Virus record (IMG/VR): IMGVR_UViG_3300046519_000093
Location: 1-46,457 of that record
From: a virus
DNA length: 46,457 bases
Direction: 5' to 3' (one strand)
In this document: piece after piece, positions 1 through 46,457 of the stretch
How positions within the stretch are numbered: the stretch's first letter is position 1
How the letters are laid out: every line of letters starts with the position of its first letter
Made by a program: the position numbers and the translations under genes
Notes under the pieces: generated by a model
Database searches by the model: none
Told to the model about the DNA's origin: nothing
What the model saw: only the letters and a program-made list of their open reading frames with translations

Positions 1-2
1 GC

Positions 3-95
3 GACCTCGAATGCCTGGAGGCGAGCCAGATCCCGGCCGGCGAGTTCGAGGGCTTCTATCAGGTCAACGTGAATATCCGCTTCCGCGCCGGCTGA
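3..95 (+). CDS. Tail protein, C-terminal end only (partial)
   Basis: An open frame enters from the left edge, beginning at base 3, and ends at the TGA at 93-95. Only about 30 residues are visible, finishing with NVNIRFRAG. A short final beta strand of this kind directly before a tail tube gene suggests a tail terminator or tail completion protein. That assignment rests on position; the fragment is too short to identify by itself. A terminator follows 22 bases later. Confidence 0.5.
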   Translation, partial: DLECLEASQIPAGEFEGFYQVNVNIRFRAG

Positions 96-117
96 TCCAG
101 CGCAACGCACCAACTAC

Positions 118-140
118 AGCCCGCCGCGCGCGGGCTTTTT
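118..140 (+). terminator. Intrinsic terminator before the tail tube gene
   Basis: AGCCCGC (118-124) pairs with GCGGGCT (130-136) and is followed by a T run to 140. It sits between the partial tail gene and the tail tube gene, so it may lower read-through or set the level of the abundant tube protein. Confidence 0.75.
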
Positions 141-165
141 CATGTCCGCAATCTGGAGACTCACT

Positions 166-1326
166 ATGTCGAGCGGCGCCAAAGTCACAAGTTACATCAT
201 CCCCGAGGTGACGCCCGGCGTTACTCCCGGCTCCGGCACCTGGGACACGCTACGGCTGACCGGCAATGCCATGACCCCGACCGTCAACACGGCGACCAGC
301 GACGAGATCACCGACTCGCGCATCAGCCAGGGCTCGGTCGTGACCAGTACCGACATCGGCGGCGACCTGACTGCCGAACTGTCCTATGGCAGCTTCGACA
401 AGCTGCTTGAGGCCGCTTTCTACGGCAACTGGACCAGTAACGTGCTGACCGTGGGCGACGTGCGCCACACCTTCAGCATCGCCAAAAACTATATGGACGT
501 TGGCGTTTACTCCCTGTTCAAGGGTGTGCACATCCCGACGTTCGCCCTGGACATTCCGAGCGACGGCAAGGTCACCGTGACCTTCGGTACCGCCTGCCTG
601 GACTACACCGACAGCGACGCGCCGATCGTGCTCGCGCCGGCGGCCCCGACGACCACTCCGTTCATGAGCAACGGCAACGTCGGGACGCTCCTGGTCGACG
701 GCGTGTCGCTGGAAGGCCAGGCCTGTGTCTCGGCCATGACCGTCAGCCTGGATAACGGCCTGCAGGCGCAGCGCTGCATCGGCACTGACAAGATGGGGCC
801 AGGCGCTCAGATCGCCACCGAGGCGGCCATCACCGGCACTATCACGCTGGCATGGTCGGCGGTGGCCTGGGGCATCTGGAAGAACACCTTCACCCGCAAG
901 CCGGTGTCGGTCGAGTTCCCGATCACTGACAGCGTGGGCAACAAGTACACCTTCAATTTCCCGGCGGTGGAAGTCGACGGTGAACTGCCGAGCGGCGGCA
1001 AGCGCGACCTGATCGAGGTGACGCTGAATTACACCGTCGCCAAGCAGTCGCCGACCATCACCCGCGCGCCATACGTGGCGCCGACCAGCGTCACCGTGGC
1101 ACCTGGTACCGCGACCATTGCTGTCGCCGGCACTCAGCAGCTGACCGCGACCGTTGCCCCGGCCGGCGCACCGCAAGGAGTCAGCTGGACCAGCAGCGCC
1201 CCAAGCAAGGCGACGGTCAGCTCGACTGGCCTGGTCACCGGCGTGGCATCCGGCTCGGCGACCATCACCGCGACCAGCAAGTACGACGGCACGAAGCTCG
1301 GCACCGCGACCATCACCGTTTCGTAA
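166..1326 (+). CDS. Major tail tube protein with C-terminal Ig-like domain
   Basis: This 386-residue protein is the likely subunit of the siphovirus tail tube. The first ~300 residues resemble the phage tube-protein family, with many beta strands and a start rich in Gly, Thr and Pro. Residues ~303-386 form a bacterial Ig-like (Big_2 type) domain, recognisable by the SVTVAPGTATIAVAGTQQL and ATVSSTGLVTGVASGSATI stretches. Such domains decorate the tail surface and may bind cell-surface sugars. The ATG at 166 has GGAGA seven bases upstream and is preferred to the ATG at 142, which lies in the terminator's tail. Position before the tail chaperone and tape measure fits the call. Confidence 0.88.
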   Translation: MSSGAKVTSYIIPEVTPGVTPGSGTWDTLRLTGNAMTPTVNTATSDEITDSRISQGSVVTSTDIGGDLTAELSYGSFDKLLEAAFYGNWTSNVLTVGDVRHTFSIAKNYMDVGVYSLFKGVHIPTFALDIPSDGKVTVTFGTACLDYTDSDAPIVLAPAAPTTTPFMSNGNVGTLLVDGVSLEGQACVSAMTVSLDNGLQAQRCIGTDKMGPGAQIATEAAITGTITLAWSAVAWGIWKNTFTRKPVSVEFPITDSVGNKYTFNFPAVEVDGELPSGGKRDLIEVTLNYTVAKQSPTITRAPYVAPTSVTVAPGTATIAVAGTQQLTATVAPAGAPQGVSWTSSAPSKATVSSTGLVTGVASGSATITATSKYDGTKLGTATITVS

Positions 1327-1346
1327 CACCGATTCACCCCTTGACT

Positions 1347-1382
1347 GCCCCGGCACCAACGCCAGCCGGGGCGGTCCTTTTC
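1347..1382 (+). terminator. Intrinsic terminator after the tail tube gene
   Basis: GCCCCGGC (1347-1354) pairs with GCCGGGGC (1365-1372), followed by GGTCCTTTT. It lies between the tail tube and chaperone genes, so the tube gene is bracketed by two terminators. This is a common way to keep tube mRNA in excess over minor tail proteins. Confidence 0.7.
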
Positions 1383-1403
1383 GGCGTGGCGTGAGGAATA
1401 ACC

Positions 1404-1874
1404 ATGGCTTTGCGACTGACCAAGAAAGACCAGAACGTCTCGGAAACCAAATGGGTTTCCTATGACGAAGACACCAAAGTGTTACTGGCACGAATTGATA
1501 ACCCTGAATACGCGATCGCCCTTGAGCGCGAACGCCGCAAGCTGCGCAATGCTGACGCCCAGTTCGGCGTAGGTGTCGTCGGCGTGATCGACGGCGAGAC
1601 GACCGAGCATCAGACCCAGTGCAGGCTGATGGGCCAGTTCATCGTCAAGGACTGGACCGGCGTGCAGGATGCGGACGGCAACCCACTGGCGTACAGCGCC
1701 GTAGCTGCCGAGCAGATGCTCGATGCCAACATCGAATTCTTCCTGTTCGTCCTGAAAGAATCGGGAAAGGCCGCCATCGAGGCAAAAAAGGACCTGGCTG
1801 AGACCGTGGGAAAGTCGTCGCTCGCTTCGAGTGGGAGCGAGAGTGGGGTGGAGACACCGAAAAGCGCCGACTGA
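1404..1874 (+). CDS. Tail assembly chaperone, short form (gpG-like)
   Basis: This 156-residue protein occupies the place of lambda gpG, between the tail tube and tape measure genes. It is expected to coat the tape measure protein during tail assembly and to be absent from virions. It begins MALRLTKKDQNVSETKWV and is rich in charged helical sequence. RBS GAGGAATAACC precedes the ATG. A slippery heptamer near its 3' end (1808-1814) lets a fraction of ribosomes enter the -1 frame and make the longer G-T product. The assignment rests on position, size and the frameshift signal. Confidence 0.85.
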   Translation: MALRLTKKDQNVSETKWVSYDEDTKVLLARIDNPEYAIALERERRKLRNADAQFGVGVVGVIDGETTEHQTQCRLMGQFIVKDWTGVQDADGNPLAYSAVAAEQMLDANIEFFLFVLKESGKAAIEAKKDLAETVGKSSLASSGSESGVETPKSAD

Positions 1875-2134
1875 TCTACCAGCGGCTGAAAATTACGGTC
1901 CCGGATGAGCCGGAATCGGACCCGATGACCGACTACCTCCTGAGCACGTTCCGCAACATCACCCGCGGGCGCCGGTTTGTCTCGTCGATGGCTGGGGCCT
2001 TCCCTCTGCCGCTGTCGGCCCGGGAAATATCGGATTGGTTGGAGGCGCACCCGCCGGCCATGCCTCGCAGCGAGATTGACGAGGTGGTTTATACCCTCGA
2101 TGCGCTGTGTCTCAAGGTTGAAGAGGACGGCTGA
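1404..2134 (+). CDS. Tail assembly chaperone, -1 frameshift product (gpG-T-like)
   Basis: Reading frame 1404-1814, then slipping back one base and continuing at 1814 to the TGA at 2132-2134, gives a protein of about 243 residues. The -1 frame is open from just after the TGA at 1799-1801 to 2131. It encodes a T-domain-like extension (FEWERE, KRRLIYQRLKITVPDEPE, then MTDYLLSTFRNITRG). The ATG at 1925 has no good ribosome site, so this segment is better explained as an extension than as a separate gene. In lambda the T part recruits tail tube subunits to the tape measure complex. Confidence 0.82.
1808..1814 (+). other. Programmed -1 ribosomal frameshift site GGGAAAG
   Basis: In the zero frame the heptamer reads G GGA AAG (codons GTG GGA AAG), the same slippery sequence as lambda G/T. 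The next -1 codon is GTC at 1814, and that frame stays open to 2134. Confidence 0.85.
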
Positions 2135-2159
2135 GCCGTGGCCTGCGTGATGCTATATT
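2131..2159 (+). promoter_or_regulatory. Possible promoter for the lipoprotein gene
   Basis: TGCTATATT (2151-2159) is an extended -10 (TGn + TATATT). A weak -35, CTGAGC (2131-2136), lies 17 bases upstream. It would start transcription about 20 bases before the lipoprotein ATG, letting a lysogen express this gene alone. Confidence 0.4.
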
Positions 2160-2187
2160 GCCAACATCACTAGGGGAGGGAAGTTGA

Positions 2188-2760
2188 ATGCTCAGGATTG
2201 CAGCTGTGGTGGCGGCGCTGGCTGTTATTGGCGGGTGCGCCTCGGGCGCCCAAAGCCTGTACAGGTACGGCCAGCCGGGGATTGATGGCAATTACCTCAA
2301 GTCATTCGAGGTAATCGGGTCAGGTCCGGCGGCGCCTGGGAAGGTGGCCATGTGTGCGGCGGGCGCCGTCAGGAATGACCCGGTATCGCTAAGCGACTCG
2401 TCGAGAACCTTCGTGGGCGCGTACACAGGCAACTATTACCAGGCCGGAAGCAACCGTGAAGTTGGTGGTGGCAGTGCCCTTCAGTACGTGGCGCCCGATG
2501 AGTCCAGCATCGTGGCAAAGGGCGAGACAGGCTACACAAGCGCCATGGTTTCGCGATCGGTGCGCTACACCGTGACCATCAAGAGCTCTGGCCCCGAAAG
2601 GAAGTACCTCTTCGCCGGCATTCAGCAGGCGCAGCTCGATACCGGGTCCATGGTCAACGCGGGCTACAGCCCTGTGCATGTGATGATGGGCGGCGGATCT
2701 GAAGATGTCGCTCAATCACTGAGCGCTGTAGCTGACGAGATAGAGACCTGCATCCGATAA
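2188..2760 (+). CDS. Putative lipoprotein moron inserted in the tail operon
   Basis: This 190-residue protein starts with a short hydrophobic signal and a lipobox, AVIGGC, with Cys at residue 17. It should therefore be exported and lipidated. The rest has no motif I recognise. RBS GGGAGGGAAG precedes the ATG. The gene sits between the tail chaperone and tape measure genes, where tail genes are usually contiguous. It has a possible promoter in front and a clear terminator behind, the usual layout of a moron expressed from the prophage. Envelope lipoproteins of this kind often alter the host surface or exclude other phages; that role is inference. Confidence 0.7.
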   Translation: MLRIAAVVAALAVIGGCASGAQSLYRYGQPGIDGNYLKSFEVIGSGPAAPGKVAMCAAGAVRNDPVSLSDSSRTFVGAYTGNYYQAGSNREVGGGSALQYVAPDESSIVAKGETGYTSAMVSRSVRYTVTIKSSGPERKYLFAGIQQAQLDTGSMVNAGYSPVHVMMGGGSEDVAQSLSAVADEIETCIR

Positions 2761-2778
2761 GGTCAACAAATTACCAAG

Positions 2779-2799
2779 ACCCGCTCCGGCGGGTTTTTT
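2779..2799 (+). terminator. Intrinsic terminator after the lipoprotein gene
   Basis: ACCCGC (2779-2784), loop TCCG, GCGGGT (2789-2794) and a run of six T residues. It separates the lipoprotein gene from the tape measure gene. Confidence 0.8.
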
Positions 2800-2816
2800 A
2801 TATCTGGAGAAAGGCA

Positions 2817-5762
2817 ATGGCCCAAACATCCCGCCTCGTCATTGAGCTGGACAGCCGAGACGCCGAAGTAAAGGCGGCGGATACGCGCAAGGCGCTTGAG
2901 GCGCTGGAGGACGCGGGCCTGAGCATTCAGCCGGCACTGAACAAGGCCGGCGCAGGCATGGAAAAGATGGGTAAGGGCGCTGAAAAGGCGACCAAGTCCA
3001 TCGAGGATGAGGCCGACGAACTGGAGAGGCTGCTGGGGCAGATTGACCCGGTTGTTCGCCGCCTGGGTGAGCTGGACAAGCAAGAGCAGGACCTGGCCAA
3101 GCATCGCAAGGCTGGAAAGCTCGACACTGCCACCTATGACGAATACAAGGCGAAGATCGATACGGCTCGCAAGGGCCTGACCAGCTTCGATGACTCTCTG
3201 ACCCGCACCGGCAACACCGCCAAGCAGACGGCTGCAGCCCTGCGCGGTGTGCCTGCTCAATTCACTGACATCGCGGTGTCGCTCCAGGGTGGCCAGAACC
3301 CGCTGACCGTGTTCCTGCAGCAGGGCGGTCAGCTGAAAGATATGTTCGGCGGCGCTGGTCCGGCAGCCAAGGCTCTGGGCGGCTACGTCCTCGGCCTGGT
3401 CAACCCGTTCACCGTGGCTGCCGCGGCGGTCGGCACGCTTGGACTGGCCTACTACCAGGGATCAAAAGAGGCTGATGCCTACAGCCAGGCCCTGATTCTT
3501 ACTGGCAACGCAGCGGGCACCAGTGCCGGCGCCATCAGCTCGATGGCAGCAAATGTCAGCAGATCCGTGGGAACCATCGGCGCGGCATCGGTAGTGCTGG
3601 CTCAGCTGGCCGGCTCATCGAAAATACCCGCATCGTCCTTCGAAATGATCGCGACAGCGGCGCTCAAGATGGAAAGCGCTACTGGAAAGGCTGCAAGCCA
3701 AACCGTGGCGGACTTCGAGAAGCTGGCGAAAGATCCAGTGAAGTACTCGGCAGAGTTGAACGAACAGCTTGGCTACCTGACTGCATCCACCTACGCGCAA
3801 ATTGAGGCGCTGGCGAAGCAGGGCGATCAGCAAGGCGCTGCAAACCTTGCCGAGAAGGCCTATGCCGAAGCCATTAGCTCGCGGGCCGACCTCATCAAAA
3901 GCAAGCTCGGCCTGGTCGAGACGGCATGGGACGGGGTTAAGTCGGCAGCCAAAGGCGCGTGGGATGCAGTCCTGGACATTGGCCGGGAAGACACGTTCGA
4001 GCAGAAGCTGATCAAGCTCGAGGATCGGCTGAATCGGGTACGCAATGCCAAGACACCGACCATCTTCGATGACAACCCAAATCTCGGCGAGCTTGGCGCA
4101 GGGGAAGATGGCGCGCAGTCGGCAATCACCGATCTGTATGTTCAAAAGGCCGAAGATGATCGGCGCGCCGCCGCCAAGGCTGAGTCGCTGCGCCTTGACA
4201 AGGAATCAATCGCGAACCAGGGAAAGCTTAGCGAGGCCCTGAAGAACACGGCGTCGAATGCTGAAAAGCTTAAAGCGCGCTACGCCGAGATCGACAAGCA
4301 GGTCGAATCTGCCAGTCGCCGCGGCCAGGCGTATACAGAGGCTCAAATCAAGCAGCTGAAAGACGCGGCGGCAGAGCAGTTCAAGGACAAAAAGCCGGCG
4401 GCGCCAAAGGCTTACACCGAAGACGCCGGGCTCAAGATGCTGGACGCAGCCCGTCAGACCAATGCCGTGCTGCTTCAGCAGAATGCCTCGATCAACGGCC
4501 AAGGCATCGCCACCCAGAAGCTCGGCACCCAGGCGCAGGCGCTGATCAAATGGGAGCAGCAGCTTGCTGATATCAAGGGCAAGCAGACCCTGACCGCCGA
4601 CCAGAAGTCGCTACTGGCCAGCCAGGACCTGATCACCGCACAGCTGAAAAAGAATGCCGGGCTTGAGCGTGAGGCCGAGATTCAGAAGGGCATCAAGCAG
4701 GCGAACGATGACCAGGTAAAGCTTTTGACCTTGACTGGTCAGCTGCGCGAAGCCAATCAGATGAAGTCTGGGCTCGACGACGCCGCGCAAATGGCTGAGT
4801 ACGAGCGCCAAGGCAACACTGAGGCCGCCAAGCGCCTGGAAACGCTGATCAAGATCCGCGACATCAACCTCAACGCAGCGCAGAAGCCGGGCACCATTGA
4901 GGGTGTCAGCAAGGCGCCGAGCGCTACCGGTCTGGATCCTTCCATAGGCGGGGCTGACAGCGAAATAACTCGGCTGGCCGAAGAGGCTGCAAGGCTTGAT
5001 GAGTGGCGGGCTACCGAGCTTGAGAAGCAGCAAGCCTATCTTGACCTCAAAGCGATCAATGAAGAGACGTATGCCGATCGCGTAGCCAACATCAACAACC
5101 AGGCAGCCGAGAACCGGGCCAAGATCGAGCAGGCCAAAAACACGGCGATCATCAACCAGTCGGCGAGCTTTTTCGGGATCATGGCCACGCTGAGTCAGTC
5201 GGGTCACGGTAAGTTGGCCGCGATTGGCAAGGCCGCTGCAATGGCTCAGGCAACGATCGACGGCTACCTGGCGATTCAAAAGGCGCTCGCGGCATTCCCG
5301 CCGCCGTTCAACTTCATTGCGGCTGGCGTTGTTGGCGTGGCCACGGCTGCCAACGTGGCGGCTATTTCCGGAATCGGCTACTCCAATGGCGGCTATACCG
5401 GCGCCGGCGGCGTGAATGATCCGGCCGGCACCGTTCACAAGGGCGAAATCGTCTGGTCGCAATCGGACATTCGAAAGTTTGGCGGCGTGGCATCAGTGGA
5501 GGCGCTGCGTAATGGCAACGTGTCGGCAGGGCGGCCTGCAACAGGAGGCGGCTCCCAAGCGTCCAGTTCGCAGGCCCAGGCAGGTCGAGCTCAAGCCCCC
5601 ATCGTCAACCTATACAACGACCGCAGCAAGGCCGGTACCGTAGACGATACGCGCTGGACCAAGGAGGGGATTCTCGATGTATTCGTGTCGAGCATCGCGG
5701 AAGAGGGGGAGGCTCACCAGGCTGGCGTGCAAAAGTACGGATGGAAGTCCCAGGGCGTGTAG
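2817..5762 (+). CDS. Tail tape measure protein
   Basis: This 981-residue protein sets tail length and sits inside the tail tube. Much of it is long helical, coiled-coil sequence rich in Lys, Glu, Gln and Ala. A hydrophobic segment lies near residues 180-215 (GGYVLGLVNPFTVAAAAVG) and a second near 800-865, as expected for a protein inserted into the host membrane during DNA entry. The family is prophage tail-length tape measure, with a lambda-H-like C-terminal part. The ATG at 2817 follows GGAGAAAGGCA. Gene order after the G/G-T chaperones confirms the role. Confidence 0.93.
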   Translation: MAQTSRLVIELDSRDAEVKAADTRKALEALEDAGLSIQPALNKAGAGMEKMGKGAEKATKSIEDEADELERLLGQIDPVVRRLGELDKQEQDLAKHRKAGKLDTATYDEYKAKIDTARKGLTSFDDSLTRTGNTAKQTAAALRGVPAQFTDIAVSLQGGQNPLTVFLQQGGQLKDMFGGAGPAAKALGGYVLGLVNPFTVAAAAVGTLGLAYYQGSKEADAYSQALILTGNAAGTSAGAISSMAANVSRSVGTIGAASVVLAQLAGSSKIPASSFEMIATAALKMESATGKAASQTVADFEKLAKDPVKYSAELNEQLGYLTASTYAQIEALAKQGDQQGAANLAEKAYAEAISSRADLIKSKLGLVETAWDGVKSAAKGAWDAVLDIGREDTFEQKLIKLEDRLNRVRNAKTPTIFDDNPNLGELGAGEDGAQSAITDLYVQKAEDDRRAAAKAESLRLDKESIANQGKLSEALKNTASNAEKLKARYAEIDKQVESASRRGQAYTEAQIKQLKDAAAEQFKDKKPAAPKAYTEDAGLKMLDAARQTNAVLLQQNASINGQGIATQKLGTQAQALIKWEQQLADIKGKQTLTADQKSLLASQDLITAQLKKNAGLEREAEIQKGIKQANDDQVKLLTLTGQLREANQMKSGLDDAAQMAEYERQGNTEAAKRLETLIKIRDINLNAAQKPGTIEGVSKAPSATGLDPSIGGADSEITRLAEEAARLDEWRATELEKQQAYLDLKAINEETYADRVANINNQAAENRAKIEQAKNTAIINQSASFFGIMATLSQSGHGKLAAIGKAAAMAQATIDGYLAIQKALAAFPPPFNFIAAGVVGVATAANVAAISGIGYSNGGYTGAGGVNDPAGTVHKGEIVWSQSDIRKFGGVASVEALRNGNVSAGRPATGGGSQASSSQAQAGRAQAPIVNLYNDRSKAGTVDDTRWTKEGILDVFVSSIAEEGEAHQAGVQKYGWKSQGV

Positions 5763-5770
5763 CAGAGTGA

Positions 5771-5795
5771 TATTATCGGTCCCTACCAAGGGACC
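5771..5795 (+). promoter_or_regulatory. Perfect dispersed operator GGTCCCT-N4-AGGGACC with -10-like TATTAT
   Basis: GGTCCCT (5778-5784), ACCA, AGGGACC (5789-5795) is a perfect 7-4-7 palindrome. TATTAT (5771-5776) ends one base before it, and the ATG of the DUF1833 gene begins 11 bases after it. It could be a repressor operator over a weak internal promoter, a roadblock to late transcription, or an RNA hairpin in the 5' leader. No good -35 was seen. Confidence 0.7.
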
Positions 5796-5806
5796 AAGGA
5801 GGAAGG

Positions 5807-6289
5807 ATGAGCAACCCGATCAACGTCTGCTACGCCTCGGGCGGGCCGCTACCGATCAACACCATCGAGGCTACGTGCTCGATCTGGCCTGCGCCGATCC
5901 TGCTCTGCGATGGCTACGAGGATCGCGTCTGCGGAACTGAGGATGCTCGGGTTCTCGCCTTCACCGCTATGGCCCTGGAGCAGGGGTTGCCCAATCAGGA
6001 CAACTCCGGTTTTCAGAACATCATTCTCGCCCTCGACAACGTGTCAGGGGCGGTCCAAATCAAGATCGAGCAGGCCAAGGCCGCCAATGCCCGGGTGACG
6101 CTGACCTGCCGGCGCTACCTCGAGGGCGAGCTGACTTACCCGGCCGAGCGTTACCGCATGTCGCTGCTCAGTCGCCAGTATGAAACGACCGTGGCCACGC
6201 TGACGTGCGGCCTCTTCGATCTGCTCGGCACAGCGTTCCCGCGGGAGCAGCTGACCCCGAGTGTCGCGCCTGGGTTGCTCTACATATGA
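5807..6289 (+). CDS. Minor tail protein, DUF1833 family
   Basis: This 160-residue protein resembles DUF1833, found between the tape measure and NlpC/P60 genes of many siphophages, and is presumed to be part of the tail tip complex. It contains SGFQNIILALDNVSG and a Cys-containing stretch, LTCRRYLEGELTYPAERY. RBS AGGAGGAAGG lies directly before the ATG, only a few bases after the palindromic operator. The stop overlaps the next ATG (ATGA), so the two genes are translationally coupled. Confidence 0.8.
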   Translation: MSNPINVCYASGGPLPINTIEATCSIWPAPILLCDGYEDRVCGTEDARVLAFTAMALEQGLPNQDNSGFQNIILALDNVSGAVQIKIEQAKAANARVTLTCRRYLEGELTYPAERYRMSLLSRQYETTVATLTCGLFDLLGTAFPREQLTPSVAPGLLYI

Positions 6290-6669
6290 GCGATATCGGC
6301 AAGTACCTGTCAGCCCCCTACAAGGACGGCGCCCGCGGGCCGCTGGCCTTCGACTGTTACGGCCTGGTCATTGCTGTGCGGCATGAAGTGTTCGGCCTGC
6401 CGTTGCTGCCCTCGCTGGGCGGCGTGGGTCGGGCCAGGCTGCGCGCGAACACCCTCGCGTATCACGACCTCAAGACCGGCATGGACGAGTGCCAGCCTGA
6501 GCCAGGCGCCATCGCGGCCGCCTTCAAGGGTGACTACCTGGAGCACGTCGGTGTGGTCGTGCATCTGGACGGCCAACTGAAGGTGCTCGACACCAACCCG
6601 GGCGGCCCCCGCATTCGCCCCGTGCGCGACTTCGCCGCGTGCTATCAACGAGTGGTGTACTACAAATGA
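6286..6669 (+). CDS. NlpC/P60-like tail tip peptidase (gpK-like)
   Basis: This 127-residue protein is a single compact NlpC/P60-type domain. The expected nucleophile is Cys24 in FDCYGLV, and the catalytic His is His87 in EHVGVVVH. The family cleaves peptide bonds in peptidoglycan and in phages helps tail assembly or DNA entry. The start overlaps the previous stop (ATGA), and its own stop overlaps the ATG of the tip protein gene. Tyr replaces the usual Ser after the catalytic Cys, a known variation in phage members. Confidence 0.85.
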   Translation: MSDIGKYLSAPYKDGARGPLAFDCYGLVIAVRHEVFGLPLLPSLGGVGRARLRANTLAYHDLKTGMDECQPEPGAIAAAFKGDYLEHVGVVVHLDGQLKVLDTNPGGPRIRPVRDFAACYQRVVYYK

Positions 6670-9600
6670 TCGAATTTTTCCCCAATAAGATTGCGGGATG
6701 CCAGCCGCTGGCCACGTTCTCGACTGATCGTCGAATGACCCTGGAAGAGTGGATTGTCGACCGGCTCGAAGATGGCGTGACGTACACCCGTGGGCCGGTC
6801 CAGCCGATCAGCATCTCGCTCAACGGCGAAATGATTGATGCTCACCTGTGGCACAAGGTCAAGTTCAAGCCTGCTCATCACGTTCAGATCTGGTACGAGC
6901 CGAAGGGCACCGACCCCTTCACCATCACCGCCTTGCTATTCAAGGGCGTGAAGGCCGTCGGAAAATTGCTCATGCCCAAGATGCCCGGCATGCCATCGAT
7001 GGCCGGTACCGCCCAGGGCGACCCGATCGACGAGGCCAGCGCCAAGGGCAACAAGGTCAAGATCGGCGATCCGGTGCGTAACCTGGCAGGACGGCAGAAG
7101 CTGTTCCCGGCTTACCTGGCTGAGCCGCGCACCTGGTTTGTGTCGCCGCGCGAGCAGTGGACTGAAATGCTGCTCTACGTATCGGCCGGAGACGTGCAGG
7201 TCAACACCAGCGACATCAAGATCGGCGAAACCCAGATTATCTCCTTGGGCTCTGACGCCATCTGCAATATCTACCAACCTGGCGCCGACGTGTCGGGCAA
7301 TACCGCCTCGATGCTCTGGTACAACGTCGACGAGGTCGGGGCCAGCTCCAACGGTTCGGCCGGCTTGGAAATGACCGAATCAAAATCCATTACGGCATCG
7401 TCTTCCGCGTCCGCCTATCGGTTCAGTGGGAACTCGATATCCATCCCTCTCGGAGCCGGCACCTTCCCGGCCGACTGGGAAGTCGGCCTAATAATTCGGG
7501 TCTTGTCGCCGTACGAGTACACTGTTGTGGACGGCGGCGCCGGGCGCGACATTGTGCGCGGCCCGCTGGAGATGCTTAATCCGGCGACGGCCATGCAGAT
7601 CGAGGTTCAGGGCGCGAACCCTGGACTCTATGTGGTTAGTTCGCATACCCCATATGTGCCAGCTACCGCGCCATCTGCCGGAACTTCGTCTACGGTCTTG
7701 GCCTCCAGCATTCCGGCGCGCTACGACTACAACGTCACTCCGGTAACCTTTTTGGTGGGTGGCGGCTCAATCCTCAATCGAGTGATCGACACTTACAGCT
7801 GGATCGGCGCATCGCTGCCGACCGTAAACAAGTCTGCCGATATCAACGTGTCGTCTCTTGCCTTGGCCGCGAGTGCATCAGGCTACGCCTATCGGTGCGA
7901 CACGACTACGACTGCCACCGGTGGATATGTTCGGCTCAACCCAACCAGCGGTGCAGGTACCTCCTATCTTGAGCCTGGAACCTACAAGGTTAGCGTTTAC
8001 GCCTCATCTGCTTTGGCTGGGGCCACACTTCAATGCGGCGTATACGACGGCACGACCAACGTAACCGGGGCTGCGCAGTCCATAACCACTGCGCGAGCTC
8101 GCTACGTCTTTACGATAACCATTGCCTCCGCAATGAACGCATCGTTGGTGGCATACGTGAACCGAGCGGGGCTTTCCGGCAATACGCTCATCATTGACAG
8201 TCCAATGATCCAGAAGACGTCGGGAACGGCTGCCGACTTTGAAAGAGGAACAAGGTCGCTGACCATCAATACGGCCGTCACCGACCTGATCGGCCTGATC
8301 TCGGCGATCAATACCGCCAAGGGTAGCGCGCCGTTCGTGGCCAGCGCTTCGGCAGGCAAGGTATTGCTCACGCAAACCGGCACCAACAACGGGTTGGCCT
8401 TGATCACCTCCGGCGGATCTGACGTGATGGGGTCCAGCCCGATCAACACCGCAGGTACGGCCGCCACCAGCGGAACAACAGGGCAGCCGGCAGAGATGAC
8501 CCTGAACTACGACGGCGGTCAGCCCGCTTCTGGTTTGGCTCTTGGTACAGGCCTATCAACCATTGGACCGCGTGGGCTTCGCTATCGCATCACGGCCTTC
8601 AGCGCATCGGTCATCACCGTCGAGCGCCTGACCTCCAGCGGGTCGACTGATGCGGGCTGGCCCGGATTCAACCTGATGGAAACGGTTAACGGACTGGTCA
8701 CGCTGGATCCTTCGAATCTGGAGGGCGGCTATCGTGGCTGGTTCAGGTGCGCCCCGAAAGGAGAGTTGGTTACCGAGCTTGAGTGGACCGTGTTTCACCC
8801 AGAGGGCCTGTGCGGCATCGGTCGGGAAGGACAGATCTACCCGGTTCGCTCATTCCATGCCCTTGAGTTTCGCGACGCAGATACAGCTGGGCCTGTGACG
8901 GTGATTGAGAAAGAGCACTACGGTGGCACGCGCGACGCGCAGGGCTTCACCTACCGGGCAACACTGCCTTACCCGATGAGTCCTGAGGCGCGGATAAAGA
9001 AGCGCTTTGTCAGCCAACCAGGCCGCATCGACTCGGAAAAGCAGGACAAAATCACCTGGTACAGCCTGCGCAGCCTGCGCCAGGTCCGCCCGACCACTTA
9101 CCCGGGCATGACCGTGATGGCGCTGCGGATCCGCGGCGGTGATCGCCTGTCGGCTCAGTCTGAAAGTCAGGCCAACCTGATCGGCACTCGAATTCTGCCG
9201 ATTTATACCGGCGGTGCCTGGACCGCTCCGCAACCCACGCGCGGCATCGTGCCTTGGTGCCTGCATGTCCTGAAGTCTCTCGGCTACACCGACGCCGATA
9301 TCGACCTGCCCGAGTGGGATCGCTTGCACACGGTATTCGAGGCCGCCGGCCAGTATTACGACGAGGTGATCGACGACACCAGCACGGCAAAGGACCGGCT
9401 GAACAATGCGCTGGCTTGTGGCTTTGCCGAGCTGACTATCAAGAACGGCTTGGTCAGCCTGGTGCGCGACGAGCCCCGGGCCGCGTTCGATCGTGAATAT
9501 GGGCCGAAAACGCAGACCTACTCTCCGCAGAACATGACCAAGGGGCTCAAGATCGATGGGCCGCTGCCATCAATCAACGACTTCGACGGGGTCGACGTTG

Positions 9601-10217
9601 AGTATTACTCGAACCTGACATGGGCCTGGGAAACCGTACCATGCCGCTGGCCGGGTGATGCTGGGCTGAAGGTCGAGAAGGTCAAGCTGCCAGGCGTCGG
9701 TGACCGGGATCGCGCCTACCAGTTCGGCATGCGCCGCCGCGGTCACCAGCTGTTCCGCCAAGACACCTATAGCTGGGAAACCGAACTGGCCGGCATGAAC
9801 AGCGGATACCTGAGCTTCTGCGCCGTCGCCAGCGACACCCCGGGCCTGTGCCAAAGCGCGCTACTGCTCAGCGTGCAGTCGTCCAGTGGCGGCTTCCTGC
9901 TGGAGTCGTCGGAGCCCATCGACTGGTCTGCGCCGGAGGCCTACAAAGTCGGAATCAGTCGTGCGGATGGCTCTCTCTCAGGTCCCTTCCAAGCGACTGC
10001 AATCGATGAATACCACATGCAGATCGCCGATTTGGACTTCGCGCCAGACACCAGCATGACCCTGGAACTGCCTCAGCTCCTGGTAGGCCCGTCGAGTAAA
10101 TGGGCCTATCCGGTCCTGGTCACCAGCTCGAACCCCTCAAACGGAAACGTAGCGCTCAAGGGCATGCCCTATGACGCCCGCGTTTACACCTACGACAGCG
10201 CAACGGCGCCTGCCTAA
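6666..10217 (+). CDS. Tail tip attachment / host specificity protein J
   Basis: This 1183-residue protein is the central tip protein and main receptor-recognition candidate, homologous in layout to lambda gpJ. The N-terminal ~230 residues and the region after ~residue 690 (PKGELVTELEWTVFHPEGL onward) are typical of the conserved tip core. Between them, residues ~370-550, lies a Ser/Thr/Gly-rich beta-sandwich-like segment ending in DSPMIQKTSGTAADFE, which looks like an inserted carbohydrate-binding domain. Its DNA (about 7.6-8.3 kb) appears less GC-rich than its flanks. The start at 6666 (ATGA coupling) is preferred to the in-frame ATG at 6639, which would run into the preceding gene. Confidence 0.9.
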   Translation: MIEFFPNKIAGCQPLATFSTDRRMTLEEWIVDRLEDGVTYTRGPVQPISISLNGEMIDAHLWHKVKFKPAHHVQIWYEPKGTDPFTITALLFKGVKAVGKLLMPKMPGMPSMAGTAQGDPIDEASAKGNKVKIGDPVRNLAGRQKLFPAYLAEPRTWFVSPREQWTEMLLYVSAGDVQVNTSDIKIGETQIISLGSDAICNIYQPGADVSGNTASMLWYNVDEVGASSNGSAGLEMTESKSITASSSASAYRFSGNSISIPLGAGTFPADWEVGLIIRVLSPYEYTVVDGGAGRDIVRGPLEMLNPATAMQIEVQGANPGLYVVSSHTPYVPATAPSAGTSSTVLASSIPARYDYNVTPVTFLVGGGSILNRVIDTYSWIGASLPTVNKSADINVSSLALAASASGYAYRCDTTTTATGGYVRLNPTSGAGTSYLEPGTYKVSVYASSALAGATLQCGVYDGTTNVTGAAQSITTARARYVFTITIASAMNASLVAYVNRAGLSGNTLIIDSPMIQKTSGTAADFERGTRSLTINTAVTDLIGLISAINTAKGSAPFVASASAGKVLLTQTGTNNGLALITSGGSDVMGSSPINTAGTAATSGTTGQPAEMTLNYDGGQPASGLALGTGLSTIGPRGLRYRITAFSASVITVERLTSSGSTDAGWPGFNLMETVNGLVTLDPSNLEGGYRGWFRCAPKGELVTELEWTVFHPEGLCGIGREGQIYPVRSFHALEFRDADTAGPVTVIEKEHYGGTRDAQGFTYRATLPYPMSPEARIKKRFVSQPGRIDSEKQDKITWYSLRSLRQVRPTTYPGMTVMALRIRGGDRLSAQSESQANLIGTRILPIYTGGAWTAPQPTRGIVPWCLHVLKSLGYTDADIDLPEWDRLHTVFEAAGQYYDEVIDDTSTAKDRLNNALACGFAELTIKNGLVSLVRDEPRAAFDREYGPKTQTYSPQNMTKGLKIDGPLPSINDFDGVDVEYYSNLTWAWETVPCRWPGDAGLKVEKVKLPGVGDRDRAYQFGMRRRGHQLFRQDTYSWETELAGMNSGYLSFCAVASDTPGLCQSALLLSVQSSSGGFLLESSEPIDWSAPEAYKVGISRADGSLSGPFQATAIDEYHMQIADLDFAPDTSMTLELPQLLVGPSSKWAYPVLVTSSNPSNGNVALKGMPYDARVYTYDSATAPA

Positions 10218-10249
10218 CCAGGCGCCACCCAACCAAGGATCATCGGCAC

Positions 10250-10726
10250 ATGCTTTCATTTCCGGATAATTTGCCTTTGCCATTGCGAGAGGGGTACGGG
10301 TTCAAGACGAACAGCCCGATTTCTCGAACACCATTTATAAGCGGAAGGGCAATCCAGCGCCTTAAGCATCGCAGCTTTCCAACTGCGGTGACTCTGTCCT
10401 GGGTCTTGAATGCTGAACAGGCCCGCCTATTCATGGGCTGGTTCAAGTGGGGGATTGGGTACGTCGATTGGTTTATGTGCCCGATCAAAAGCCCGATGGG
10501 ACTGACGCCCACCAAGGCGCGCTTCACTGACATCTACGAAGGACCTGAACTGGTCGGCGTCAACCACTGGCGCTTCTCGGTTCCGGCTGAGCTCTTCGAG
10601 ATCCCGGTCGTCAACGAGGCGGAATTCGTCAGCCTGCTGGCAGGAATGGACATCACGGTCATGAACGCCGAGCTCCGAGAGCAGCTCGATGCTTGGTACA
10701 CTAAGAACCAGCATGGCTCCCCGTAA
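10250..10726 (+). CDS. Conserved phage protein downstream of J (minor tail)
   Basis: This 158-residue protein contains LSWVLNAEQARLFMGWFKWG and a Trp/Phe-rich middle. No enzymatic motif is visible. Its place between J and the fibre genes suggests a small structural tail protein or a fibre adaptor. The RBS is weak (GGATCATCGGCAC). The C-terminal part is charged and helical. Confidence 0.7.
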   Translation: MLSFPDNLPLPLREGYGFKTNSPISRTPFISGRAIQRLKHRSFPTAVTLSWVLNAEQARLFMGWFKWGIGYVDWFMCPIKSPMGLTPTKARFTDIYEGPELVGVNHWRFSVPAELFEIPVVNEAEFVSLLAGMDITVMNAELREQLDAWYTKNQHGSP

Positions 10727-10752
10727 CCCCACTTTAACCTAACCACTTTTGA

Positions 10753-10775
10753 GTCCGCCCGGAGCGGTCTTTTTC
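10753..10775 (+). terminator. Weak intrinsic terminator before the fibre gene
   Basis: CCGC (10755-10758) pairs with GCGG (10764-10767), extended by one more pair across a mismatch, followed by TCTTTTTC. The short stem makes this a weak or regulated stop. Confidence 0.45.
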
Positions 10776-10793
10776 AATGATCGAGGATGCGCT

Positions 10794-12326
10794 ATGAGCG
10801 GGGCTACTGACCTTCAGCTTTTTGAGCAGCTGGTTTCCACTGCGAATGAATTGTTTCTTTCCGATGACGATTACGTCGTAATAAATGGCGTCACAAAGCC
10901 GACACTTAAGAAAATCTATTCTGATTTTCTTGATAGTAAGGGTGTGTATCCGACCGTTTCGGATGGCCTTGCAGCTACAAACGGATCTGGAACACAGAAC
11001 AGATTCTTTACTGTACCTGGTACCAGCGATTCGTATGAAAGCCGATATCGAAATGATGCCGGAACTGCGGTGCTCGTTGGGAGTGTTTTAAGTTCAACCT
11101 ATGTGAATTCACTACTTGCTGTGTTCGAGGCAAGAACAAAAAACCTTCTTGGCAGAAAAATCCCCGGAACCGGTTTTTTGGTAATCGATTCCAAATCTGG
11201 CAAGTGCCTGTGGACTGACGACCAGGGCAAGACGCACAGCATTTCCCACGATACTTTCCAGCAGTTTATTAAAGGTGTAGAGCAAATCCCCCAGGTGAAA
11301 ACCCGAAGAAAAGGCGTCACGTACACATATGAAGGGGCCAATGGCCTGGCCTTGGTGGTGATACGAGACGACGGGCTGATCGAGCTCCCTAAGCTCAACG
11401 TGGCCGATCTTCGCATTGGCGGAAAGTCAGTCTCGGCTGGAGCCGGAATCAACCTCAATGACACGTACATGAGGGATGGGCAGCTCCTCAAGTACCATGC
11501 CAACCCGCTCAGCGTGTCGGGCTGGGGCAGTTCCAGCATGGAGCGGATGGCTTCGCAGTTTGCGTCGATGATTGCAGGATTTGATCCAGACGCCTCCTAC
11601 TACAATGGCGGAAAAGGCGGCGAGCGATCCACTCATATTGCGGGTCGCCTGGGATCTATTCCATTCAAATTGACGGTGGCTGGTGCGAGCATTCCTGCAA
11701 GTGGCGGCGTCACCGTGACGGGGAGTAACGTACTTCCTAGCACCTCAATGAAGCCGTTCGCAGGATGGCTGAATGGCGTGTACGGCACCGTGTCGTCGAC
11801 AAGCTCTGTGATGACCTTCACCAGGGCTGTCGCGGGCGCCGCCACCCCATCAGTCGGAGAATTTCCCTTCATTCCCGAGATAGGCCCGCAGCATCGCGGT
11901 GACGTGGTTTTCCTGTGGATGGGGAAAAACGACGTGGACGCCTATACCGCGCAAGAAATCATCGGGCGTACCGATGTTTCTTTTGACTGGCTGTCACCAT
12001 TCATAAAGCGCTGCCTCGTTCTGGGTCACTTCCACAACTCTGACTGGGCTCCCGATAGCTCGCAGTCGCAAAAAATGGATGCGGTCAATGCCGCACACAA
12101 GTTGCGCTATGGCTCTCTGTTCGTGGATGTTCAAGCCTACTTGATGTCCTCGCAGGTATGGGTCGACACCGGCATTAACCCAACTAGCGGTGACCTTGCA
12201 CAGCAAGCGCTTGGCCAAAAGCCAGATTCTTTATCCGTGGACGCAGACCACCTGAATGATGCTGCGTACTTGGCGATCAATGAACATGTTCTTCAGCCGC
12301 TTATTCGCCAGCTCGGCTGGTACTAA
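10794..12326 (+). CDS. SGNH/GDSL-hydrolase tail fibre or spike
   Basis: This 510-residue protein has an N-terminal structural part and a C-terminal esterase-like domain. Block I is GWGSSSM near residue 243 (nucleophile Ser), block III is MGKND near 375, and block V is DADH near 483 supplying Asp and His. SGNH enzymes on phage fibres usually remove acetyl groups from surface polysaccharide during adsorption. The first ~500 bases are clearly more AT-rich than neighbouring genes, suggesting recent acquisition of the attachment module. The ATG at 10794, not the upstream in-frame start at 10749 inside the terminator, is the likely start. Confidence 0.82.
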   Translation: MSGATDLQLFEQLVSTANELFLSDDDYVVINGVTKPTLKKIYSDFLDSKGVYPTVSDGLAATNGSGTQNRFFTVPGTSDSYESRYRNDAGTAVLVGSVLSSTYVNSLLAVFEARTKNLLGRKIPGTGFLVIDSKSGKCLWTDDQGKTHSISHDTFQQFIKGVEQIPQVKTRRKGVTYTYEGANGLALVVIRDDGLIELPKLNVADLRIGGKSVSAGAGINLNDTYMRDGQLLKYHANPLSVSGWGSSSMERMASQFASMIAGFDPDASYYNGGKGGERSTHIAGRLGSIPFKLTVAGASIPASGGVTVTGSNVLPSTSMKPFAGWLNGVYGTVSSTSSVMTFTRAVAGAATPSVGEFPFIPEIGPQHRGDVVFLWMGKNDVDAYTAQEIIGRTDVSFDWLSPFIKRCLVLGHFHNSDWAPDSSQSQKMDAVNAAHKLRYGSLFVDVQAYLMSSQVWVDTGINPTSGDLAQQALGQKPDSLSVDADHLNDAAYLAINEHVLQPLIRQLGWY

Positions 12327-12335
12327 GGAGTTTCG

Positions 12336-13073
12336 ATGACTACTACAATCCGGGTTCCTGATCATATCTTCCCCGTGCATATTCCGCTGTTCGACATCCC
12401 TAACTTGACCAACAACAGGGTCTTTTCAATTTTCGGTGGGTCAGACTTTGAAAGTCTGGTCAACCATTCTGGTAATGCCAATGGTTCTATTGTCGGAAAG
12501 CTGAATCTCGAACCAATGGGAATTCGCCAGTTTGGCACGGAAAACTACATCAGGTTTTCTGGCCTTGGGGCGTTGTCGCCGGACGGGTTCACGATGATTG
12601 TGGCATTCCGATCTCCATCCGCTAGCATGGTATCGGGCCTTGTAAATCTCTGGTCGCAATCGACAAAGAACTCAGACTCCCTGCGTCGACGCATCTTCAC
12701 TGACGGATCTGCTGGAGGCACCGGCCCGCTGCGCGCCTACAGCCTTCCTTCCCCTTCCGGGAACGGGATCAACTGGGAGCTCCTGGAAGACAAGCCATAC
12801 GTGATTTCCATGGTTCGCGCCGGCAACTCAGCAACGGGCAACCTCAGGCTTCACAGCGCCGATGGCAGCATCATCACCGGCAACACGTTTGCCGCGCAGG
12901 CCACGCCAATCACCTATGCCGCGGATGTAGCGCTTGAGGTCGGTAACGGTTCGAACGAGTCCTCCGGTGGCAGTCTGGTTCAAGGTGTCGGGCTCTGGAG
13001 TGGCGTCATGTCTTCGGTTGCTGTGTCGGAGGCCGCAGCCGCCCTGGCCTACGCCTCTGGCGTATTTGACTGA
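12336..13073 (+). CDS. Putative tail fibre accessory protein, lectin-like fold
   Basis: This 245-residue protein follows the SGNH fibre by nine bases, with RBS AAGGAG. The sequence is all-beta in character. FTMIVAFRSP, the LWSQSTKN stretch and repeated Gly/Ser turns recall concanavalin-like (LamG-type) jelly rolls. It probably works with the fibre as a second receptor-binding or sugar-binding protein. No catalytic motif was seen. The assignment is from fold-like features and position only. Confidence 0.6.
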   Translation: MTTTIRVPDHIFPVHIPLFDIPNLTNNRVFSIFGGSDFESLVNHSGNANGSIVGKLNLEPMGIRQFGTENYIRFSGLGALSPDGFTMIVAFRSPSASMVSGLVNLWSQSTKNSDSLRRRIFTDGSAGGTGPLRAYSLPSPSGNGINWELLEDKPYVISMVRAGNSATGNLRLHSADGSIITGNTFAAQATPITYAADVALEVGNGSNESSGGSLVQGVGLWSGVMSSVAVSEAAAALAYASGVFD

Positions 13074-13092
13074 TACCGGAACTTCAATCTGT

Positions 13093-13116
13093 AGCCCGCC
13101 CAGCGCGGGCTTTTTT
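13093..13116 (+). terminator. Intrinsic terminator between fibre and endolysin genes
   Basis: AGCCCGC (13093-13099) pairs with GCGGGCT (13105-13111), followed by six T residues. Stem sequence and shape nearly repeat the terminator at 118-140, so the two may be related copies. Confidence 0.8.
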
Positions 13117-13132
13117 ACGCCTGGAGAAAAGT

Positions 13133-13684
13133 ATGCCGATCACTCAGCAGCAGCTGCTGCAGATCCTCCCGAACGCCGGCAAGCAGGCTGGCGTGTTCGC
13201 CTCTGCGCTCACCCTGGCCATGGACAAATACCAGATCAACACGCGCCTTCGCATGGCCGCCTTCATTGCCCAGGTCGGCCATGAGTCCGGCCAGTTCCGC
13301 TACGTGCGCGAGCTGGGCGGCGACCAGTACCTGAGCAAGTACGACACCGGTCCTCTGGCGAAACGCCTGGGCAATACACCCGAGGCGGACGGCGACGGTC
13401 AGAGATATCGAGGCCGCGGCCTGATCCAGATCACCGGTCACGACAACTACCTCGCGTGCAGCAAAGCCCTGTTCGGCGATGACCGCCTACTGCGCACACC
13501 TGAACTGCTCGAGCAGGCCGAGTGGGCGTGCAAGTCGGCGGCCTGGTTCTGGAACTCTCGCAACCTGAATGCGCTTGCTGATAAGGGTGACTTGCAAGGG
13601 ATCACCAAGCGCATAAACGGTGGTTACAACGGCCTGGCCGAGCGCGAGGCCTTCTATAAGGCAGCGCTGAAAGTTCTGGCCTGA
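13133..13684 (+). CDS. Endolysin, glycoside hydrolase family 19
   Basis: This 183-residue protein is a single GH19 (chitinase-like) domain that cleaves peptidoglycan glycan strands. Expected catalytic acids are Glu51 in GHESGQFRYVRE and Glu60 at the end of that stretch. RYRGRGLIQITGHDNY is the family's substrate-binding signature. There is no signal peptide, so export needs a holin. The holins lie far away, at 39.7 kb, an unusual split of the lysis genes. RBS GGAGAAAAGT lies before the ATG. Minus-strand genes converge on its 3' end with no terminator between. Confidence 0.93.
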   Translation: MPITQQQLLQILPNAGKQAGVFASALTLAMDKYQINTRLRMAAFIAQVGHESGQFRYVRELGGDQYLSKYDTGPLAKRLGNTPEADGDGQRYRGRGLIQITGHDNYLACSKALFGDDRLLRTPELLEQAEWACKSAAWFWNSRNLNALADKGDLQGITKRINGGYNGLAEREAFYKAALKVLA

Positions 13685-13702
13685 TCGGTTGCGGGCATTC
13701 GG

Positions 13703-13957
13703 TCATGGCTTTTCCTTCTCGAGCAAGTACGCAGGAAGGGTAAGAGGCCAGAGCGCACCCGCCACAACGGCCAATAGCAACACAAATGGCGCTAATAGTG
13801 CGCAGATTAAAGGATTGAAGCGCTCTAGCAGCTCGATAGGAAATCTATCCTTTTCGGCGACCTCGCGCATCCATCGTGGAAGCTCACGGCCGATGAATAA
13901 CACGAATAGGATCGTCGTAGCGCCTGCGCCGGCCAGGTACAGCGACCATAGGCTCAT
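13703..13957 (-). CDS. Small membrane protein with two hydrophobic segments
   Basis: This 84-residue protein starts MSLWSLYLAGAGATTILFVL. One membrane helix lies at the N-terminus and a second near residues 48-75, with a charged stretch between (RWMREVAEKDRFP). An AGGTGAGG ribosome site selects the ATG at 13957 over an in-frame ATG nine codons upstream. It is the last gene of the leftward accessory operon and converges with the endolysin gene. A two-helix shape would allow a holin or antiholin, but its opposite orientation argues for a lysogenic or exclusion role. The function is unknown. Confidence 0.55.
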   Translation of the reverse strand: MSLWSLYLAGAGATTILFVLFIGRELPRWMREVAEKDRFPIELLERFNPLICALLAPFVLLLAVVAGALWPLTLPAYLLEKEKP

Positions 13958-13991
13958 GGCCTCACCTGCTTGCGGTAGCTGCATTGGCAGA

Positions 13992-14309
13992 TCATGGGCG
14001 TATTACCTCTGTGTCGCATTGCTCTTTAGAAATTATCAGAAGCGCATTTTCAGGCGAGTCCCACGGAAAGGCTTTAAAGGCTGGTATGAGGAAATCTTCT
14101 GGGATGCCGAAATTCCAGCAGGCGGCCCATGCGTCATCGGTGTAATACTTACTCCCTGGCAGATCCTTAAGCGCCGATGAAAGCGACGTGAAAAGCGGCG
14201 TGTTAGCAGATTTCGAAAAGCCAGAAAGCTCTAAGGCAGCGTTAAATTCGTCGAGTCGCTCATCGTCCAAGCACCCGACGCAAATGAGTATGTCAGTCGT
14301 TCTGCTCAT
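13992..14309 (-). CDS. Hypothetical protein
   Basis: This 105-residue soluble protein starts MSRTTDILICVGC and holds several Trp/Phe residues near the C-terminus (AWAACWNFGIPEDF). I do not recognise the family. RBS AGGGATAGG precedes the ATG. It lies downstream of a 133-base gap that holds a strong hairpin and an operator-like sequence, so it may have its own regulation apart from the rest of the leftward operon. Confidence 0.55.
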   Translation of the reverse strand: MSRTTDILICVGCLDDERLDEFNAALELSGFSKSANTPLFTSLSSALKDLPGSKYYTDDAWAACWNFGIPEDFLIPAFKAFPWDSPENALLIISKEQCDTEVIRP

Positions 14310-14336
14310 GGCCTATCCCTTCTATGTATTTTCCAT

Positions 14337-14357
14337 CCGGGGGATTTAAACCCCCGG
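14337..14357. repeat. Perfect inverted repeat CCGGGGG-N7-CCCCCGG
   Basis: CCGGGGG (14337-14343), loop ATTTAAA, CCCCCGG (14351-14357). A strong hairpin without a T run on either strand, in the gap between two minus-strand genes. It may be a processing or attenuation hairpin, or part of a recombination site. Confidence 0.5.
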
Positions 14358-14433
14358 TCGGTCGTTGTATTCCGTGGCCTGTAGCGGTGTGGTAGCTGAA
14401 AAGCTGCTGAAACCGCATTTGGGTGTGACCAAT

Positions 14434-14451
14434 AGTCCCTTTCTAGTCACC
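14434..14451. promoter_or_regulatory. Degenerate copy of the dispersed operator
   Basis: AGTCCCT-TTCT-AGTCACC keeps six of seven left-arm and five of seven right-arm bases of GGTCCCT-N4-AGGGACC. It overlaps the stop of the Ea22-like gene and lies 125 bases before the next minus-strand gene. Its right arm resembles the two copies at 27239-27292. Confidence 0.4.
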
Positions 14452-14835
14452 CGTTTTTTTCGGCTCAAGATCGGCGGTGGCGACCAGTCCTGCGCGACGA
14501 TCAGTAATGACCTTGAGGCCGGCATTCCATGCTTCGCTTTCCAGTGCGTGCGGGTATGCGCGCCGCGTGATTATTCCGACCGTGGCGTCGAGAACCTGAA
14601 ACAGCACGTCTTCTCCTGCCGGCTCTTTGATTGCGTTGCTGATTGCTAGGTCAGCCTTCAGTCGATCGATCTCCGCGAGCAGGGCCAGAACTGCGGCAGG
14701 CTTGGCAGCGGCGATGAACTTAAGGTCTGTCGGATAAAGCCCATAACCGCCACCTTCTGCATACCACTCATGCTCATCTTCAATTGCGGCTGCGGCCTCG
14801 GCCAGCTCCTTCAATTTCACTTTGTCGACGTTCAT
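14443..14835 (-). CDS. Ea22-like phage early protein
   Basis: This 130-residue acidic, helical protein resembles the Ea22 (ead) family, a non-essential early protein of lambdoid phages with no firm function. It contains AAKPAAVLALLAEIDRLK, typical of the family's central helix. The ATG at 14835 follows AAGAGGTGAAGC and overlaps the previous stop (ATGA); an in-frame start seven codons upstream is less likely. It is part of an unbroken chain of coupled minus-strand genes. Confidence 0.7.
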   Translation of the reverse strand: MNVDKVKLKELAEAAAAIEDEHEWYAEGGGYGLYPTDLKFIAAAKPAAVLALLAEIDRLKADLAISNAIKEPAGEDVLFQVLDATVGIITRRAYPHALESEAWNAGLKVITDRRAGLVATADLEPKKTGD

Positions 14836-14981
14836 TGCTTCACCTCTTTGATCCATTCAGCGAAACCAGCCAAGACCGGCTGCACGCTCTCGTTGTCTGC
14901 CCAGCCCGCGAACCCGATAAATCCGTCACGGTTGAAAGTGACCGCCTCCCGGTCGTCGTAATGCAGCTTCAGCTTGCTCAT
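14832..14981 (-). CDS. Small hypothetical protein (49 aa)
   Basis: This 49-residue protein begins MSKLKLHYDDREAVTFNRDG and ends AEWIKEVKQ. Both ends use ATGA overlaps with neighbouring genes, strong evidence that it is translated. The family is unknown; the short acidic/aromatic sequence looks like a compact soluble domain. Confidence 0.65.
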   Translation of the reverse strand: MSKLKLHYDDREAVTFNRDGFIGFAGWADNESVQPVLAGFAEWIKEVKQ

Positions 14982-15451
14982 GGCGCCTCCTTGTTGGTCG
15001 GATCTGCGCTTGCGGATAGGGCGGCGCTCACAATGGCTTTCGCGTGCTCGCGCATCGAGGCGCGCCCCTGCTCAGGCATGTGCTCCCACGGATAATCCAT
15101 GCAGGCGGCCAGCTTCTTGGCTGCGGCCTCTATATCCGGCTCGGGCGCCACTGAGGCCGGCATGGTCGGCGAGGCATAAAGCAAAGTCCCTATAGGCAGC
15201 TGCTCCATGTTGAAAGTTTTAAACCGGATAACTCCATCAACAAAACCGTAGTGCTCAATTACTTCTGCCGCCGGCTGCTCCTCTGCGCCCAGCCTCTCGG
15301 CTGCCGACTCCAGCAACTGACGTGCCAGCCCGCCGACGCCGTGCGGCACAAGCGCGCCTTGGCTATCGAGGGCCAGCAGCGACTTGATGCTGCCGACCAG
15401 TTTGGCGTTGTCGCCCTTGAAGCTGTACGGCGTGTTCTCTTCCTTGCTCAT
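14978..15451 (-). CDS. Hypothetical phage protein
   Basis: This 157-residue, Ala- and Glu-rich protein begins MSKEENTPYSFKGDNAKLVG. It has a C-terminal helical part (IEAAAKKLAACMDYPWEHMP) resembling segments found in several Pseudomonas phage early proteins. I cannot name a function. The ATG at 15451 is preferred to a GTG one codon upstream. RBS AAGGGGTGAG. The stop is coupled to the next gene. Confidence 0.65.
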   Translation of the reverse strand: MSKEENTPYSFKGDNAKLVGSIKSLLALDSQGALVPHGVGGLARQLLESAAERLGAEEQPAAEVIEHYGFVDGVIRFKTFNMEQLPIGTLLYASPTMPASVAPEPDIEAAAKKLAACMDYPWEHMPEQGRASMREHAKAIVSAALSASADPTNKEAP

Positions 15452-15466
15452 CACTCACCCCTTCGT

Positions 15467-15697
15467 TTATTTGTCGCCGGACTGCCCGGCCTCATTTGCC
15501 AGCGCCTCAAGCGCGAACTGCACGGTGTACGGTGCTTTCCGGTACGTTTCGTGGTCGATGGCCACCAAGTAATAGCGCAGCGCCCGGTCACTCATGCCGA
15601 GTGCGGCGGCTGCCTTTCGCTGGCTGATGCCGGCTTTATCCAGTAGTCCGCGCAGGTATTCCGGGTCCGGGTTGTAGGTTGTTGCGTCTGGCTTCAT
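15467..15697 (-). CDS. Small helix-turn-helix DNA-binding protein
   Basis: This 76-residue protein carries an XRE-like helix-turn-helix, GISQRKAAAALGMSDRALRY, at about residues 23-42. It resembles the HTH protein at 32542-32751 over most of its length, including the spacing YLRGLLDKAG / YIAGLIEKTG before the helix and an aromatic stretch after it. The start lacks a clear RBS and lies inside the preceding gene (62-base overlap), so it may depend on translational coupling. It is a candidate regulator of one of the operator families in this genome; that is inference. Confidence 0.65.
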   Translation of the reverse strand: MKPDATTYNPDPEYLRGLLDKAGISQRKAAAALGMSDRALRYYLVAIDHETYRKAPYTVQFALEALANEAGQSGDK

Positions 15698-15836
15698 TTG
15701 ACTGGCTCGACTCTAGAAAGTCAGGGATAAAAGACCCAAGGCATTCCGCCTCTTCGCCTAATGCTCCAGGGTTGTAAGCAAGCTTTTCGAGCAGGTCGCG
15801 CACTCGTAACAGCCATGCAGTTTCCACTTCGGTCAT
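15636..15836 (-). CDS. Small hypothetical protein (66 aa)
   Basis: This 66-residue protein begins MTEVETAWLLRVRDLLEKLA, with a helical N-terminal half. It has a strong RBS (GGGAGGATGT), and its ATG overlaps the previous stop. Its 3' end overlaps the HTH gene by 62 bases in another frame. Function unknown. Confidence 0.55.
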   Translation of the reverse strand: MTEVETAWLLRVRDLLEKLAYNPGALGEEAECLGSFIPDFLESSQSNEARRNNLQPGPGIPARTTG

Positions 15837-16039
15837 ACATCCTCCCTGACTATGTCGTATGCGGATTGATCCATGCGGTTGTACTGCCCGCCGTGCGCGA
15901 AGTAGGCGATCCGGTCAAAGCTGCCGTTTGGCGCTATGACTTTTCCGAAGAAGGGGTAGTAGGGGTCGCCTCTATCGTGCTCCAGGATTACGCGACTTCC
16001 GTTACGCGCCTGGTAAGTCCTGCCGACCTCAAGGTTCAT
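15833..16039 (-). CDS. Small hypothetical protein (68 aa)
   Basis: This 68-residue protein begins MNLEVGRTYQARNGSRVIL, a pattern of short beta strands like that of small phage SH3-like or YopX-like proteins. It contains DRGDPYYPFFGKV. The start at 16039 overlaps the previous stop (ATGA); an in-frame ATG 30 codons upstream lies inside the preceding gene. Function unknown. Confidence 0.6.
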   Translation of the reverse strand: MNLEVGRTYQARNGSRVILEHDRGDPYYPFFGKVIAPNGSFDRIAYFAHGGQYNRMDQSAYDIVREDV

Positions 16040-16203
16040 ACGGCGGCTTCCATATAGTCGTAGAACGATACTGGCTGACCGCAGTTCAACCAGGCCACCA
16101 CATGGCCTGCAGCCTCCTGCTTGGTCCAACCCTTCGCCTTAATCAAGGCCTTTACGAAAAGTCCATTCACCGAATTCTTGATGATCTGTGCTTGGGTTTT
16201 CAT
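16036..16203 (-). CDS. Small hypothetical protein (55 aa), first gene after the int-distal promoter
   Basis: This 55-residue protein begins MKTQAQIIKNSVNGLFVKAL and ends FYDYMEAAV. RBS AGGAAG lies before the ATG. It is the first gene downstream of a good promoter at 16253-16281 and is coupled by ATGA to the following gene. It contains a basic stretch (IKAKGWTKQEA). Function unknown. Confidence 0.65.
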   Translation of the reverse strand: MKTQAQIIKNSVNGLFVKALIKAKGWTKQEAAGHVVAWLNCGQPVSFYDYMEAAV

Positions 16204-16252
16204 ATCTTCCTGCTCCGCTTGGCGCCGCGCCTAAGTGGCTGGCATGGGTCTT

Positions 16253-16281
16253 ACTATAGGAACAATGTTCCTACTTTGCAA
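16253..16281 (-). promoter_or_regulatory. Leftward promoter with palindrome TAGGAAC-N3-GTTCCTA in its spacer
   Basis: On the minus strand -35 TTGCAA (16276-16281), a 17-base spacer and -10 TATAGT (16253-16258) form a good sigma70-type promoter. The palindrome TAGGAAC-AAT-GTTCCTA (16257-16273) fills most of the spacer and reaches the -10. It overlaps the integrase stop codon. It should drive the seven to ten small genes to its left, under control of a regulator different from that of the RGTCYCT sites. Confidence 0.65.
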
Positions 16282-17443
16282 TGGCCTGAGAAGAATAATT
16301 TTCAGATCGCCCAAACTTCGCCGCCGCCTTGTCGCCCGACGAATCCGCCTCGTTCGGGATGTATCGGCCATAAACCCGGCTGATCATCAGGAACGACGTG
16401 TGCCCCATCTGCTTAGCGACCCACATCGGATGCTCGCCCGCGCTCAGCATCATGGATGCATAGGTGTGCCGCGTCTGGTATGGGTTGCGGTAGCGCACGC
16501 CTGCCTTCCTGATTGCCGGCCCCCAGAACGACTTCCTCAACTCCTGGTCGCCGGCGAATGGCCGGTTGTGCCGTGGGTCATGGAAGACCGCCCCGCCTTG
16601 CGTCTGCGTGTGCTCGCGCTGGGCCTTCAGCGCCTCGAACGACATGGGCAACAGGCGCACGCTCCGCACCCCCGCCGCCGTTTTCGGCGTCTCCGCCTCG
16701 CTCGCTGCCGCCGTCAGCCCCCGCGACACCCTCACTTCCCCTCGATGCCAATCAATGTCGGCCCACTCCAGTGCGACCAGTTCTGACGTGCGAAGGCCGG
16801 TCCAGAAGGCGAACTGCAGCAAGTTCCGGTATTGGCCGGTGGCCGCTGCCAGGATTGCGCGCTGCTCTTCAGGCGAGAAAGGATCAATCTCATCCTCGGT
16901 GCGCGGCTTCTCCTTGACCGAATACGTCCATCCGGCCAGCGGATTGACCTCGATCAGCTCGTCATCGACCGCGTCCGACAGCGCCGAGCGCAAACAGGAT
17001 TGGACGTTGGCCAGCCGCTTGTTGGTGGCGCTCATCTTGGCCATGGCCTCGCGCACCGCCTTCCGGCTGATCGATGCCAATTGCAGGCTTCCCAGCGCCG
17101 GAACCAGCACGCCGTTGATTATCTTGCGGTACCCATCGATGGTGGACGCCTTCAGCGCCTGGGCCTTGCGATCAAGCCACGCCTCCAGGTACTGCGCCAA
17201 AGGGATCTGCCCGGACTGGCTGCCCGACCTGGTGGCACGCTTCGACCCCGGAAACGCCGCCGCATAGTCGAAGGTGCCGTGATAGATGGCCAGGTCGACC
17301 CCGGCCTTTTTCTGCTCGGCCCTGCGCAAGTTCGCCGGCGTCGGCTCAATCGGCAGGCGCTCCCGGCACTGCTGGCCGTCGAGCATGAAGCTGATCTCGA
17401 TACTGCTTTTCGATGCCGCACGCACCCCGCGCTTCGCAGCCAT
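16271..17443 (-). CDS. int: Site-specific tyrosine recombinase (phage integrase)
   Basis: This 390-residue protein has an N-terminal arm-binding region (IEISFMLDGQQCRERLPIEP), a core-binding SAM-like domain (~residues 80-180) and a catalytic domain. Catalytic residues are Arg218 (TGLRTSEL), His-Arg in QTRHTY (Arg325/His326), His348 (GHTS) and the nucleophile Tyr358 in RVYGRYI. The ATG at 17443 is preceded by CAGGGGTGG; a longer in-frame start exists at 17539. It lies inside the leftward operon rather than at a phage/host border. Besides integration it could resolve dimers if the phage is kept as a plasmid. Confidence 0.92.
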   Translation of the reverse strand: MAAKRGVRAASKSSIEISFMLDGQQCRERLPIEPTPANLRRAEQKKAGVDLAIYHGTFDYAAAFPGSKRATRSGSQSGQIPLAQYLEAWLDRKAQALKASTIDGYRKIINGVLVPALGSLQLASISRKAVREAMAKMSATNKRLANVQSCLRSALSDAVDDELIEVNPLAGWTYSVKEKPRTEDEIDPFSPEEQRAILAAATGQYRNLLQFAFWTGLRTSELVALEWADIDWHRGEVRVSRGLTAAASEAETPKTAAGVRSVRLLPMSFEALKAQREHTQTQGGAVFHDPRHNRPFAGDQELRKSFWGPAIRKAGVRYRNPYQTRHTYASMMLSAGEHPMWVAKQMGHTSFLMISRVYGRYIPNEADSSGDKAAAKFGRSENYSSQAIAK

Positions 17444-17514
17444 ACGCCACCCCTGACGATTCGTTACATTGGCCGACAGTTTAGACCTGTGCCGCGGGCG
17501 GCGGCAGCAGGCGG

Positions 17515-17898
17515 TTATTCGGTTTTGTCTGGAAACCACTCGGTGTCGTACTCGAACTGGGTTACCCGCTCAATTTCGATACTTGGCAGCGATCGGCGGA
17601 AGGTTTCGGTGCCGTATGGCTTCTTCACGTAATCGCCGGCTTCCTCCATGAACGATTCCTTGTAGACGCTGAGGAAGTGATCGGCCGCCTTCTCATATTG
17701 ATCCTCGCGGTAATTTTCTAGGCACAGACCGCCACAACAGACTCGCCAGATCACTCGCTTAGGCTGCGCCTCGGCCGCCTTGATCTTTTCGCCCATCAGC
17801 TCGACAGCCCGGCGCATCTGGTCGAGGCTGAGCTGAGCGATCCAGTTCGGCGTGCTTACGTTCATTACGTGGCCGTGGTCGCACTTTATTTCTGCCAT
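17515..17898 (-). CDS. Hypothetical protein with Cys/His residues
   Basis: This 127-residue protein begins MAEIKCDHGHVMNVS and contains VCCGGLCLENYRED. The Cys/His pairs suggest metal binding, but no known zinc-finger pattern fits well. RBS AGGAATCGAC selects the ATG at 17898 over one eight codons upstream. It precedes the integrase gene in the same direction. Function unknown. Confidence 0.6.
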   Translation of the reverse strand: MAEIKCDHGHVMNVSTPNWIAQLSLDQMRRAVELMGEKIKAAEAQPKRVIWRVCCGGLCLENYREDQYEKAADHFLSVYKESFMEEAGDYVKKPYGTETFRRSLPSIEIERVTQFEYDTEWFPDKTE

Positions 17899-17948
17899 GT
17901 CGATTCCTCGCCCGCCGTACACCGGCAGGCTCTTGTGTGGGGTAGGGG

Positions 17949-18125
17949 TTAGGCCAGGAACTTGTGGCCGATTACGACAGATGCCGCTTCAGCTTCGGTG
18001 TTGAACATCAGCTCGCTGGTGCTGGGCGAGCCCCAGCTTGAATAGCGAACCTTGATCCACCACTTGCCATAGGCTTCGTAGGGCTTGCCGATGATCTCTG
18101 TGACGTAGCAGTCGACGAGGTTCAT
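17949..18125 (-). CDS. Small hypothetical protein (58 aa)
   Basis: This 58-residue protein begins MNLVDCYVTEIIGKPYEAYG, with aromatic residues in KWWIKVRYSSWG. The beta-rich pattern suggests a small soluble fold. Its ATG overlaps the previous stop (ATGA). Function unknown. Confidence 0.65.
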   Translation of the reverse strand: MNLVDCYVTEIIGKPYEAYGKWWIKVRYSSWGSPSTSELMFNTEAEAASVVIGHKFLA

Positions 18126-18307
18126 AGTAGGTGCGCTCCAGCTTCGAGCATGCCGTCGCGGTCTTCGCGCAGTTCATCGCGCTCCTTGGTCAGCGCCTCG
18201 ATCTTGCGATGGATGTACCGGGCGATTGTCTCGCCTGGTCGCATGTCGGCTGCTGGCGTGCCTCTTAGCACGGCTTCCCATTCGTGGACGGTCAGTTGTT
18301 CGCTCAT
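18122..18307 (-). CDS. Small helical protein (61 aa)
   Basis: This 61-residue protein has a C-terminal coiled coil rich in Glu, Arg and Lys (KIEALTKERDELRED). Its ATG overlaps the stop of the WPTP-repeat frame (ATGA at 18304-18307). That arrangement supports translation of the WPTP frame as well as of this gene. Function unknown. Confidence 0.65.
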   Translation of the reverse strand: MSEQLTVHEWEAVLRGTPAADMRPGETIARYIHRKIEALTKERDELREDRDGMLEAGAHLL

Positions 18308-19326
18308 GCTGCATCACTCCTGGGCTGACAAGATGGCGAATGCTGCTGTTGCCACTCTTGGAACTTGTCCATTGCCAAGGGCTTTAATTCGGTCCACCCG
18401 ATGGGCCACCCCATCAGCCACTCGACCCACTCCGGGTTCAATTGGCCACCCTTTCCACCCTCCGGGGTGACGGCGGTCGGCAGGCGAACTTGCTGTCCCT
18501 TTGATTTGCGATCGGCCAGAGTCTGGTTTGACCACTTGTTGGCATCGGATGCATTCGGCGTCGGCCATGATCTGGCCGAAACCGCTTCGATCAGCGTTCC
18601 GCCCTCGCGCCCCTTTCGCGGAGTTATCCTTCCGCCCTTCGTCGCCAGCGTTGCCGTTGGCGTTGGCCACTGTTTCGCTGCGCTGCTCAGTCCCCATCCT
18701 GCATTCTTGCTGCTGCCCGGCTGATTGTGGTTGCCGTGTACTGTCGGCGTCGGCCAGAGCATGACCTCCGCAGACAGCTTCGGCTCTCCACGACTGTTCC
18801 ATTTCCCCGCCTGCCGACTCACCGCATCGTCCGCGACAATCGTTTGCCACAATCCAGATGCGATCGCGCTGATGGGGCGCTCCAGTGTCGGATGCTGAAA
18901 CAATGCACCACTGCGCGTCATACCCCATTTCGGCAAGATCACCGAGGACCACTGCAAGTCCTCTTCCCACAAGCAGAGGTGAGTTTTCCACGAAGACGAA
19001 CTGAGGTCGTACCTCGCCGACGATTCGCGCCATTTCACTCCAGAGGCCAGAACGGGCGCCATCGATGCCGACGCCATTCCCGGCAGCTGATATGTCCTGA
19101 CACGGGAATCCGCCCGAAACCACGTCAACAAGGCCTCGCCATGGTCTTCCGTCAAAACTGCACACGTCAGACCAAATTGGGAAAGTTTCGAGGGCTCCAT
19201 CGTTTTGTCGTTGCGCCAGAACTTGTGCTGCGTAGGCATCACGCTCAACGGCGCAGACGGTGCGCCACCCGAGCAGGTGGCCTCCGAGTATTCCGCCACC
19301 AGCGCCTGCGAAAAGAGCCAACTCAT
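18304..19326 (-). CDS. WPTP-repeat protein overlapping the methyltransferase gene end to end
   Basis: A 340-residue frame covers almost exactly the same bases as the methyltransferase gene but in another minus-strand frame. It is not random in look. SSWKT (111-115), SVILPKWGMTRSG, three WPTP motifs (191, 220, 254) and LNPEWVEWLMGWPIGWT (296-312) recall, from memory, a tryptophan-rich protein seen as a separate gene near phage methyltransferases. Its ATG overlaps the upstream gene's stop (ATGA), and its own stop overlaps the downstream ATG (ATGA), as the operon's other genes do. It may be an overprinted real gene or a conserved shadow of the methyltransferase. The function is not known. Confidence 0.55.
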   Translation of the reverse strand: MSWLFSQALVAEYSEATCSGGAPSAPLSVMPTQHKFWRNDKTMEPSKLSQFGLTCAVLTEDHGEALLTWFRADSRVRTYQLPGMASASMAPVLASGVKWRESSARYDLSSSSWKTHLCLWEEDLQWSSVILPKWGMTRSGALFQHPTLERPISAIASGLWQTIVADDAVSRQAGKWNSRGEPKLSAEVMLWPTPTVHGNHNQPGSSKNAGWGLSSAAKQWPTPTATLATKGGRITPRKGREGGTLIEAVSARSWPTPNASDANKWSNQTLADRKSKGQQVRLPTAVTPEGGKGGQLNPEWVEWLMGWPIGWTELKPLAMDKFQEWQQQHSPSCQPRSDAA

Positions 19327-19330
19327 TCAT
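18314..19330 (-). CDS. DNA (cytosine-5) methyltransferase
   Basis: This 338-residue protein should transfer a methyl group from S-adenosylmethionine to cytosine in DNA, probably protecting phage DNA from host restriction. Visible motifs are FAGAGG (7-12, AdoMet binding), GGFPCQ with catalytic Cys77, FVENS (113-117), QRDR (154-157), and a C-terminal motif IX/X region ending KALGNGQVP. The target-recognition region is short and contains a repeated Ala-Asp-Ala pattern (LADAD, VANAN, MADAE) that coincides with the WPTP repeats of the overlapping frame. The start overlaps the upstream gene by eight bases. Confidence 0.88.
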   Translation of the reverse strand: MNELALFAGAGGGILGGHLLGWRTVCAVERDAYAAQVLAQRQNDGALETFPIWSDVCSFDGRPWRGLVDVVSGGFPCQDISAAGNGVGIDGARSGLWSEMARIVGEVRPQFVFVENSPLLVGRGLAVVLGDLAEMGYDAQWCIVSASDTGAPHQRDRIWIVANDCRGRCGESAGGEMEQSWRAEAVCGGHALADADSTRQPQSAGQQQECRMGTEQRSETVANANGNAGDEGRKDNSAKGARGRNADRSGFGQIMADAECIRCQQVVKPDSGRSQIKGTASSPADRRHPGGWKGWPIEPGVGRVADGVAHRVDRIKALGNGQVPRVATAAFAILSAQE

Positions 19331-19481
19331 GGGTGCTCCAAACAGATGGATCGGCCAGAGAATCCAGCCGGACGAACTTCGCCCCGCCAGTCAGGTGATG
19401 CAGAATCGCGTATTGACTCGACGTTCGGGCCAGCGCGTAGGTGCGGCCGGTCGGGCGGTGCGTATAGGTGGTGCCTTCCAT
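19323..19481 (-). CDS. Small hypothetical protein (52 aa)
   Basis: This 52-residue protein begins MEGTTYTHRPTGRTYALART and ends VWSTHE. RBS AGGAG lies eight bases before the ATG. Its stop at 19323-19325 overlaps the start of the WPTP-repeat frame, and the methyltransferase ATG at 19330 lies just inside its 3' end. Function unknown. Confidence 0.6.
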   Translation of the reverse strand: MEGTTYTHRPTGRTYALARTSSQYAILHHLTGGAKFVRLDSLADPSVWSTHE

Positions 19482-19496
19482 GCTGGGTGCTCCTGG

Positions 19497-19898
19497 TTAC
19501 TGGCTGAGGATGTCGAGTTGGGCCTTGGCGCATTCGTCCGGTCCGTGCGGCAGGCGGTTTGGGTCGATTACTTGATACTCACCGTCATCACTGTCATCAC
19601 CGTGATACAACGCTTCACGACGAGACTCGTTGTCGAACTCGTCGCGCAACGTTTTGCTGATCGTGATTTCGTGGCGCTCATGGGTCAGGAACTCGATCAG
19701 ATCGGCGTCAGTCATTGCATCCATTTTGATAATGGCTGTCTGCAATACCTCGCTGATTTGTGTTACCCCTGACCGCTCCTTGATGCGATCCATCATCTGA
19801 TGAATGCCGGGCCTGACCTTGTGGCGGAGTTCTTTTTCTCCGACCTTTACCCGTTTCGTGGCGGCCTTCTCTGACCGCTCCTGCGTACTCTTCGCCAT
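19497..19898 (-). CDS. Hypothetical protein, possible ribbon-helix-helix N-terminal part
   Basis: This 133-residue protein begins MAKSTQERSEKAATKRVKVG. A basic N-terminal stretch is followed by KVRPGIHQMMDRIKERSGV, compatible with a ribbon-helix-helix DNA-binding fold, and then an acidic tail. It could bind DNA, but this is only a pattern reading. The ATG at 19898 (RBS AGGGAT) is preferred to an in-frame ATG 23 codons upstream. Its stop lies 15 bases before the ATG of the 52-residue gene. Confidence 0.6.
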   Translation of the reverse strand: MAKSTQERSEKAATKRVKVGEKELRHKVRPGIHQMMDRIKERSGVTQISEVLQTAIIKMDAMTDADLIEFLTHERHEITISKTLRDEFDNESRREALYHGDDSDDGEYQVIDPNRLPHGPDECAKAQLDILSQ

Positions 19899-19909
19899 AT
19901 CCCTATCCC

Positions 19910-20113
19910 TTATCCTGCAAAGCGCGTGCGGTATTGCACGATGTCGCGGACTGTCGAGGCTCCGCACTTGTAGATCTCAGCCAGAAAGCCGTAGCCCTTG
20001 CCGCCGGTTTCGTAGATGGCCCGCATTTCGGCCACCTGTTCGCTGGTCAGCTTCGAACGGTGATGCGATGCGCCGACCCGGCAGCCGCTGGGCGCCCTTG
20101 CGATCTTGTTCAT
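19910..20113 (-). CDS. Small HTH DNA-binding protein
   Basis: This 67-residue protein contains LTSEQVAEMRAIYETGGKGY followed by GASTVRDIVQYRTRF, a helix-turn-helix of the type seen at the C-terminus of HNH homing endonucleases and as stand-alone phage proteins. The start overlaps the previous stop (ATGA). It probably binds DNA; target unknown. Confidence 0.65.
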   Translation of the reverse strand: MNKIARAPSGCRVGASHHRSKLTSEQVAEMRAIYETGGKGYGFLAEIYKCGASTVRDIVQYRTRFAG

Positions 20114-20328
20114 AAGTCGTCGTCCCGGCAGATGGCCTCTGCCCACTTGATCTGCGACGAGCAGCGAATAACCTTGTTGATGACTGGACGGCAGGCGATT
20201 TGGACCTTATCGCGAACTGAGTAGGCTGAAGCCCTGATGGCCGAGTCGGTCCCGTGAATTCGGTAGGCGAGCAGCATGATCAGGATCGCGTCCAACATCG
20301 TTAACTGGTGGCTTGTGGGCATAGTCAT
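20110..20328 (-). CDS. Small hypothetical protein (72 aa)
   Basis: This 72-residue protein begins MTMPTSHQLTMLDAILIMLL. A hydrophobic N-terminal helix precedes a mixed-charge region with two Cys residues. No family was recognised. No clear RBS is seen; an alternative ATG lies two codons in. Its stop is coupled to the HTH gene by ATGA. Confidence 0.5.
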   Translation of the reverse strand: MTMPTSHQLTMLDAILIMLLAYRIHGTDSAIRASAYSVRDKVQIACRPVINKVIRCSSQIKWAEAICRDDDL

Positions 20329-20394
20329 GGGTGATACCGCTGGAAGGTAGGTCGTGTTGTGGTTGGCGCGCCCGCTGGCGCACCTTGGATCGGA

Positions 20395-20886
20395 TCATTC
20401 GCACTGCGACGGTCCAGGGAAGGCGATTCGATAGGTGTGAACCAGTCGGTCCATCTTGTGCCAGCCGATGCCGACCTGCTTCTGCGCCTTCTTCTTGCTA
20501 AGGCCGATCTGTGCGAGCGCCTTGATCCGACTGACCAGGACCTGGTCCTCGATCGGGTTTGCCTGCCTGCTGCCCGGGTGATGCCCGGCGCCATTGCGCA
20601 GCTGAATTCCTGAAAGCTTGCAGACCTTCGTTATCCGGTCCTGAGAAATGCCCATGTGCTTGGCCATTTCCGTTTTCGTCATCGTTTCGCTCAGCGTTCG
20701 GATTTGATCGGCCATCTGTCGTAGCTCGATCTCTTCCTGCGTCAGCCGAGGCTCGATGCGCGGGGGCAGCGGTTTGAATTCGAAGGTTTCCAGCACGTCG
20801 ATCTTGCCGCCAGAGCGCAGGAATGCGTCTTGCGCAGAGGCCAGTGTCGATCGGTCCATCATTCGGAGGTCGTTGTATTGGTTCAT
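20395..20886 (-). CDS. HTH-containing phage DNA-binding protein
   Basis: This 163-residue protein has two helix-turn-helix-like stretches, MTKTEMAKHMGISQDRITKV (~70-90) and GLSKKKAQKQVGIGWHKMDR (~128-147). Two HTH units suggest recognition of a repeated or asymmetric site. The ATG at 20886 follows GGGTGCC; a longer start at 20913 would run into the terminator hairpin just upstream. The gene lies directly downstream of that terminator, so its expression probably needs antitermination. It is a possible regulator; target unknown. Confidence 0.65.
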   Translation of the reverse strand: MNQYNDLRMMDRSTLASAQDAFLRSGGKIDVLETFEFKPLPPRIEPRLTQEEIELRQMADQIRTLSETMTKTEMAKHMGISQDRITKVCKLSGIQLRNGAGHHPGSRQANPIEDQVLVSRIKALAQIGLSKKKAQKQVGIGWHKMDRLVHTYRIAFPGPSQCE

Positions 20887-20894
20887 TTGGCACC

Positions 20895-20924
20895 CAAAAG
20901 AAAGGGCGCTCATTCGGCGCCCTT
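20895..20924 (-). terminator. Leftward intrinsic terminator in the early operon
   Basis: On the minus strand AAGGGCGC and GCGCCCTT (20902-20909 and 20917-20924) form an eight-base stem followed by TCTTTT. It sits between the exonuclease and HTH genes, so distal leftward genes would need antitermination, consistent with the boxA at 26116-26127. Confidence 0.7.
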
Positions 20925-20943
20925 AGGTCGGTTACTTGGTAGG

Positions 20944-21618
20944 TTATTTGGCCAGCAGGGCCTTGCGCAGGTACGGGTCAACGTCGGATTGGCCGAGTAG
21001 CCATTTTTTGTAGTCGGCTGGAATGTCTGCGATCTTCGATCCGGAGTGCTTGCCGAAGCGGATCACGGTCGGAATGCGCGCCTCTTCGGAGATCATCCAG
21101 AGGTCTTCGAAGCTGAAAACCGCTGCGCCGTTGCGCAAGGCGATCTCTTCCAGGATCTTGACCAGCAGCCGGCGGCAGTTGAGTACGTCGTCGAGCGCGG
21201 CGTGAGCGTTCTGCAAGAGTCCGCGTGCATGCTCCCGGTAGTGCAGGTAGATCATTGCCGACTGGCTGTGCGAGTCAGCGTCAGGCCAGAGCGAACGACT
21301 CAGCGACTGGGTGCAGATGCGTTTCACGTCCGGCTGACCGATCACGTTCCAGTCGTAGTCGACGTTATGGCCGATGATGTAGGCGGTGCCTTCGGGCAGT
21401 GCGAATTCGGTGTGCGGCGGGCAGTCGACCAGTTCTTCGTCGTAGATGTGGCTGGTGGCCAGCGCGCCCAGCTCGATCGGCTTCGACGGCTTGTAGCGCT
21501 GCAGGAATTCTTGGGTGACTTCCAAGGTCTGGATGTCGGCTAGCTTGAGATAGGCGCCTTCGACCATCTGCGGGTCTTTCAGGCCTGTAGTCTCGGAATC
21601 GAAAATAATTGCGTTCAT
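20944..21618 (-). CDS. DnaQ-like 3'-5' exonuclease with C-terminal DUF3820-like domain
   Basis: This 224-residue protein has a DEDD exonuclease fold. Exo I is FDSETTG (Asp7, Glu9), exo II is GHNVDYDWN and exo III is HAALDDVLNC (His and Asp), the DEDDh subtype of exonuclease X and RNase T. The last ~50 residues (RFGKHSGSKIADIPADY) match a small domain often fused to or found beside such nucleases. It probably trims single-stranded 3' ends during phage replication or recombination, in line with the adjacent SSB and annealing ATPase genes. Confidence 0.85.
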   Translation of the reverse strand: MNAIIFDSETTGLKDPQMVEGAYLKLADIQTLEVTQEFLQRYKPSKPIELGALATSHIYDEELVDCPPHTEFALPEGTAYIIGHNVDYDWNVIGQPDVKRICTQSLSRSLWPDADSHSQSAMIYLHYREHARGLLQNAHAALDDVLNCRRLLVKILEEIALRNGAAVFSFEDLWMISEEARIPTVIRFGKHSGSKIADIPADYKKWLLGQSDVDPYLRKALLAK

Positions 21619-21680
21619 TGGTTACCCCTATGGTTTTTTGCTGAATTGCCGATGCCGGGAATCCGGCACCGGCCTGATAA

Positions 21681-22187
21681 TTACGCGCCGGCCAGGTGAT
21701 GCATTGGCGCAAAAGGTATGTCGTCGTCGAAGCTATCCGGCGGCGCGGCCTGCTGGTTTTGCTGAGGTCGGGATTGCTGCGATTGCTGGCGCTGCTGCTG
21801 AGGCTGCTGGCGCTGCGTCGATTGTTGCTGGTCACCTTCTTGAGGCCTGCCGCCGAGCAGCTGCATGGTGCCCTGCATATCGACGACGATTTCAGTGGTG
21901 TAGCGCTTGATGCCGTCCTTTTCCCATTCGCGGGTCTGCAGCTTGCCTTCGATGTAGACCTGCGAACCTTTTCGCAGGTACTCCCCGGCGATCTCGGCGA
22001 CCTTGCCGAACAGTGACACGCGGTGCCATTCCGTTTTCTCGACCTTCTGGCCGGTTTGCTTGTCGGTCCATTGCTCGCTGGTGGCCAAGCTCAGATTCGT
22101 TACTGCGTTACCGTTTGGCAGGTAACGAACCTCCGGGTCTTGCCCGCATGTTCCGACCAAAATCACTTTATTGACGCCGCGTGCCAT
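21681..22187 (-). CDS. ssb: Single-stranded DNA-binding protein
   Basis: This 168-residue protein has an N-terminal OB fold ([38 protein letters not shown]), a Gln-rich linker (~115-150) and the acidic tip DDDIPF that recruits partner proteins. Unlike bacterial SSB, the tip is not the extreme C-terminus, since APMHHLAGA follows it. It coats phage ssDNA and would cooperate with the neighbouring RecA-like annealing ATPase. RBS is weak (GAGGTAGAG). Confidence 0.93.
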
Positions 22188-22236
22188 ATTTCTCTACCTC
22201 GATTAAATGCCCCGGCGTCTGCCAGGGCTTGATTGG

Positions 22237-23094
22237 TTATGCCGCCTGCGTCAGCTCGGCCTTGCGCTTGTCTTTGGCCTCAACGACCTTTGCGACCAGA
22301 TCATCGAAGCCAATGGCAATGGCCTTGGCTGCGTTGAATGCCGACTGAAGGGCGCTCATGTCGGCCGCGGCGGCGATGTCGCAGATCGCGTCGATCAGCA
22401 GCTCTTTGGCGCGATCCTCTGGGCTGACGCCTGAGTTAAGCCAGGCCAGCAGCTTGTGGCCGGTTGCTTCAGTGATCAGCTCGGGGGCGTCGAAGATCTT
22501 CGTCCGGTCCTTGCTGGCCAGGGCGGTGTGTGAGTCGTGCGTGACGTCCAGCACCACCGTGAACTCATAGTCAGTGCCATCGCGCTGCTCTGACTTCATT
22601 CCCAGCTTGACGATCTTCTTGCCCTCGCCCTGCACCGTTTCAGTCTTGCTTCGCATCGTGCAGATGACGTGCAGGGAGCTGGTCAAAATCTTGTTGGTCA
22701 GCTGTCGGTGCCGTGGCGTGGTTTCATTCCATGCCGCCCAGGTATTGCCGCGGAACTTCTGATGAGCCAGCTGCTCGTTGGCCTCAAGGCAGCCGCCTGG
22801 GCCTGTCCACTCATGCGAGTAGCTATCGATGATCAGCACGTTGTACCCGGCCGCCTCGGCCGCAGTGATGGCCTCGACATAGCGCTCTGGCGAGAAAGGT
22901 GGCTGCAACTCAAGGACATCAAAGTCGGCTATGTCTGAGTACAGCGAGGCGCTTCCCTGCTCGGTGTCGATCACTGCGATTCGGCCGCCAAGCCCCTTGG
23001 CCATGAGTAGCGCGGAATAGGTCTTGCCCGATCCTGATGGCCCGGCAAGTGCTAACCGTAGTTTTGCCTGCTTGCGTTCGGCTTTCTTGAACAT
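22237..23094 (-). CDS. RecA-like ATPase, Sak4-type single-strand annealing protein
   Basis: This 285-residue protein has Walker A GPSGSGKT (18-25), a Walker B-like VLIIDSYSH and a RecA-core layout of the AAA_24/Sak4 group. Sak4 proteins promote ssDNA annealing and need their partner SSB, which is encoded immediately downstream here. This is therefore the likely phage recombinase. The C-terminal ~70 residues are helical and Ala-rich. The ATG follows GAGGTGACACC. Confidence 0.82.
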   Translation of the reverse strand: MFKKAERKQAKLRLALAGPSGSGKTYSALLMAKGLGGRIAVIDTEQGSASLYSDIADFDVLELQPPFSPERYVEAITAAEAAGYNVLIIDSYSHEWTGPGGCLEANEQLAHQKFRGNTWAAWNETTPRHRQLTNKILTSSLHVICTMRSKTETVQGEGKKIVKLGMKSEQRDGTDYEFTVVLDVTHDSHTALASKDRTKIFDAPELITEATGHKLLAWLNSGVSPEDRAKELLIDAICDIAAAADMSALQSAFNAAKAIAIGFDDLVAKVVEAKDKRKAELTQAA

Positions 23095-23107
23095 GGTGTC
23101 ACCTCAG

Positions 23108-23251
23108 TTAAATCGGTTGGTTGTCCCACTGGCGCTCAATTTTCAGCGCCTCGTCTTCGTACTCTTTGCGCTGCTCGCCCTGGAACTGCTCAGGGTCGAA
23201 CGCGCCTACCGTCATCCAGTCGAGCTGGGCGGTCAGTCGTGGTGTGTTCAT
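23108..23251 (-). CDS. Small acidic protein (47 aa)
   Basis: This 47-residue protein begins MNTPRLTAQLDWMTVGAFDP and ends IERQWDNQPI. RBS GAGG lies five bases before the ATG. It is placed between the coiled-coil gene and the annealing ATPase gene with short gaps on each side. Function unknown. Confidence 0.55.
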   Translation of the reverse strand: MNTPRLTAQLDWMTVGAFDPEQFQGEQRKEYEDEALKIERQWDNQPI

Positions 23252-23258
23252 TGGCGCC

Positions 23259-24638
23259 TCAGTAGGTCAGGGCTATGGCTGGGATCTGGCCGCGAATGAT
23301 TGCGGCTATGACTGCCTTGGCTTCTGTTTCGTCAAGGAAGCGCGCGACCTTTCCATCTGCAGCTATGTTGACTTGCGTCATGGCTTCCAGAGCCGTCCGG
23401 TTGACCTTTCCCCGGTGCGCCGTATCGGCTGCTCGGGCGTCCTGCTGGCGGACGATCTCGGCGGCGGCATCGTCTGCGCGCTTCTTCTCATCGATGCGCG
23501 CCTGCTCGACTGCCTGCTTTTGCCGGGCCGCCGCCTCTTTGCGCTCACGGTCGGCGCGTTGTTCGGCTTCTTCCTGATCAGCCTTGGCTTGCTTCGCCAC
23601 TCGCTCGGCGTCCTCTGCCTGCTGCTTCAGCTGCTTTTCGCGCTGCTCAGCCTGATCCCGCTCACGTTTGGCGGCCTCGTCGGCGTCCCGCTGCGCCTGC
23701 TCGGCCGCTTCCCTTCTGATCCGCTCGTCATGCTCACGCTGGGCGCGTGCTTCGTCGTCAGCGCGGCGCTGGGCCAGTTCCGCCTGATCAGCCTCGTACT
23801 GCTCCTGGTCGACCAGGGCCTTTCGCAGAATCACCAGGGCGGCAGCCTTTGCCCGGTGCGCGTCAGCCTCGAACTCTTCCAGCTCCTGGTTGATCACAAG
23901 GCTGTCCAGATCCTGAATCTTGGCGCCGATCAGTGCGGCACTCATGCCGGCGGTGTCGGTGTTTTCGATGTGCTCGATCACGGCCTTGTGCGCATCGATT
24001 CGGGCATCCTCTGCGGCCTGCCATTCGTTCAGCGGGCGACGGACCTGCTCCTGAAGCGCTTCCAGGGTTTCGCGCATCCGCTTACGCTCGGCGTCGATCA
24101 GCTTCGGGACTTCCTTCAGCTCTGCGACCAGTTTTTTGCCGGCGTCATCCAGGGCCACTCTCGACTTCGCGACGTTGTGGGCAATCGAGGCGATGGCGGC
24201 GCGACCCTTTGCGGTGCTGGTGTCTGGAACGAAAGCCAGAACCTCGTCGCGGATCTTTTGCAGCCAAGGCTCCAGGCCATTCGGCGCGCTATAGACAGCC
24301 AGCGCGGTTTCCTTTGGCGGCACGGTGGCCAGCTCAGTCATTGCGTTCATGTTCACCCCTTGTACGTCGAAAGTCCCGTGCAAGGGACTGTTAGATGCAT
24401 TTCCATTCAAGCCAAAGAAGTCGCCGATCTTCTCGACTGCGGCCGAAACACGCTTGGCGCTTGCCTTGTCTTCCTCGGCCTGCCGTCGCCTTCTGTCATC
24501 AAGGCGCTGCGAGTGCTCCGGGTTTGCCGCGTCGTAGTCGTGGAACAGGTCGGTCGGTGCTGCCTTGGGCCGCCCGTAGTCATCGAATCTCCGATCCCAT
24601 TCCCGGGCCTGGGCGCTGTCTGCGTAGCTGGTGCTCAT
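23259..24638 (-). CDS. Long coiled-coil protein with possible internal start at 24350
   Basis: The full frame gives 459 residues. Residues ~97-280 are mixed helical, and ~280-410 form a long charged coiled coil rich in Arg, Glu, Gln and Ala. The shorter 363-residue form would start at the ATG at 24350, with RBS AGGGGTG and an operator palindrome 22 bases upstream. Related phage proteins, as I recall them, begin near that point. The upstream ~96 residues may be a separate early protein fused in frame; its ATG at 24638 overlaps the previous stop. It lies beside recombination genes; the function is not established. Confidence 0.72.
   Translation of the reverse strand: MSTSYADSAQAREWDRRFDDYGRPKAAPTDLFHDYDAANPEHSQRLDDRRRRQAEEDKASAKRVSAAVEKIGDFFGLNGNASNSPLHGTFDVQGVNMNAMTELATVPPKETALAVYSAPNGLEPWLQKIRDEVLAFVPDTSTAKGRAAIASIAHNVAKSRVALDDAGKKLVAELKEVPKLIDAERKRMRETLEALQEQVRRPLNEWQAAEDARIDAHKAVIEHIENTDTAGMSAALIGAKIQDLDSLVINQELEEFEADAHRAKAAALVILRKALVDQEQYEADQAELAQRRADDEARAQREHDERIRREAAEQAQRDADEAAKRERDQAEQREKQLKQQAEDAERVAKQAKADQEEAEQRADRERKEAAARQKQAVEQARIDEKKRADDAAAEIVRQQDARAADTAHRGKVNRTALEAMTQVNIAADGKVARFLDETEAKAVIAAIIRGQIPAIALTY
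24372..24389. promoter_or_regulatory. Dispersed operator inside the coiled-coil gene, before an internal start
   Basis: AGTCCCG-TGCA-AGGGACT is a near-perfect copy of the palindrome. On the minus strand it reads AGTCCCT-TGCA-CGGGACT, with TCTAAC just before it, then AGGGGTG and ATG at 24350. Spacing to the start is like that of the intergenic copies. Confidence 0.65.
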
Positions 24639-25012
24639 GGCTCAGCCCTCAGCAGCTGGTCGCCGATGATGCGCAGGCGGTTGCGGATGCGGGCGCCTTG
24701 GGCGTTTATCTCTTTGCGCTCATCGAGCAGGATCGCCATCGATCGGTAGATGTCGTCCTCGTCTAATTCCGTGCCGTCCCATGCGTGGCACTCATCAACC
24801 GCATGGAGCCAGCCTCGCCAAACGATGCTGCAATCAGGGTCGTCGGTCACCTCGCCGCTCATGTAGCGGTTGCGGAAGGGCTTCAGGTCGACGAATGTTT
24901 CGGCGTCGGCATGCTGTCCGCGGATTGCCTGAGCGTTCTTTCGCCATGCCTCCCGATGCCGGGAATATGCCTTGGCCAGTTCGCGCAACTTGTCATCAGT
25001 CGTCTGCGTCAT
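24635..25012 (-). CDS. Hypothetical protein (125 aa)
   Basis: This 125-residue protein begins MTQTTDDKLRELAKAYSRHR. Its acidic middle (GTELDEDDIYRSMAILLDER) is followed by a basic, helical C-terminal end (RIRNRLRIIGDQLL). No family was recognised. The ATG at 25012 and the stop at 24635 both use ATGA overlaps; the longer in-frame start at 25078 is less likely. Confidence 0.65.
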   Translation of the reverse strand: MTQTTDDKLRELAKAYSRHREAWRKNAQAIRGQHADAETFVDLKPFRNRYMSGEVTDDPDCSIVWRGWLHAVDECHAWDGTELDEDDIYRSMAILLDERKEINAQGARIRNRLRIIGDQLLRAEP

Positions 25013-25203
25013 GGCCGCGCTCTCACGGCAATCGTGCTGCCTTTCTGCGTGGCGGAGAGCTTGACGGTCAGGTCGCACACCTTGAAGTCCGGCGACTTGC
25101 CGATCACCTGGTAGAACGGGATGCCGTGGGCAATGATGGCCAGGCCGCGCTCGATCTCTTCGAGCTGTTCGTCTATCAACGATTGAACGATTGGCGTGGT
25201 CAT
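25009..25203 (-). CDS. Small hypothetical protein (64 aa)
   Basis: This 64-residue protein begins MTTPIVQSLIDEQLEEIERG and ends with a beta-rich, basic tail (KVCDLTVKLSATQKGSTIAV). It is coupled by ATGA to both neighbours. Function unknown. Confidence 0.65.
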   Translation of the reverse strand: MTTPIVQSLIDEQLEEIERGLAIIAHGIPFYQVIGKSPDFKVCDLTVKLSATQKGSTIAVRARP

Positions 25204-25442
25204 GCGCTCATCCTCGAGGTGGATTGGCAAAGTCGGGACACTCGCAGGGCGCGAGCGGCGTTTAATTGGCTGTGCAGCTGGCTCGACTCTTCGTGCTCGA
25301 TGTTCCCTTCGAAAAGGGCATACGAGATCAGGCCTGCCAGGTAATTCAGTTCCGACTCGCAGCCAACCAGGTCGCCGGCGGGCATGGCGTGGATCCGTTT
25401 CAATCGTTCATCGAAAACCGCTCTCGCTGTTGAGTTGAACAT
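25200..25442 (-). CDS. Small hypothetical protein (80 aa)
   Basis: This 80-residue, largely helical protein begins MFNSTARAVFDERLKRIHAM. RBS GAGGGAAACTG precedes the ATG, and the stop is coupled to the next gene. No motif was recognised. Confidence 0.6.
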   Translation of the reverse strand: MFNSTARAVFDERLKRIHAMPAGDLVGCESELNYLAGLISYALFEGNIEHEESSQLHSQLNAARALRVSRLCQSTSRMSA

Positions 25443-25487
25443 TTCAGTTTCCCTCAGTGACGTGGAAGAGACCGCTAACTTCGTGCT

Positions 25488-25682
25488 TTAAAGGCGGCTG
25501 TGATGGCGGAAGGTGCGAGCCTGGCCGCTGCCTGGAATACGCTGGCGCGCCTGGCGTGCAACTCGCTCGCTCGGGTAGGTGGCAGAGCCGCCCATCTTCC
25601 CGGTGACGAACAGCCCGCGAAGGCTGATCACGTTCATTTCAAAGTCCTCGCCCTGAAGGGCCATCCCTGTTTCGCTGTTCAT
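25488..25682 (-). CDS. Small hypothetical protein (64 aa)
   Basis: This 64-residue protein begins MNSETGMALQGEDFEMNVIS and has a basic C-terminal tail (RQARQRIPGSGQARTFRHHS). RBS CAGGGGTG precedes the ATG. It could be an RNA- or DNA-binding early protein, but no family is recognised. Confidence 0.5.
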   Translation of the reverse strand: MNSETGMALQGEDFEMNVISLRGLFVTGKMGGSATYPSERVARQARQRIPGSGQARTFRHHSRL

Positions 25683-25765
25683 GCGCTTGCACCCCTGCTT
25701 GCTGTGGTTAGTAGATTTCCCGTCTGGCCCTGGTTAGAAGGCCAGCCAGTGAAATTTCCCGGCAA

Positions 25766-25948
25766 TCACGCGGCGAGACTCCCTGCGTTGCGCCGCCACT
25801 TGCGCGCCTCGGCAATGGCCATCCGCGAGTGCTTGCGGAGCGCCTTGAGCAGCGGCGCCGATAGCGAGTCGCACTGCCAACTGGCCCTTGATGCCGATCG
25901 GGCCTCTTTTACGCAAAGTTTCATTTGCTGATAGCTCACGTAGCACAT
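25766..25948 (-). CDS. First leftward gene, small basic protein (60 aa)
   Basis: This 60-residue protein has a basic, Arg-rich C-terminal half (RKHSRMAIAEARKWRRNAGS). RBS GGGAGGAAATGC precedes the ATG at 25948. It is the first gene after the leftward promoter and boxA, the position of the N antiterminator in lambda. The Arg-rich helix could bind RNA, but the sequence is not recognisably N-like. An alternative GTG frame covering 25734-25946 is less well supported. Confidence 0.5.
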   Translation of the reverse strand: MCYVSYQQMKLCVKEARSASRASWQCDSLSAPLLKALRKHSRMAIAEARKWRRNAGSLAA

Positions 25949-26115
25949 TGCATTTCCTCCCGGTTGATTTCCCAATGCCACCTCATCGAAGTGGCATCAG
26001 TGAAATTCTCTGCGGCAAACCTTGCGCGCCGATCTCTCGGTCACGGAAGCATGCCGTGTTGCGTGATGTTCCCTGGATTCAAACGCCGTATGGCACCAGG
26101 GTCTGTCTTTGTCGA

Positions 26116-26127
26116 TGTTAAAGAGCG
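26116..26127 (-). promoter_or_regulatory. boxA antitermination element in the leftward leader
   Basis: Minus-strand CGCTCTTTAACA matches the bacterial rrn and lambdoid boxA consensus (core GCTCTTTA). It lies about 30 bases downstream of the predicted leftward start. An imperfect hairpin with arms CCCTGG and CCAGGG follows. This is a likely NusB/NusE loading site enabling read-through of the terminator near 20.9 kb. Confidence 0.7.
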
Positions 26128-26137
26128 GTTCGTTTCT

Positions 26138-26182
26138 GGTCTCTTGCAAGGGACCGTATCGATGGATTGAAAGGTAACTCAA
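26138..26182 (-). promoter_or_regulatory. Leftward early promoter (PL-like) overlapping a dispersed operator
   Basis: On the minus strand -35 TTGAGT (26177-26182), 16 bases, then -10 GATACG (26155-26160). The operator GGTCTCT-TGCA-AGGGACC (26138-26155, plus-strand reading) begins at the end of the -10 and would cover the transcription start. The layout matches the other promoter/operator pairs and predicts repression of leftward transcription by the operator-binding protein. Confidence 0.6.
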
Positions 26183-26230
26183 GGTTGCGGGCCTGTAAAG
26201 TCCTGGCCGTGAAATAATTTTTAATTTGCC

Positions 26231-26248
26231 AGGGACTTTAAAGGGACT
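26231..26248. promoter_or_regulatory. Tandem operator half-sites in the divergent control region
   Basis: AGGGACT (26231-26237) and AGGGACT (26242-26248) are direct rather than inverted repeats of the operator half-site, 11 bases apart (about one helical turn). They lie between the leftward and rightward promoters and could place two regulator units on the same DNA face. Confidence 0.5.
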
Positions 26249-26266
26249 AGACTTGTCGTAATACCG

Positions 26267-26295
26267 TTGAAGACTCCGCAACCGTTAGTTACCAT
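26267..26295 (+). promoter_or_regulatory. Rightward early promoter (PR-like) for the cro-like gene
   Basis: -35 TTGAAG (26267-26272), a 17-base spacer and -10 TACCAT (26290-26295). Transcription would begin about 22 bases before the ATG at 26324. The tandem half-sites lie just upstream of the -35. Confidence 0.55.
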
Positions 26296-26323
26296 AGCGT
26301 ATCAACGGGCGGGGGTTTAATTC

Positions 26324-26527
26324 ATGCAAGGTGTTCCGCTAAAGCAGTTGGTTGCAGAGCTTGGCCCAGCCAAGGTAGGGAAGATGCTCGGTGTAAGTCA
26401 TCAAGGAATAACGAAGGCGGTAGATGCAGGGCGAGAAATTCTCATTACCGTGCTACCGGACGGAAAGGCAAAAGGGATAGAGCTTAGCGACTTCCCGAAA
26501 GCAAAGAAGAAAGCAGCACCAGACTGA
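26324..26527 (+). CDS. cro: Cro-like repressor
   Basis: This 67-residue protein resembles lambda Cro in size and pattern. LKQLVAELGPAKVGKMLGVS is followed by the recognition helix region HQGITKAVDAGR, then a beta hairpin (ILITVLPDGKAKGIELSDFP) as used for dimerisation. It is the first gene of the rightward operon, with RBS GGGGG. It probably binds operators in the adjacent control region and shuts off early or lysogenic transcription. The gene and its surroundings are AT-richer than the rest of the phage. Confidence 0.78.
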   Translation: MQGVPLKQLVAELGPAKVGKMLGVSHQGITKAVDAGREILITVLPDGKAKGIELSDFPKAKKKAAPD

Positions 26528-26551
26528 TAATCGTAAAACCAAGGGGTTGAT

Positions 26552-26755
26552 ATGGCATACGTACCAGAAGAGTTGATGCACGAAAGACAGATAAAGGTCC
26601 GACTCGTAGACAGCGAGTATGACGAGTGGAAAGAAATGGCGCATAAGGAAGGACAGCTGCACAGCGTTATGGCTAGAATCGCCATGCGGGCCATTCTCGA
26701 AGAATACCGCAGGACCGGCGAGCTACCTGAGTTCATCGCAAAGCAGCGCGCATAA
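26552..26755 (+). CDS. Small ribbon-helix-helix-like protein (67 aa)
   Basis: This 67-residue protein begins MAYVPEELMHERQIKVRLVD. A short beta strand (QIKVRLV) followed by two helices (EYDEWKEMAHKEG, HSVMARIAMRAILEEY) fits the ribbon-helix-helix DNA-binding fold. RBS AAGGGG. It is the second gene after the rightward promoter, where lambdoid phages often carry CII or other regulators. Target unknown. Confidence 0.6.
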   Translation: MAYVPEELMHERQIKVRLVDSEYDEWKEMAHKEGQLHSVMARIAMRAILEEYRRTGELPEFIAKQRA

Positions 26756-26784
26756 TAATTAACCAAATTTTCGGGGTAACCGCT

Positions 26785-26937
26785 GTGACCAAGGATGAAT
26801 TTGTAGAGTTTGCCGGCGATGAGCTCGCCGTCGTTGTAGTAGCCGCTGCAATCCCTGGCCCGACCAGGCTTTACCAGGTCGAGGCGGTTGTGCCCTCGGT
26901 GCGCGCAGGCATGATCAGCAAGGGAGTTAATCCATGA
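26785..26937 (+). CDS. Small hypothetical protein (50 aa), GTG start
   Basis: This 50-residue protein begins at GTG with TKDEFVEFAGDELAVVVVAA and ends RAGMISKGVNP. A GGGG ribosome site lies nine bases upstream. The stop overlaps the ATG of the next gene (ATGA). A short acidic N-terminus leads into a hydrophobic strand. Function unknown. Confidence 0.5.
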   Translation: MTKDEFVEFAGDELAVVVVAAAIPGPTRLYQVEAVVPSVRAGMISKGVNP

Positions 26938-27323
26938 CCAGGGAAGAATATTTTCAATGGACCGGCGCCGAGCGCGCCGAGATCGAAGCCGCTGCAGCCT
27001 CCAGAAACATGACCGGCCAAGAGCTGGTCGAAATCCTGATGGGTTGCAGCGTGCAGAAGCTTGCTGAGATCGGTCATCAGCCGGGCGCGCCGCGCAATGT
27101 GGTCGCCCAGGTCAGCGGGAATGTAATTCAGGTCAACTTCAGCGCCAAGGCGGCAGCTTCCTGGAATGGCCGGAAGGCGTACAAGGCGCCATCAAAACGC
27201 CCGCAGTTCGCCAATCGCGTCAGCCTTATGCCTATCCGGGTCCCTTCCACGTCACCGAATCCTAATTCCGCGGCGGTCCCTTCCACGTCACCTAATACTG
27301 GTATTCCATACAGTAGTTGTTAA
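26934..27323 (+). CDS. Hypothetical protein with repeated C-terminal motif
   Basis: This 129-residue protein begins MTREEYFQWTGAERAEIEAA. The N-terminal ~45 residues are helical and the middle is short beta. The C-terminus repeats VPSTSPN twice because the DNA contains two direct copies of an operator-like element. The tail looks like translated regulatory DNA and may be dispensable. It is coupled to the previous gene by ATGA. Function unknown. Confidence 0.6.
   Translation: MTREEYFQWTGAERAEIEAAAASRNMTGQELVEILMGCSVQKLAEIGHQPGAPRNVVAQVSGNVIQVNFSAKAAASWNGRKAYKAPSKRPQFANRVSLMPIRVPSTSPNPNSAAVPSTSPNTGIPYSSC
27239..27292. repeat. Two direct copies of GGTCCCTTCCACGTCACC
   Basis: Copies at 27239-27256 and 27275-27292, 36 bases apart, share a perfect GGTCCCT left arm of the dispersed operator but have CGTCACC as right arm, like the degenerate copy at 14434. 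They lie in the 3' end of the 129-residue gene, before a 221-base gap. Confidence 0.6.
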
Positions 27324-27492
27324 CTTACCAGACCGGGAATAACCGCGCCACGTTTAAGGCTTATCAATTTCGTAGCGCGGCATCATATAGGCACCGCATA
27401 GGGGTGGCGATGATGGCGCCAGAAAATAGTCAGGCAGCTGGTCGAGTGGTTGAGGTGCAGGTTTCGGGCCGAAAATAAATAACCTTTTCAGG

Positions 27493-27521
27493 TTGAACAT
27501 TCGCGCCGTCAGGGTTACTGT
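27493..27521 (+). promoter_or_regulatory. Possible promoter before the TrfB-like gene
   Basis: TTGAAC (27493-27498), a 17-base spacer and TACTGT (27516-27521). The -10 is poor. A small hairpin, AACCT-N4-AGGTT, lies at 27481-27494. The rest of the 221-base gap (27324-27544) shows only a 22-codon frame at 27410-27478 that I do not consider a gene. Confidence 0.3.
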
Positions 27522-27544
27522 GATTCGTACCAGAGGGGTGAACC

Positions 27545-27748
27545 ATGAATAACGACCAATTCGACAAACTGTCAGAGCTCATCGATTCAGATGGCGGCCC
27601 AGGCGCACAAGGCGCAAGGCTCGTCCTGGTGGAAGGCGTGAAGGCAAAAGAGGCTGCCGAGGTGGTGGGCGTGACCTTCCAATCGGTCTACAAATCCGTG
27701 CGCCGTTTCAAGAAAGCATTCGAGCTGGCTAAGGCTGTCCATCAGTAG
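27545..27748 (+). CDS. Small HTH regulator, TrfB/KorA-like
   Basis: This 67-residue protein contains ARLVLVEGVKAKEAAEVVGV followed by TFQSVYKSVRRFKKAFE. This helix-turn-helix resembles the TrfB/KorA family of plasmid repressors. A strong RBS (AGAGGGGTG) precedes the ATG. A perfect palindrome, CGGTATACCG (27771-27780), and a dispersed operator lie just downstream. It probably regulates early or replication genes; the target is unproven. Confidence 0.65.
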   Translation: MNNDQFDKLSELIDSDGGPGAQGARLVLVEGVKAKEAAEVVGVTFQSVYKSVRRFKKAFELAKAVHQ

Positions 27749-27788
27749 AGCCTAGATTTTCGTTTCAAGGCGGTATACCGTGCAAGCC

Positions 27789-27806
27789 AGTCTCTAGCGA
27801 GGGACC
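27789..27806. promoter_or_regulatory. Dispersed operator before the replication genes
   Basis: AGTCTCT-AGCG-AGGGACC. It follows a TATACC hexamer (27774-27779) and precedes a hairpin and the start of the replication genes. Binding here could control initiator expression. Confidence 0.65.
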
Positions 27807-27814
27807 GGTACGCA

Positions 27815-27846
27815 CAAAAAAATGCCCCGGCGGGCTAGGTCGGGGC
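27815..27846 (-). terminator. Terminator facing against the replication operon
   Basis: GCCCCG (27824-27829) pairs with CGGGGC (27841-27846). The T run lies on the minus strand (seven A residues at 27816-27822), so it would stop leftward, antisense transcription rather than the rightward operon it sits in. On the plus strand it is only a hairpin in the leader. Confidence 0.5.
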
Positions 27847-27877
27847 TGGATGGATCTACAACATTTGGAGTTTGATT

Positions 27878-27961
27878 ATGGAAGATGTAACGGGCTGCGT
27901 AAAGGCCTGCGCGATGGTTTGCACGTTTGTTATTGGCGAGTGCGTAAGGGGTGAGTCATGA
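27878..27961 (+). CDS. Small Cys-rich peptide (27 aa) upstream of the initiator gene
   Basis: Twenty-seven residues, beginning MEDVTGCVKACAMVC, with four Cys in total. GGAG lies eight bases before the ATG, and the TGA overlaps the next ATG (ATGA). It may be a leader peptide that couples translation of the replication protein, or a tiny metal-binding protein. Confidence 0.4.
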   Translation: MEDVTGCVKACAMVCTFVIGECVRGES

Positions 27962-28923
27962 GCATCATTCGTGCCCCTCGCCCTGAAACAAAATTCTACA
28001 CCCTGGACAAGTCGATCAGCGAAGACTCGCGCCTGTCTTGGGCATCCCGCGGGCTGCTGATCTTCCTGCTTGGCAAGCCAGATCATTGGGAGGTATCCGT
28101 TCGCCACCTGATCAACCAGACCAAGGATGCCATTGGCAAGGCCTCTGGCCGTGATGCTGTGCGCGTTCTGCTCAAGGAGCTTGAGGCGGCTGGATACCTG
28201 ACGGTTGATCGTGCCCGTAACGAATCAGGCGTATTCAATGGGATGGCCTACACCGTATGCGAGCGACCTGTCGACGTAGCACCAGGAGCGGAAAATCCGG
28301 GCGTGGAGCCACCACGGACGGAAAATCCGGGCCCGGCTAATCCGTCGCCGGAAGAACCGTCGCCGGAAAATCCCCCACTAGTAAAGAATGATCTTCATCA
28401 ACTGATTGAAGATGCAGGGAATAATGATCTTGAGCTTTCGGGGCAGCCTGCTGACGCCGGCTTACCGAGCGGTCAGAAGCTGGCGGTCATCGAGGTTAAA
28501 GCCGGTGCACGCTTTCAGATCCCGGCTGACATGCCTGGCCCAAAAGACCAGGACTGCAAAACCTTCAAGGCCTGGGCCAACTACGCCTGCGCCTACCGCA
28601 AACGCTACGACGCCTGGCCGGTGTGGAATGCCAAGGTCGGCGGCCAGCTCGGTCAACTGATCGCTCGCTTGGGGGCAGAGAACGCCCACCACGTCGCGGC
28701 CTACTACGTTTCGATCAATGACGCGCGCCTGATCAACGACTGCCATTCGCTGAACAACCTGCTGGCCAAGGCTGAGGCCTTCCACACTCAGTGGATGACC
28801 AATCGCCAAATGAACGGCACCACCGCTCGCCAGCAGGAGCAGACCCAGGCCAACATCAACGCAGCCCATGCAGCGGCTGAAGCAATCCGAGGCAAGGAGG
28901 GCAAGCGAAATGCTTTCCTCTGA
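27958..28923 (+). CDS. Replication initiator (lambda O-like role)
   Basis: This 321-residue protein begins MSIIRAPRPETKFYTLDKSI. The N-terminal ~100 residues form a winged-helix-like domain found in phage replication initiators (SRLSWASRGLLIFLLGKPDH). A Pro-rich linker (~105-140) with five-residue repeats is encoded by 15-base DNA repeats that look like origin iterons. The C-terminal part (GPKDQDCKTFKAWANYACAY) resembles regions that contact the helicase loader. The following gene would be the loader. Gene order mirrors lambda O and P; the family name is not certain. Confidence 0.72.
   Translation: MSIIRAPRPETKFYTLDKSISEDSRLSWASRGLLIFLLGKPDHWEVSVRHLINQTKDAIGKASGRDAVRVLLKELEAAGYLTVDRARNESGVFNGMAYTVCERPVDVAPGAENPGVEPPRTENPGPANPSPEEPSPENPPLVKNDLHQLIEDAGNNDLELSGQPADAGLPSGQKLAVIEVKAGARFQIPADMPGPKDQDCKTFKAWANYACAYRKRYDAWPVWNAKVGGQLGQLIARLGAENAHHVAAYYVSINDARLINDCHSLNNLLAKAEAFHTQWMTNRQMNGTTARQQEQTQANINAAHAAAEAIRGKEGKRNAFL
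28289..28379 (+). repeat. 15-base iterons inside the initiator gene (candidate origin)
   Basis: CGGAAAATCCG occurs at 28289 and 28319. Variants are at 28334 (CGGCTAATCCG), 28349 (CGGAAGAACCG) and 28364 (CGGAAAATCCC), plus a degenerate copy at 28304, giving a 15-base period. Each unit is a partial palindrome (CGGA-N3-TCCG). An AT-richer stretch follows (28375-28435). This matches the layout of lambda ori inside gene O. Confidence 0.6.
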
Positions 28924-29761
28924 TGACATTGCCGAGCTGGCCATGGCCTTGTGCGCCACGGCTGAGACGTTGGGTCAGGCGTTGAGTGCTTCGGCTGCCC
29001 AGCTGATGGCCGAAGATCTGGCCGAGTATGAATTCAGCGATATCGCACGCGCTTTGCGTGCCTGCCGCCACGAACTGACCGGAAAGCTGACGCTTGCCGC
29101 CGTCCTTCAGCGCATCCAGGCAGCAGACGGGAGACCAGGCAGGGACGAGGCCTGGGGCATCGCAATGTCGCTCAGTGACGAATCCGACACCGTCGTGACC
29201 ACTGACGAGATATCGCTCGCCCTGGTTGCCGCTCGGCCTATTCTCGACGCTGGCGACAAGATCGGCGCCCGTATGGCGTTCATCAGCGCTTACGATCGAG
29301 TTGTCTACGAAGCCCGCCGCGAGACGAAGCCGGTCAAGTGGGAGCTTTCGCTAGGGTTCGACCCGAAACGTCGCGCCGTTGCCGTGGAAAAGGCCGTGAA
29401 GATGCAACGCATCACTCAAGAGCGGGCGCAGCTGTACCTGGCCGACCTTTCGATTGCGCCGGTCAAGGCTGACGGCCTGGTTCTCGCCGGGCTCATAAGC
29501 GGAAACGTCTACAAGCCTACCGAGAAGAACCGGGAGCGGTTCGATCAGCTGCGCGCAAACATGAAGAAATTCAAGGAGGCCAGCGCAGACGAGAGGCTGA
29601 AAATCAAGATCGCATCAGCAAACGACCTGGCTGACCGGCGCCGGGCACTCATGGAGCAATCCGGCCTTGAGGTTGAACTCGAAGTGGTGAGCGAGATCGA
29701 AAGCGAGGATCAGCTGCTGGCGAGGCTGAACGGAAAGCGCGAGAGGGGGATGACGGCATGA
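28910..29761 (+). CDS. Putative replication protein, helicase loader-like
   Basis: This 283-residue protein follows the initiator with a 14-base overlap, in the position of lambda P. RBS AAGGAGGGC selects the ATG at 28910. It is mostly helical. FSDIARALRACRHELTGKLT near residue 45 resembles a segment of proteobacterial phage replication proteins that recruit host DnaB. There is no Walker motif, so it is not a DnaC-type ATPase. The role is inferred from position and composition. Confidence 0.6.
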   Translation: MLSSDDIAELAMALCATAETLGQALSASAAQLMAEDLAEYEFSDIARALRACRHELTGKLTLAAVLQRIQAADGRPGRDEAWGIAMSLSDESDTVVTTDEISLALVAARPILDAGDKIGARMAFISAYDRVVYEARRETKPVKWELSLGFDPKRRAVAVEKAVKMQRITQERAQLYLADLSIAPVKADGLVLAGLISGNVYKPTEKNRERFDQLRANMKKFKEASADERLKIKIASANDLADRRRALMEQSGLEVELEVVSEIESEDQLLARLNGKRERGMTA

Positions 29762-30126
29762 GCATGGAAAAAATGCAGGAAGAGTTCGAGGCGGCCATCG
29801 CTATCGAGTCGGGCGAGCCAGTTACGGCTATTTTCCTAAGCCGCAAGGGCGACACATACGCCACAAACACCCTCAGGTTCGCCTGGTGGGCATGGAAGTT
29901 CTCTCGCGAAGTGATCTTGGTTCCGCCGCCTGTCGCTGCCAATGCATGGCGAGTCACCGACCGCAAGGGCAAGCGCTTCACCGTCTACAACGAGGGTCTG
30001 GCCGACGCCATCGCTGCAGAAGGTCTGTCCGTGACGCCGATGTGTGATGTTCCGCCGTCAGGCTGGGAGTGCAGCCGCACAAAAGACCATGAAGGCCCAT
30101 GCGCTGCATCGGAGGTGACTCCATGA
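29758..30126 (+). CDS. Hypothetical protein (122 aa)
   Basis: This 122-residue protein begins MSMEKMQEEFEAAIAIESGE and contains an aromatic stretch (LRFAWWAWKFSREV) found in several phage early proteins. The C-terminal part has Cys and His (MCDVPPSGWECSRTKDHEGPC) that might bind metal. It is coupled by ATGA on both sides. Function unknown. Confidence 0.6.
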   Translation: MSMEKMQEEFEAAIAIESGEPVTAIFLSRKGDTYATNTLRFAWWAWKFSREVILVPPPVAANAWRVTDRKGKRFTVYNEGLADAIAAEGLSVTPMCDVPPSGWECSRTKDHEGPCAASEVTP

Positions 30127-30296
30127 CCAACAACCAGCGCGCCACCGTCAACCAGCTCGTCGCTGACGGCTTCAAGGTCGTCACTGCCAGCGTCGAGGTG
30201 GTCCGGGTGACCAAGGGCGCAGACAGACGCATTGTTTTCCCTGACGGCAGCCAAAAACGCGCAAATCACGTCGAGCACAAGGAGCGTCGAGCATGA
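30123..30296 (+). CDS. Small hypothetical protein (57 aa)
   Basis: This 57-residue protein begins MTNNQRATVNQLVADGFKVV. It is beta-rich and basic at the end (KRANHVEHKERRA). It is coupled to both neighbours by ATGA. Function unknown. Confidence 0.6.
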   Translation: MTNNQRATVNQLVADGFKVVTASVEVVRVTKGADRRIVFPDGSQKRANHVEHKERRA

Positions 30297-30487
30297 AGCA
30301 GATTCCAGCACGCGGGACGATAGTTCGCCGCAAGCGAGACGGGAAGCTCTACACAGTCGGCACTCGTCACACGATCGGAGTCAGTGCGCACGTTCGCCTG
30401 CATCCGGTATGGGATGGAAAGTCGCACGACAAGCGCGAGGATCTGTTCTTGGAACAGTACGACGAAGAGTCTTCAGCGACCGCCTAA
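30293..30487 (+). CDS. Small hypothetical protein (64 aa)
   Basis: This 64-residue protein begins MKQIPARGTIVRRKRDGKLY, a likely small beta-barrel (KOW/SH3-like pattern of alternating basic and hydrophobic residues). It ends in an acidic tail. It overlaps the previous stop by ATGA. Function unknown. Confidence 0.55.
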   Translation: MKQIPARGTIVRRKRDGKLYTVGTRHTIGVSAHVRLHPVWDGKSHDKREDLFLEQYDEESSATA

Positions 30488-30492
30488 TCCCG

Positions 30493-30501
30493 TGTGGATA
30501 A
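30493..30501 (-). promoter_or_regulatory. Perfect DnaA box TTATCCACA
   Basis: The minus strand reads TTATCCACA. It lies in a 100-base gap that also holds a hairpin (CCTGCCTG at 30537-30544 with CAGGCAGG at 30554-30561). A single box can occur by chance in a genome of this size; its intergenic place near the replication genes makes it worth noting. Confidence 0.4.
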
Positions 30502-30587
30502 GCAAGCGCGGTGATTGCTCGCAAAACGGAATAGAACCTGCCTGGCGCGATGTCAGGCAGGATCAACGGGATATAGGGGTGGATGTG

Positions 30588-31265
30588 ATGAGTGATGTTA
30601 GAGGCGTGGTTAGTGTTGCCGTGGTCAATGAGGAAGGCGAGCACTTCAAGGAGACAGTTGTAGAGCATCTTCCGGGCATTGATTCGCTGCCAGTAGGCAC
30701 GGAGCTGGTTGACCGCGCCCACGTCACCCGGATGCAGGCTGAGGTTGAGCGGCTGAGTGAATGCCTTGAGCAGTCGCAAGCAGACCTTGCCCGCATGACT
30801 GAGGGTCGTGACGGCCTGCGCTCAACTCTGGATGAGGCGAACAAGGTTATTGCCTGGCAGCGTGGCGAAAAGCCCGATCTGGTAGAGATTGAGAAACTTC
30901 GCCGGGACGCCAGGAATGACGCCATCGCCTACAAAGCGGTAATTGAAAAGCAGGAAGAGATCAGGGCGGAACGCGACCAACTCAAGGCCGAGATCGATCG
31001 CCTGCGAACTGCCGAAGGCGATGCCATGACCTACAAGGCCGGAATGGAGAACGTCGCCCAGCAGCGCGACCAGCTTAAGGCTGAGTATTCGGAATTGAAC
31101 GCAGACTATCTCAAGGCCTGTGCTGACTTCGATGCGATGACGTCCCAGCGCGACAGGCTCAAAGCCGAGAACGAGGCGCTGCGCCAATTCATCCTCGGTT
31201 TCGCTGAGTATGACGCTGAGATAGCCCATGCATTTGCCGCCATGAGCAAGGAGGGCAAGTTATGA
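30588..31265 (+). CDS. Coiled-coil early protein (225 aa)
   Basis: This 225-residue protein begins MSDVRGVVSVAVVNEEGEHF. Residues ~45-200 form a coiled coil with repeated RDQLKAE units (three close copies). This is typical of dispensable Ea-type early proteins of lambdoid phages that hold long helices. The ATG at 30588 has RBS AGGGGTGGA; the open frame extends upstream without a good start. It is coupled to the next gene by ATGA. Function unknown. Confidence 0.6.
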   Translation: MSDVRGVVSVAVVNEEGEHFKETVVEHLPGIDSLPVGTELVDRAHVTRMQAEVERLSECLEQSQADLARMTEGRDGLRSTLDEANKVIAWQRGEKPDLVEIEKLRRDARNDAIAYKAVIEKQEEIRAERDQLKAEIDRLRTAEGDAMTYKAGMENVAQQRDQLKAEYSELNADYLKACADFDAMTSQRDRLKAENEALRQFILGFAEYDAEIAHAFAAMSKEGKL

Positions 31266-31528
31266 GCGAAGCAGTGGCAATCCTCAGTATTTCCGCGGGC
31301 ATCCTGCTCGCGCTCCTGCTGTACACGGGTATTGCTTTCGCGTGCGCCAGGCTGACCAAGGATGAGATCGAGGATCTTCCGCCGAGCCATCTGCAGGCGA
31401 TCCTCGAAGAGCATGAGGAAAGGCGATTGGAGGCGCAGCAGAAATTCGAGTCAATGAAAATACTTCCTTGCGCGCCGTTCACATGCTTGTGCAGAGGGGA
31501 TGGCTGCTGCAGTATCAAAGCCAGGTGA
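31262..31528 (+). CDS. Small membrane protein with acidic tail (88 aa)
   Basis: This 88-residue protein has an N-terminal membrane helix (ILSISAGILLALLLYTGIAF), an acidic cytoplasmic helix (KDEIEDLPPSHLQAILEEHE) and a Cys-rich end (CAPFTCLCRGDGCC). It is the last gene of the rightward early operon before the convergent ParA pair. Its last bases overlap the first GTGAGT box. Function unknown. Confidence 0.55.
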   Translation: MSEAVAILSISAGILLALLLYTGIAFACARLTKDEIEDLPPSHLQAILEEHEERRLEAQQKFESMKILPCAPFTCLCRGDGCCSIKAR

Positions 31529-31584
31529 GTGCAGGGCGCACAGTGAGTCTCATACTCACCGTGCGCCTGGTAATCACCGTGAGT
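31525..31584. repeat. ACTCAC/GTGAGT box cluster 1, with large inverted repeat
   Basis: GTGAGT at 31525, 31543 and 31579, and ACTCAC at 31554. GGCGCAC-A-GTGAGT (31535-31548) and ACTCAC-C-GTGCGCC (31554-31567) form a 13-pair inverted repeat with a five-base loop and one mismatch. It lies between convergent operons and has no T run, so it may be a centromere rather than a terminator. Confidence 0.6.
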
Positions 31585-31792
31585 TTTTGGCAATGTACTC
31601 GTCGATAAACCGCTGAATCTCCGTCGTCATGTCCGACTCGTTGCGCATGCAGGCCCGGCGGAACTTGTCGTGCTTATCGGCATCGAGGCGCACGTTAAGG
31701 CGCTTTTCATCGTTGGTCACTTTGGTGGCCTGGGCCATGAGCTTCGGCGCGCGGGTGGCCACGTCGCTACGTGCGGTGGTGAGAAGTGTCAT
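31574..31792 (-). CDS. Ribbon-helix-helix partner of ParA (ParG/ParB-like)
   Basis: This 72-residue protein has a flexible basic N-terminus (TTARSDVATRAPKLMAQATK) and a C-terminal ribbon-helix-helix (RLNVRLDADKHDKFRRACMR, then DMTTEIQRFIDEYI). This is the layout of ParG-type centromere-binding proteins, whose N-terminal arm contains an arginine-finger-like region acting on ParA. The gene starts one base after the parA stop. Its probable DNA targets are the ACTCAC/GTGAGT boxes around this locus; by family knowledge ParG itself recognises ACTC boxes. Confidence 0.72.
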   Translation of the reverse strand: MTLLTTARSDVATRAPKLMAQATKVTNDEKRLNVRLDADKHDKFRRACMRNESDMTTEIQRFIDEYIAKNSR

Positions 31793-31793
31793 A

Positions 31794-32402
31794 TCAGGCC
31801 TCCAGTATTTTCTTCACTGCTTCTGCAAAGCGTAGCGATTCGAGTCTGATCTCGCTGTCGCCGCTGTCTGTCGGGGTTTTGCCTCGGGCAATGGCGGTTG
31901 GGTAGCCGATCCGGTCGCGCAACGGCACCGGGACGACCGGCAGGCCGTAGCCGTTGAGAGCCTCGGTTATCTCCCTGCCCAGGATCGTGTTCACGTCCAG
32001 GCAGTTGACGTACAGCGCGATTCGGAACTCTGGCCGTATCGCCTGGTGCGCCTTCATCAGTTCGATGGAGTCGGCAGCCGACCAGATGTCGAACAGGCTC
32101 GGCGGACATGGGAGAAGTGCCAGGTCAAGGACTGGCAGCGCGTCAACGGACAGCTCGCCCTTCGTGTCGATCACTGCGTAGTCGAAGCCCTCCAGCGCCT
32201 TCAGGTCCGACACTCGGTCAGCCGCGAATATCTCCAGCGACTTCGGCAGCTTAGCGACCGCGATCCAGCGCGCAATGCTCCCTTGCGGGTCCAGGTCCAC
32301 CAAGGCGACCCGGTGCTTTCGTGCCAGCGCCCCGGCCAGCGTGACCGCGCTTGTCGACTTTCCCGCCCCGCCTTTCTGCGTCACAAAACCGATCTTCTTC
32401 AT
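31794..32402 (-). CDS. parA: ParA-family partition ATPase
   Basis: This 202-residue protein begins MKKIGFVTQKGGAGKST, with the deviant Walker motif KGGAGKST (10-17), VALVDLDPQGS and FDYAVIDTKG. It is a small ParA without an N-terminal HTH (type Ib), which normally pairs with a ribbon-helix-helix protein, as found directly downstream. Its role would be even distribution of low-copy circles, here possibly the extrachromosomal prophage. The ATG at 32402 is chosen; an in-frame ATG at 32444 lies inside the box cluster. Confidence 0.82.
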   Translation of the reverse strand: MKKIGFVTQKGGAGKSTSAVTLAGALARKHRVALVDLDPQGSIARWIAVAKLPKSLEIFAADRVSDLKALEGFDYAVIDTKGELSVDALPVLDLALLPCPPSLFDIWSAADSIELMKAHQAIRPEFRIALYVNCLDVNTILGREITEALNGYGLPVVPVPLRDRIGYPTAIARGKTPTDSGDSEIRLESLRFAEAVKKILEA

Positions 32403-32435
32403 GAGTACATGGCTCACCGTGAGTATTTGACTCAC
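32402..32435. repeat. ACTCAC/GTGAGT box cluster 2, in the parA upstream region
   Basis: CTCAC (32413-32417), GTGAGT (32419-32424) and ACTCAC (32430-32435), plus TGAGT at 32402-32406. CTCAC-C-GTGAG is a perfect short palindrome. The position directly before parA suggests autoregulation by the ribbon-helix-helix protein. Confidence 0.6.
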
Positions 32436-32462
32436 AGAATACATGTAATGCGCGTATTGCGC

Positions 32463-32506
32463 TTGATTGGTTGGCGCGTTGCGCCTATAGTCCCTTCAGA
32501 GGGACC
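32463..32506 (+). promoter_or_regulatory. Strong rightward promoter overlapping a dispersed operator
   Basis: -35 TTGATT (32463-32468), a 17-base spacer and -10 TATAGT (32486-32491). The operator AGTCCCT-TCAG-AGGGACC (32489-32506) overlaps the last three bases of the -10 and covers the start site. This is the clearest example of the promoter/operator arrangement in the window and drives the nin-like operon. Confidence 0.75.
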
Positions 32507-32530
32507 AGAAGCTAACCAGGGGTGATAGAG

Positions 32531-32545
32531 ATGGCAATTCCATGA
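32531..32545 (+). CDS. Four-codon leader MAIP coupled to the HTH gene
   Basis: ATG GCA ATT CCA TGA, with RBS AGGGGTGATAG directly before it. Its stop overlaps the ATG of the HTH gene (ATGA). The HTH gene has no ribosome site of its own apart from this one, so translation probably passes through the mini-cistron. Confidence 0.45.
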   Translation: MAIP

Positions 32546-32751
32546 GGCTCGAACCAAGCAACCTGAGCGATGACACGACCTACATTGCCGGCCTGATCGA
32601 AAAGACCGGCCTCAAGGTTTACGAAGTCGCTGATGCAATCGGAATGAGCCGGCGCGCCATGAATGAGTGGACGCAAGGCAAAAAGAAATGGAAGTACGCA
32701 CACCAGTACGCGCTGGAGTGCCTGGTGAAATACGGGGTGAAGGCGAAATGA
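32542..32751 (+). CDS. Small helix-turn-helix regulator
   Basis: This 69-residue protein has an HTH (GLKVYEVADAIGMSRRAMNE) at about residues 23-42, followed by an aromatic helix (KWKYAHQYALECLVKYG). It is related in pattern to the HTH protein at 15467-15697 on the other arm. It is the first gene behind a strong promoter that carries a dispersed operator, the position expected of an autoregulated repressor or activator. Coupled by ATGA to a four-codon leader and to the next gene. Confidence 0.68.
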   Translation: MRLEPSNLSDDTTYIAGLIEKTGLKVYEVADAIGMSRRAMNEWTQGKKKWKYAHQYALECLVKYGVKAK

Positions 32752-33809
32752 ACAATCGTTACGGACTGGATGCCAGCTACTTCAGCAACAAGATGAGCCG
32801 AATCATCCGCGACATTGGCAACTACAAGCCGGAAGAGTTCGCCAGGGAATGCGCCCGCATGTCGCGCACTGCTGACGAGTCGATCATGCGTGAGGCTGAG
32901 TTCCAGCAACAACCCGCCGCCCACCTGACCATCCCCGGCGCGCTGGAGTGGGATCAACTGCCTTGGCCTGTCGAGATTGAATATCCAGAATTCAGCGAGC
33001 AGGGCATGGGTTGCGGCCTTGAGGATCGAGGCATCACTGATCGCTACGAGGCTATGCGCTACGGCTACGACGAGGCGCTGGATCAATTCGCGCGCATCCT
33101 TGAGGGCTACGGCCCGCTCTACACGCAAGCCAATACTCACGGCGTTGTTGGTACTCACAGTGCGGACGGTGAGTCGCGTGCTGACGGTGAGTCGGCATAC
33201 ACCGCCGTCGACATGACCACCGCTGCGGCTGACGGTTTCCGGGATGGGCTGGCGGCATTCTCCGAAGACGGCAAGCGGAACGTGCTCGCTGAGGTGTTTT
33301 TCCAGAAGGGCGACGACCCATTCATCTGCGCCGTGCGCGGTCGAATCTGTGTCGAGCAGCTTGAGGCGGCTCAGCGCGACTTCCGCGAGAACCTGCCTGA
33401 CGAGCTTGAGCAGGGCGACGGCATCTACACCTTCGACTTCTTCTTCGAGAAAGGTCAGTACGACGAATTTGGCCGCTGTGAGATCGCGCCGGGCTGGGGC
33501 TTCGACTTTGTCAGCTACGCCGCATTTGAGGCTGCCGATGAGCCTGTGATCGAGCTGGCTGTCGAGACTGGCGTGATGAATGCGCCGAAGCCATACGTGG
33601 CAATGACCGAAGCTGAGGCTTACGAATTCCTGTCGTCGTTCGGCGGTGGCAGCGGCAACAAAGCGAAGCGTCGGATCGCGGCAATGGAAGCGGCCAAGAA
33701 AAAGACCTGCATCGAATGCGATCAGCCCTACTGCCACGGCGTATGCGTTGAGCGCGGCGATCAGGACTATGACCGGGACCAGGCTGCGAAGGGTGGCGCC
33801 GATGAGTGA
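32748..33809 (+). CDS. Hypothetical phage protein (353 aa) containing box cluster 3
   Basis: This 353-residue protein begins MNNRYGLDASYFSNKMSRII. The first ~55 residues look like a separate helical unit. The middle repeats DGES where the DNA carries GTGAGT boxes. The C-terminal part has a Cys/His pattern (TCIECDQPYCHGVC) that may bind zinc. I do not recognise a function. The ATG at 32748 overlaps the previous stop (ATGA). Part of the coding sequence may double as a partition site. Confidence 0.65.
   Translation: MNNRYGLDASYFSNKMSRIIRDIGNYKPEEFARECARMSRTADESIMREAEFQQQPAAHLTIPGALEWDQLPWPVEIEYPEFSEQGMGCGLEDRGITDRYEAMRYGYDEALDQFARILEGYGPLYTQANTHGVVGTHSADGESRADGESAYTAVDMTTAAADGFRDGLAAFSEDGKRNVLAEVFFQKGDDPFICAVRGRICVEQLEAAQRDFRENLPDELEQGDGIYTFDFFFEKGQYDEFGRCEIAPGWGFDFVSYAAFEAADEPVIELAVETGVMNAPKPYVAMTEAEAYEFLSSFGGGSGNKAKRRIAAMEAAKKKTCIECDQPYCHGVCVERGDQDYDRDQAAKGGADE
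33135..33192. repeat. ACTCAC/GTGAGT box cluster 3, inside a coding sequence
   Basis: ACTCAC at 33135 and 33153, then GTGAGT at 33169 and 33187. Spacings are 18, 16 and 18 bases, an ordered inverted array. It is about 0.75 kb from parA and is a candidate parS-like centromere for the ribbon-helix-helix protein. Confidence 0.6.
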
Positions 33810-34041
33810 GTTCATCTACGACGTGGTGCATTTTGCCCGCGACACTGACGGCGGCCTGATCTGCCGCTGCCCGCACTGCCAAAGCGTCATCGGAATCGAG
33901 GGTGATGACGGCGACGACGTGCGCGGCGAGCAATTCCAGTGTCGCTGTGGCGGATGGCTGGAAATCACCTCGCATGCCCGTTACATCAAGTTGCGCGGTG
34001 ACGACACGCTGCCGGCCAACAAGGGGATTCCTGATGAATAA
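33802..34041 (+). CDS. Small putative zinc-binding protein (79 aa)
   Basis: This 79-residue protein contains CRCPHCQ and CRCGG, giving Cys pairs for a zinc ribbon. It begins MSEFIYDVVHFARDTDGGLI. It overlaps the previous gene by eight bases and the next by eight. Probably nucleic-acid binding; not identified. Confidence 0.6.
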   Translation: MSEFIYDVVHFARDTDGGLICRCPHCQSVIGIEGDDGDDVRGEQFQCRCGGWLEITSHARYIKLRGDDTLPANKGIPDE

Positions 34042-34156
34042 CCTGTCATGGGCTGCCCTGGGCGCATTGATCGTCCTGACATTCCCGCTCGGCATCCTGG
34101 TCGTGCCCGCCATGCGCCAAAAGCGCAAGTTTGACGAGGTGTTCAGGCATGGCTGA
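34034..34156 (+). CDS. Small membrane protein (40 aa)
   Basis: Forty residues, MNNLSWAALGALIVLTFPLG, with one membrane helix and a basic tail (RQKRKFDEVFRHG). It overlaps both neighbours by eight bases. Function unknown. Confidence 0.5.
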   Translation: MNNLSWAALGALIVLTFPLGILVVPAMRQKRKFDEVFRHG

Positions 34157-34619
34157 AAAGATCAGCGTCAACTGCCAGGCCAAACTATCCGAGGCCATCA
34201 CAGCGCTGAGCTCAATGTTCCGCGACAAGAAGTTCGTGGTGGTCTCTCTTCGCCCGGGCAAGGATCGAACCCTGGATCAAAACGCGCTGTGGTTCGCCTT
34301 TTACAAGCGCATTGCCGAAATGACGCAGATCGGCGACCCGGCTGACGCCCGGCGCTACTGCAAATTGCACCACGGCGTGCAGATCCTGCTCAACGATGAC
34401 CAGGAGTTCCAGAATTCCTGGTACCGGGTCATGCGCCATCTGCCCTACGAGGAAAAGCTTTCCATGATGGGGGATTGCAAGTTGTTCGGGCCGGACGGCT
34501 TCCCCGTGACCAGCCTGTTCAATCGCGCCCAGGGCATCGCCTACACCGATCGAATTGTTGCTGAGTTCACGGCGCAGGGCGTGTTCTTCGGTGATCTGCT
34601 GAGCGAGGTGGCTGCATGA
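34149..34619 (+). CDS. ninB: NinB recombination protein
   Basis: This 156-residue protein matches the lambda NinB (Orf) family, a mediator that helps load recombinases onto SSB-coated ssDNA. The typical DRTLDQNALWFAFYKRIAEM and the RRYCKLHHGVQIL region are present. The ATG at 34149 follows GAGGTGTTCAGGC. It is coupled by ATGA to ninG. This locates the nin region of the phage. Confidence 0.88.
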   Translation: MAEKISVNCQAKLSEAITALSSMFRDKKFVVVSLRPGKDRTLDQNALWFAFYKRIAEMTQIGDPADARRYCKLHHGVQILLNDDQEFQNSWYRVMRHLPYEEKLSMMGDCKLFGPDGFPVTSLFNRAQGIAYTDRIVAEFTAQGVFFGDLLSEVAA

Positions 34620-35197
34620 CGATCGAGCGCAAGCAGCCGCGACCGAAAAAGTGCAAAAACCCAGCCTGCAAGGCCCCGTTCATCCCGCAGCGCCTCGGGC
34701 AAGCCGTCTGCAACTACGCCTGCGGCCTGGCCATCAAGGACGTGAACCAAGAGAAGGCGCGCAAGGCTCTGGCCCAGGTCGAGCGAAAAGAGATCAAGGT
34801 CCGCAAGGAGAAGCTGAAGAGCCGGGCGGAACATCTGCGCGAAGCCCAAACCGCTTTCAACGAGTGGGTACGCCTGCGTGACGCCGATCGCCCATGCATC
34901 AGCTGCGGCCGGCATCACGACGGCCAGTATCACGCCGGGCACTTTCGGTCTGTAGGAGCGAACCCCGAGCTCCGATTCGAGCCAGATAACGTCTGGAAGC
35001 AGTGCGCGCCGTGCAATACGCACCTTTCCGGCAACCTGGTGAACTACCGAATCTCGCTCCTACAGATGATCGGTGCCGATCGGGTTGATTGGCTCGAGGG
35101 TCCGCATGAGCCCCGCAAGTACACCGTCGAAGAAATCAACGGCATCAAGGCCCATTACCGGGCGCTGGCCCGTGAACTGAAGAGAGCGACAGCATGA
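34616..35197 (+). CDS. ninG: NinG / Rap recombination endonuclease
   Basis: This 193-residue protein has an N-terminal zinc motif (CKNPACKAPF ... VCNYAC) and a C-terminal HNH-like region, CISCGRHHDGQYHAGHF, with CAPCNTHLSGN. NinG (Rap) cleaves Holliday junctions and D-loops during phage recombination. The central coiled coil is rich in Lys and Glu. The ATGA overlap with ninB reproduces the lambdoid gene pair. Confidence 0.9.
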   Translation: MTIERKQPRPKKCKNPACKAPFIPQRLGQAVCNYACGLAIKDVNQEKARKALAQVERKEIKVRKEKLKSRAEHLREAQTAFNEWVRLRDADRPCISCGRHHDGQYHAGHFRSVGANPELRFEPDNVWKQCAPCNTHLSGNLVNYRISLLQMIGADRVDWLEGPHEPRKYTVEEINGIKAHYRALARELKRATA

Positions 35198-35478
35198 GCA
35201 AAAGACAGCCTATGCAGCCAGTTGTTAAGGCCGCCGACGGGACCATCCGCTTCAAGCAAAACCAAATCATCAGCGACATGCTGGAGCTTTGCCAGAAGCA
35301 TGGCTTTGGCCTGAATGAAATCGCCATGCGTGACTACGAAAAGGATGACCGCTCCCAGCTAATGCAGTTGATCGGCTACAGCGTAAGCGGTTACGGCAGC
35401 TTGAGCTGTTCGCGCGCCAAGCACGTCATGCGCGCTGACGAAAAGGCTGAAGCAATGGTCGACGAGGTGAAGCCATGA
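35194..35478 (+). CDS. Hypothetical phage protein (94 aa)
   Basis: This 94-residue protein begins MSKRQPMQPVVKAADGTIRF and contains NQIISDMLELCQKHGFGLNE, a conserved-looking helix in nin-region proteins. It follows ninG by ATGA overlap. It is probably a small regulatory or DNA-binding helper; not identified. Confidence 0.65.
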   Translation: MSKRQPMQPVVKAADGTIRFKQNQIISDMLELCQKHGFGLNEIAMRDYEKDDRSQLMQLIGYSVSGYGSLSCSRAKHVMRADEKAEAMVDEVKP

Positions 35479-35669
35479 CCGACGAACAGATCGCCATGCT
35501 GATCGCCATTTACGGCATCGGATACATGATCACCCTGTTTTCAATTGAAGTTCCTGACACCGCTTATGCGCTGAATCGCCGGATTTTCCTTTGGCCGTTC
35601 TACTGGGCCTATCTGGCGTTCAAGTTCGGCTATGCCGTCCGCGAAGACTTCCGGGAGTGGCGCCGATGA
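35475..35669 (+). CDS. Small membrane protein (64 aa)
   Basis: This 64-residue protein has two hydrophobic segments (MLIAIYGIGYMITLFSI and IFLWPFYWAYLAFKFGYA) and a basic C-terminus. It is coupled to both neighbours by ATGA. Function unknown. Confidence 0.6.
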   Translation: MTDEQIAMLIAIYGIGYMITLFSIEVPDTAYALNRRIFLWPFYWAYLAFKFGYAVREDFREWRR

Positions 35670-35824
35670 ACCGCCGCCCATCCATGTTCCAGCAGCCAGC
35701 GCCATCGCCCTGGTACGTCACCAAAACCAAATGCACCGAGTGCGGCAAGTTCCGCGCGGAGGGCAATCATGCGAAGTGCAGCCGGGCGCGGCAGATGCGG
35801 TTTGCGGGGGAGAACAAGGCATGA
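35666..35824 (+). CDS. Small zinc-ribbon-like protein (52 aa)
   Basis: This 52-residue protein contains CTECGKFRAEGNHAKC, a likely Cys3His or Cys4 zinc site. It begins MNRRPSMFQQPAPSPWYVTK. It is coupled by ATGA on both sides. Function unknown. Confidence 0.6.
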   Translation: MNRRPSMFQQPAPSPWYVTKTKCTECGKFRAEGNHAKCSRARQMRFAGENKA

Positions 35825-36069
35825 GCCAGTCGAGAAAAGGCAGCGCCTTCGAAGCGCTGACCAATGTGGCAGTAGGCCTGATCGTCAGCATGATCGCCAA
35901 TGCCCTGGTATTCCCGCTGTATGGGTTCCATCCGTCCCTGCTCGACAACATCGGGATAACCCTTATCTACACCGTTATCTCTCTGGCCAGGTCCTACCTG
36001 CTCCGCCGGGCTTTCAACATGCTGGCCAGGGGTGATCGACGGCCGATCGAGGCAACAGAAAATAAGTGA
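35821..36069 (+). CDS. Two-helix membrane protein of nin region (82 aa)
   Basis: This 82-residue protein begins MSQSRKGSAFEALTNVAVGL, with two membrane helices (VAVGLIVSMIANALVF and NIGITLIYTVISLAR) and positive ends. Close relatives are common in phages as small inner-membrane proteins of unknown function (a DUF7220-like pattern). Its stop lies just before a perfect operator palindrome. Confidence 0.65.
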   Translation: MSQSRKGSAFEALTNVAVGLIVSMIANALVFPLYGFHPSLLDNIGITLIYTVISLARSYLLRRAFNMLARGDRRPIEATENK

Positions 36070-36081
36070 TGTCATTTTGAT

Positions 36082-36105
36082 TATTCTGGTCCCTGTGAAG
36101 GGACC
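36082..36105 (+). promoter_or_regulatory. Perfect dispersed operator with abutting -10-like TATTCT
   Basis: TATTCT (36082-36087) runs directly into GGTCCCT-GTGA-AGGGACC (36088-36105), a perfect 7-4-7 palindrome. No good -35 at the right distance was seen. It lies 54 bases before the ATG of the DUF5664-like gene. Confidence 0.72.
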
Positions 36106-36158
36106 AAATCGGTTATCCTGACGCGCGTACGCGATATAAATTTCAGGGAGTGGATTGC

Positions 36159-36599
36159 ATGAGCGAATTGAAACCTTCGAACCCAAAGGACCTGGTCGGG
36201 AGCGGAAAGCTTCCCCTGCACCTTTGGCCTGTAACGGCTACCGCCCTGGGCAGTCTCGGATTGCTCGACGGCATGCTGAAGTACGGGCGATCCAATTTCC
36301 GGGCCGTGGGCATTCGCGCATCGATCTATTACGACGCAGCAAGCCGTCACCTGAACGCATGGTTCGAGGGGGAGAGCGTAGACCCGGACAGCGGCCTGCC
36401 ACACTTGGCGCACGCCCTGGCCTGCCTCGCGATCATCGTCGATGCCGAGGCGGCCGGAAAGCTGAATGATGACCGTATGCACCCGGGCGGCTATCGCGAC
36501 CTGATCAACAGCCTCACGCCTCACGTCGATCGCCTGAAGGCCATCCACGATGGCAAGAATCCTGAGCACTACACCATCGCGAAGGCGGCCGACCAATGA
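36159..36599 (+). CDS. DUF5664-type protein (dATP/dGTP diphosphohydrolase-like)
   Basis: This 146-residue protein begins MSELKPSNPKDLVGSGKLPL. NPKD, the YDAASRHLNAWFEGE helix and DPDSGLPHLAHALACLAII match a phage family annotated as DUF5664, related to MazG-like dNTP pyrophosphohydrolases. These would lower or remodel the nucleotide pool, and acidic and His residues in those helices could bind metal. No PurZ-like gene is present, so base-Z synthesis is not implied. The GTG at 36150 is an alternative start. Confidence 0.7.
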   Translation: MSELKPSNPKDLVGSGKLPLHLWPVTATALGSLGLLDGMLKYGRSNFRAVGIRASIYYDAASRHLNAWFEGESVDPDSGLPHLAHALACLAIIVDAEAAGKLNDDRMHPGGYRDLINSLTPHVDRLKAIHDGKNPEHYTIAKAADQ

Positions 36600-37729
36600 A
36601 GGCGAAGGCGACTGACGATCAATTGCGCGAGGCGCTGACCACGATGACCGTGGCCGAGGCGGCTGCCCACTTCGACATGCATGAGCGCACGGTGTGGTCA
36701 CGCAAGGCCAAGCTAGCCCGCCAAGGCTGGAGCCCTGAGCACGACATGACCAAGACCGTCCCGGATGGATATCACCTGAAGGGCACGTCGACGCTGTACA
36801 AGGATGGCGCGGCCGTAATTCAGTGGGTGAAGACCAGTATTGACCATGAGCGTCAGCGCGAGCTGATGGTTGCAGCCTGCGAGGCAATGGCCGCCGAGCT
36901 GCCGCAAGTCGATCCAGTGGCGTGCCCAGCCGCAACCATGTCCAGTCTGATGGCTGTTTACCCAATCGGAGACGCGCACATCGGAATGAGAGCGTGGGGA
37001 GAGGAAACACAGGGCGAAAGCTGGGACATGACCGAGGCCGTCCGCGTCCAGTGTGGCGCAATGGCTGCCCTGGTTGAGCTGGCCCCGGCCGCCGAGCAGG
37101 CAGTCATCATCAACCTGGGCGACTGGCTGCACGCCGACAACATGGAAGGCATGACCAGTCGATCTGGCCACGTCATGGACCTGGACGGCCGTTACGCCAA
37201 GATGATCGACGTAGGCATGATGGTAATGCGCCAGTGCATCACCTCGGCACTCCAGAAGCACAAGACCGTTCGCGTCATCAACGTGGTGGGCAATCACGAC
37301 GACACCGGAGCCCTCTGGATGTCCGTCGCACTGCGCCATGCCTACGAGCATGAGCCCCGGGTGATCATTGATCGCTCTCCGGCCGCGTTCCACTACATCG
37401 AGCACGGAAAGGTGCTGATCGGCACGCATCACGGCCACACCTGCAAGACAGAGCGCCTGCCTGGCGTCATGGCGGCCGACCAAGCCCAGGCCTGGGGCCG
37501 AACCGAGCACCGCTACTGGTATCTCGGCCACGTCCACCACCAAAGCGTCAAGGAATACTCGGGCGTGACGGTTGAGTCGTTCAACACACTGACCGCCAAG
37601 GATGCCTATGCGGCGTTCGGCGGCTACAGGGCTCGCCAGAACATGAAGTGCATCGTCATGCACAGCGAGCACGGTGAAGTGTCGCGGCACACAGTGAGCC
37701 CGAAAATGCTGGTAGGGGGCGCGGCGTGA
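36596..37729 (+). CDS. Metallophosphoesterase with N-terminal HTH
   Basis: This 377-residue protein has an N-terminal HTH (TVAEAAAHFDMHERTVWSRK) and a calcineurin-like phosphoesterase domain. Metal and catalytic motifs are GDAHIG (~124), GDWLHADN (~175), GNHDD (~232), GTHHGH (~278) and GHVHH (~311). This set defines a two-metal phosphodiesterase or phosphatase. The HTH suggests it acts on, or is tethered to, DNA. It is coupled by ATGA to the gene before and by GTGA to the HNH gene after it. The substrate is unknown. Confidence 0.85.
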   Translation: MKAKATDDQLREALTTMTVAEAAAHFDMHERTVWSRKAKLARQGWSPEHDMTKTVPDGYHLKGTSTLYKDGAAVIQWVKTSIDHERQRELMVAACEAMAAELPQVDPVACPAATMSSLMAVYPIGDAHIGMRAWGEETQGESWDMTEAVRVQCGAMAALVELAPAAEQAVIINLGDWLHADNMEGMTSRSGHVMDLDGRYAKMIDVGMMVMRQCITSALQKHKTVRVINVVGNHDDTGALWMSVALRHAYEHEPRVIIDRSPAAFHYIEHGKVLIGTHHGHTCKTERLPGVMAADQAQAWGRTEHRYWYLGHVHHQSVKEYSGVTVESFNTLTAKDAYAAFGGYRARQNMKCIVMHSEHGEVSRHTVSPKMLVGGAA

Positions 37730-38343
37730 GCAAGCTGACCGATCTGCGAGACGCAGCAAGGCTTGCAGGACTTAAGAGGTTCTGGTCTGTCGACCAGTGC
37801 CGCAATGGTCACATCGCGGAACGCCTCACTTCAAACATGACCTGCTGCGCATGCTCTGCGGAGTATCGACCCTCATACCAGAAGGAAAACTCCCATAAAT
37901 GGGCGGAATACAGGTCTGACAATCGGGAGCGCCTAGCGTCAGAGGCCAGGGAGTATCGAGCGGAAAATAAGGTGGATATCTCCGCTCGCGACGTTGCAAG
38001 GAAGCGCAGAAAACGCAATGTCGACCCAATCTACGCGATGCGGCATCGGATCAGGGCCCGCATAGCAATGGCTTATTCGGGGCGGCTAAAGCCGGCAAGC
38101 ACGCAGCGATTGATTGGCTGCTCATTCGATGAGTTCGCCTTACATATGTCCAAGCAGTTCAAGGAGGGCATGACTTGGGAGAACAGGAGGGAGTGGCACA
38201 TAGACCACATCATCCCTGTCAGCTCTTTCGACCTCAGCGACGCGGAGCAGGCAAAGAAAGCCTTTCACTGGAGTAATTGCCAACCGTTATGGGCCAAAGA
38301 GAACCTTCTGAAAGGCTCCAAACTTACAGGGGATGCGGCATGA
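37726..38343 (+). CDS. HNH endonuclease, GTG start
   Basis: This 205-residue protein has an N-terminal Cys/His pattern (DQCRNGHI, NMTCCACSAEY), a basic linker and a C-terminal HNH nuclease (WHIDHIIPVSSFD, HWSNCQPLWAKENLLKGSK). The DH pair in IDHI supplies the catalytic His. Stand-alone HNH genes of this type are often mobile. Its base composition is somewhat more AT-rich than its neighbours', which agrees with a recent arrival. The GTG start overlaps the previous stop (GTGA). Confidence 0.85.
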   Translation: MSKLTDLRDAARLAGLKRFWSVDQCRNGHIAERLTSNMTCCACSAEYRPSYQKENSHKWAEYRSDNRERLASEAREYRAENKVDISARDVARKRRKRNVDPIYAMRHRIRARIAMAYSGRLKPASTQRLIGCSFDEFALHMSKQFKEGMTWENRREWHIDHIIPVSSFDLSDAEQAKKAFHWSNCQPLWAKENLLKGSKLTGDAA

Positions 38344-38669
38344 GCGAGCAAGTCAAAATGCTGGACTGCCCATTCTGCGGCGGCCCGCCCGTGACCATTA
38401 TCAAAACCATCTTCCGCCCGATTCGACATGTTGAGCGGCTGGCGGATTACGGCGAAGACGGATTGAGCGTTGAGGCTCACGTCTACTGCCATGAGTGCGG
38501 TGCAAGTGGGCAGATTGCCGAGGATGAGATCTACGACGACGAGAGTTACGACGACGTGATGGTCAAGGCGATAGGCAAGTGGAATGCCCGGGACAAGCGA
38601 CACGCTGACCTGTACGAGTCGAGCGACCGCGCAGGCCGAAACCTGTACCCAGGCAACGAACCATCCTGA
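38340..38669 (+). CDS. Lar-like restriction alleviation protein
   Basis: This 109-residue protein contains CPFCGG and VYCHECGASG followed by AIGKWNARD, the zinc-knuckle and terminal signature of the Lar family. Lar of the Rac prophage reduces host type I restriction. Together with the methyltransferase this gives the phage two possible anti-restriction functions. It is coupled by ATGA to the HNH gene. Confidence 0.72.
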   Translation: MSEQVKMLDCPFCGGPPVTIIKTIFRPIRHVERLADYGEDGLSVEAHVYCHECGASGQIAEDEIYDDESYDDVMVKAIGKWNARDKRHADLYESSDRAGRNLYPGNEPS

Positions 38670-38732
38670 ATGGATGACACAACCAAGGGCGGAGCAGTAC
38701 GGGGCCGCATCAGTAAATATCAGGGGTGATAG

Positions 38733-39278
38733 ATGATCTACAGAAGCGTAATCGCAGCAGTCGTCCGGGCGCTGGCAGCCGAAACAATGAGCGGCACCGG
38801 TGGCCAGGACTTCGAGCCGAAGGTGCAGGCGGCAAAGCAGAAGGGGGCGATTGTCGGGAAGGATGAGGCATTGCTCGTCGATTGCATGCTGTTCAGCCGG
38901 CTACACAAGAACCTGAGCGCGGCGCACTGGCTCGCCCTGGTTGCGAAATTCTCGACGCACACCGAGCGCAAGCACGACGCCATCAAGGAGCTGACGAGGG
39001 CGGTAAGTTCGCCGGCGCCCGAGCAGTTCCGAAAATGCGCCGTAGTGACCTGGGCAATCCCGAAGCTGCCAGGCGCAGAAGGGAAGCGCAGCGTGAACAC
39101 CCTGCAGGCCAAGTGGTACGAAATGGATAACTGGAGCGATGACCCGGCGCCGATCAAGACCCAAGAGCGCTGGCGGCGTGATATCCGCAAGGCACTGGAG
39201 CGCCAGGTGGACGAGGCTCTGTCAGAGGCTCAGGTGATTCTCGACAATGAAGGACTTTTGCTTGCACTGGTCTCTTGA
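38733..39278 (+). CDS. Putative late-gene regulator (Q-like by position)
   Basis: This 181-residue protein begins MIYRSVIAAVVRALAAETMS. It is the last gene of the nin-like operon and is followed by a 466-base structured leader and the lysis genes, the place of the Q antiterminator in lambdoid phages. It has a helical, basic N-terminal half and a Trp-containing C-terminal half (KWYEMDNWSDD). No Q motif is certain, so the role rests mainly on position. A dispersed operator overlaps its stop codon. RBS AGGGGTGATAG. Confidence 0.5.
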   Translation: MIYRSVIAAVVRALAAETMSGTGGQDFEPKVQAAKQKGAIVGKDEALLVDCMLFSRLHKNLSAAHWLALVAKFSTHTERKHDAIKELTRAVSSPAPEQFRKCAVVTWAIPKLPGAEGKRSVNTLQAKWYEMDNWSDDPAPIKTQERWRRDIRKALERQVDEALSEAQVILDNEGLLLALVS

Positions 39279-39286
39279 CAGGGACT
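39269..39286. promoter_or_regulatory. Dispersed operator overlapping the end of the Q-like gene
   Basis: GGTCTCT-TGAC-AGGGACT. It contains a perfect -35 hexamer TTGACA (39275-39280), but the nearest -10-like sequence (CATTCT, 39299-39304) is poor. The plus-strand wobble pairs G-T and T-G would keep an RNA hairpin. Confidence 0.6.
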
Positions 39287-39346
39287 GAGCCAGTGAGCCA
39301 TTCTATGTCCATCCTGCGGTAATTGCGGATCAGGTAGTTGTAATAG

Positions 39347-39364
39347 GGTCTCTTGCGAGGGGCC
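39347..39364. promoter_or_regulatory. Dispersed operator in the late leader region
   Basis: GGTCTCT-TGCG-AGGGGCC, directly after TAATAG (39341-39346). The substitutions keep G-T pairing between arms, so a hairpin could still form in plus-strand RNA. Confidence 0.6.
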
Positions 39365-39429
39365 AGAAAGATCAACCAACGCCACCGACGCGGATAAAAC
39401 CGCCAGCCCGCAGCCGCGGAATCGTCTTT

Positions 39430-39500
39430 ATTGGAATGCCAGCTCGATCGACATGAAGCGCTCACCCCTCGCGGAATGCTGATTGAGCTGGCACCCCAAT
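39430..39500 (+). repeat. Long imperfect inverted repeat (20-base arms)
   Basis: Arm 39430-39449 pairs with arm 39481-39500 at 18 of 20 positions, counting one G-T pair, across a 31-base loop. In RNA this is a stable stem in the leader upstream of the holin genes. It could be a structured regulatory RNA, an antitermination element or part of a packaging site. Confidence 0.55.
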
Positions 39501-39630
39501 GCAGATGAAGAAAGCCCGGAAGGACCGTAGCGGAAGCCGGCCAACTTCGCAGGGATAGCAGTCAGCGTGGGGACTGAAGGGAAACGCCACGACAGCGGCC
39601 TGAAAGGGTTGCCATCTGCATAACTACAAC

Positions 39631-39663
39631 AAGGCCTCGCCATCGTGCGGGGCTTTCTCGTTT
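39631..39663 (+). terminator. Intrinsic terminator before the holin genes
   Basis: AAGGCCTCGC (39631-39640) pairs with GCGGGGCTTT (39647-39656), ten pairs with two G-T, followed by TTTCTCGTTT. It would end a leader RNA, a tR'-like function. Confidence 0.65.
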
Positions 39664-39744
39664 CTGGTGCCCGTGCAGCCTCTAATCGCTTCGGCAAGGC
39701 AATGCACGGGGACCGGATCTAATTCAGCCCCGAGGGGCCAGAGT

Positions 39745-40071
39745 ATGCGCCCCATGACTGAAGCCCCTGACAGCGTGACCAAAGCCCTTGAGTGGCTGAG
39801 CAACTACCCGGTGATCTACGCCGCGACCCTGTCGTGCTGGATCGCCTTCTTGCGGGTTATGTACAACCGCGGCGGGTGGCGACAGTCGATCCTTGAGGCG
39901 GGCCTGTGCGGTGCAATCACTGCCGGAGCATTCCCGCTGCTGGATTACATCGGTCTGCCGGCGAGCCTTGCGGCGGCGCTGGGCGCAGGTATCGGCACGC
40001 TGGGCGTGAAAAAGATCGTTTCCATGGCCGAGCAATACGCCGACATCAAATTCCCGACCCGAGGGCAGTGA
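39745..40071 (+). CDS. Holin, lambda-S-like family
   Basis: This 108-residue protein has three hydrophobic segments (PVIYAATLSCWIAFLRVMY, AGLCGAITAGAFPLLDYIG, ASLAAALGAGIGTLGVKKI) and a basic, charged tail, matching the lambda-family phage holins. It would form the membrane lesion that releases the GH19 endolysin. RBS CGAGGGGCC precedes the ATG at 39745; a second ATG three codons in (39754) could give a dual start, as in lambda S. Confidence 0.82.
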   Translation: MRPMTEAPDSVTKALEWLSNYPVIYAATLSCWIAFLRVMYNRGGWRQSILEAGLCGAITAGAFPLLDYIGLPASLAAALGAGIGTLGVKKIVSMAEQYADIKFPTRGQ

Positions 40072-40072
40072 C

Positions 40073-40285
40073 ATGCAACTGATCGACAACTGGAAACAAG
40101 CGCTGAGCATGACCAGCGTTCAGGCTGGCGGCGCTATCGCTGCACTGGGTGTGGCTGACTACTTCGGCCTGGCTGACGCTGTGATGGCTCAACTGCATGG
40201 CGTCATGTCGCCCCTGGCCTATTCGATCATGGGTGTTGTCGTGATGGTTGCCCGTGTCGTTCTCCAGAAAAAGCTGAGCAAGTGA
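40073..40285 (+). CDS. Second holin-like membrane protein (70 aa)
   Basis: This 70-residue protein has two hydrophobic segments (AGGAIAALGVADYFG and PLAYSIMGVVVMVARVVL) and a basic end, resembling small holin-associated proteins (DUF7940-like). It begins one base after the first holin ends. It probably modulates lysis. Confidence 0.65.
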   Translation: MQLIDNWKQALSMTSVQAGGAIAALGVADYFGLADAVMAQLHGVMSPLAYSIMGVVVMVARVVLQKKLSK

Positions 40286-40286
40286 C

Positions 40287-40430
40287 ATGCCGGCCGACAT
40301 CCTGATCCATCTGTGGCTGGGGTTCCTGGTCGCGATGCTCTGCGTGGTCCTGTACTGGATCCGCAAGCTGGATCGACGGCAGAGAGTGGCGAAGGGCGAG
40401 ATTCGATTGTCTCGCGCCACGAATTCATAA
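40287..40430 (+). CDS. Small membrane protein (47 aa) of the lysis cluster
   Basis: This 47-residue protein has one membrane helix (ILIHLWLGFLVAMLCVVLYW) followed by a basic tail (RKLDRRQRVAKGEIRLSR). It begins one base after the previous stop. It may be part of the lysis machinery, but it is too short for a spanin. Confidence 0.55.
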   Translation: MPADILIHLWLGFLVAMLCVVLYWIRKLDRRQRVAKGEIRLSRATNS

Positions 40431-40464
40431 AGCGCAAAACGTAGCGCTGATTGCAGGAGGCGGA

Positions 40465-40728
40465 TTGAGAGTTCTTATTCTTGGCTGCGCGGCCATCGGG
40501 CTTGCTGCTGCGCTCATGGCTGGCGGTCATCAGATCGTCGACCATGACCAGCTGACCGCTGTAGAGCCGCACTATGAATCCTTGATGATTGGGCCGGTCG
40601 CCGAGATCGACGCCGAAGACGCCAGGACCATTTACGAGCGGCGCAAAAAGTATCCCCCGCGGCAGATAGCCGAAACCGAAGATCAACCCCGTGCTGTATG
40701 GGATCGCGACCTTGAGGTGGTCGTATGA
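40465..40728 (+). CDS. Exported or anchored small protein (87 aa), TTG start
   Basis: This 87-residue protein starts at TTG with a strong RBS (AGGAGG, six bases before). The N-terminal hydrophobic segment (RVLILGCAAIGLAAALMAGG) is a signal or anchor, followed by an acidic periplasmic-looking domain. It might act in lysis, but no spanin features such as a long helix or Pro-rich lipoprotein are seen. Confidence 0.5.
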   Translation: MRVLILGCAAIGLAAALMAGGHQIVDHDQLTAVEPHYESLMIGPVAEIDAEDARTIYERRKKYPPRQIAETEDQPRAVWDRDLEVVV

Positions 40729-40791
40729 ACCATGGATGCGGGGAGCATGACTGAGGCGGTCCGAGTGGCCGCCATATCAAAGGGGTAAAGC

Positions 40792-40911
40792 ATGGATTTT
40801 AGGCTTGAGCGTATTTTCACTGTGCTCTGCATCGTCGCGGCCGTAGTTGGCTGGGCAGTGATTGAGAGCGCTATCTGGATTGGCTCGCGCATCATCGGGC
40901 TGCTGGTATGA
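40792..40911 (+). CDS. Small membrane protein (39 aa)
   Basis: Thirty-nine residues with one long hydrophobic helix (IFTVLCIVAAVVGWAVIESA). AAAGGGGTAAAGC lies before the ATG. The stop overlaps the next ATG (ATGA). Function unknown; possibly lysis related. Confidence 0.5.
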   Translation: MDFRLERIFTVLCIVAAVVGWAVIESAIWIGSRIIGLLV

Positions 40912-41336
40912 CGACCATCGCCTACAAGGACGGGATCATCGCCTACGACTCGCAGATCACGCGAGGCGACACCATCACCTATGACGACTACGAGAAGTGT
41001 CACGACGTGAAGGGCGTGAAGTTCTTCTGCTCTGGTGCCGTCCCTGACTATCCAGCGCTGATCGATGCCTACTTCGGTGGCAAGCCATCCGGATCGATCG
41101 ATGCCATGGCCATCGTCCTGGATGGCGGGAATCTGCAGCTGATCGCAGTCGACGACGACTCCGGCCTATGGAAGAGCCCGATCATGCTGGATCGTCCCTA
41201 CGCCATCGGTAGCGGATCGCCGTATGCGTTCGCAGCAATGGACATGGGCGGCACTGCCTATCAAGCGGTAGAGGCAGCCAAGAAGCGCGACACCTCAACC
41301 GGCGGCCTGATCCGCACGATGACCATCAAGGCATGA
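40908..41336 (+). CDS. Proteasome beta / HslV-like Ntn-hydrolase fold protein
   Basis: This 142-residue protein begins MTTIAYKDGIIAYDSQITRG, like the start of HslV and proteasome beta subunits, where removal of Met exposes the catalytic Thr. CSGAVPDYPALIDAYF and AIGSGSPYAFAAMDMG follow the family pattern. HslV proper is longer, so this is a reduced version. In phages such proteins lie near lysis or packaging genes with unknown substrates. The start is coupled by ATGA to the preceding small gene. Confidence 0.75.
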   Translation: MTTIAYKDGIIAYDSQITRGDTITYDDYEKCHDVKGVKFFCSGAVPDYPALIDAYFGGKPSGSIDAMAIVLDGGNLQLIAVDDDSGLWKSPIMLDRPYAIGSGSPYAFAAMDMGGTAYQAVEAAKKRDTSTGGLIRTMTIKA

Positions 41337-41399
41337 CCGTATCCCCTGAGCGCATTCGCTGAGTGCGCTGACGAGATACCAACACCAAGGGGGTCGCCA

Positions 41400-42023
41400 A
41401 TGGAAAGGCCGCGGCCTCCTGCATCACTGCTTGATCTGTCCGAGCTGGCCGAATTCGGCATGCGGGTTACACCGGCGCCGGAAGTGTGGGATTGGCTCCA
41501 GGCCGAGATCCTTGCCGACACCGGCAGAATCCACAACGAAGACCACGCACACCTGATTGACTCAGGCGTCAAGGTCATGTGGGCATCGTCCCACTTCGAG
41601 AAGCAGGGTCGCACGGTCCTGGGTCAAGCTGAGCAGGTAGCGTTCCGCGCCGGCGGCTGGCAGAAGGCCCGGATGGAACAGCAGATGCTCGATTGGTTCG
41701 GTGAGGTGCCGAGCTACATCATCACCCTGGCTGCCGACTACTGCGACCAGTGCAGCGACCTTGAGTTCTGCGCCCTGGTTGAGCATGAGCTCTATCACAT
41801 CTGCCACGCGACGGATAAGTACGGCCAGCCAGCCTTCACTGAAGACGGAATGCCCAAGCTGAAGATGCGCGGACACGACGTGGAAGAGTTCGTCGGCGTG
41901 GTTCGTCGCTACGGTGCGAGCGCTGATGTCCAGGCACTGGTGGATGCTGCAAACAGTCCTGCCGAGGTAGGCAAATTGAACATTGCGAGGGCCTGCGGTA
42001 CCTGTCTACTCAAGTCGGCCTGA
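41400..42023 (+). CDS. Putative phage metallopeptidase (HExxH)
   Basis: This 207-residue protein contains the zinc-peptidase motif HELYH (VEHELYHICH, ~residue 128) and a downstream acidic/His stretch (MRGHDVEEFVGVV) that may supply the third ligand. It resembles a phage-associated putative metallopeptidase domain. It lies between the lysis genes and terminase, a frequent position in Pseudomonas phages. Substrate unknown. The start at 41400 follows AAGGGGGTCGCCA. Confidence 0.75.
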   Translation: MERPRPPASLLDLSELAEFGMRVTPAPEVWDWLQAEILADTGRIHNEDHAHLIDSGVKVMWASSHFEKQGRTVLGQAEQVAFRAGGWQKARMEQQMLDWFGEVPSYIITLAADYCDQCSDLEFCALVEHELYHICHATDKYGQPAFTEDGMPKLKMRGHDVEEFVGVVRRYGASADVQALVDAANSPAEVGKLNIARACGTCLLKSA

Positions 42024-42056
42024 CTTCCATGACAGGTTTTGACGGATGACAACCCT

Positions 42057-42518
42057 ATGGCAGTACTACGAAGCGAGGTCAAAGCCTTCATCGTGCAGGC
42101 GCTGGCCTGCTTCGATACGCCGTCTCAGGTGGTCGAGTCGGTCAGGAAGGAATTCGGGATAGAGATCAGTCGGCAGCAGTGCGAGTCGCACGACCCGACG
42201 AAGTTCGCCGGCAGAGGTCTCGGCGCCAAGTGGGCGGAACTGTTTCACGCAGCCAGGCAGCGCTTCCGCGAAGAGACTACAGAGATCCCCATCGCCAACC
42301 GAGCGTTCCGCCTCCGCGCCATGAATCGATTCGTGGAGAAGGCCGAGACGATGAAGAACATCGGCCTGGCCATGCAGATACTGGAGCAGGCCGCCAAGGA
42401 AGTCGGTGACGTGTACGTCAACCGGCAGACCAAGAATGAAAACCTACACGACAATCTGGCGCCTACTCGGGTGCAGGTCGACGTAGTGGACGCGAGGAAG
42501 CCTGATGCCGAGCCTTAA
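42057..42518 (+). CDS. Terminase small subunit-like protein (DUF2280)
   Basis: This 153-residue protein begins MAVLRSEVKAFIVQALACFD. The HTH-like N-terminus (TPSQVVESVRKEFGIEISRQ) and the helical body match DUF2280, which sits directly before the large terminase and is presumed to recognise phage DNA for packaging. An in-frame TTG at 42039 would add six residues; the ATG fits the family start better. The packaging site (cos or pac) should be in or near this gene but was not identified. Confidence 0.78.
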   Translation: MAVLRSEVKAFIVQALACFDTPSQVVESVRKEFGIEISRQQCESHDPTKFAGRGLGAKWAELFHAARQRFREETTEIPIANRAFRLRAMNRFVEKAETMKNIGLAMQILEQAAKEVGDVYVNRQTKNENLHDNLAPTRVQVDVVDARKPDAEP

Positions 42519-43806
42519 TGTGCCTCAGGCCAACTTCCTGCGCATGGATACCAAGTTCCGCGGCTTTGTGGCTGGCTTCGGCTCGGGCAAGACGTGGGTA
42601 GGCTGCGCGGCACTGTGTAAGCACGTATGGGAGTGGCCGAGGATCAACTCCGGCTACTTCGCCCCGACTTACCCGCAGATCCGCGACATCTTCTTCCCAA
42701 CGATCGAGGAAGTCGCCTTCGACTGGGGCCTGAAGGTCAAGACGAAGGAGAGCGACAAGGAGGTCGAGTTCTACAGCGGCGGCCAGTACCGCAGCACGAC
42801 TATTTGCCGATCCATGGAGAAGCCGCAGACCATTGTGGGCTTCAAGATTGGGCACGCCCTGGTCGATGAGCTCGATGTTCTGCCGAAACTCAAGGCTGAG
42901 CACGCCTGGCGCAAGATCATTGCCCGGATGCGCTACAACGAGCCGGGACTGAAGAACGGCGTGGATGTGACCACGACCCCGGAAGGGTTCAAGTTCGTCT
43001 ACCAGCAGTTCGTGAAGCAGCTACGCGAGAAGCCGGCACTGAAGGGTATGTATGGACTTGTGCAGGCCAGCACGTTCGACAACGAGCTGAACCTGCCGGC
43101 TGACTACATCCCGTCGCTGATGGAATCGTACCCGCCGCAGCTGATCCTGGCTTATCTGAACGGCCAGTTTGTCAACCTGAATGCCGGGTCGATCTATCAC
43201 GCCTACGACAGGAAGCTGAACGCTTGTTTCGACACCGTAGAGCCGGGCGAGCCGCTGTATATCGGCATGGACTTCAACGTCGGCAAGATGGCGGCGATCA
43301 CGCACGTCAAGCGCGCCGACAACAGGCCTCGCGCAGTGGACGAGCTGATTGATGGCTTCGACACCCCGGACATGATCCGGCGCATCAAAGAGCGTTACTG
43401 GAAGTACAACGGCAAGGACTACGAGAAAACCTGCGAAATCCGGATTTACCCGGACGCTTCGGGTGGCTCCCGAAAGTCAGTGAATGCCAGTGAGACCGAT
43501 ATCGCAATCCTTAAGCAGGCCGGGTTCAGGGTTATCGCCCCGAATGCTAACCCGCCGGTGAAGGACCGCATCAACGCCATGAACGCGATGTTCTGCAATG
43601 CCAATGGCGAACGCCGATACCTGATCAACCCGCTGCGCTGCCCGACCTATGCGGACGGCATCGAGCAGCAGGTGTGGGCGGCCAACGGCGAGCCTGACAA
43701 GAAGTCCGGCGTGGACCACGCGAACGACGCCGGCGGCTACTTCATCCATCACGACTACCCAATCATCAAACCAGCACCAGTCACCACCACATCCCTGAGA
43801 ATCTAG
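42505..43806 (+). CDS. terL: Terminase large subunit
   Basis: This 433-residue protein is the packaging motor and nuclease. The N-terminal ATPase has Walker A GFGSGKT (24-30) and a Walker B-like ALVDELDVL near 115. The C-terminal RNase-H-like nuclease includes IGMDFNVGKMAAI (~250) and DHANDAGGYF near the end, with the acidic residues expected for metal binding. It overlaps the small subunit gene by 14 bases in another frame, and the portal gene follows after three bases. Confidence 0.94.
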   Translation: MPSLNVPQANFLRMDTKFRGFVAGFGSGKTWVGCAALCKHVWEWPRINSGYFAPTYPQIRDIFFPTIEEVAFDWGLKVKTKESDKEVEFYSGGQYRSTTICRSMEKPQTIVGFKIGHALVDELDVLPKLKAEHAWRKIIARMRYNEPGLKNGVDVTTTPEGFKFVYQQFVKQLREKPALKGMYGLVQASTFDNELNLPADYIPSLMESYPPQLILAYLNGQFVNLNAGSIYHAYDRKLNACFDTVEPGEPLYIGMDFNVGKMAAITHVKRADNRPRAVDELIDGFDTPDMIRRIKERYWKYNGKDYEKTCEIRIYPDASGGSRKSVNASETDIAILKQAGFRVIAPNANPPVKDRINAMNAMFCNANGERRYLINPLRCPTYADGIEQQVWAANGEPDKKSGVDHANDAGGYFIHHDYPIIKPAPVTTTSLRI

Positions 43807-43809
43807 CCC

Positions 43810-45180
43810 ATGAGTAATGACCCAAGTATCGCCCTGCCAGCGGTTGAGCGCATGCGCGAGCACTGGGCCATTGTTGACCCGCTGATGGGTGGAACTCAGG
43901 CCATGCGTGCGGCTGGCGATAAGCTCCTGCCGCAATACCCGGCTGAGGCTGAAGACACCTACAAAGAGCGCCTGGCCCTGTCCACTCTGCTCCCGGCCTA
44001 CGCCGAGACGGTTGCCAGCAGCACTTCCCGCGTATTCGCTGAGCCTCTTCAGCTGGGCGAGGACGTGCCTGAGCCGATCAAGCTGCTTTCGGCTGACATC
44101 GACCTGGGCGGCAATGACCTCAATTCGTGGTCGGTCGAGTGGTTCCGCGAGGCGCTGGCTAAAGGCCTGTGTCACGCGATGATCGAGCATCAGCCGACCC
44201 TCGACGCTGAAGGCAACAAGCTGTACAAGACCGTCGCCGAGGAAGAGGCGGCAGGGGTTCGCCCTTACGCCGTCATCATCAAGCCGGGCCAGGTGCTCGG
44301 CTGGCGATTCTCCGGCGGCAAGCTGATGCAGGTTCGCTACATGGAGTCGGTCGAGGTCGCAGACGGTGAATTCGGCGTCAAGTGTGTGGATCAAGTCCGC
44401 GTGCTGGAGCCGGGCAGCTGGCGCACCTACCGCAAGGCCGACAAGGGCGGAGCGTGGGAGCAGCACGATCAGGGCCCTACCAGCCTCACATACATTCCAT
44501 GGGTGACGTTCTACACGGGCCGCACAGGGCCGATGACGGCTAAGCCGCCACTGCTTGAACTGGCTCACCTGAACGTCAAGCACTGGCAGTCACAGAGCGA
44601 CCAGGACAACTTGCTGCACGTTGCCCGCGTCCCGCTGCTGTTCGTGTTCACCGACAACGAAGAATTCCAGCTGACTATCAGTTCGGCCAGCGCGACCCGC
44701 ATGCCGAAGGACGGCAACGCCAAGTACGTCGAGCACACCGGTGCGGCAATCACCGCCGGGCGCGACTCGCTGAACGATCTGGTCGATGACATGCGTATGG
44801 CCGGGGCAAAGCTGCTCCAGAAGGACAAGCAGGCCGTGAAGACGGCAGCGCAGGCCAACGAGGAAGCGGCGCAGGAATTGTCCCCGCTGGCTCGCCTGGC
44901 TGGTCAGTTCGCCGACTGCATCGCCCAGCTGCTCCAGATCCTGGCCGATTACGGCAGTCTGCGTGACGGTGGTCACGTCGAAATGCGCGGCAACTTCGAC
45001 AGCGACTTCGCTCCTGAAGTGTCTCTACCCAACCTGATCAGCATGGCCAACTCTGGCAAGCTCAGCGACCAAACGCTCTACTCCGAAATGCAGCGCCGCG
45101 GCGTTATCAGCGACGAACTCGACTGGGAGGCCGAAAAGGCGCGCATCGAGGAACAAGGGCCGGCATTAGGGGCGATCTGA
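43810..45180 (+). CDS. Portal protein, DUF4055 family
   Basis: This 456-residue protein forms the ring through which DNA enters and leaves the capsid. It resembles the DUF4055 portal family: ERLALSTLLPAYAETVASST near the start, RPYAVIIKPGQVLGWRF and HLNVKHWQSQSDQDNLLHVA in the middle, and a helical C-terminus. Gene order terminase-portal-head morphogenesis agrees. Confidence 0.9.
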   Translation: MSNDPSIALPAVERMREHWAIVDPLMGGTQAMRAAGDKLLPQYPAEAEDTYKERLALSTLLPAYAETVASSTSRVFAEPLQLGEDVPEPIKLLSADIDLGGNDLNSWSVEWFREALAKGLCHAMIEHQPTLDAEGNKLYKTVAEEEAAGVRPYAVIIKPGQVLGWRFSGGKLMQVRYMESVEVADGEFGVKCVDQVRVLEPGSWRTYRKADKGGAWEQHDQGPTSLTYIPWVTFYTGRTGPMTAKPPLLELAHLNVKHWQSQSDQDNLLHVARVPLLFVFTDNEEFQLTISSASATRMPKDGNAKYVEHTGAAITAGRDSLNDLVDDMRMAGAKLLQKDKQAVKTAAQANEEAAQELSPLARLAGQFADCIAQLLQILADYGSLRDGGHVEMRGNFDSDFAPEVSLPNLISMANSGKLSDQTLYSEMQRRGVISDELDWEAEKARIEEQGPALGAI

Positions 45181-45181
45181 T

Positions 45182-46297
45182 ATGGCAGCGGTCAACGAGC
45201 AGTTGCAATCGGCGTCGATCGGGCACGCGGTTGACCTTCAGCACCTCAGCAATGCCGAGGCGCGCAAGGTCATCAAGCTGCTGAACAGCGTGGATGCCGA
45301 CCTTCGCGCCAGGCTGATCGACGCTATCGAGCGCCTGGGTGCTGACTCCTACACGGCCAAGCGCCTCAACGCCGTGTTGGTCTCGGTGCTGGAGCTGAAC
45401 AAGTCGATTTATGCCTCGATTGGCGAGGTCATGGCTGAGTCGGTCGTCGACATCGGTCAGTACGAGGTCGAATATCAGGGCGCTCTGTTCACGCGGGTAA
45501 TTCCCGGCCAGGTCCTGGTCGAGGTCCAGCTGAACACAGTCAACCTGGCGCAGGTGCGAGAAATCGCGCTCAGCCGGCCATTCCAGGGGCGTTTGCTCAA
45601 GGAATGGATGGGCGACCTTGAGGCGGGCCGGGCGGCCAAGATCCGCGACGGTATCCGCATCGGCATGACCGAAGGCCAAACCACTGACCAGATCGTTCGC
45701 CGCATCATGGGCACCAGGGCCGAGGGCTACGCTGACGGCTTGATCGAACGTAGTCGGCGCGACCTTGATTCGGTGGTACGGACGGCGATCAGTCACACCG
45801 CTCAGGGCGCCCGCGAGGCCTACTACCAGCAAAACGACGACCTTGTCGACGAGGTTCGCTGGCTCAGCACCCTGGATAACAAGACGTCGGCCCCGTGCAG
45901 GCTGCGTGACCGTCTCGTCTACACCAACGACAGCAGGCATCTACCAGTAGGCCACAAAGTCCCCTGGCTCAGCGGGCCGGGCAAGCTGCATTGGTGCTGT
46001 CGGTCGACCTCGATGCCGATCATCAAGAGTTACGAGGCGCTGAGGCTGTCCAAGGGCCTGCCAGAAGGCTCGCGGGCGAGCATGGACGGCCAAGTGCCGC
46101 AGTCCACGAATTACGGCGACTGGATCAAGTCGCAGAGCGCAGCAAGGCAGGATCAGGTGTTAGGCCCGGCGCGCGGCAAGCTGCTGCGTGATGGTGGTCT
46201 GGACCTGGATCAGTTCTACAACGACAAGGGCAAGCTGCTCACCCTTGATCAACTGCGCGAACGGGACGCCGCGGCATTCGCCAAAGCCGGCCTGTAA
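45182..46297 (+). CDS. Head morphogenesis protein (SPP1 gp7 / Mu F-like)
   Basis: This 371-residue protein has a long helical N-terminal part and a C-terminal head-morphogenesis signature (RTAISHTAQGAREAYYQQND, STLDNKTSAPCRLRDRLVYT, LHWCCRSTSMPI). Such proteins are minor capsid components linked to the portal and may be ejected with DNA. It starts one base after the portal stop and is followed by a terminator. Confidence 0.9.
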   Translation: MAAVNEQLQSASIGHAVDLQHLSNAEARKVIKLLNSVDADLRARLIDAIERLGADSYTAKRLNAVLVSVLELNKSIYASIGEVMAESVVDIGQYEVEYQGALFTRVIPGQVLVEVQLNTVNLAQVREIALSRPFQGRLLKEWMGDLEAGRAAKIRDGIRIGMTEGQTTDQIVRRIMGTRAEGYADGLIERSRRDLDSVVRTAISHTAQGAREAYYQQNDDLVDEVRWLSTLDNKTSAPCRLRDRLVYTNDSRHLPVGHKVPWLSGPGKLHWCCRSTSMPIIKSYEALRLSKGLPEGSRASMDGQVPQSTNYGDWIKSQSAARQDQVLGPARGKLLRDGGLDLDQFYNDKGKLLTLDQLRERDAAAFAKAGL

Positions 46298-46315
46298 CCA
46301 CAAACCAAATCATTC

Positions 46316-46341
46316 AGCCCTGGCATACGTCGGGGCTTTTT
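46316..46341 (+). terminator. Intrinsic terminator after the head morphogenesis gene
   Basis: AGCCC (46316-46320) pairs with GGGCT (46333-46337), followed by TTTTATT. It separates early packaging genes from the capsid assembly genes. Confidence 0.6.
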
Positions 46342-46401
46342 ATTGCCTGTCTGTTCGGATGAGCGGGGCGCACTGGGCCGGATGGCCTGCTAGGAGAAAC
46401 A

Positions 46402-46457
46402 ATGAAGCTCAAGATCGTTGAAGTGGATGGCAAGCAATACGCGGAAGTCCTGGATGG
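46402..46457 (+). CDS. Start of a capsid-region gene (partial, possible scaffold)
   Basis: The frame begins MKLKIVEVDGKQYAEVLDG and runs off the right edge. RBS TAGGAGAAAC lies before the ATG. The opening is like that of phage scaffolding or capsid-assembly proteins placed before the major capsid gene (DUF6651-like). Only 18 full codons are present. Confidence 0.5.
   Translation, partial: MKLKIVEVDGKQYAEVLD

Follow-up and report, generated by a model that had tools for sequence, protein, structure and literature searches.

Two phage reading frames overlapping end to end probably encode the two subunits of one DNA (cytosine-5) methyltransferase

The window analyzed here is the whole of a 46-kb IMG/VR virus record (46,457 nucleotides). 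It carries an integrase gene at 16271-17539, and the named phages that match it are mostly Pseudomonas phages, with a match that covers only ~4% of the query. A sequence-only reading of this DNA had described two same-strand frames of 338 and 340 codons that share about 1 kb, and both the sizes and the coordinates of these frames hold (Table 1). The first frame, termed M, opens with an ATG at 19330 and stops at 18314 on the minus strand, while the second frame, termed W, opens with an ATG at 19326 and stops at 18304, with W containing the whole span of M except for the first four bases of M. The ATGA junctions previously ascribed to both ends of W are also present. Specifically, the W start (ATGA, 19326-19323) shares bases with the stop of a 52-aa ORF (19481-19323), and the W stop shares bases with the ATG of the following ORF (18307-18304). 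Note that the M start (19330-19327) likewise makes an ATGA, in this case with another ORF (19533-19327). No restriction-enzyme family was found in the eight neighbouring ORFs that were scanned.

Table 1. Coordinates of the M and W frames, their motifs and their shared start region in the window.
Feature	Position	Strand	Description
M frame	18314..19330	(-)	338 aa; C5-cytosine methyltransferase catalytic polypeptide, alpha-like; motifs I-VIII and X
W frame, +1 relative to M	18304..19326	(-)	340 aa; WPTP / motif-IX polypeptide, beta-like; phrog_1008
GGAG	19336..19339	(-)	Shine-Dalgarno-like core before both starts, probably serving both
ATGAATG	19324..19330	(-)	M start 19330-19328, W start 19326-19324, 4 nt apart
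M Pro-Cys-Gln	19097..19105	(-)	Catalytic motif IV; residues 76-78, invariant in alignment of relatives
M Glu-Asn-Ser	18980..18988	(-)	Motif VI (ENV-like); residues 115-117, invariant in alignment of relatives
M KALGNGQVPRVA	18350..18385	(-)	Motif X, from alignment; AlphaFold helices 306-318, 323-336
W SSWKT	18982..18996	(-)	+1 reading of the M motif VI codons
W WPTP repeat 1	18745..18756	(-)	M reads LADAD
W WPTP repeat 2	18658..18669	(-)	M reads ANAN
W WPTP repeat 3	18556..18567	(-)	M reads ADAE
W LNPEWVEWLMGWPIGWT	18391..18441	(-)	Motif-IX-like, most constrained part of W; M reads EPGVGRVADGVAHRVDR

The M frame matches the Pfam DNA_methylase family (PF00145) at 1.5e-32 and phrog_363 at 2e-64, and holds motifs I-VIII and X of this enzyme class without motif IX. 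The AlphaFold model of M is confident over the catalytic domain, has low confidence or disorder over residues 168-305, and ends in two C-terminal helices at motif X. This model matches M.HaeIII and M.HhaI across ~170 catalytic residues, and a profile of M also matches these two enzymes in their catalytic part only. The predicted disorder and the catalytic-only profile match indicate that M is without a recognisable target-recognition domain or motif IX. A standard monomeric enzyme is rejected, as no single frame of the window locus holds motifs I-X.

The motifs that had been picked out in the W frame (SSWKT, three WPTP repeats and LNPEWVEWLMGWPIGWT) are all present, and the WPTP repeats do coincide with the Ala-Asp-Ala type repeats of M. 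W is a member of phrog_1008 (2.5e-27), a profile that is labelled DNA methyltransferase; since W is without any catalytic motif, this label suits a subunit and not an enzyme. Searches of W against Pfam and against PDB chains gave no match, and the AlphaFold model of W alone is not folded (mean pLDDT of 53). The LNPEWVEWLMGWPIGWT-type motif sits directly before motif X in those relatives that have both motifs in W. An hhalign profile comparison of this motif with the standard motif IX of single-chain enzymes was not significant, and we equate the two from the look of the motif, its position and precedent.

Relatives of the locus were gathered in two ways, by W and separately by M, and at every locus of either set both frames are in the same register. 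When IMG/VR relatives are selected using M only, 80 of 80 have a W frame that stays open across 96% or more of the M span, and in bacterial genomes 80 of 80 loci, which were picked by the W profile, carry both frames in the same register. The control consisted of 22 further C5 methyltransferases, taken from genomes in the same family as G003 (the Pseudomonas trivialis genome that carries locus L177). Their mean in the frame corresponding to W is 4.1 stops per 100 codons, and stops interrupt this frame in every one of the 22. The W profile matched just two C5 loci of the control genomes, L312, which is of the type described here, and L315, which is of a distant W-bearing type. Synonymous-codon permutation of the window M leaves W open in ~1.6% of shuffles, and the same permutation of 141 relatives gives an expectation of 4.05 stops per gene and a mean open chance of 1.5%, with no stops observed, and a chance ORF is rejected for W. 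As the 141-relative set was filtered for the W start, the unfiltered 80 of 80 from the M-picked set is the cleaner number.

We also looked among the relatives for loci that keep the methyltransferase and carry stops in W, which the sequence-only reading had held to count against W as a gene. These are absent as a pattern, with one single-stop case, L018 (4001-4975), in which one stop breaks W after codon 119 and M is intact. The mention in that reading of stand-alone W proteins is not supported, as W lies on a methyltransferase gene at every fetched locus with enough sequence. Such entries may be W frames for which the M frame of the same DNA was left unannotated, as for example in Pseudomonas phage phPA-G. 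In a prophage of E. coli PCP07014 (L174, 1475-2277) there is one stop in each frame, a few bases apart (near 1863-1869), and the methyltransferase is listed by RefSeq as a pseudogene with an internal stop.

When the gene starts of the relatives are compared, NTGAATG is found in 132 of 141, with ATG, GTG or TTG as the M start and the W ATG four bases on. A Shine-Dalgarno-like core lies 3-18 nt 5' of the M start in 124 of these 141 relatives. Wherever the second codon of M specifies Asn, the relatives use AAT (217 of 217), as compared to 548 AAC and 217 AAT codons for Asn elsewhere in M. The M-picked set gives the same picture, with AAT at codon 2 in 67 of 67 cases versus 75 of 229 elsewhere. 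An AAC codon at this position would destroy the ATG of W, which indicates that AAT at M codon 2 preserves the W start. The conservation of NTGAATG, and of AAT against codon preference, is the strongest indication in the sequences that this ATG is used to translate W. In Bacillota relatives the W start lies later.

The substitution rates of both frames in aligned homologues, a check that the earlier reading had proposed, reveal selection in M and also in W. Each difference was scored for what it changes in M and in W, and the +1 reading of adjacent genes at the same loci served as the control (omega of 0.88/0.82). In these pairwise comparisons, where the sequence pairs are not phylogenetically independent and omega is consequently given without a probability, the catalytic (N-terminal) part has an omega of 0.60/0.44 for W versus 0.23/0.17 for M, the middle part 0.62/0.63 for W versus 0.81/0.82 for M, the last 48 codons 0.36/0.36 for W versus 0.49/0.49 for M, and the IX-like motif 0.23/0.19 for W versus 0.68/0.57 for M, while at motif X it is M that is more constrained (0.35/0.33 versus 0.44/0.42 for W). 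Purifying selection acts on W and peaks at the IX-like motif, a stretch over which M is almost unconstrained. The leading frame alternates, with M leading over motifs I-VIII, W over the target region and motif IX, and M again over motif X, and this alternation matches the motif order of one C5 methyltransferase. Over the WPTP/IX part M is approximately a passive shadow of W, and W is the less constrained of the two across the catalytic part, with only moderate constraint in its N-terminal half. The claim that there are two real genes on the same DNA is borne out by the conserved openness, the selection in both frames and the conserved W start codon.

The distribution of motifs IX and X among the relatives also bears on how M and W are related. 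In 243 of 289 locus entries, a number that includes repeats of one contig, the +1 frame holds the IX-like motif and the M ORF holds motif X. A different arrangement occurs in L221, L239, L342 and L383, where M runs no further than motif VIII and the W frame carries motif IX and then motif X. In a tree of the M catalytic part, each of these four adjoins a different common-type relative (with uneven support, 0.34 to 0.96). By eye, L163 and L168 also have an M that ends after VIII and a motif X that follows IX in W, and the W C-terminus of these two loci matches the methyltransferase profile phrog_116 (3.9e-8 and 2.7e-7, respectively) in a region downstream of the part of this profile that is matched by M. 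The movement of a conserved motif X between two polypeptides is a strong argument that M and W act as one enzyme.

Several loci have other arrangements. L163 (Streptomyces phage Sebastisaurus) and L168 (Gordonia phage Upyo) are annotated as two adjacent genes, both called DNA methylase, the first of which is the M that ends after VIII and the second the W frame with IX and X. In L142/L364, L207, L226 and L349 the M frame is interrupted after VIII and before X; W is uninterrupted there and X can still be read in a separate ORF, and the simple two-subunit model leaves these M stops unexplained. L109 (3919-4911) and L413 (2310-3242) keep the IX-like motif in frame with the catalytic part and have X out of that frame, as a single-base shift would produce; this arrangement is either a natural fusion or a sequence error. 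In Paenibacillus polymyxa plasmid pAP1 (L172, 1153-2220) a second IX-like copy, LNPAWVECLMGFPLGWT, is present in a short ORF that directly follows the W ORF in the same frame and is still within the M ORF. Finally, L262-L289, which are mostly P2-like prophages of the Citrobacter family, contain a distant methyltransferase type (MTAYYNEIDP...), most of which have a +1 frame with an IX-like motif; L276, L280 and L284 gave no IX match.

An M frame that is without the target domain and motif IX, and a W frame that has them, indicate that M and W complete each other as parts of a single enzyme. As judged from the sequences, the locus most likely codes for one heterodimeric DNA (cytosine-5) methyltransferase with two subunits written in two frames, in which W has target recognition and motif IX. 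M would supply the AdoMet-binding and catalytic motifs I-VIII plus motif X, and W would supply the target-recognition region (the WPTP stretch) and the motif IX that is absent from M. Translation would initiate at two starts within NTGAATG, the first for M and the second, four bases on, for W, and one ribosome-binding site would probably serve both, keeping the subunits near a fixed ratio. The enzyme would most likely mark the DNA of the temperate phage itself, and possibly that of the lysogen, against host restriction. The comparison of relatives shows that both frames are conserved and selected, that the W start codon is conserved, that the motifs are divided and that motif X has been relocated repeatedly; synthesis of both polypeptides, their association, their methylation of DNA and the reading of the target by W are inferred.

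The earlier suggestion of overprinting stands piecewise, in that each frame is shadow-like over a part of its length. The version in which W is an unrelated protein born inside a complete methyltransferase probably does not stand, because M is without the target-recognition domain and motif IX and W carries them, sometimes along with motif X. A more far-reaching proposal, which as a whole we regard as tentative and rather doubtful, is that end-to-end dual coding of heterodimers, with starts 4 nt apart, characterises a large class of C5 methyltransferases in phages and prophages, that motif X moved between the frames several times, and that the N-terminal half of W over the catalytic domain was overprinted de novo and has a function of its own, such as pairing with M or tuning its activity.

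Other explanations of W were weighed against the heterodimer. W could be made and have a separate job, such as anti-restriction or regulation, that is unrelated to the methyltransferase, and the constraint in its N-terminal half (0.60/0.44), which matches no known domain, is compatible with this. We nevertheless consider a separate job unlikely, as it is M that is without the target-recognition domain and motif IX, W has an IX-like motif where one is expected and motif X in some lineages, no W was found without M among the loci examined, and the precedent is a subunit. Similarly unlikely is +1 ribosomal frameshifting after motif VIII that joins the frames into one chain, with I-VIII from M and the target region and IX from W. 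Such a shift would give a complete enzyme in L221, L239, L342, L383, L163 and L168, where M stops soon after VIII and W runs through IX and X, and L109 and L413 do join M to IX in one frame; however, motif X is in M in the window and in most relatives, where the shifted chain would be without X, and W has its own conserved start codon beside that of M. Very improbable is a W that is only a shadow, with M alone translated and its amino acids and codon bias keeping W open and similar, for although M catalytic motifs do force parts of W (as with SSWKT), GC-rich genes have fewer stops in the +1 frame and most annotators list one frame only, similarity between close relatives is higher in W than in M (83% versus 72% for L004), the 4.05 expected stops are not seen, W has an omega of about 0.2 at motif IX versus 0.82-0.88 in controls, its ATG is kept against codon preference, ordinary C5 methyltransferases do not keep the frame, and motif X is within W itself in L221, L239, L342 and L383.

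The heterodimer reading can be compared with two known enzymes, M.AquI, which recognises CYCGRG, and M.EcoHK31I. Lee, Kam and Shaw (1995) are said to have found the small-subunit frame of M.EcoHK31I inside the large-subunit gene in another frame, with a 176-aa beta reportedly lying within a 309-aa alpha. The second polypeptide of the window locus is likewise read from another frame of the same gene; unlike in M.EcoHK31I, W matches M in length and 4 nt separate the two starts. C5 methyltransferases are mostly monomeric with M.AquI and M.EcoHK31I as exceptions, M.AquI being split into I-VIII and IX-X, and M.EcoHK31I having a smaller polypeptide that holds motif IX only and a large one that has I-VIII and X, with the target-recognition domain assigned to alpha (PMC3404938). 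M.EcoHK31I (YGGCCR) is described as a two-polypeptide C5 methyltransferase by Lee, Kam and Shaw (1995), as cited in PMC3404938. The window M resembles M.EcoHK31I in having I-VIII and X without IX, and at nearly all loci the second polypeptide has the IX-like motif, whose profile match to standard IX is not significant; this likeness is one of layout. Unlike the M.EcoHK31I alpha assignment, target recognition is here placed in W by selection and predicted disorder. A search for a relative of M.EcoHK31I in 392 Citrobacter-family genomes found P2-like prophage copies and copies of the type described here, and EcoHK31I was not recognised among them.

As with M.AquI, the catalytic motifs and motif IX are on separate polypeptides, and an AquI-like division (I-VIII / IX-X) is seen in L163, L168, L221, L239, L342 and L383. 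The window differs from M.AquI in that motif X stays in M and the frames overlap end to end. Thus, with the EcoHK31I layout in the window and the AquI layout in some relatives, both layouts exist within one family. Single-chain phage C5 methyltransferases (phrog_116 and phrog_363, with the M.HhaI and M.HaeIII fold) have the same catalytic part, in contrast to which no frame here holds I-X.

The overlapping form is present in phages and prophages of Pseudomonadota, Bacillota, Actinomycetota, cyanobacteria and spirochaetes as well as several MAG phyla, and a scan of its spread with patterns that included WVEWLMGW gave at least 600 matches. Two-polypeptide C5 methyltransferases have been treated as rare exceptions (PMC3404938), and yet in phages the overlapping form is widespread. 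No described phage class of overlapping C5 methyltransferases was found in the literature searched, which took in few subscription papers, and within that literature the end-to-end overlap, the starts 4 nt apart, the wide spread and the relocation of motif X are new. One of the two genes is usually unannotated at these loci, with most database records listing one frame only; in Paenibacillus phage Shelly the second frame was annotated by its authors as an internal gene. A phage methyltransferase cloned from one frame would probably yield an inactive protein. The family is also a system for studying the long-term sharing of DNA by two functional frames and the transfer of a conserved motif from one subunit to the other.

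Elsewhere in the window, long ORFs at 23121-24749 (+) and 23259-24638 (-) overlap on opposite strands. The minus-strand ORF matches phrog_1376 (2.8e-93), which indicates that the plus-strand ORF may be a shadow.
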